Position numbers and translations under genes: made by a program | IMG/VR virus record: IMGVR_UViG_3300010296_001488 | Span: 1-23,626 of that record | DNA: 23,626 bases | DNA from: a virus | Reading direction: 5' to 3' (one strand) | Shown here: positions 1-23,626 of the stretch, one piece after another | Position numbering within the stretch: the stretch's first letter is position 1 | Layout: each line of letters begins with the position of its first letter | Notes under the pieces: generated by a model | Seen by the model: only the letters and a program-made list of their open reading frames with translations | Told to the model about the DNA's origin: nothing | Databases searched by the model: none

Positions 1-405
1 GTTGTTCCACATCTAGGCAATATTCGTCCAAGGGTTAGTCTCTATGAACCCATGGAACTTCCAGACATTGATATGGATGTAATCAATTACTATGAAGAAG
101 GTGAGAATGTAAACTTCAATCAAAGAAGTTATGCTGAAGGTATCAAGAAACCTTGTTATCTTCCTTCATATAAAATGGTAGTCGATACGACTGGAGGAAT
201 CCTACCATGTGATAATAATTGGCAGGAAGTAAAGTATCTCACTAATATCTTTGACGATACATTGGAATCTGCATGGTTGGATAAGATGAATCCTTTCCGT
301 ACTAATTGTGCAAAGGATAGATCTCTTAATGAGTATTGTCGCAACTGCGATGCAGGTGGTACTTTGTATGGATCAGAAGAGATGAAACTTCTAACTGGTC
401 AATGA
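1..405 (+). CDS. Radical SAM/SPASM-type iron-sulfur protein, C-terminal part (5' truncated)
   Basis: The reading frame is open from the first base, so the start lies outside the window; 134 codons remain. The visible part carries a cysteine array like the C-terminal auxiliary cluster (SPASM/twitch) domain of radical SAM enzymes: a Cys in KKPCYLPS, a second Cys 18 residues later in GGILPCDNNW, then a C-x9-C-x2-C group near the end (NC...EYCRNC). The segment between, with VVDTTGG, PCDNNW and LTNIFDDTLESAW, fits the usual SPASM pattern of a beta-hairpin followed by 'GNIxxxxLxExW'. Such domains bind an extra 4Fe-4S cluster and often act in peptide modification. The CxxxCxxC radical SAM core is not in the window, so the reaction and substrate cannot be inferred. 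Its stop overlaps the next start (ATGA), so the two are probably translated together. Confidence 0.72.
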   Translation, partial: VVPHLGNIRPRVSLYEPMELPDIDMDVINYYEEGENVNFNQRSYAEGIKKPCYLPSYKMVVDTTGGILPCDNNWQEVKYLTNIFDDTLESAWLDKMNPFRTNCAKDRSLNEYCRNCDAGGTLYGSEEMKLLTGQ

Positions 406-1196
406 GAATATCGGTATTCAATGATTCTACTGGTGAACAATTCTCACCTGATGGTATTAGTGTATTCGGAGTAAAATGTCTCAGGGATGTAAAAATTAGT
501 AAGAGACAGGTTTTAGAAGCATTAGATATATTCAAGAAAGACATTGAAGAAGAACAGAGTCTTTCTGAAGAAGAGTTGAAAAATAAACAAAGACTAGTAT
601 CCGAAAATAGTTTTTCGCCAAAGACTGGGAAACTAACAGGTTCCAGAAGAAAACATAAGACTCAATCATTCTTCACTAAACTACCATTTCTTTATGTTGA
701 TGTAGAAGATGATGGTATGTTTCAGTACCCATACTTCTACTCTCCACTTAGAGAATCAGGTAGATTAACCTGTTGTGGTCATGGTAGATCATTGATAAAC
801 TTTAGATACTTTCCAGATATGACAAGTGATGTCATAGATCAACATTCAGACTGGGGTATTGGAGGGTTTGAAGTTATAGAAGAGGTCGTTGACTTCGTTT
901 CACACAACAAATACTGGAAAGATAAGAATCCAGAAGTTTGTAGTGTTGGACTTTTAGAACATGATGGGGTCTGGTATATGAATCATATTGATTTTGTATC
1001 AGAAGATTATATTAAGAACCATGCAAACTTAAGACCTGCATACTTCATCGAAATGACATGTAAACTTGATTTATGGAAGATGCAGAGAGATTGCATACTT
1101 AATGCAAATGGTAAGGTGAATGTAAAAGATGTATTAGACTCTCTTGTTTTACCTTACTTGAATTATGTAAGACAGGACTATGACTGGAAAGTCTAG
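402..1196 (+). CDS. Conserved-looking unknown protein, 264 aa, coupled to the SPASM protein
   Basis: I do not recognise the family. The start at 402 (MRISVFND) is chosen over an upstream in-frame ATG at 336 because it gives a clean ATGA overlap with the preceding stop and begins with a beta-strand-like hydrophobic segment. Residues about 35-80 are charged and probably helical (KDIEEEQ, SEEELKNKQ), followed by a basic linker (GSRRKHKTQ). The C-terminal two thirds are aromatic and hydrophobic (FLYVDVEDDG, YPYFYSPL, WYMNHIDFV) and look like a compact mixed alpha/beta domain with several cysteines (LTCCGHG, EVCSV, EMTCKL). There is no signal peptide or membrane segment. Coupling to a radical SAM/SPASM protein suggests it could be the substrate or partner of that enzyme, but this is only positional inference. 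Confidence 0.8.
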   Translation: MRISVFNDSTGEQFSPDGISVFGVKCLRDVKISKRQVLEALDIFKKDIEEEQSLSEEELKNKQRLVSENSFSPKTGKLTGSRRKHKTQSFFTKLPFLYVDVEDDGMFQYPYFYSPLRESGRLTCCGHGRSLINFRYFPDMTSDVIDQHSDWGIGGFEVIEEVVDFVSHNKYWKDKNPEVCSVGLLEHDGVWYMNHIDFVSEDYIKNHANLRPAYFIEMTCKLDLWKMQRDCILNANGKVNVKDVLDSLVLPYLNYVRQDYDWKV

Positions 1197-1245
1197 TTGC
1201 CTCAATCATCTACAGATGATATAGTACACTTGTTAAGAGAAACAC

Positions 1246-1404
1246 ATGCGACCAGAAACCAGAGAATCCATGGAAATGTTATTTTCCGCAAAGTGGAACT
1301 TGCCCAAAGCTGCTAAGCATTGTAACCTTAGTATCAAGGAAATGAAAATTACTTTCAACGAGTATTGTAACTTCCACCCTGCTACTTGGAAAACTGAGGA
1401 GTAA
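1246..1404 (+). CDS. Small unknown protein, 52 aa
   Basis: A short frame begins MRPETRESMEML and ends KTEE, just ahead of tRNA-Leu. It contains NLPKAAKHCNLSIKEMKITF, which reads like a small helix-turn-helix-type unit ('AA.HC.LS..EM...F'), the arrangement seen in short DNA-binding phage proteins. That reading is weak, because only the pattern of small and hydrophobic residues supports it. Codon use matches its neighbours, it fills the gap between a coding gene and a tRNA, and it has the composition of a folded protein rather than random sequence. No Shine-Dalgarno is obvious. It is probably a real gene of unknown role. Confidence 0.65.
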   Translation: MRPETRESMEMLFSAKWNLPKAAKHCNLSIKEMKITFNEYCNFHPATWKTEE

Positions 1405-1413
1405 TCCTCCCAT

Positions 1414-1498
1414 GGGAGTATGGCGGAATCGGTAGACGCACCAGACTTAAAATCTGTTGGGCATTATGCCCGTGAGAGTTCAAGTCTCTCTACTCCTA
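1414..1498 (+). tRNA. tRNA-Leu, anticodon UAA
   Basis: It folds as a class II tRNA. The acceptor stem is GGGAGTA pairing with TACTCCT (G1-U72 wobble), and discriminator A is at 1498. The D-arm has GCG/CGC around AATCGGTAGA. The anticodon loop CTTAAAA places TAA at 1448-1450. A long variable arm, GGGC-attat-GCCC, is typical of Leu/Ser tRNAs, and the T-arm is GAGAG-TTCAAGT-CTCTC. The top anticodon-stem pair is a mismatch. No CCA is encoded. The discriminator A and UAA anticodon agree on leucine. It would read UUA/UUG codons in phage transcripts. Confidence 0.95.
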
Positions 1499-1499
1499 C

Positions 1500-1507
1500 T
1501 ATAAATA
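1500..1507 (+). promoter_or_regulatory. T4-type late promoter (TATAAATA)
   Basis: An exact match to the T4-family late promoter TATAAATA, two bases after the end of tRNA-Leu and 20 bases before cpeT. Late promoters of T4-type phages are read by host polymerase carrying the phage late sigma (gp55-like) and need no -35 box. The position suggests that cpeT and the following tRNA-Thr and 70-aa gene form a late transcript ending at the terminator near 2400. Confidence 0.65.
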
Positions 1508-1527
1508 CCTACAATTAGATTGTTATC

Positions 1528-2016
1528 ATGTCGTTGAAAGAAAAGTTCATCTCCTGGTTTACTGGGTATTTTAATAATCAACGTCAAGCATTCCACCGCC
1601 CACGGGAGTTTGCTATGATCGAACTTACCCATACTGCTGTAGAGGGTGAGGATGATACTTTTCGTGTAATGCAAAAGTATGTTATTGATCCAGATCCTTA
1701 CAGACAAGCGATCATTGTGATTGAGGAACAGGGAGAAGATATTCTCTTGAAGTCTTACAATGATGATGAAGAACGTGCATACAAAGAAGGTTGTGATGTA
1801 CGTTTTAGATATGAAGAAGAATTAGATAGATTCGTGGGTGCAAATCTATGTGATACATGTATGGTTGAGAGGGTACCTGGGGTACCTTCGTATCTAAAGA
1901 CCGAGGCAGTATTGGGCGAGGATTACTATTCAGTTAAAGATACTGGTCATAACCCAGAAACACATGACCAGATCTGGGGATCTCAACACGGATTCTTTGA
2001 ATTCGATAGGAAGTAA
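1528..2016 (+). CDS. cpeT: CpeT-like phycobiliprotein lyase family protein
   Basis: A 162-aa protein with the layout of the CpeT/CpcT family: an N-terminal amphipathic helix (LKEKFISWFTGYF), then NQRQAFHRPREFAMIELTH, DPDPYRQAIIVIEEQ, LLKSYN, YKEGCDVRFRYEE and a C-terminal GSQHGFFEFDRK. Cellular CpeT/CpcT act on attachment or handling of bilin chromophores on phycobiliproteins. Phage versions are typically shorter than cyanobacterial ones (about 200 aa) and are found in many cyanomyoviruses, where the exact role (chromophore handling, or remodelling or degradation of the phycobilisome) is unsettled. It starts 20 bases after a late promoter and lies between two tRNA genes, an arrangement that suggests acquisition as a module. 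The start at 1528 is the only ATG consistent with the N-terminal helix. Family assignment is confident; the in-cell reaction is inference. Confidence 0.9.
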   Translation: MSLKEKFISWFTGYFNNQRQAFHRPREFAMIELTHTAVEGEDDTFRVMQKYVIDPDPYRQAIIVIEEQGEDILLKSYNDDEERAYKEGCDVRFRYEEELDRFVGANLCDTCMVERVPGVPSYLKTEAVLGEDYYSVKDTGHNPETHDQIWGSQHGFFEFDRK

Positions 2017-2028
2017 TCCTCACTTCGT

Positions 2029-2101
2029 GCCAATTTAGCTCAGCTGGTAGAGCAGGGCTTTTGTAAAGCTCAGGTCGTCGGTTCAAGTCCGTCAATTGGC
2101 T
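2029..2101 (+). tRNA. tRNA-Thr, anticodon UGU
   Basis: A clean cloverleaf: acceptor GCCAATT/AATTGGC, D-arm GCTC-AGCTGGTA-GAGC, anticodon stem GGGCT/AGCTC with loop TTTGTAA (TGT at 2062-2064), and T-arm GTCGG-TTCAAGT-CCGTC with one mismatch. Discriminator T at 2101; no CCA encoded. It lies 12 bases after the cpeT stop. It would decode ACA/ACG codons; ACA is frequent in the giant structural gene downstream. Confidence 0.95.
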
Positions 2102-2114
2102 TTTAGGAGGATTT

Positions 2115-2327
2115 ATGGTCATCAATCTCTGGTACAATGGTGCAATGGATGAATGGAGATGGACACTATCAGATCCCAAGAATCTAGATCAACATTCAGG
2201 AAATAGAGAAAATATTCGTGATGCAATGAATGATATTGCGAATACAGTGGAACATTTAAGGGATGAAAAGGGAGTAAATATGGAGTTAAAGAAACCTACA
2301 TGTTTGCCAAAAGACTTAGATAAGTGA
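2115..2327 (+). CDS. Small unknown cyanophage-type protein, 70 aa
   Basis: It starts MVINLWYNGAMDEWRWTL and is preceded by a very strong Shine-Dalgarno (TAGGAGGA at 2104-2111), which decides the start. The N-terminus is tryptophan-rich and strand-like. The middle (RENIRDAMNDIANTVEHL) is a clear amphipathic helix, and the C-terminus is Lys/Pro-rich. Proteins of this look (W-rich hairpin plus 'RDAMND.ANTVE') seem common in cyanomyoviruses, but I know no function. It closes the cpeT transcript and is followed by a strong terminator. Confidence 0.85.
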   Translation: MVINLWYNGAMDEWRWTLSDPKNLDQHSGNRENIRDAMNDIANTVEHLRDEKGVNMELKKPTCLPKDLDK

Positions 2328-2379
2328 TAATATAATACTGGCGATACTCGTCAGCGACAAATCCCTTCCGTGTGACTTC

Positions 2380-2409
2380 AAAAACCCTCATGCAAGTGGG
2401 GGTTTTTTT
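2380..2409 (+). terminator. Rho-independent terminator after the cpeT/tRNA unit
   Basis: An 11-bp stem (2380-2390 with 2397-2407, one G-T wobble) with the 6-base loop TGCAAG runs into a T tract. It separates the accessory segment from the giant structural gene. Confidence 0.88.
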
Positions 2410-2414
2410 AGTGT

Positions 2415-2422
2415 CTAAATAT
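2415..2422 (+). promoter_or_regulatory. Probable late promoter of the giant structural gene (CTAAATAT)
   Basis: CTAAATAT follows the terminator directly and lies about 35 bases before the 2457 start. It resembles the late promoter core (N)(A/T)AAATA of T4-type cyanophages but is one base off the canonical TATAAATA. A Shine-Dalgarno-like AGGAAA (2447-2452) precedes the ATG. Confidence 0.45.
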
Positions 2423-2456
2423 AAAAAGAATAGATTTGTCACTATAGGAAACCGAG

Positions 2457-5400
2457 ATGCCTCTAAGTAGATTAGAAAATTTCCTAAAGAATGCTGAAGG
2501 TAATATTCTGTATGTAAACCCTTCAGACTTCGACGCCACGGATAGTTTTGAGAACAGAGGTAACTCTCTGACTAGACCATTCAAGACGATTCAGAGAGCG
2601 ATTATCGAGTCCGCAAGGTTCTCGTTCAGAGCAGGTAGAAATAACGATAAGATTGATACTACAACAATCCTCGTTTATCCTGGAACTCACTATATTGATA
2701 ATAGACCAGGTTATTCGATTCGTGATAACGGCGGAACTGCTGAAATCAAGAAACTTGTTGACAAGAAGTGGACCACGATTGGTGCATCTCTAACAGAATT
2801 TTCCGAAGATTCTAACTTCGATATCTTCGATGAAGACAACGATCTATTCCGCTACAACTCTACTGAAGGTGGTGTAATCCTACCTAGAGGCACATCTATT
2901 GTCGGTCTTGACCTCCGTAAGACTAAGATTAGACCACTATATGTGCCCGATCCACATGATGATCAGGTTCTCCCAACTTCTATCTTTAGAGTTACTGGTA
3001 CCTGTTACTTTACTGCGTTTAGTATCTTTGACGCAGATCCTAACAGATCCGCATATAAAAATAGTTCAGATCTGAAGGTTAATCCTTCTTTCTCTCACCA
3101 TAAACTTGCTGTATTTGAATATGCAGATGGTGTAAATGATGCGATCTTAGATAATGTTGATATGGGGATCACTGATCTCGATATGTATTATGCTAAGGTA
3201 ACTTATGCATTTGGTTCAACATCTGGACGCCCTCTTGCCAACTATCCAGTAGGTAAAGACTTTGAACCTCTTGTTGATGAATATAGAATTGTTGGTGATC
3301 TTCGTGCCGATCCTATCGGTATTACCTCCATTAAGGCGGGTGATGGTGCTATTCCTACCACAACTATCACAGTCACCACTAGCGAGGCGCACGGACTCTT
3401 TAAGGACACGCCTATCCTCCTTAGTGGTATTACCACCAACCCAGCTGTATATAATGGTTCGATTGTTGTTAGTGATGTTGTTAGTAACACCGAGTTTACC
3501 TATACTGCTAGGACCAACCCATCAAATCCACTACCAGCATCTTCTCAGATCTCCAATGCTCAGGTAGTTGTTGAGTCTGATTCGGTATCTTCTGCATCTC
3601 CATACATCTTCTCATGTACTTTGAGATCCGTTTATGGTATGAACGGAATGATCGCTGATGGTAACAAAGCGACTGGATTCAAGTCGATGCTTACCGCTCA
3701 GTTCACGGGTATTTCCCTCCAGAAGGATGATAATGCCTTCATGGTATTTGATGACACTACCCAGATCTATAACGATAACGATACTGCTCCAGAAGAACAG
3801 AAACCATTACACATTAACTCTACCGCACTCTATAAGAGAGGTTGGGAATCTACACACGTTACTGCAAAGAATGACTCTATCATTCAGTGTGTTTCGATCT
3901 TTGCTATCGGTTTTGCAAGACACTTTGTTGCAGAAACTGGTGGTGACATGTCTATCACCAACTCCAACTCTAACTTTGGTGCAGTTGCTCTCGAATCAAC
4001 TGGATTCAGAAACGAAGCATTCGATAGAGATGATGTAGGTTATATCACTCACATTATTCCACCAAGAGAACCAGATCCTCGTGAATCTAACATCACCTGG
4101 TTGTCTCTTGATGCAGAAAAGATTGTTTCTGCTGCACAAACTGAAAGACTATATGTATTTGGATATAACTCTAAAGACGTTCCACCTTCTTCCCAGATTG
4201 ACTCTTACAGACTGGGTGCAAAGAGAGGTGAGGAGATTAACCTAGAAGTTATTATTGGAACTGAGAAGAGTAACTTTAGATCTCCAGTTCTAATGCCAGT
4301 TCCTTCTGGTATTGGTACATCTTCACAGAAAGTTTATAGAGTCGGTAGAAATGCTGGTATCAATAGTATTTCTCAGTCTATCTTCACTCTGACTGATGAT
4401 CACCAACTATTCAATGGCGAGAAAGTTCGTCTTGTCTCCGATACTGGTGAAGTTCCTAACAACGTTGAACAGGATAAACTATACTTTGCTTTCACAACTG
4501 GACTCAATGCAGACCAGATTAAACTTTCGTCCACTCTGAATGACACTATCAATGGTACAACCATCGGTGGTATTTCTAACAATGGTGGTGAACTTAGAAT
4601 CGTATCTTTCGTTGCTGATAAAGATCCTGGTGAACTTGGTCACCCAATGCAGTTTGATGAAGATGAATCTAGATGGTATCTACAAGGTTCCAAATCTACG
4701 GCATTCAACACCATTTACGATGGTATTGTAGGCATCGGAACTTCAATTCTAGGTAATCAAACTGGTGCAACATTCGTAACCAGAAGACTTGATAACAGAG
4801 GTCTAGAAGATCGTCTCTATAAGTTCCGTTATGTAATTCCAAAAGAATTCTCTAATGCAAGACCACCTTCTGATGGTTTTATTCTACAAGAATCTAATAC
4901 AGTTGGTTTTGGATCTGCATCTTATCTGACATCTGCTCTTGCAAATACAACTCAAATTAGAAACCCAACCATCATTACTGATGCAAGTTATGTTGGTCAA
5001 GAAGTAACCATTAGAACAGAAGAACCACACCACTTTGTTGCTGGTGACACTGTTAAGATTAAAAATGTTAGATCTACTAACAACTTAACTTCTAATGCTC
5101 AGATTCCTTTCAATGGTGAATATCCAATTTATAGTGTTCCTTCTACAAGAACATTTACGATTGCTGGTATTACCACTGACCCAGGAACATTCCTGAACGA
5201 AACTAACCAGAGAACCACACAACAACAGGTTGACGCTCTACCAACTGCACAAAGACTTAAGTATAAGGATTCTATTTTCGTCTACAGATCTCAAGAGATT
5301 AAGAGTCTAATCCCTGGTACTGATGGTCAGGATGGTATCTATCTTGTCACTCCTATTTGTGGATCTATCAAACCAATCGATGAGATCGGTTATGGTGTAT

Positions 5401-8400
5401 CTGAAAGAAGATTCAATCAGGATGTTAGAAACCTCTATCCACAACAAGATAGAGACAACTACAACTCTGACCCTGAAGGAACAACTTCTCTTGCTAAGTT
5501 AAGTCCTCTCGGAAAAGTTACCACAAACAGCAAACAGAAATCTGTTACTAAAGAAGCACTCAATTACTTCTTTGAGAATAACCAAATTGGTTATGCTATC
5601 ACTGGTGGTGTTGTTTCTGGTGCAGGTAACACAACTCTAACAATCTTCCTTGATACTGAACATACTCTAAACTCTATTAAGGAACTATCCATCATCACTG
5701 ATGGTGCTGGATATAACAACAATACTGGACTTTCAACAACTCTATACTCTACAGAACTTTCTAATAGTCTGATTGTTGGTTCTAATGCTGCAGTTCGTGC
5801 TGAAGTTTCTGCTGCAAATACAGTCAGTTCCGTTTCTATCGTTTCTGCTGGTGGTGCATATGCTATCGGTAACACGATGACAGTTTCTGCATCACCTGCT
5901 GGAGCACCAAGTGTTTCTGCTGTTGTTGAAGTTACTGATATTAACAATAACATTGGTGATGCTATTGAACTTACTGGATTCCCAGATGATGCTTTCAACG
6001 ACATCTTTGAAATTAGAGAGATCCCATCAACATCTTCTATTGTTCTTGAAAAGAGAGGATCTGTTGGTCTTGGAGGAACTTTCCCAGAAAGAAACGACGT
6101 AAGAAGACCTATTGCATATGTTTCTTCTCCAAAGGTTGGTATTGCAACAGTTGACTTCACTGATGCATTAGGTATTGCAACAGTAACAACACTAACTGCA
6201 CACGGATTACAACCAGGTAATACATTTACCTTCGGTGGATTTACCGCTGGTGGTGGTATTAGTACAAATACTTTCTTCGAGAGAAAGTTCATTACAAATG
6301 AAGTTCCAGGCATCACAACATTCATCTTTAATGCTGGAATTACTACTGAAAATCCAGAGAGAGATTTTGGCACTGCTAGTCTTCTTAAGTTTAACTTCTC
6401 CTCTAATGGTAGAGCACTCGGTCTAGGTGAAGAAAACCTGAATGGTAGAGGTTCCACATTCTACGCAGGTATTACTACAACACTGAGCACAATCGTAACC
6501 ACTACTGATACAACAATCACTCCAGTAGATACTGCTGGTTTCTATAAGGGTGATTATGTTCAGATTGGTGCAGAGATCATGCGTATCTCTAACAACGCAT
6601 CTAGTGGAACGTTTGCTGTTCTAAGAGGTCAATTCTCTACGACTGCTGCAGTACACCAAGCAAATGAACTTATCAAGAAAGTTCGTATTCTCCCAATGGA
6701 GATTCGCAGACACTCTATTCTTCGTGCATCTGCACATACATTTGAATACCTAGGATTCGGACCTGGTAACTATTCAACTGGTCTACCACTTAAACAGGAT
6801 AGAATCCTCACTGATGAGGAAGTTCTAGTATCTCAGGCAAGAGAACAAGATGGTGGAACTGTTGTTTACACCGCTATGAATGATCGTGGTGAGTTCTTTA
6901 CTGGTGTTACTAAGATTAGTGCTGCAACTGGTGAAGAAGAAGTCATCGAGGCACCTATTGTTACTTACTTCGGTGATGACATTGAGTCCGAACTGACTAG
7001 AAGAAACAATGGTGTATTTGATGACCTAGTTGTTAAGAACAGAATCACAGTTGAAGGTGGTGAAAATAACAACCAAACTTCTCAGTTCTATGGTCCAGTC
7101 AACTTCTCCCAGAAAGTTACATCATCTTCTGAAGATGGTCTAGAGACTAAGGATCTATACATTAAGGGTCTTGCATCTCAACCAAAACTGATCACAGTTG
7201 GTATTTCTACACCTATCGATGCTAAGAGAGTTGGTGACATCTCCCTGCTTGCAACTCCTGATAAAGGTGGATACCTAGGACACATTTATGCCGATGGTGA
7301 TTGGAGACGTTTCGGAATGATTTCCGAAGAGAAGAATCGTGACTTCTTGATTATCGATCAGATGGGCATCGGTGAAAAAGGTGGAGTCTTTGACTTCACT
7401 GATGAACTTGAAGTTAATGGTAATGTCAAGGTCAAAGATCTCCGAGTTGAGGGTAACGTAACCTTCGCAGGAAACCAAGCGATTGGTAATGCATCTTTCG
7501 ATAAGATTACCATCAACCAGACAGCATCATTTGTTGGTACGGGTACAAACTATTCCATCATCCATACTGATACAACTGATATTGCTCAGTTTGGTAACTT
7601 GGAAGTAACTGGTTATGCTGCAACATTTGCAAGTTCTGGTAATGATTACGAGTGGTTGACAATTCAACGTAGATTACACTCCACTTATAGTGGTATTTCT
7701 ACATTCGATGGAACACTCAAGGTTGGTAACCTTGTAATGAATTCAAACTCTGGTATTGTATCTGTAAGTCGTGCAGAGATTGATGATTTATATGCGACAG
7801 TAGGTACAATCGATACCCTATATGCACAAAGTGGTATTATTACCGCACTGAGAGTATCTCAGATCTCTAGTGTCAACCCAGGTATTGGTCTCACAATCTT
7901 TGCAAACGTAGGTATCATTACATCTATCACTGGTGTTGCTGCTACAATTACTAAGGGTGATTTTACAGAATTATTTGCAACCAATGCTTCGATTAGTAAT
8001 CGTTTCTTTGCTAAAGACGCAAGAGTTAATACTGGTCTAACAACCAACTTTAAGTCAACTAATGCAACTTTAACCAACGCATATGTCAACGTAGGTGTTG
8101 TTACAACCCTAGTTATTCCTTCTACTGGTTATGTGGGTTCCGCAGTTGATGGTTGGATGGGTGCTCCAACTGCATACATTAACTCTGGTATTGTTACCAC
8201 CATTCAAGGCGCAAATTCAACCTATGTCAATGTAGTTGGATCTACGAAGGTAACTTCACCACTATTCCAAGGTCAAGATACAAACAACCCTTCGGGCGCG
8301 GGTAAACTCTTTATCCAAAATGCTCAGGTTGCTTCTAGACTATGGTTGAATGGTACTGCTGACTCTGAAGGTATCAGATCTGTCGTTGGTGTTATTACTT

Positions 8401-9104
8401 ACCTCGGACCTAATGCTAAGTCTGATCTTGGTAATCTTTCCGCAGGTAACATGCACGTCAACTGCGGTGCTGATGGTAAGATTAAGGCGAGAACAATTCA
8501 GTCAACAGTTCCAACAGGAACTGCACCATTTGTTGTTGCTTCTAGCACTAAAGTTACCAATCTGAATGCTGATAAACTTGATGGTCTGAATACTTCTGCA
8601 ACCGATCAATCTGGCGCATCTGTTGTAACAAGATCTGGTGGTTCTTCTGAGTTCAATAAAGTTACTTGCAGAAACTTCTTACTGGAGTCTGCTGGAAGTG
8701 GATCCATGACAGTACAGAAGGAAGCAACCTTTAGTGAAAATGTTACTATCGGTTCTGACTCTAATAACGTAATTCTGAGACATCACGGAGCATTCCTTGT
8801 TGATGAATCAGGTTTTACTTCTGACGAAAGACTGAAGGAAAACATTGAAACTATTCCTGACGCACTTGATATGGTTCTAGAACTTCGTGGTGTTCAGTTC
8901 GATTGGAAATCTTCTGGTAGATCTGACATCGGTTTGGTTGCACAGGAAGTTGAAGAAGTTCTCCCAGAATGTGTCACTGAAGTTGATGATGTTAAGGGTG
9001 TTAAATATGGAAACATCGTCGGTCTTTTGATCGAATCCATTAAGGAACTCAGAGGTGAAATTACCGACCTTCAGGAACAAATCAAAGAACTGAAAGGTGA
9101 ATAA
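2457..9104 (+). CDS. Giant tail-fibre-like virion structural protein with C-terminal S74 chaperone domain (2215 aa)
   Basis: Residues about 1-110 (NPSDFDATDSFENRG, RPFKTIQRAIIESA, TILVYPGTHYIDN) look like the entry of a right-handed beta-helix. The middle has repeated beta units with the pattern HGL/HHF-x2-GD/GN-x-V/F...G near residues 310, 856 and 1248, each followed by 'YNG'-like turns and GITT motifs. Around 1355-1420 is a 'GDYVQIGAEIMRI...VLRGQ' unit. Residues about 1750-1960 hold degenerate repeats ending in NxGIVTT. Near the end, LNADKLDG is typical of phage fibres. Residues 2122-2127 are SDERLK: S74 intramolecular chaperones cleave themselves with such a Ser/Lys pair (S2122, K2127) after helping trimer folding. 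The last 25 residues are a coiled coil. Likely role: receptor-binding fibre or spike, late expressed. Attachment site and receptor are unknown. It is long for a phage fibre. Confidence 0.93.
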   Translation: MPLSRLENFLKNAEGNILYVNPSDFDATDSFENRGNSLTRPFKTIQRAIIESARFSFRAGRNNDKIDTTTILVYPGTHYIDNRPGYSIRDNGGTAEIKKLVDKKWTTIGASLTEFSEDSNFDIFDEDNDLFRYNSTEGGVILPRGTSIVGLDLRKTKIRPLYVPDPHDDQVLPTSIFRVTGTCYFTAFSIFDADPNRSAYKNSSDLKVNPSFSHHKLAVFEYADGVNDAILDNVDMGITDLDMYYAKVTYAFGSTSGRPLANYPVGKDFEPLVDEYRIVGDLRADPIGITSIKAGDGAIPTTTITVTTSEAHGLFKDTPILLSGITTNPAVYNGSIVVSDVVSNTEFTYTARTNPSNPLPASSQISNAQVVVESDSVSSASPYIFSCTLRSVYGMNGMIADGNKATGFKSMLTAQFTGISLQKDDNAFMVFDDTTQIYNDNDTAPEEQKPLHINSTALYKRGWESTHVTAKNDSIIQCVSIFAIGFARHFVAETGGDMSITNSNSNFGAVALESTGFRNEAFDRDDVGYITHIIPPREPDPRESNITWLSLDAEKIVSAAQTERLYVFGYNSKDVPPSSQIDSYRLGAKRGEEINLEVIIGTEKSNFRSPVLMPVPSGIGTSSQKVYRVGRNAGINSISQSIFTLTDDHQLFNGEKVRLVSDTGEVPNNVEQDKLYFAFTTGLNADQIKLSSTLNDTINGTTIGGISNNGGELRIVSFVADKDPGELGHPMQFDEDESRWYLQGSKSTAFNTIYDGIVGIGTSILGNQTGATFVTRRLDNRGLEDRLYKFRYVIPKEFSNARPPSDGFILQESNTVGFGSASYLTSALANTTQIRNPTIITDASYVGQEVTIRTEEPHHFVAGDTVKIKNVRSTNNLTSNAQIPFNGEYPIYSVPSTRTFTIAGITTDPGTFLNETNQRTTQQQVDALPTAQRLKYKDSIFVYRSQEIKSLIPGTDGQDGIYLVTPICGSIKPIDEIGYGVSERRFNQDVRNLYPQQDRDNYNSDPEGTTSLAKLSPLGKVTTNSKQKSVTKEALNYFFENNQIGYAITGGVVSGAGNTTLTIFLDTEHTLNSIKELSIITDGAGYNNNTGLSTTLYSTELSNSLIVGSNAAVRAEVSAANTVSSVSIVSAGGAYAIGNTMTVSASPAGAPSVSAVVEVTDINNNIGDAIELTGFPDDAFNDIFEIREIPSTSSIVLEKRGSVGLGGTFPERNDVRRPIAYVSSPKVGIATVDFTDALGIATVTTLTAHGLQPGNTFTFGGFTAGGGISTNTFFERKFITNEVPGITTFIFNAGITTENPERDFGTASLLKFNFSSNGRALGLGEENLNGRGSTFYAGITTTLSTIVTTTDTTITPVDTAGFYKGDYVQIGAEIMRISNNASSGTFAVLRGQFSTTAAVHQANELIKKVRILPMEIRRHSILRASAHTFEYLGFGPGNYSTGLPLKQDRILTDEEVLVSQAREQDGGTVVYTAMNDRGEFFTGVTKISAATGEEEVIEAPIVTYFGDDIESELTRRNNGVFDDLVVKNRITVEGGENNNQTSQFYGPVNFSQKVTSSSEDGLETKDLYIKGLASQPKLITVGISTPIDAKRVGDISLLATPDKGGYLGHIYADGDWRRFGMISEEKNRDFLIIDQMGIGEKGGVFDFTDELEVNGNVKVKDLRVEGNVTFAGNQAIGNASFDKITINQTASFVGTGTNYSIIHTDTTDIAQFGNLEVTGYAATFASSGNDYEWLTIQRRLHSTYSGISTFDGTLKVGNLVMNSNSGIVSVSRAEIDDLYATVGTIDTLYAQSGIITALRVSQISSVNPGIGLTIFANVGIITSITGVAATITKGDFTELFATNASISNRFFAKDARVNTGLTTNFKSTNATLTNAYVNVGVVTTLVIPSTGYVGSAVDGWMGAPTAYINSGIVTTIQGANSTYVNVVGSTKVTSPLFQGQDTNNPSGAGKLFIQNAQVASRLWLNGTADSEGIRSVVGVITYLGPNAKSDLGNLSAGNMHVNCGADGKIKARTIQSTVPTGTAPFVVASSTKVTNLNADKLDGLNTSATDQSGASVVTRSGGSSEFNKVTCRNFLLESAGSGSMTVQKEATFSENVTIGSDSNNVILRHHGAFLVDESGFTSDERLKENIETIPDALDMVLELRGVQFDWKSSGRSDIGLVAQEVEEVLPECVTEVDDVKGVKYGNIVGLLIESIKELRGEITDLQEQIKELKGE

Positions 9105-9107
9105 ATA
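9100..9107 (+). promoter_or_regulatory. T4-type late promoter motif (AATAAATA) overlapping the stop of the giant gene
   Basis: AATAAATA matches the NATAAATA form of the T4-type late promoter and includes the TAA stop of the structural gene. It is 32 bases before the next start at 9139, so the small coiled-coil gene can be made separately from the giant message. Confidence 0.55.
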
Positions 9108-9138
9108 ATCGTGAACGTTCATTCATTATTTCTACGTC

Positions 9139-9330
9139 ATGTCTGAAGAAACTAAATCAATCTCTGATTACATTACTGAACTCACTGAGAAAGCAACAGA
9201 ACTTCAAAGTGAGTTGATGGATCTTGAGAAACAATTCAACGTTAAGAAAGAAGAGTTTATCAAGATTCAAGGAGCAATCGAGGCATTCCAAATTGCTAAC
9301 TCTAGAGGCACTCCAGATATAGCAGTCTGA
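9139..9330 (+). CDS. Small coiled-coil protein, 63 aa
   Basis: MSEETKSISDYITELTEKATELQ... is almost entirely one amphipathic helix (residues about 8-52) with heptad-like spacing of Leu, Ile and Phe (ITELTEKATELQSELMDLE), so a homo-oligomeric coiled coil is likely. The last ten residues are unstructured. It lies directly after the fibre gene under its own late motif and before a terminator, so it is probably a structural accessory or fibre-assembly factor. That is positional inference, since no family motif is present. An antisense frame over the same DNA is a shadow. Confidence 0.85.
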   Translation: MSEETKSISDYITELTEKATELQSELMDLEKQFNVKKEEFIKIQGAIEAFQIANSRGTPDIAV

Positions 9331-9364
9331 TTGAAACTCCACAGAGTAATTATAGTTAAATACT

Positions 9365-9398
9365 ACGGGGTCTGTCAAGTGTTGACTGCCCCGTTTTT
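9365..9398 (+). terminator. Rho-independent terminator ending the structural segment
   Basis: ACGGGG (9365-9370) pairs with CCCCGT (9389-9394), with an inner TCAA/TTGA pair (9375-9378 with 9382-9385), followed by five T. Its right half also carries the -35 box of the next promoter. Confidence 0.8.
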
Positions 9399-9410
9399 CT
9401 TTGGTATATT
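9382..9410 (+). promoter_or_regulatory. Sigma70-type promoter embedded in the terminator
   Basis: TTGACT (9382-9387), a 17-base spacer, then TATATT (9405-9410): near-consensus spacing and boxes for host housekeeping polymerase. The -35 lies in the right inner arm of the terminator hairpin. Transcription would start near 9417, at or beside the second ATG of the next gene. Confidence 0.75.
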
Positions 9411-9689
9411 ATGAAAATGAACCAACAACCTTTCGATCCCAACCAATACCCTGGATTCTGGGAACAAATGAATAACTTCAAAGATTTTTTGAAGGAAGTC
9501 GGTCAAGGAGTTGCCGAAGATGGAACTCTATGGTCTGATAAAACTATGGAGGAAAAAAGACAATACACCTGTGAAAGGTGTACTGAATTTGATCATCAAA
9601 GACTGAGATGTACGGCATGTGGTTGTTTCATGAAAGCAAAGTGGAAGTTTGAACGTAGTAAATGCCCACTCGATAAGTGGGAAAAATGA
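9411..9689 (+). CDS. Small zinc-ribbon-like phage protein, 92 aa
   Basis: The C-terminal half has a metal-binding pattern common in small phage proteins: CERC (residues 54-57), RCTACGCF (about 66-73) and KCPLDKW at the end, i.e. CxxC...CxxCxC...CP. Such a cluster probably binds one zinc. The N-terminal half (PFDPNQYPGFWEQMNNFKDFL) is helical. The start at 9411 abuts the -10 box; the ATG at 9417 (MNQQPFDP) is where a transcript from that promoter would begin, so the protein may be 90 aa and translated from a leaderless message. Its stop overlaps the next start (ATGA). No function is known to me; zinc binding is inferred from the cysteines. Confidence 0.85.
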   Translation: MKMNQQPFDPNQYPGFWEQMNNFKDFLKEVGQGVAEDGTLWSDKTMEEKRQYTCERCTEFDHQRLRCTACGCFMKAKWKFERSKCPLDKWEK

Positions 9690-9874
9690 AAAAAGAATCA
9701 GAAGAATTGAATTACTTGGAATGTTCTAAAGAACCAGAAAATCCTACAATACCTCTAGTAATTTCTCTCATTGTTGTTTTTTTCTTTGGAATCGGCATTA
9801 TTATGCTGGGTTATTTCAAAGGTAATATGCACCTCATTACTACACTCAAGAACGCCTACAATGCCTATTCTTAA
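9686..9874 (+). CDS. Single-pass membrane protein, 62 aa
   Basis: The start at 9686 (MKKESEELNYLE) is preferred over an in-frame ATG at 9677 because it overlaps the previous stop as ATGA. An acidic N-terminus of about 24 residues is followed by one strong hydrophobic segment (TIPLVISLIVVFFFGIGIIM, residues about 24-43) and a short, mildly basic tail ending KNAYNAYS. It is likely a cytoplasmic or thylakoid membrane protein; role unknown. The 3' end overlaps the next gene by 14 bases in another frame. Confidence 0.72.
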   Translation: MKKESEELNYLECSKEPENPTIPLVISLIVVFFFGIGIIMLGYFKGNMHLITTLKNAYNAYS

Positions 9875-10130
9875 CTTCCTTCTCGCTGTAACTTTATGGG
9901 TACAAGTACCACAATGGTCCGATGATTGGTCAAATTGCGCTGTGGATGTTCCTGACAGCAGTTGTCACTGGTATATTCCTGCTCCCGATAATACTTTTGG
10001 CGACGGATTTGATTGGGCAACTGCCCCCTGGTATTCTGTAGAAGGTTTACAAGATATTGCAAACTTACATGACGAAGTTGTTTCACAAGGGCACCAATAT
10101 ACGTTAGAATCGTTGCAGGATAAGGACTAA
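9861..10130 (+). CDS. Small protein with hydrophobic N-terminus, 89 aa, possibly exported
   Basis: The start at 9861 (MPILNFLLAVTLWVQVPQW) is preferred over an in-frame ATG at 9771 because the longer form would run through the membrane-protein gene in another frame. Residues 2-14 form a short hydrophobic stretch that could be a signal-like or membrane-anchoring segment. The rest is acidic and tryptophan-rich (QWSDDWSNC, SSCHWYIPAP, GFDWATAPWYS) with two cysteines at about 27 and 35 that could form a disulphide. It ends one base before asnB. No Shine-Dalgarno is evident, so translation may depend on coupling. Function unknown. Confidence 0.68.
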   Translation: MPILNFLLAVTLWVQVPQWSDDWSNCAVDVPDSSCHWYIPAPDNTFGDGFDWATAPWYSVEGLQDIANLHDEVVSQGHQYTLESLQDKD

Positions 10131-10131
10131 T

Positions 10132-11757
10132 ATGTGTGGGATCGCTGTCGTCTACTCTAAGAAAGAAAAGATTCACCACAACTTAATTAAGATCGCTGAG
10201 AAAGAATTATCTCCCAGGGGTCCAGTATCATCTACCCATTATCTTGGTGATGATGTTTATATGTTCCAGTCTGTTTTGCCTATTCAGACTGAAAGAGTTG
10301 ATGAAGAAAGATGTGTGTATCTTCCACAGAACTTCAAGGTAACTCTTTACAATGGTGAAATCTATGATGATCATGAATATACAAGTGACACCGAGTTAAT
10401 CCAAGAAAGTAAGGATCTTTCTGGTACTTTGAACCATGCAGATGGAATGTTTGCTGTCTGTGTTGTAGAAAGATTCGGAAATTGGTTTGATGTTGCTGGT
10501 TATCGTGATCTACATGGTGAGAAGAGATTATTTTATTACGATAGTCCTAACCTCTTTGTTGTATCTTCTACACCTAGATTCATCCTCAAAGTTATGGAGG
10601 AGTATCAGGAACCAGTTCGTGTCAATGAAGTTGCGTTGAAAGATTATTATGTAACGAGACATTATATTTCAAACTCAACATCAATCAAAGGGATCTATCA
10701 GTTACCAATAGGATCGAAACTTTGTTTTAATGGTTATTCGTCTGTAGTTCCAATCTGGACTCCTAGAAAGTATCTGAATAAAGATCTAACAAAAGAATTA
10801 TATCAACTCACCTATCAACAATACTCTAAGTTTACCCGTGATTTGTTGGTAAAAACTATCAACAAGATGCATGAGAATGTTATGCCTCATGTTGCAACAT
10901 ACTCTACGATAAGTGGTGGTGTTGATTCGTCGATTGTCACTGCAATGTTAGAAGAATCTAGCATTAAGATTCAACGTGCAATGACACTCACTTTCAATGA
11001 AAAGGATCGTGTTGCACTATATGCGTGGAAGTTATTCAATAAACTAAAGTGTAAACAATTAGTACGGAATGTTGATATTGAAGAGTATTATTCTTCGTAC
11101 CTTCATTGTATAGAACAACTCTGTAGTCCTGTCGTTGCACATGATGTTCCGTCTGCAAATCTCATGTATGAGATGATGGAACCTGAGTCTATTTTGTATG
11201 GTGGTGAAGGCGCAGATGAATTATTTCTCGGGTATGAGTATTACAAGAACTGCATAAAATCCGAGTATGCACAACCAATTCGTAATCGATTTGAGTTATC
11301 TTTTGGTCAGGAAATCAATGAAGATTATGATTATGCGTTCGACTTTTTCTTAGATTGTGGGTATAATACCAAAGATGCACATGTTAAAGCATGTTCATTC
11401 GTAGATTATTTCCATCAATTACCTAACTCAACCTTCCAAGTTCTTGACCTTATTGGTTCACATTATGGAATCGAATGTAGGACACCATTTGCTCGAAAGG
11501 AAGTCGTTATCTTTGGACTAAATTCTCCAGTCCATCACATTATCGGGAAAAAACCACTTAACGATATATTTGAAAACTATTTCAAAGTCTATCCATTCCC
11601 TAAACAAGGATTCAGTGGTTATCCAAATGAACTCTATCAGTTTGCTACAACAGATTTTGATAGAAGTAAAAATATCTTCGGTAGTTACGATATAGATAGA
11701 GTTACTGAGTGGAAATACATTAACACTGAGTTCTTTCTGGAGCAATTTGACTTATGA
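10132..11757 (+). CDS. asnB: Asparagine synthetase, glutamine-hydrolysing (class B)
   Basis: Makes asparagine from aspartate, ATP and glutamine. The N-terminal glutaminase starts MCGIAVVY with catalytic Cys2 directly after the initiator Met. It has RGP at 29-31 (family usually RGPD; here V follows), NGEIYD at 74-79 and DGMFAV at 104-109. The synthetase domain has the PP-loop SGGVDSS at 261-267 and GEGADELFLGY near 358-368 (family: GEGADELFGGY), then ECRTPFARKEVV and KQGFSGYP in the right order. Length (541 aa) is close to bacterial AsnB. All catalytic motifs are kept, so it should be active. AAGGA (in GGATAAGGACTAATATG) precedes the start. Cyanomyoviruses are known to carry asnB; supply of Asn for virion proteins, or redirection of host nitrogen, are the usual suggestions. 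Coupled to the next gene by ATGA. Confidence 0.95.
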   Translation: MCGIAVVYSKKEKIHHNLIKIAEKELSPRGPVSSTHYLGDDVYMFQSVLPIQTERVDEERCVYLPQNFKVTLYNGEIYDDHEYTSDTELIQESKDLSGTLNHADGMFAVCVVERFGNWFDVAGYRDLHGEKRLFYYDSPNLFVVSSTPRFILKVMEEYQEPVRVNEVALKDYYVTRHYISNSTSIKGIYQLPIGSKLCFNGYSSVVPIWTPRKYLNKDLTKELYQLTYQQYSKFTRDLLVKTINKMHENVMPHVATYSTISGGVDSSIVTAMLEESSIKIQRAMTLTFNEKDRVALYAWKLFNKLKCKQLVRNVDIEEYYSSYLHCIEQLCSPVVAHDVPSANLMYEMMEPESILYGGEGADELFLGYEYYKNCIKSEYAQPIRNRFELSFGQEINEDYDYAFDFFLDCGYNTKDAHVKACSFVDYFHQLPNSTFQVLDLIGSHYGIECRTPFARKEVVIFGLNSPVHHIIGKKPLNDIFENYFKVYPFPKQGFSGYPNELYQFATTDFDRSKNIFGSYDIDRVTEWKYINTEFFLEQFDL

Positions 11758-12302
11758 GAAACTGGAAAAAAGAGTTTGGAGAACTTCCCGCCGAAGAATT
11801 AGACAAGGTTGCTATGCTTCGACTGATTGAATGTACCAACGGAATCATTCAATATGCCCATCGAGATGAGGAAGAATGGGCACTCCCAATCGATCAAACT
11901 AGGGAAGCAATGCAATACTCTATGGGATCGATTAAGAGGATGCAAATTGATCTTAAAGAGAGATCAATTACATTCGAGGAACCTACAGAAACTCTATTCA
12001 AAGCAATCCGAGATCTTTATATCGAGGGTGTGAAGATGGGGAACGATGAAGCATTCGAGAAATTTTTAGATGCTTCAAGAACCAATCTTCTTGTCTGTGG
12101 TAAAGAACGACTGCTAAAAATGTTGTCAGTTGTTAGAGAAGAAGTCCCAGGAGTTATCGGAGAACGTGTAGACTGGGGGATGAATTATATTTGGAGTTTC
12201 TGTGGTTGGAACATGGCAGAATTGTGTGGTGGTGAGATCGACTACAGAACTGGTGAAGAATATGCTGAAACATCTAAACCTGATATTGGATTCGGACGAT
12301 GA
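11754..12302 (+). CDS. Unknown, mostly helical protein, 182 aa, coupled to asnB
   Basis: The start overlaps the asnB stop (ATGA). The sequence is rich in charged amphipathic helices (LPAEELDKVAMLRLIECTN, TETLFKAIRDLYIEGVKMG, KERLLKMLSVVREEV), with a C-terminal part containing GMNYIWSFCGWNMAELCGGE. No catalytic motif or membrane segment is evident, and I do not recognise the family. Its position in the asnB transcript suggests co-expression but not function. Confidence 0.85.
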   Translation: MRNWKKEFGELPAEELDKVAMLRLIECTNGIIQYAHRDEEEWALPIDQTREAMQYSMGSIKRMQIDLKERSITFEEPTETLFKAIRDLYIEGVKMGNDEAFEKFLDASRTNLLVCGKERLLKMLSVVREEVPGVIGERVDWGMNYIWSFCGWNMAELCGGEIDYRTGEEYAETSKPDIGFGR

Positions 12303-12418
12303 ATGATTTCTTAGATAATCTTGGTGCAGAACAATACCAAAAGATTGTAAAAAAAATTCTTGAGAAACAACAACAGGAGAAAGAACAAGATGGTAAAGAG
12401 TCGCGATCTGCCAACTGA
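12299..12418 (+). CDS. Very small charged protein, 39 aa
   Basis: The start overlaps the preceding stop as ATGA. The peptide (MNDFLDNLGAEQYQKIVKK...) is one highly charged Gln/Lys/Glu-rich helix (ILEKQQQEKEQ) with a short Ser-rich end. It overlaps the next gene by 29 bases. The coupled start and dense packing support translation, but the composition is simple, and it might serve mainly to bring ribosomes to the next start. Confidence 0.55.
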   Translation: MNDFLDNLGAEQYQKIVKKILEKQQQEKEQDGKESRSAN

Positions 12419-12557
12419 GTATTACAAAGTTGGATATTATCTCGGTGATCATCATCGTTTCGCCACATATTTCACACTAGAAGCAGCACAAGAAGCGATG
12501 ATGAGAATGATCGAGAGAGGAGTCAGGGTCACTGGACTCGCATCTGCCATGCTGTGA
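12390..12557 (+). CDS. Small unknown protein, 55 aa
   Basis: The start at 12390 (MVKSRDLPTEYYKVGYYLG) is chosen over an in-frame ATG at 12360 because CAGGAGAAAG at 12374-12383 is well placed for it. It has a strand-like first half (YYKVGYYLGDHHRFATYF) and an amphipathic helix (TLEAAQEAMMRMIERG), ending VTGLASAML. The 'aromatic strands + EAA..AM.R' layout looks like a small fold shared by phage accessory proteins; function unknown. Its stop falls in the first inverted repeat of the following promoter cassette. Confidence 0.75.
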   Translation: MVKSRDLPTEYYKVGYYLGDHHRFATYFTLEAAQEAMMRMIERGVRVTGLASAML

Positions 12558-12619
12558 CACCCTACAAGGTGTCTACAGGACGTGCCAGGGGTCTCTGATC
12601 CGTGTATATTAAATGAGTC
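12556..12619 (+). promoter_or_regulatory. Early-type promoter cassette A
   Basis: The inverted repeat GACACC-6-GGTGTC (12556-12573) starts inside the previous stop. A -35-like GTGCCA (12582-12587), a 17-base spacer and TATATT (12605-12610) follow, then GAGTC at 12615, the start of the leader shared with other cassettes. It aligns along its length with the cassettes near 18129 and 20493 (AAGTGTCCAC, GCCAG, GGTC, CGTGTAT, GAGTC). The long 5' leader runs to 12658. Confidence 0.7.
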
Positions 12620-12658
12620 GAGGGGAGACCCGAGACAACACACCGAGAGGTAAATCAA

Positions 12659-13123
12659 ATGTGTTCTCATCCGCAGAACCGCCTCTCTCACACTTCCTTA
12701 ACTATGGGCACTCGTTCTCGCATCGGTATCCAATTCAGTGACAACTCTGTTCTTTCTGTCTATTGCCATTGGGATGGTTATCCTTCTTTCAATGGTAAAG
12801 TTCTCCGTGAATTCTACAATACGAAGGAGAAAGCGTCGGAACTGATTAACGGCGGTAACATTTCCTCTCTGCATACTAATGTGGGTTGGAACAATGAAAC
12901 TCTGCCTGAAACTGGTCCTCAATACTATACTTCCCGTGGTGAATCTATTGAGGAAAATGCACCTACACTTCACGATTCCATGATGAACTTCCTGGAAGAT
13001 GGTGAAGAATTTGGTTATGTGTTTGCAAATGGAGAGTGGACCTGTTATGATACTAAGACCTGGAGCGATACATACAAGCAACAGGTTGCAATTCCCGCAG
13101 GAGGCATTACCGATGGAAACTAA
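12659..13123 (+). CDS. Unknown phage protein, 154 aa (or 139 aa from an internal start)
   Basis: GAGAGG at 12645-12650, eight bases before ATG 12659, supports the long form. The internal ATG at 12704 starts MGTRSRIGIQFSD, which looks like a natural N-terminus and is the form I would expect for this phage family, so the first 15 residues (MCSHPQNRLSHTSLT) may be non-conserved. The body has VLSVYCHWDGYPSFNGKVL, KASELINGGNISSL and EEFGYVFANGEWTCYDT: a compact, aromatic-rich single domain with 'CHWDGYP' as the most distinctive motif. No catalytic signature is recognised. It is the first gene of a short operon and is expected to be expressed early. Confidence 0.82.
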   Translation: MCSHPQNRLSHTSLTMGTRSRIGIQFSDNSVLSVYCHWDGYPSFNGKVLREFYNTKEKASELINGGNISSLHTNVGWNNETLPETGPQYYTSRGESIEENAPTLHDSMMNFLEDGEEFGYVFANGEWTCYDTKTWSDTYKQQVAIPAGGITDGN

Positions 13124-13250
13124 AATGATCCAAGTTAAGTATTACTTTAAGGAACATCCTAAGACATCTCTATCTGTATTTCTAAAAGATCAGAAAGAGG
13201 TTGATGCCTTCAAACAAAAACATCCTAACTATGTGTATGTTGAGGCATGA
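13113..13250 (+). CDS. Small unknown protein, 45 aa
   Basis: The start at 13113 (METKMIQVKYYFKEHP) is decided by a consensus Shine-Dalgarno AGGAGG (13099-13104) eight bases upstream; a longer frame from 12999 is ignored. It overlaps the preceding gene by 11 bases. It has a strand (IQVKYYF), a turn, another strand (SLSVFL) and a charged helix (DQKEVDAFKQKH) ending in a strand (YVYVEA), a complete small alpha/beta fold. Function unknown. Confidence 0.78.
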   Translation: METKMIQVKYYFKEHPKTSLSVFLKDQKEVDAFKQKHPNYVYVEA

Positions 13251-13253
13251 CTT

Positions 13254-13433
13254 ATGGACATTCTGTTGATTCTATTGGACATTTTCAAGATGTCGATTGC
13301 TACCTGTAGATGGGGTGATTTGACTGAAGAAGATGCTCAAATCGTAACGAATGCTCCCTTCCTAAAAGTGTTTCACGCCTCTGTACTTCGCAGAGGTCCA
13401 TTTACTGATTCTCTCACAACTTCTGTAGAATGA
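13254..13433 (+). CDS. Small unknown protein, 59 aa
   Basis: Starts three bases after the previous stop with MDILLILLDIFKMSIATCRWGDL. The first 13 residues are hydrophobic (ILLILLDIF) and could be a short membrane anchor; an internal ATG at 13290 (MSIATCRW) would give a soluble 47-aa form. The remainder (TEEDAQIVTNAPFLKVFH) is soluble-looking. No recognised motif. The stop overlaps the next start (ATGA). Confidence 0.6.
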   Translation: MDILLILLDIFKMSIATCRWGDLTEEDAQIVTNAPFLKVFHASVLRRGPFTDSLTTSVE

Positions 13434-13570
13434 ACAACGAAAAGTACAATGATTTCGATGAACTCTATGATGTTTTCATGGAGGCAGGTAGCGATGAATG
13501 GTTGCTACCAGAGTGTGGAGTTGAGGAAAAATTTGATAGTGAAACAATGAAAATGCTCAAGGATTTTTGA
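13430..13570 (+). CDS. Small acidic protein, 46 aa
   Basis: The start overlaps the previous stop (ATGA). MNNEKYNDFDELYDVFMEAG... is strongly acidic, with two predicted helices (DFDELYDVFMEAG and SETMKMLKDF) around WLLPECGVEE. It is small and acidic like many phage early effectors or DNA-mimic proteins, but nothing more specific can be said. The next promoter cassette begins within its stop codon. Confidence 0.65.
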   Translation: MNNEKYNDFDELYDVFMEAGSDEWLLPECGVEEKFDSETMKMLKDF

Positions 13571-13633
13571 GCATTGTGACAATCGAATAACCTGCACAGA
13601 CCTCTTGACTTCTCAGTCGAGAGGTTTTATATT
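13569..13633 (+). promoter_or_regulatory. Promoter with overlapping hairpin ahead of the helicase operon (cassette G)
   Basis: TTGACT (13605-13610), 17 bases, TATATT (13628-13633): the best sigma70-type match in the early region. The -35 is in the left arm of a hairpin (13600-13610 with 13615-13625, loop TCTC, one wobble), and the right arm runs into TTTT, so the element also looks like a terminator for the preceding genes. The first 16 bases (13569-13584) recur with one mismatch at 18913. Confidence 0.75.
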
Positions 13634-13659
13634 GTATTCATACAAAAGAAACGAGGTCA

Positions 13660-14844
13660 ATGCAACTCCGTCCCCATCAGATTCGCATCCTTGATCGTAT
13701 GCGGAACTACAAGAAAGGTAAGATAATTGTTCCTACTGGTGGTGGTAAAACAATGTGCATGATTCAAGACACCGCACATTCTCAACAATCTAAGTGTGGT
13801 TCTACCACCATTGTTGTTGCTCCTCGTATTCTCCTTGCAGAACAACTTTGCAGTGAGTTTCTGGAAGTTCTGAACGTAAAATATGCCCATGTGATGCACG
13901 TTCACTCTGGTGAAACTCATCACTTCTCTACTACTAACCCCGAGAAGATTCACGTCTTCGCTAACACTGCCCGTGAGGTGGGTGAGGATGTTCTGATCTT
14001 CACTACTTACAACTCACTGCAACGTATTGCTGATGCAGATATTGAAGTCAATAACATTTACTTTGACGAGGCACACAACTCTGTAAAGAAGAACTTCTTC
14101 CCCGCGACTGAACATTTCAGTGGTGAATCTGATCGTTGTTTCTTCTTCACTGCGACACCAAAACAATCCCTTACTCACAAGAAACCAGGGATGAATTGGG
14201 GTCATGTTTATGGTCAGACTCTGGTCAATGTTCCTGCTCCTGAGTTGGTTGAAGGTGGTTACATTCTTCCTCCTAAAGTTGTAGTCAAACAACTGGACAT
14301 GGTTCAAGATAAGATGAAAGTCTGGTCCCGTGATTGTGACTTTCTGATGAAGACTATTGATGATCAACAGACTGAGAAAGTTCTGGTCTGTGCTCGTACT
14401 ACGAAACAGATTATTGGTCTCCTGACTGACTCTGACTTCCGTACAGATATTGCATCCCGTGGTTTCTCTTGGATGACAATCACCAGTAAGACTGGTGCTA
14501 TCATTGATGGTAAAAAAGTCAATCGTGAAGTCTTCTTCGATACTTTGAACGCATGGGGGAAAGATCCTAACAAAAAGTTTGTGGTTCTGCATCACTCTAT
14601 TCTGTCCGAAGGTATCAACGTCAACGGACTGGAGAGTGTCATTTTCCTCCGCAATATGGACTACATTGGTATCAGTCAGTCTATCGGTCGTGTGATTCGA
14701 TTGGGTGACAAATCTAAGACTTTCGGTCTTGTCTGTGTCCCTGTTTACGACTCTGTGGGTATCACTACTTCCAAGAAAGTTCAGGCGGTTGTTGATACCG
14801 TCTTTGAAAAAGGTCTCCCTGCAATCTCTGAAATCCGTCGATGA
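13660..14844 (+). CDS. Superfamily 2 DEAH-box helicase
   Basis: 394 aa with the full SF2 motif set: RPHQ near the N-terminus (residues 4-7), Walker A PTGGGKT (25-31), motif Ia VVAPRILLAEQ (52-62), Walker B/DEAH (136-139), motif III TATP (164-167), and motif VI QSIGRVIRLG (340-349) with the arginine finger. The arrangement matches the ResIII/UvsW-like branch that uses ATP hydrolysis to remodel DNA or RNA. At 394 aa it is shorter than T4 UvsW and lacks an obvious extra N-terminal domain, so it is probably a distinct phage SF2 helicase. It leads a three-gene ATGA-linked operon under promoter G. Helicase activity is very likely; substrate (branched DNA, R-loops or RNA) is not predictable here. 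Confidence 0.92.
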   Translation: MQLRPHQIRILDRMRNYKKGKIIVPTGGGKTMCMIQDTAHSQQSKCGSTTIVVAPRILLAEQLCSEFLEVLNVKYAHVMHVHSGETHHFSTTNPEKIHVFANTAREVGEDVLIFTTYNSLQRIADADIEVNNIYFDEAHNSVKKNFFPATEHFSGESDRCFFFTATPKQSLTHKKPGMNWGHVYGQTLVNVPAPELVEGGYILPPKVVVKQLDMVQDKMKVWSRDCDFLMKTIDDQQTEKVLVCARTTKQIIGLLTDSDFRTDIASRGFSWMTITSKTGAIIDGKKVNREVFFDTLNAWGKDPNKKFVVLHHSILSEGINVNGLESVIFLRNMDYIGISQSIGRVIRLGDKSKTFGLVCVPVYDSVGITTSKKVQAVVDTVFEKGLPAISEIRR

Positions 14845-15395
14845 AAACTACTAAAGACTGGACAATCTATTGCGAGAAGACATTCAACAATCTTCGCGCC
14901 AATGCACACAACTGGGGTAAAAGTAAGGAGTGGGATCGAGCAATCACCCGTGACTTTTACCTCGGTGTGTTTGATTCTGGCAACCCTAATTTCAGTGGGT
15001 TGATTAGCGAGAACGCACTAAACAATAAACTGAATAAGAAGAAGACCACCAACGATCATTGTTACTCACCCCAACAAGTTGGCAGACAGGTGATGGATCA
15101 ACAGGATATTTTTCTGGGAAACTATACTAAATTCAAAAACCTATTCTTTTACTGCACTCGACAGATTGTGGTGACTCAGAAAGAGAATGATGAATTATCT
15201 TATCTAACACAGAACGATGAGAATGGGTTCCGATTGTTGTGCCCTACTCATCTTAAATATAAACAACTGGGTATCAAATTGTATCAACGACCTGAAGGTA
15301 AAGTTCGATGGAATAGTGCCATGCCCGTTGATTGTAATATCATAGAAGTTCTCCCAGAACATACAGAATACGAGAAAAAGTTTTTAGTTGTATGA
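14841..15395 (+). CDS. Unknown protein, 184 aa, coupled to the helicase; nuclease-like motif possible
   Basis: The start overlaps the helicase stop (ATGA). Residues 1-65 are helical and polar. A motif TTNDHCYSPQQVGRQVMD (about 69-86) is followed by LFFYCTRQIVVTQKENDELS (101-120) and YKQLGIKLYQR (140-150). A DH...SP...VT..EN order recalls treble-clef (HNH-type) nucleases and their relatives, but the usual zinc or second His/Asn residues are not clear, so I give this low weight. Translation coupling to an SF2 helicase suggests the two act together, for instance in processing phage or host DNA. No membrane segment or signal. Confidence 0.82.
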   Translation: MKTTKDWTIYCEKTFNNLRANAHNWGKSKEWDRAITRDFYLGVFDSGNPNFSGLISENALNNKLNKKKTTNDHCYSPQQVGRQVMDQQDIFLGNYTKFKNLFFYCTRQIVVTQKENDELSYLTQNDENGFRLLCPTHLKYKQLGIKLYQRPEGKVRWNSAMPVDCNIIEVLPEHTEYEKKFLVV

Positions 15396-15592
15396 GTTAC
15401 TACAACCACAATTCATCACTCTTTGATCCTAAACCTGTGAGAGATTATGTCTCTCATGATGGAATGTTTGCTGTCATTCCGTGTGGAAATAAGTGGATGT
15501 TAATTGTTAATGGTGATCAGATGGGAGTATCATCTTCCTTTGAGATTGCCATGCGTCGATTAGAAAAACTAAAAAACACACATTCTAAATAG
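15392..15592 (+). CDS. Small unknown protein, 66 aa, ending at an amber codon
   Basis: The start overlaps the previous stop (ATGA). MSYYNHNSSLFDPKP... contains VRDYVSHDGMFAVIPCGNKWMLIVNGDQMG (two or three strands) and a helix SFEIAMRRLEKLKN, the look of a small alpha/beta 'query-and-display' domain with no known activity. The TAG at 15590-15592 is followed by 52 more in-frame sense codons (see next entry), so the protein may once have been, or may partly still be, longer. Confidence 0.8.
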   Translation: MSYYNHNSSLFDPKPVRDYVSHDGMFAVIPCGNKWMLIVNGDQMGVSSSFEIAMRRLEKLKNTHSK

Positions 15593-15751
15593 AAGAAACG
15601 CACGAAGACTCCCGCGAAACCAAAATCAAAGAAAATTCAAAATAAACACCTACGTCCCCCCAGTAGTGGCAAGGGATCTCAGGGACATGGTGGACAGTTG
15701 AAACAAGTGGACACCGATCCCGCCAATCCACTCCTAAATGCACTATCTTAA
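15593..15751 (+). other. In-frame extension after the amber stop, 52 codons
   Basis: Directly after TAG the same frame stays open to TAA at 15749-15751. The translation is basic and low-complexity (KKRTKTPAKPKSKK), then Gly/Ser-rich (PPSSGKGSQGHGG), then VDTDPANPLLNALS. There is no ATG in it; TTG 15698 and GTG 15707 are the only alternative starts. It could be a C-terminal tail lost to a point mutation, a readthrough product, or chance. Its last third coincides with a promoter cassette, which argues for caution. Confidence 0.4.
15692..15749 (+). promoter_or_regulatory. Divergent copy of the early promoter cassette (cassette H)
   Basis: CAGTTGAAACAAGTGG...CACCGATCCCGCCA aligns with the cassette at 20468-20498 (CAGTTGATTAAAGTG...CACTGATCCCGCCA). 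The -35-like CCGCCA (15720-15725) is 18 bases from TATCTT (15744-15749). It lies 20 bases before the start of the next gene and replaces the usual GAGTCAAAGG leader with AACAAGTTGAGGTT. Confidence 0.5.
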
Positions 15752-15769
15752 ACAAGTTGAGGTTAATTC

Positions 15770-15982
15770 ATGACTACCAAGACCAAACGAGTTTGTGTTA
15801 CTCCCCTGTCTCGTAAAGCAAAGAATCGCTTTGCTAATGAGATGGATCTGTTTCACACTTGCAATGTTGAGATCGAACGTGAACATGAAGGTCAAAAATG
15901 GTGGTATCTTCAGTCACTGAATAAGTCTTACTATTTCTGGGTTCCTGCTAAAGGTAACGATGATTGGAAAGTAGAGCGATGA
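15770..15982 (+). CDS. Small basic unknown protein, 70 aa
   Basis: MTTKTKRVCVTPLSRKAKNRF... has a basic N-terminus followed by NEMDLFHTCNVEIEREHEGQKWWYLQSLNKSYYFWVPAKGNDDWKV, a set of aromatic-rich strands. GAGG (15758-15761) is placed upstream, and the gene follows cassette H. The pattern VTPLSRKAKNRFANEMD seems familiar from cyanophage small proteins, but no function is known to me. Surface-exposed basic and aromatic residues could suit nucleic-acid binding; this is inference. Coupled to the next gene by ATGA. Confidence 0.85.
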   Translation: MTTKTKRVCVTPLSRKAKNRFANEMDLFHTCNVEIEREHEGQKWWYLQSLNKSYYFWVPAKGNDDWKVER

Positions 15983-16275
15983 TCGATGGATTTCTCCATG
16001 AACCACCAACGGACGATCACTATTACGAGGAAGTTTGCTTTAAGACTAATGTTATTGCAATCTTTCTTGTATATCGCCCTGGGTATTTGTTCAATGATCA
16101 CAATCCACATCGTACTATCTGGGGATTCTACAACACCAAGAAAAACCAGTTTCATGCTCCAATCAACTGCAAAAAGGTTGGTAGTGTAGTAGACATCAGG
16201 GACACAACTCCGTTCACTGCAATGCAGTTGAACCTAGAACATTTCAATCCTTTAGAACTCGCACTCTTCACATGA
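15979..16275 (+). CDS. Unknown protein, 98 aa
   Basis: The start at 15979 (MIDGFLHEPPTDDHYYEEV) overlaps the previous stop (ATGA); an in-frame ATG at 15964 would lie inside that gene. The sequence alternates strands with polar loops (VIAIFLVYRPGYLF, RTIWGFYNTKKNQFHAPIN, GSVVDIRDTTPFTAM) and ends LEHFNPLELALFT. It looks like a small all-beta domain; no motif recognised. Its stop overlaps the next start. Confidence 0.8.
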   Translation: MIDGFLHEPPTDDHYYEEVCFKTNVIAIFLVYRPGYLFNDHNPHRTIWGFYNTKKNQFHAPINCKKVGSVVDIRDTTPFTAMQLNLEHFNPLELALFT

Positions 16276-16436
16276 CACGTTTCGAGATTACTTACTCTGC
16301 TTCAGGTATTCCGCTCACTAAGACTGTTGTTGAGGCGATTGATATACCTGCAGCAGAAAACATTCACAAGTCAATGTATGGAGGATTGCCTGGTTATATT
16401 CTCCAGTTTATCTCCGTTCTCTCAAACGGGCATTGA
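16272..16436 (+). CDS. Small unknown protein, 54 aa
   Basis: ATGA-coupled to the preceding gene. MTRFEITYSASGIPLTKTVVEAIDIPAAENIHKSMYGG... begins with a strand, followed by a helix (AAENIHKSMYG) and an uncharged hydrophobic end (GYILQFISVLSNGH). This looks like a small mixed fold: a 'TYSASG...ETVEA.D...A..' pattern common to phage homologues of modest size. Its stop overlaps the -35 of the next promoter. Confidence 0.72.
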   Translation: MTRFEITYSASGIPLTKTVVEAIDIPAAENIHKSMYGGLPGYILQFISVLSNGH

Positions 16437-16461
16437 CATCACTAAATAAATCTTTTACAAT
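16433..16461 (+). promoter_or_regulatory. Near-consensus sigma70 promoter (TTGACA-17-TACAAT)
   Basis: TTGACA (16433-16438), a 17-base spacer and TACAAT (16456-16461), overlapping the stop of the upstream gene. The spacer also contains CTAAATAA (16443-16450), which resembles a phage late motif, so the site might be used twice. The next gene follows 22 bases after the -10, with AGGAG at 16464-16468. Confidence 0.78.
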
Positions 16462-16483
16462 TCAGGAGAACTTTACCAAAACA

Positions 16484-16723
16484 ATGGCATCTAAGTATCT
16501 TTATATTGTCGATCACTTCTGCCCCTTTCCTGTTTCTGAATATGGTGGAATCTGGAACGTGATTGCTACTGACGACGAAGAATGTTTCGATCTCATTACT
16601 AATGTTGATGAAGACTTTAATCAGCAACATTACGGGACTCTGAGGAAACATATTCAAGATGCTAGAGTGTATCTCCTGGGTGAAGATGAGGAGTCCTGTG
16701 TAGTCGAATCTTTTACCACATGA
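16484..16723 (+). CDS. Unknown acidic protein, 79 aa
   Basis: The start at 16484 (MASKYLYIVDHFCPFP) is supported by AGGAG at 16464-16468 and by the promoter just upstream; the longer frame from 16433 starts with TTG inside the promoter. It has strand-like KYLYIVDHF, a PFPVSEYGGIWNVIATDDEE segment, and acidic C-terminal strands (ARVYLLGEDEESCVVESF). The 'YLYIVD..PFP.SEYGG.WNV' pattern looks like a cyanophage-conserved small protein; function unknown. ATGA-coupled to the next gene. Confidence 0.83.
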   Translation: MASKYLYIVDHFCPFPVSEYGGIWNVIATDDEECFDLITNVDEDFNQQHYGTLRKHIQDARVYLLGEDEESCVVESFTT

Positions 16724-16899
16724 CATTTTCAGACCACGAATGTAGTGTACTGTTTAAAGCAGTTAAATACTACTCAGATAATGGAATTAGTGACGCATCA
16801 ATCAGACACAAAAATGAGACAAACGATTTGATGTTGAAACTCTTTCCATTGCGGAAAGATAATGGCATAATTCCTGGATATAGAGTGGAGGAAGAATGA
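16720..16899 (+). CDS. Small unknown protein, 59 aa
   Basis: The start overlaps the previous stop. MTFSDHECSVLFKAVKYYSDNG... is predicted to be mainly helical (ECSVLFKAVKYYS, SDASIRHKNETNDLMLKLF) and ends with a basic/acidic tail (GYRVEEE). No motif recognised. GGAGG near its end serves as the Shine-Dalgarno of the next gene, and the ATGA overlap is retained. Confidence 0.75.
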   Translation: MTFSDHECSVLFKAVKYYSDNGISDASIRHKNETNDLMLKLFPLRKDNGIIPGYRVEEE

Positions 16900-17075
16900 A
16901 AAACTTAGATCCAAACTTTAGGGACGAAGATCGTCAAAAAGAGGACAATAAACAAAAGAATGATGTAATGATGATGCTGATGGGTGAGATGCTCAATAAC
17001 CCAAATGTGAAAGAAGATGATAACATGAAAAAACTATTAGATCACCTTGATAAACACTTTGAGGTGGACGGATAA
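16896..17075 (+). CDS. Small charged, Met-rich protein, 59 aa
   Basis: Preceded by GGAGGAAGA, a strong Shine-Dalgarno, and ATGA-coupled. MKNLDPNFRDEDRQKEDNK... has a disordered charged N-terminus, then the helix NDVMMMLMGEMLNN and a second helix NMKKLLDHLDKHF. The run of methionines on one face could be a contact surface in an oligomer. Function unknown; it is the last gene of its operon. Confidence 0.75.
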   Translation: MKNLDPNFRDEDRQKEDNKQKNDVMMMLMGEMLNNPNVKEDDNMKKLLDHLDKHFEVDG

Positions 17076-17089
17076 CCTAGTGTCACAAC

Positions 17090-17113
17090 ACCCCTTGCAA
17101 AAGGGGTTTTTTT
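17090..17113 (+). terminator. Rho-independent terminator
   Basis: ACCCCTT (17090-17096) pairs with AAGGGGT (17101-17107), loop GCAA, followed by a run of seven T. It separates the preceding small operon from the ligase-like gene. Confidence 0.9.
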
Positions 17114-17129
17114 ATGCAATGATACTATC

Positions 17130-18110
17130 ATGAAGAAAAACACCCATCTCGAACACCCTGAAGATACAATCTTCGGTGGTAAAGAAGATTTTATGGAGAT
17201 GCTTCGGTGTCTCCGTTGTGAAGACAATACCATCTCTGTCAAGTATGATGGAGCACCTGCAATCGTGTGGGGGATTGATCCACAAACTAAGAGATTCTTT
17301 GTGGGTACTAAATCAGTCTTCAACAAAGTAAAGATCAAGATAAACTATACTCACGCAGATATTGAGAAGAATCACGGAGACAAACCCCGTGTAGCATCAA
17401 TCCTACATTCTTGCATGGATTGTTTACCTCGTATCGAGGGAATTTATCAGGGTGATTTTATTGGTTGGGGTGGAGAAAAGGTCTACACTCCTAATTGCAT
17501 CACCTACAAGTTTTTCGACACGATTGCTCCCGAGACGATTGTGTTTGCTGCTCATACTCACTACGTTGGTAACACTATCAAGGATGCAGAGGTTCGCTTT
17601 GGTTTCCCTTACGATGTTTCCCCTCCAGAAGTGTATGCAAACCGACAGAAGGGTAAACCATTCGGTCAAGATAAAGTCCGTTTCGTAAATACAAATGTCA
17701 CCATTACCTCCCGTCATCGTAGAATTAACCACTTTATTCGCCTTGCTGGTGTGGTTGCAAATCTTGTTACGTTTCCTGGAAGAAAAGAAGGAGAACGACT
17801 GAAGATTCAGGTCAATCGTTGTATCCGTGAACAGAAAGATATTTCGGATGCAGGTATGTCCAAGATGCAAACTTATCTCTACAAACTTATCATGCACATC
17901 AAAGAATTGTTGATGGAAAATATGGAAGCAGATGAGTTGTGTAAGTGTTACTTTGAAGAGGAAGAATGTGACCATGAAGGTGCAGTCATGTCCAACAGAT
18001 ATGGTACCTTTAAGTTAGTCGATCGACGTGAATTTTCTTACAGAAACTTTACAACTGCTAAGAAATGGTTGAATGAAGGTGCTAAAGTAACCTTCCCCAT
18101 GGACACCTGA
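17130..18110 (+). CDS. Ligase/nucleotidyltransferase-like protein (DUF6267-like), 326 aa
   Basis: Motifs of the covalent nucleotidyltransferase (DNA/RNA ligase and capping enzyme) fold are in order. Motif I is VKYDGAPAIVWG with Lys38 as the candidate adenylated residue in KYDG. A GTKSVFNK segment at 59-66 follows, then EGIYQGDFIG at 103-112 in the place of motif III, and EGAVM at 283-287 (motif IV) with FKLVDRREF at 294-302 (motif V Lys). Between is a long basic helical region (RKEGERLKIQVNRCIREQ). I recall this KxDGAPA/GTKSVFNK pattern from a phage family of unknown function (DUF6267). It may join or edit nucleic acid ends, or nucleotidylate another target; activity is unproved. Expression follows a terminator, with no strong promoter visible in 17076-17129 apart from a T-rich stretch. 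Confidence 0.85.
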   Translation: MKKNTHLEHPEDTIFGGKEDFMEMLRCLRCEDNTISVKYDGAPAIVWGIDPQTKRFFVGTKSVFNKVKIKINYTHADIEKNHGDKPRVASILHSCMDCLPRIEGIYQGDFIGWGGEKVYTPNCITYKFFDTIAPETIVFAAHTHYVGNTIKDAEVRFGFPYDVSPPEVYANRQKGKPFGQDKVRFVNTNVTITSRHRRINHFIRLAGVVANLVTFPGRKEGERLKIQVNRCIREQKDISDAGMSKMQTYLYKLIMHIKELLMENMEADELCKCYFEEEECDHEGAVMSNRYGTFKLVDRREFSYRNFTTAKKWLNEGAKVTFPMDT

Positions 18111-18180
18111 TCAAAGTGTCCACCAGAGGCGCCAGGCGGTCCTGTGGCGTGTATTATTAAAGAGTCAAAGGAACACAACC
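18100..18180 (+). promoter_or_regulatory. Early-type promoter cassette B with shared leader
   Basis: Inverted repeat TGGACAC-9-GTGTCCA (18100-18122), spanning the stop of the ligase-like gene; -35-like GCGCCA (18129-18134), 17 bases, TATTAT (18152-18157); then the shared leader GAGTCAAAGGAACACAACC (18162-18180), whose AAAGGAA can serve as a Shine-Dalgarno. Confidence 0.72.
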
Positions 18181-18185
18181 GACAC

Positions 18186-18347
18186 ATGCTCACCAAAGGT
18201 CTTCGTGGAGAACTTCTCCTTCTCAACCAACTTACACCATTTGAAGCAAAACGACGCATGGAAGATTACAAGCGTTGGGAACAAGAACACCGCGAAGAAT
18301 TGGAGGTGAGTTCTCAACAATTATTTGACGATATGTTCGGAGGTTGA
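18186..18347 (+). CDS. Small helical protein, 53 aa
   Basis: The start at 18186 (MLTKGLRGELLLLNQLTPFE) is chosen because the in-frame ATG at 18144 lies upstream of the -10 box of cassette B. It consists of two or three charged helices (EAKRRMEDYKRWEQEHREELE, SSQQLFDDMFG). No motif. Such basic/acidic helical small proteins are typical of early phage regions; function unknown. Confidence 0.75.
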   Translation: MLTKGLRGELLLLNQLTPFEAKRRMEDYKRWEQEHREELEVSSQQLFDDMFGG

Positions 18348-18351
18348 TATA

Positions 18352-18534
18352 ATGTTCTTTTCACCTGAAGAATGGGGTTCTTGGGAAGTGAAAAGATTGA
18401 CTAGAAAAGAATACTATCGGGAATGTTTAGACAAACCCGATAACATCGTAGAGATCGTTACAAAGTATATTGAGACCCGAACTGGTCCTGAGTTTAGTTC
18501 TATCAAACAACACTTAGAAAGACAACTTCCATGA
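18352..18534 (+). CDS. Small unknown protein, 60 aa
   Basis: The start at 18352 (MFFSPEEWGSWEVKRLTRK) is chosen over 18325 because a good GGAGG (18339-18343) precedes it and the longer form would overlap its neighbour. It is helical and charged (KEYYRECLDKP, NIVEIVTKYIETR, SIKQHLERQLP) with a Trp-rich start. The stop overlaps the next start (ATGA). Function unknown. Confidence 0.75.
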   Translation: MFFSPEEWGSWEVKRLTRKEYYRECLDKPDNIVEIVTKYIETRTGPEFSSIKQHLERQLP

Positions 18535-18731
18535 AATTTCGAGTCACTTTCATTCACTTTGATTTTGAAGATGACAATTTTGAATTGCCTCCAGCAATGC
18601 AAGCAGAAGTCATCGATGAAACTTTTTCTACGATTTGGGAAGCAGACGATGAAGAAGATTTAGTAGAAGAAATTACAGCAGCAACAGGATTCTGCGTCAA
18701 TTCTATCGATTACGAACACGTTCTTAACTGA
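18531..18731 (+). CDS. Small acidic protein, 66 aa
   Basis: ATGA-coupled to its neighbour. MKFRVTFIHFDFEDDNFELPP begins with a long strand, then the helix MQAEVIDETFSTIWEA and the strongly acidic DDEEDLVEEI, ending with a strand (CVNSIDYEHV). The pattern 'strand-acid loop-helix-acidic helix-strand' gives a plausible small ferredoxin-like or inhibitor-like fold, but no family is recognised. Confidence 0.78.
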   Translation: MKFRVTFIHFDFEDDNFELPPAMQAEVIDETFSTIWEADDEEDLVEEITAATGFCVNSIDYEHVLN

Positions 18732-18736
18732 AACTC

Positions 18737-18910
18737 ATGACTTATCTTGAATTGCTCGAAAAACTGCAATGTTGCTCCAAAGAAACATTGCAACAGGATG
18801 TCACCTTTTATGACATTTCCGATGATGAATTTATCCCTGCTTCGGAAACACATTACACCGACGATAGTTCACAGGTTCTTGATCCTAAACACCTCTACAT
18901 TGCTTTCTAA
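18737..18910 (+). CDS. Small unknown protein, 57 aa
   Basis: MTYLELLEKLQCCSKETLQQ begins with an amphipathic helix followed by QDVTFYDISDDEFIPASE and ends VLDPKHLYIAF. The composition 'TYLELLEKLQ...LQQDVT.YD...DEF.P......VLDP.H.Y..F' resembles short cyanophage proteins that recur in many genomes; function unknown. It follows its neighbour by five bases and ends just before cassette D. Confidence 0.75.
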   Translation: MTYLELLEKLQCCSKETLQQDVTFYDISDDEFIPASETHYTDDSSQVLDPKHLYIAF

Positions 18911-18912
18911 TT

Positions 18913-18977
18913 GAGCAATGTGACAATCTACGTGCTGCACACTGATCTCGCCAACGGGATCGGTGTGTCTGTATAAT
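18913..18977 (+). promoter_or_regulatory. Promoter with long overlapping hairpin ahead of the nuclease/methylase pair (cassette D)
   Basis: GAGCAATGTGACAATC (18913-18928) repeats the start of cassette G. A 14-bp hairpin follows (18937-18950 with 18955-18968, loop CCAA, three wobbles). The -35-like TCGCCA (18948-18953) sits in its tip, 18 bases before a consensus TATAAT (18972-18977). In this position the hairpin could also terminate upstream transcription or be an operator. Confidence 0.7.
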
Positions 18978-18998
18978 TAACAAAGTTAATCGAAACAC

Positions 18999-19565
18999 AT
19001 GCAAATCTCCCACGTTCCTGGTGTGACTCGCGTTGGTGAAATTACACTTAACGGGAAAGAATACAAGGGTAAAAAACATGTCTTTCACAAAAGGAAACTT
19101 GCACTTGATTATGATGCAAACTTTCCTAAGGAGTTGAAGCGTAAACACGTTTCACTTGTTTATATTTTCTGTGTTGATGGTGAGATATACAAAATTGGAC
19201 AATCTTCCTGCGGTACTGGTATCGAAGGTTGCATGGGTTTCTATCTCAATTCAGGTACAGATGACCCTGGCATTAACAGGTTCGCGATGAATTTTCTGAT
19301 TCGTGAGAAACTTACTGCGGGAAGTAAGGTTGAAGTTTATATGATTTACATGGAACCTATTGAAGTTGAGGTTCCTGGATTGTTCAAAAGTCAGAAGATG
19401 GTTGTGCCTGTGAGTGCAAAAGGTATTGAAGAAACTTGTCTTTCGCAGTATAATGCTATTGAAGGTTGTGTTCCTCAGTGGAACTTTCAGGAAAATGATG
19501 ACACAATCCCTGACCACATTCATGAAGCATTCGGACAATACAAAATCGACAGGAAGGTAAAATGA
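18999..19565 (+). CDS. GIY-YIG-like nuclease, possible restriction endonuclease, 188 aa
   Basis: The central part reads VSLVYIFCVDGEIYKIGQSS (51-70), matching the two-strand core of GIY-YIG nucleases (VY...x10...YKIG). A helical segment with Arg follows (GINRFAMNFLIREKL), then EVYMIYME, and later EETCLSQYNAIEGCVPQWNFQ (144-164), which has the expected glutamate-helix and 'G..P.wN' end of the fold. The exact metal-binding set cannot be fixed by eye. An N-terminal 50-residue extension is basic (KEYKGKKHVFHKRK) and could contact DNA. It overlaps the methyltransferase gene by ATGA. GIY-YIG restriction enzymes of this size paired with adenine methyltransferases are known (the Hpy188I type), so an R-M role is plausible; a homing or repair nuclease are alternatives. 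Confidence 0.65.
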   Translation: MQISHVPGVTRVGEITLNGKEYKGKKHVFHKRKLALDYDANFPKELKRKHVSLVYIFCVDGEIYKIGQSSCGTGIEGCMGFYLNSGTDDPGINRFAMNFLIREKLTAGSKVEVYMIYMEPIEVEVPGLFKSQKMVVPVSAKGIEETCLSQYNAIEGCVPQWNFQENDDTIPDHIHEAFGQYKIDRKVK

Positions 19566-20461
19566 AGACACCAATTCGATATGCTGGTGGTAAATCTAAA
19601 GCATACAACATTATCACCGAATACTTACCTAAACTCCCGTATCCTGAGAGAATCATTTCACCATTTATTGGTGGAGGTTCGCTTGAATCTAGGTGGTCAT
19701 CTGAGGTTGGAGTTGAAGTAGTTGGTTTCGACATTTTCGATGCACTGGTGAACTTCTGGCAACAACTTCTTGCTGATAGTGATGCACTCGCGGATAAGTG
19801 TAGGACGTTGGTACCTACCAAGGAAGAATATGCCCGAGTGAAAGAAGAGTTAATGTGTTGGGATTATACTCAAGATATGTTGAAAGATTGGTCAACTAAT
19901 CATTACAAACGCGATGCGAAAGAACTTGATAACTTAACTGCTGCAGCATACTATTACTTTAATCATAATCTTTCCTATGGTCCGATGTACCTGGGTTGGA
20001 TGAGTAAGATCTACCAATCCCAAACAAAATGGGATCGAATGGTGAACAATATCCGTGCATATAAGAACCCTAACTTCTCAGTGAAGAAAGGAGACTTTGC
20101 AGAGGTTATTGATAGTCACTCCACAGACTTTTTGTATCTCGATCCTCCGTATTATTTGGAGAAAGATAGTGATAACAAAATGTTGAAGGGGATGTATCCG
20201 AACTGCAACATTGACGTTCATCATAGTGGTTTCGATCATGAAAAGTTGAGGGATTTGCTACACAATCACAAAGGTAGTTTCATCCTCTCGTATAACAACT
20301 GCGAGACAATCCGTGAGTATTATGCTGACTTTGACCTCTACTATCCTGAGTGGCATTATTCATATCAAGCAGGAGAAACTAGGGTCGGAAAGTATAAGAA
20401 AGAACGTGGAGTCGATCACAATAAGAAAGAGTCTCATGAGATTCTCATCGTTAAGGTTTGA
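19562..20461 (+). CDS. DNA adenine-N6 methyltransferase (Dam/D12 class)
   Basis: Transfers methyl from S-adenosylmethionine to the N6 of adenine in duplex DNA. Class-alpha order is clear: motif X PIRYAGGKSK (4-13), AdoMet-binding PFIGGGS (34-40), an internal domain with AAAYYYFNHNLSYGPM (127-142), and catalytic DPPYY (194-198). At 299 aa it is close to Dam/T4 Dam in length and keeps all key motifs, so it is probably active. The target sequence cannot be read from the protein; the recognition part (residues about 70-170) differs from E. coli Dam by eye. It is translation-coupled to the GIY-YIG-like gene, which is why it may be the protecting half of a restriction-modification pair, or simply mark phage DNA against host enzymes. 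Confidence 0.93.
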   Translation: MKTPIRYAGGKSKAYNIITEYLPKLPYPERIISPFIGGGSLESRWSSEVGVEVVGFDIFDALVNFWQQLLADSDALADKCRTLVPTKEEYARVKEELMCWDYTQDMLKDWSTNHYKRDAKELDNLTAAAYYYFNHNLSYGPMYLGWMSKIYQSQTKWDRMVNNIRAYKNPNFSVKKGDFAEVIDSHSTDFLYLDPPYYLEKDSDNKMLKGMYPNCNIDVHHSGFDHEKLRDLLHNHKGSFILSYNNCETIREYYADFDLYYPEWHYSYQAGETRVGKYKKERGVDHNKKESHEILIVKV

Positions 20462-20467
20462 GTGTGC

Positions 20468-20545
20468 CAGTTGATTAAAGTGTCCACTGATCCCGCCAGA
20501 GGGTCCAATCCCGTGTATATTAAGAGAGTCAAAGGGATTCGCACC
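20468..20545 (+). promoter_or_regulatory. Early-type promoter cassette C
   Basis: CAGTTGATTAAAGTGTCCAC leads into -35-like CCGCCA (20493-20498), 17 bases, TATATT (20516-20521), then GAGTCAAAGGGATTC (20526-20540), a variant of the shared leader. An imperfect repeat TGATCCC-6-GGGTCCA surrounds the -35 (20488-20507). Confidence 0.72.
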
Positions 20546-20547
20546 AA

Positions 20548-20799
20548 ATGCAACTCACCGCAAAAAGTGGAAACATGGTTGTTGACTTCTATCCCGTCAA
20601 ATTTGCAACGGGTGAGATTCACAATCGACTGATGTTGAAGGTTGTTACTTTCTTTGGTAAAACTCAATCTAAGAGTTATATCAACAAGAAAGATTTTCAA
20701 CGTGAGGTTGATTCCCGTGTTGAAGGTTATGGTTACCAAGTGACCGAAATGCACACTGATCCGCAACTCTTTAACTCTGCAATGGGTATGGGTTGCTAG
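20548..20799 (+). CDS. Unknown protein, 83 aa
   Basis: MQLTAKSGNMVVDFYPVKFATGEIHNRLMLKVV... has several strands (GNMVVDFYPVKF, RLMLKVVTFFGK, KSYINKKDF) and a charged helix (FQREVDSRVEGYG), ending in a Met/Gly tail (SAMGMGC). The 'TAKSGN..VDFYPVKFATGE' start suggests a compact beta domain; not recognised. It begins the operon behind cassette C and overlaps a tiny frame by one base. Confidence 0.82.
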   Translation: MQLTAKSGNMVVDFYPVKFATGEIHNRLMLKVVTFFGKTQSKSYINKKDFQREVDSRVEGYGYQVTEMHTDPQLFNSAMGMGC

Positions 20800-20849
20800 T
20801 GCTTTACTTCCTCTCAGTTGTTGTTATCATCCTTTCTCTTTTCTCATGA
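20799..20849 (+). CDS. Possible 16-aa hydrophobic peptide
   Basis: GTG at 20799 (or TTG at 20793, 18 aa) opens a frame translating as VLYFLSVVVIILSLFS, a pure transmembrane helix, whose TGA overlaps the ATG of the next gene. The start is not ATG and the gene is minute. Support is only its exact fit between two genes and its complete hydrophobicity. Many phages have such membrane peptides, but chance is possible. Confidence 0.3.
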   Translation: MLYFLSVVVIILSLFS

Positions 20850-21184
20850 TTCTCGAACAAACCAAACCACAATTTTTGACTGAAGCACTCATCGAAGTTT
20901 GCAACAATCAATGGAAGGTTGATGCACTTGAGTCAGGTCATTCTGTTTACACTCAACTGGAAATTGAAGAGGGTCGAAAGTATATCAAAGTTTGGTCTTA
21001 TCTTGTCAATAATGGTGAGAGACTTTACGGACGTTCTTGCTGGATGTTTATTGATAAGAACTCAGGTGAATGTTACAAACCTGCATCATACAAAGCACCT
21101 GCAAAAGGTGTCCGTTATCTGATCACTCAGTTGGCAGATAATCCTCACATTTGTGACCCTTATGGTTCCTTTCTTTACCTCTGA
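20846..21184 (+). CDS. Unknown cyanophage-type protein, 112 aa
   Basis: MILEQTKPQFLTEALIEVCNNQ starts with a helix. Then come KVDALESGHSVYTQLEIEEGRKYIKVWSYL, a loop, SCWMFIDKNSGECYKPASYKAPAKGVRYLITQL and a C-terminal DPYGSFLYL. The 'FIDK.SG..YKPAS.KAPAKGVRY' stretch is typical of a small protein common in cyanomyovirus early regions: two beta hairpins facing a helix. There is no catalytic residue set that I can name. The start is linked to the end of the tiny hydrophobic frame. Confidence 0.85.
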   Translation: MILEQTKPQFLTEALIEVCNNQWKVDALESGHSVYTQLEIEEGRKYIKVWSYLVNNGERLYGRSCWMFIDKNSGECYKPASYKAPAKGVRYLITQLADNPHICDPYGSFLYL

Positions 21185-21186
21185 TC

Positions 21187-21354
21187 ATGATCACTAACAA
21201 GACACAAATGCTCAAGGTGATTGCACAAACTGCAGCACCACATAATCTCACCCGAGAACAAAAGTTTGAAGTTTTTGTTAGAGTCTGCGACAACATGTTG
21301 GCAGAAGGTAGAATCTCTAAAGTAAATCACACTCGTTGGACTAATGTTTTCTAA
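21187..21354 (+). CDS. Small helical protein, 55 aa
   Basis: MITNKTQMLKVIAQTAAPHN begins two bases after the preceding stop. Two to three helices are visible (KTQMLKVIAQTAA, LTREQKFEVFVRVCDNMLAEG), then ISKVNHTRWTNVF. The last part (VNH.RWTNVF) looks like a conserved C-terminus of a cyanophage small-protein family. Function unknown. It overlaps the next frame by 11 bases. Confidence 0.75.
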   Translation: MITNKTQMLKVIAQTAAPHNLTREQKFEVFVRVCDNMLAEGRISKVNHTRWTNVF

Positions 21355-21523
21355 GAATGAATTGAAACGTGCTGCTAAGTATTCTGTAGCACTTGCGATT
21401 GCAATCCCTCTACTTGTAGGTGTATTTTCGCTGCTTGCGTTAGCACCTGCTCCGTTCGGATTCGGTGTCATTATTGGCATCTTCAGTTATCCTTTCTTCC
21501 TGTTCCTTTTTAGACATGTATGA
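21344..21523 (+). CDS. Two-pass membrane protein, 59 aa
   Basis: MFSKNELKRAAKYSVALAIA: a short basic N-terminus (KNELKRAAK), then SVALAIAIPLLVGVFSLLALA, a small break (PAPFGFG) and VIIGIFSYPFFLFLF, so two hydrophobic segments with a tight turn. The positive-inside rule places the N-terminus and the C-terminal RHV in the cytoplasm, giving a hairpin in the inner membrane. A holin role cannot be ruled out, but the gene is in an early-type cluster, which makes this less likely. The stop overlaps the next start. Confidence 0.72.
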   Translation: MFSKNELKRAAKYSVALAIAIPLLVGVFSLLALAPAPFGFGVIIGIFSYPFFLFLFRHV

Positions 21524-21720
21524 AGAGAATTGAAGACCCGTTGTTGAAACTAACACTTGCAAAAGGTCAAGTGTCTAATGTTATCGAACTCATCAAAGAT
21601 AATGAGTTTGAGCAATACATGTCCACCAAACTTTGGTCAGTTTATTATGAACTTGAACGACAACAGAGCAACCTTCAGCATCAACAAAAAACTGAGCGTG
21701 ACAGTCGCCAAACTGGTTGA
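21520..21720 (+). CDS. Small helical protein, 66 aa
   Basis: ATGA-coupled to the membrane protein. MKRIEDPLLKLTLAKGQVSN... forms an almost continuous helix, ending in a Gln-rich tail (ERQQSNLQHQQKTERDSRQTG). Residues about 18-48 (VIELIKDNEFEQYMSTKLW) are amphipathic. It may be the soluble partner of the two-pass protein; positional inference only. Confidence 0.75.
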   Translation: MKRIEDPLLKLTLAKGQVSNVIELIKDNEFEQYMSTKLWSVYYELERQQSNLQHQQKTERDSRQTG

Positions 21721-21727
21721 TCAGTGG

Positions 21728-21755
21728 TTGTGGAGTCGTCTGGGCATCCTATACT
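21728..21755 (+). promoter_or_regulatory. Possible promoter ahead of the 62-aa gene
   Basis: TTGTGG (21728-21733), 16 bases, TATACT (21750-21755), followed by GACTTCAGTTGAGAGGAAACCACC, which resembles the leader of the other cassettes (GAGTC...AGGAACACCACC). GAGAGGAAA serves as a Shine-Dalgarno. Confidence 0.45.
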
Positions 21756-21779
21756 GACTTCAGTTGAGAGGAAACCACC

Positions 21780-21968
21780 ATGCGTCACACAAAAGCACAA
21801 GTTCTTGACCAGTTTCGCTACAACTGGAAAGTGGCAGTTATCTCTGATAAGTCGCTCAAAGGTGATGCAATCGCTAAGCGTGAGTATTGGAACAACTTTG
21901 TTGATAGTCTCAACAAAGAGGGTCTTGTTTCCGATAATCAAGCAAACAACTGGGCAAATCCTTTCTGA
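21780..21968 (+). CDS. Small conserved-looking cyanophage protein, 62 aa
   Basis: MRHTKAQVLDQFRYNWKVAV... with the pattern 'KGDAIAKREYWNNFVDSLNKEGLVS..Q..NW.NPF' reads as a compact helical bundle: helix 1 AQVLDQFRYNWKVAV, helix 2 KGDAIAKREYWNNFVDSL, helix 3 SDNQANNWA. I remember very similar small proteins in T4-type cyanophages, without a known function. GAGAGG precedes the start. Its stop overlaps the next start. Confidence 0.88.
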   Translation: MRHTKAQVLDQFRYNWKVAVISDKSLKGDAIAKREYWNNFVDSLNKEGLVSDNQANNWANPF

Positions 21969-22147
21969 TGAATAAGACAAGATCTCTCAAAGAACTTCGC
22001 ATCATTCACATGAAATTTGTCCTCTTGGTTATCATCGGTGTTCTTCTTTGGAATAACAACGATGCGCGACGATTCACCGCAGATGTGCTAAATGACGCTG
22101 CGGAAGTTGTGCGACCTGACTCACACCAACTTAAGATCACATTCTGA
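21968..22147 (+). CDS. Single-pass membrane protein, 59 aa
   Basis: MNKTRSLKELRIIHMKFVLLVIIGVLLW: a basic N-terminus followed by a transmembrane segment (residues about 17-28), then NNNDARRFTADVLNDAAEVVRPD, an amphipathic helix, and a short end. An internal ATG at 22010 (MKFVLL) gives a 45-aa form typical of signal-anchored phage proteins; the longer one is supported by the ATGA overlap. The C-terminal 'ARRFTADVLNDAAEVVRP' is probably outside or in the periplasm. Function unknown. Confidence 0.75.
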   Translation: MNKTRSLKELRIIHMKFVLLVIIGVLLWNNNDARRFTADVLNDAAEVVRPDSHQLKITF

Positions 22148-22338
22148 TGTACGATGTAGCAGAAGAACTGCAATCTGTGATCGAAAGACTCGGAAATGCA
22201 GTGGTAGTTTCCAACGATTCTTGTAGCGATCCTGAACGGGGTTATCCTTTCGCTACTGGTTATTCTAGGTCTGCGATGGAAGATTCTATCGAAGATCTCA
22301 AACAAATTCTTTACACTCTTCAAAATGGACAAAATTGA
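22147..22338 (+). CDS. Small unknown protein, 63 aa
   Basis: It starts inside the previous stop (TGATG). It has a helix MYDVAEELQSVIERLGNAV, a Gly/Ser/Pro loop (SNDSCSDPERGYPFATGYS) and the helix SAMEDSIEDLKQILYTLQNG. The design, two helices and an exposed loop, fits an adaptor or inhibitor, with nothing further to say. It overlaps the following gene by 14 bases. Confidence 0.75.
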   Translation: MYDVAEELQSVIERLGNAVVVSNDSCSDPERGYPFATGYSRSAMEDSIEDLKQILYTLQNGQN

Positions 22339-22516
22339 TTTTCTCACTCAAACTGTTGAAACTGGAGGTTATGAAATGTCTGTAGATTCATGGGTAGTTC
22401 TTGAGAAGATTGCGTCACAACTTGAATTGACTGTTGATTATCTCCTGGATGAATTTGCGGTTGATGGTAAGATCGATTTAGAAGGATTGTGTGACGTAAA
22501 TGTTAATTATGACTAG
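22325..22516 (+). CDS. Small acidic helical protein, 63 aa
   Basis: MDKIDFLTQTVETGGYEMSV... starts within the previous gene; an alternative ATG at 22376 (MSVDSW) would not overlap and would give 46 aa. The sequence VLEKIASQLELTVDYLLDEFAVDGKIDLEGL has the flavour of a small helix-turn-helix or EF-hand-like helix pair (acidic loop DGKIDLE), but the loop lacks the full Ca-binding set. Function unknown. It ends just before cassette E. Confidence 0.7.
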   Translation: MDKIDFLTQTVETGGYEMSVDSWVVLEKIASQLELTVDYLLDEFAVDGKIDLEGLCDVNVNYD

Positions 22517-22529
22517 TGGACGGTTCCCC

Positions 22530-22612
22530 AGGTGGTTTCGCGGTTTTGTATCGTGCCGAACTACCTGAACCCCTGGGGTTCTGTATATTAAAAGAGTCAA
22601 AGGAACACCACC
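22530..22612 (+). promoter_or_regulatory. Promoter cassette E with palindrome and shared leader
   Basis: An imperfect stem AGGTGGTTTCG/CGAACTACCT (22530-22540 with 22557-22566) precedes a perfect palindrome GAACCCCTGGGGTTC (22567-22581) that fills the spacer up to TATATT (22584-22589). The shared leader GAGTCAAAGGAACACCACC follows at 22594-22612. There is no clear -35; the palindrome could be an activator or repressor site. Confidence 0.65.
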
Positions 22613-22616
22613 AACC

Positions 22617-22949
22617 ATGCGTAAGATCGAAACCCAGATGAACACCGCAATCGCTAACAGCGAGAATTGGTCTTCTGGAAACACTTCTGTTCACTTTAAC
22701 GAAGAAGATCAGATCTCTATTGTTCGCCTTCACGGGAACAAAATTGCAGAGATCGGTGAAGGTTTCATCCGACTCTTTGATGGTGGTTGGCAGACTAACA
22801 CCACAAAATCCCGTCTCAATGCTATCCTGGAGGGAAATGGTTGTGATGGTGATAAAGTCTTCGCGAAGAACTTTGATTGGTTTGTTCAAATGGACACCCG
22901 TCAAGGTTTGACCGTTGTTCCTTTCTTTTCCTCAATGCGTCTCGGATGA
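22617..22949 (+). CDS. Unknown protein, 110 aa
   Basis: MRKIETQMNTAIANSENWSSGNTSVHFNEE... has a helix then alternating strands (NTSVHF, QISIVRLHGNKIAEIG, GFIRLFDGGW), a TTKSRLNAILEGNG segment and KVFAKNFDWFVQMDTRQG, ending VVPFFSSMRLG. 'LHGN.IA...GW.T.TTKSRLNAIL...VF.KNF.WF' is a pattern I associate with small cyanophage or cyanobacterial plasmid-type proteins, with no known role. First gene after cassette E; ATGA-coupled to its neighbour. Confidence 0.85.
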   Translation: MRKIETQMNTAIANSENWSSGNTSVHFNEEDQISIVRLHGNKIAEIGEGFIRLFDGGWQTNTTKSRLNAILEGNGCDGDKVFAKNFDWFVQMDTRQGLTVVPFFSSMRLG

Positions 22950-23086
22950 TTAAACCTGAAGTTCTGTTAATTGTGGTGGTTTCAATGTTAGCGACTGCGT
23001 TCACATTGATCGAGGTTGGTAAAACAATTAAACCACCAGAAAACCAATCCGTGAACTGTCCCAACCCCCTATTGCAGAATCCCTGA
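22946..23086 (+). CDS. Small single-pass membrane protein, 46 aa
   Basis: The start at 22946 overlaps the previous stop; the longer frame from 22877 is inside its neighbour. MIKPEVLLIVVVSMLATAFTLIEVG has one hydrophobic segment (residues 5-21), then the short polar tail KTIKPPENQSVNCPNPLLQNP. Its stop is in the loop of the following hairpin. Function unknown. Confidence 0.7.
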   Translation: MIKPEVLLIVVVSMLATAFTLIEVGKTIKPPENQSVNCPNPLLQNP

Positions 23087-23123
23087 AAATATGGGATTCT
23101 ATAAGAGTCAAAGGAACACCACT
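23076..23123 (+). promoter_or_regulatory. Hairpin and shared leader, degenerate promoter cassette F
   Basis: A perfect 8-bp inverted repeat AGAATCCC-9-GGGATTCT (23076-23100) encloses the previous stop codon, and is followed by TATAAG (23100-23105) and the shared leader GAGTCAAAGGAACACCACT (23105-23123). A -35 box is not evident. Confidence 0.55.
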
Positions 23124-23137
23124 CAAACCTCAAACAA

Positions 23138-23326
23138 ATGACTTCACAAGAAATGTCCGCAACAATCTATCGTGGTTTGTTCACTGATGAAGAATGGAAT
23201 GTGATCGATTGTGCATTGTCTGAGTATCAAGATCACTTCGATGGTGATGATAGTTATGAAGAGGTGATTTACAACCGAGTTCAACAAAAAATCTCTGCAA
23301 TCTTCGATCTCACTAAAGGTAACTGA
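23138..23326 (+). CDS. Small unknown protein, 62 aa
   Basis: MTSQEMSATIYRGLFTDEEWN... begins after the F leader. It is helical and acidic: SATIYRGLFTDEEWNVIDCALSEYQ, then DDSYEEVIYNRVQQKISAIFDLTKG. The regular spacing of aromatic and aliphatic residues suggests two helices that pack together. No motif recognised. Confidence 0.8.
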   Translation: MTSQEMSATIYRGLFTDEEWNVIDCALSEYQDHFDGDDSYEEVIYNRVQQKISAIFDLTKGN

Positions 23327-23328
23327 TT

Positions 23329-23583
23329 ATGCACCCTTATTACACAACATCTTTCGCAGATCGTGAAATGTTTGCATACAATGCAAACTATCGGAAAAAA
23401 CAGGAAGAGGAGAAAACTGCATCACAAAAAATTGATGCACATTTGGCACAACCTGAGACACGAATCAAGTATGCTTTTCAGTTCTTAAATGAATATGGAG
23501 AGTATGAAGAATCTCGCGTTAAGTGTTACAATTCTATTTCAGAATGGTCTGACAAACTTGACACTTCGGAGTCGCACTATTGA
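23329..23583 (+). CDS. Unknown protein, 84 aa
   Basis: MHPYYTTSFADREMFAYNANYRKK... starts two bases after the preceding stop. It has a Tyr-rich N-terminus, a charged helix (YRKKQEEEKTASQKIDAHL), and a C-terminal half with strands and helices (TRIKYAFQFLNEYGEYEESRVKCYNSISEW). No motif, membrane segment or signal is seen. Its stop overlaps the next start. Confidence 0.75.
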   Translation: MHPYYTTSFADREMFAYNANYRKKQEEEKTASQKIDAHLAQPETRIKYAFQFLNEYGEYEESRVKCYNSISEWSDKLDTSESHY

Positions 23584-23626
23584 TGCAAACAACAACTGCA
23601 ACTTATGTGATCAATGTAACCACGGA
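23583..23626 (+). CDS. Start of a further gene, truncated by the window end
   Basis: ATG at 23583-23585 overlaps the previous stop (TGATG) and opens MQTTTATYVINVTT to the end of the window. Nothing about the product can be said beyond a strand-like N-terminus. Confidence 0.55.
   Translation, partial: MQTTTATYVINVTT

Follow-up and report, generated by a model that had tools for sequence, protein, structure and literature searches.

A probable Type II restriction-modification pair in a cyanophage fragment, with a nuclease that is exchanged in related phages beside a conserved methylase

The window examined here is the whole of a 23,626-nucleotide (23.6-kb) IMG/VR fragment. Over the stretch that holds the two genes of interest, it is 97.4% identical to Synechococcus phage S-SCSM2R, in which both genes are annotated, as an endonuclease and a DNA-adenine methylase; it is because of this relatedness that the window can be labelled as part of a lytic cyanophage. 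The locus comprises the following features.

18999 to 19565, plus strand: nuclease gene (putative R component), ATG start, 188 amino acids; GIY-YIG, Hpy188I / T4 EndoII group
19562 to 20461, plus strand: methyltransferase gene (putative M component), ATG start, 299 amino acids; alpha-class (MethyltransfD12) N6-adenine DNA methyltransferase
19562 to 19565, plus strand: ATGA start/stop overlap of the nuclease and methylase genes, 4 bases shared
about 18937 to 18968, plus strand: hairpin with a 14-bp stem upstream of the nuclease gene, z = -5.7 versus shuffles
18948 to 18977, plus strand: promoter-like site TCGCCA-18-TATAAT with 10 of 12 matches, just before the nuclease gene

The two open reading frames, their overlap and the long hairpin had all been pointed out in the initial annotation, and each is present as described there, the hairpin being a strong one. 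Overlaps of the four-base ATGA type are common to most relatives without a third gene, and translation of the nuclease is probably coupled to that of the methylase in this way. The pair had also been credited with its own promoter. This claim stands less firmly: a promoter-like site is present, but promoter-type sites in the region are not clearly in excess of chance (16 seen versus 10.5 expected, sd 3.1). Because several relatives carry a terminator-like hairpin and then a promoter-like site at the equivalent place upstream of the nuclease, the pair may reasonably be supposed to be transcribed from a start of its own, and the hairpin at 18937-18968 possibly insulates it from upstream transcription. 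In some of these genomes the two signals overlap, so that the -35 box (TTGAC) lies inside the hairpin, which often has a T run, and the -10 box follows 17 bases on. Such elements lie 5' of the nuclease gene at L006:4951, L007:4951, L011:4949, L022:3951, L111:2211, L128:3420 and L129:3421, and another lies at position 13605 of the window, before a helicase gene at 13660.

Both genes are under purifying selection. By the Nei-Gojobori method, dN/dS for the nuclease is 0.02-0.15 against most relatives and 0.37 against locus L002, and for the methylase it is 0.05-0.09 where computable, with several of the more distant pairs near synonymous saturation. Given these low ratios and the same gene order in phage relatives, the two reading frames can be taken as real genes rather than chance ones. 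Elsewhere in the window, an open reading frame at 10132-11757 resembles asparagine synthetase or glutamine amidotransferase (start MCGIAVVYS), although its sole match is a PHROG of unknown function.

The nuclease is predicted to adopt a GIY-YIG fold. An AlphaFold2 model, for which the 27-sequence family alignment also used in the profile search of the PDB was supplied, reached a pLDDT of 95 and a pTM of 0.89. The top Foldseek matches of this model were T4 EndoII (2wsh, E 7.4e-06) and Hpy188I (3oqg, E 1.3e-05). With VIA-align, the model was superposed on T4 EndoII with a Z of 12.9 (125 residues, rmsd 2.6), on Hpy188I with a Z of 9.3 (116 residues, rmsd 2.5) and on the GIY-YIG domains of UvrC with a Z of 6.3-6.7. 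In sequence searches of the PDB, Hpy188I was the sole match of the single sequence (phmmer, E 0.16) and the best match of the 27-sequence profile (8.7e-06, with EndoII at 7.5e-04). The comparison with Hpy188I made in the initial annotation was thus right, although the closest solved structure is that of T4 endonuclease II (DenA). PHROG_1111, an "endonuclease" family, matches the nuclease at 4.8e-23; since the same family scores T4 DenA at 2.3e-65, the nuclease belongs to the EndoII family. No Pfam or NCBIfam model matched it, and the PADLOC model REase_II gave a weak match (0.0072).

The active site is likewise preserved, so the structural check suggested in the initial annotation speaks for the reading given there. 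The VY...YKIG motif noted earlier is real and consists of V54-Y55-x9-K65-I66-G67, in which Y64-K65-I66-G67 forms the YKIG. The predicted catalytic residues are Y55, K65, Y82, R94 (an alternative arginine), E144 and N162; Y55 and K65 align with Y63 and K73 of Hpy188I by phmmer, and E144 with E149 by the profile, the Hpy188I numbers allowing for 10 extra residues in the PDB chain as inferred from the published numbering. Among 34 relatives less than 90% identical, Y55, K65, G67, G74, Y82, G127, E144, C147, P159, W161, N162 and E165 are invariant, I66 is kept in 33 and V54 in 31, and the residue preceding K65 may be Y, M, K, L or another. The YIG tyrosine of the EndoII type is therefore absent, position 65 being lysine in all 34. 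Opposite R84 of Hpy188I, at position 78, these relatives have threonine or cysteine and never arginine; instead, every one of them has an arginine at 93 or 94 (R94 in the window protein), positions that correspond by sequence offset, rather than by structural superposition, to 104/105 of the R.HpyAORF481P branch discussed below.

The downstream gene encodes a complete D12-class methyltransferase, as had been proposed. The Pfam model MethyltransfD12 matches residues 7-267 of 299 at 1.2e-26 and covers profile positions 1-252 of 253, and the motifs RYxGGK, FIGGGS and D194-PPY are intact, with DPPY kept in all 88 full-length relatives examined. The best PADLOC match is a Type II methyltransferase model (1.3e-85). 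Dam-type (GATC) specificity was not supported, as the score against the Dam model TIGR00571 (60.1 bits) falls below the curated cut-off of 114.85, and the name Dam should not be taken to imply GATC as the target. Most cyanophage "Dam" proteins among the matches listed share only about 25-28% identity with the window methylase, which forms a clade apart from them, and only distant relatives were found in plasmid records. As for the target sequence, GTAC (41 versus 81 expected) and AGCT (5 versus 21.5 expected) are both scarce in the window, but neither was accepted as a candidate, for the counts are too low and the possible causes too many. A search for literature on the specificity of HP0481 / M.HpyAORF481P yielded nothing usable.

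These features place the pair among systems already predicted. Kaminska et al. described the R.Hpy188I family as having an unusual active site in which lysine replaces the YIG tyrosine; within it, a branch named after R.HpyAORF481P carries its arginine at 104 or 105 rather than at 84 and is usually accompanied by an alpha-class methylase (Kaminska et al., 2008; PMC2630997). In Table 1 of that work, a nuclease of cyanophage S-PM2 was placed in this branch and paired with M.SspSPM2ORFAP as a predicted restriction-modification (RM) pair. The S-PM2 genes (YP_195273 and M.SspSPM2ORFAP, or Dam, YP_195035) are the same as those of the window and stand in the same order, and divergence is the sole difference, the nucleases being 70.6% and the methylases 75.3% identical. 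Because the S-PM2 record begins at the overlap of the two genes, the operon is hidden in its annotation. The window pair shows the GIY-YIG fold, (I/V)-Y-x9-K-I-G with lysine, the catalytic glutamate, arginine at the alternative position and an adjoining alpha-class (PF02086) methylase. On the strength of the S-PM2 identity and the presence of every testable branch feature, it is assigned, within the R.Hpy188I family, to the R.HpyAORF481P branch.

Two known enzymes provide points of comparison. R.Hpy188I from Helicobacter pylori, which recognizes TCNGA, shares with the window nuclease the GIY-YIG fold, the equivalents of Y63, K73, Y88 and E149, and the lysine in place of the YIG tyrosine. Unlike R.Hpy188I, however, the window nuclease has its arginine in another loop and asparagine where Hpy188I has Gln169, and the methylases differ in class, M.Hpy188I being gamma (PMC2630997). 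The "Hpy188I type" of the initial annotation is accordingly correct for the family and not for the sub-branch, and the target of the window pair need not equal TCNGA. T4 EndoII is the enzyme of a T4-like phage, the closest solved structure and a member of the same PHROG, but it keeps an ordinary YIG tyrosine (VYIGKT) and has no partner methylase. In T4, EndoII starts the breakdown of host DNA; together with EndoIV, it attacks DNA containing cytosine, while the phage's own hydroxymethylcytosine DNA is spared (PMC6071114).

The association of the two genes extends well beyond this fragment. A phage carrying both halves had been singled out as unusual; the pair is indeed present, but the window phage is not the only one, since it was also found in cyanophages S-PM2, Syn30, Sf-CH11 and S-SCSM2R and, with the gene order reversed, in bacteria. 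In 11 of 11 phage records with the nuclease, the methylase lies directly downstream. IMG/VR yielded 36 loci when scanned for the nuclease and 80 when scanned for the methylase, and the genome collection gave 22 bacterial methylase loci. Since loci of different scans overlap, each distinct methylase gene was counted once, L126 standing in for its twin L123. About 54 of the viral genes so counted have at least 1.5 kb of upstream sequence, and there the neighbour is a GIY-YIG nuclease in 40, a nuclease of predicted HinP1I fold in 8 and neither in 6. The position beside the methylase is held down to about 30% nuclease identity, bacteria included. A nuclease is present at all 18 bacterial loci L028-L045, being HinP1I-like in 15 and GIY-YIG in 3; across whole bacterial genomes, PADLOC REase_II proved too weak to map the nuclease family. 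The two genes are not strictly tied, given that no nuclease could be recognised upstream of roughly six methylase loci (L104, L126, L132, L148, L149 and L155) and that, in one nuclease lineage (L070, L072 and L079), the methylase was not found within the available sequence.

The alternative neighbour of the methylase, which accounts for 8 viral loci and 15 of the 18 bacterial ones, is a different protein, mostly of 217-272 amino acids. No convincing Pfam, PADLOC or NCBIfam match was obtained for the members scanned, and iterated HMM searches joined the phage and bacterial proteins in one family. Its structural model (pLDDT 87) matches HinP1I by Foldseek at 8.6e-07 and by VIA with a Z of 14.6 over 191 residues, followed by MspI (Z 9.5) and, lower, by NhoI, HhaI, DpnI, MvaI and BcnI. 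A PDB sequence search with the family gave no real match, so the likeness to HinP1I is visible by fold alone. This nuclease, absent from the window and present in L101, L105 and most bacterial relatives, would have a restriction-enzyme fold of PD-(D/E)XK type, unrelated to GIY-YIG, and stands beside the same methylase family.

At least 8 switches between nuclease types occur on a quick methylase tree. One change can be followed at close range in phage contigs L101 and L102. Their upstream flanks are 83% identical up to L101:2224 / L102:3428, and their methylase regions are 93.6% identical from position 4001 in both; between these flanks, one contig has a HinP1I-like gene and a third gene, the other has a GIY-YIG gene, and the two cassettes are unrelated. 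The breakpoints coincide with the start of the nuclease gene and with the methylase ATG. As read from the aligned contigs, this is an exact, in-place swap of a nuclease cassette. Third genes also stand between nuclease and methylase in other phages (L067:2338-3327, L105:3039-4004, L116:2918-3991 and L078:4583-5713). They fall into three families, namely T1 (DGQHR-like, phrog_2558), T2 (phrog_2615) and T3 (no family), and T1 accompanies both nuclease types.

Taken with the family assignment, these observations make it very probable that the two genes form a phage-borne Type II RM pair of the R.HpyAORF481P branch. The methylase would place N6-methyladenine on a short sequence in the phage DNA, and the GIY-YIG nuclease would cut that sequence where it is unmethylated. 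The data show the fold, the intact active site, purifying selection, linkage and nuclease exchange; from these we infer the activity of the two enzymes, a target common to both and the purpose they serve. Their likeliest use would be to attack DNA that lacks the methyl mark inside the infected cell, be it the host chromosome, the DNA of competing phages or both. An attack on the host chromosome would amount to an EndoII-like role, in which methylation acts as hydroxymethylcytosine does for T4. More tentatively, and with a little less than even confidence, marine T4-like phages may carry an interchangeable cassette of fixed methylase, swapped nuclease and optional third genes that performs host-DNA breakdown of the DenA/DenB type. 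In this proposal, the swapping is shown by sequence, and the role in host-DNA breakdown is a hypothesis.

Among the other explanations, that of a GIY-YIG homing endonuclease which landed beside a lone methylase, raised in the initial annotation, is the least credible. Homing enzymes of this fold do occur in T4-like phages, I-TevI in the td gene of T4 being one example. The window nuclease, however, lacks room for a separate DNA-binding domain, since one fold makes up the whole model and residues 1-163 of the 188 align to EndoII; it has the Hpy188I-type active site with lysine replacing the YIG tyrosine, and relatives as distant as about 30% identity, also in bacteria, hold the same place beside the same methylase. 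What speaks most strongly for an RM unit, and against a homing nuclease with a lone methylase, is the exchange at that place, as neither a homing nuclease nor a neighbour by chance would be likely to be replaced so exactly by another restriction fold. The homing reading was therefore rejected on fold, position and swap. It is also very unlikely, if slightly less so, that the unit is decayed or inactive. Kaminska et al. wrote that members of the family "are or used to be" functional (PMC2630997), which leaves room for decay, but the genes are full-length, their catalytic residues invariant and their dN/dS low in many lineages.

Somewhat more weight, though still little, can be given to the view that the nuclease acts alone on host DNA, as an enzyme of the EndoII (DenA) type, and that the methylase happens to share its operon and serves separately in anti-restriction or regulation. 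T4 EndoII is the best structural match (Z 12.9), shares its PHROG with the nuclease and itself works without a partner methylase, and the nuclease lineage and the methylase loci that lack each other's partner fit such independence. It is harder to reconcile with a pair that stays tight in many phages and, in reversed order, in bacteria, or with a HinP1I-fold nuclease replacing the GIY-YIG one at the same place; moreover, a phage without known base modification would presumably need a way to spare its own DNA. A considerably more serious possibility, if one held at less than even confidence, is that this is a true RM unit selected for the exclusion of co-infecting phages or for selfish upkeep of the locus, and not for host-DNA breakdown. 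It departs from the preferred explanation solely in what the enzyme is used for. Exchange of cassettes among close relatives fits an arms race among phages, so exclusion of rivals could be the reason for nuclease swapping, and selfish behaviour of Type II systems has been discussed (PMC2630997). The relationship to EndoII leans towards an attack on host DNA, though the results as a whole fit either use.

A pair of a DenA-fold nuclease and a guarding methylase bears on an older question. A 2010 review noted that cyanomyoviruses lack the genes denA, ndd and denB and asked about an undescribed route of host-DNA degradation (PMC2984593). In phages that carry both genes, a subset of the cyanomyoviruses, the Type II RM pair favoured here would be such a route, so that the question becomes directly testable in cultured S-PM2, Syn30, S-P4 and Sf-CH11. 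A further caution is that a gene named "Dam" in such genomes may encode the protective partner of a restriction enzyme rather than a regulator acting at GATC. A search of the open-access literature on published phage-encoded restriction pairs found no relevant paper. New here are the nuclease of predicted HinP1I fold beside the same methylase and the exact, in-place nuclease swap; nuclease exchange over a fixed methylase illustrates how phage restriction units evolve.

A few loci have other neighbours. At L104:3117-3989, a second, distant D12-type methylase lies directly upstream of the methylase, where the nuclease would be. The 642-kb uncultured phage LR756502, without the nuclease, has a 191-amino-acid protein of unknown family after the methylase (L023:4901-5476), and at L148:4954-6025, also without the usual nuclease, two genes follow the methylase, one HNH-like and the other GIY-YIG-like but of a different kind (GYLYLAT...FKKFGIA). 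In a Sericytochromatia genome, the GIY-YIG partner is split over two open reading frames (L035:4856-5448), possibly because the gene is broken or the sequencing was in error.
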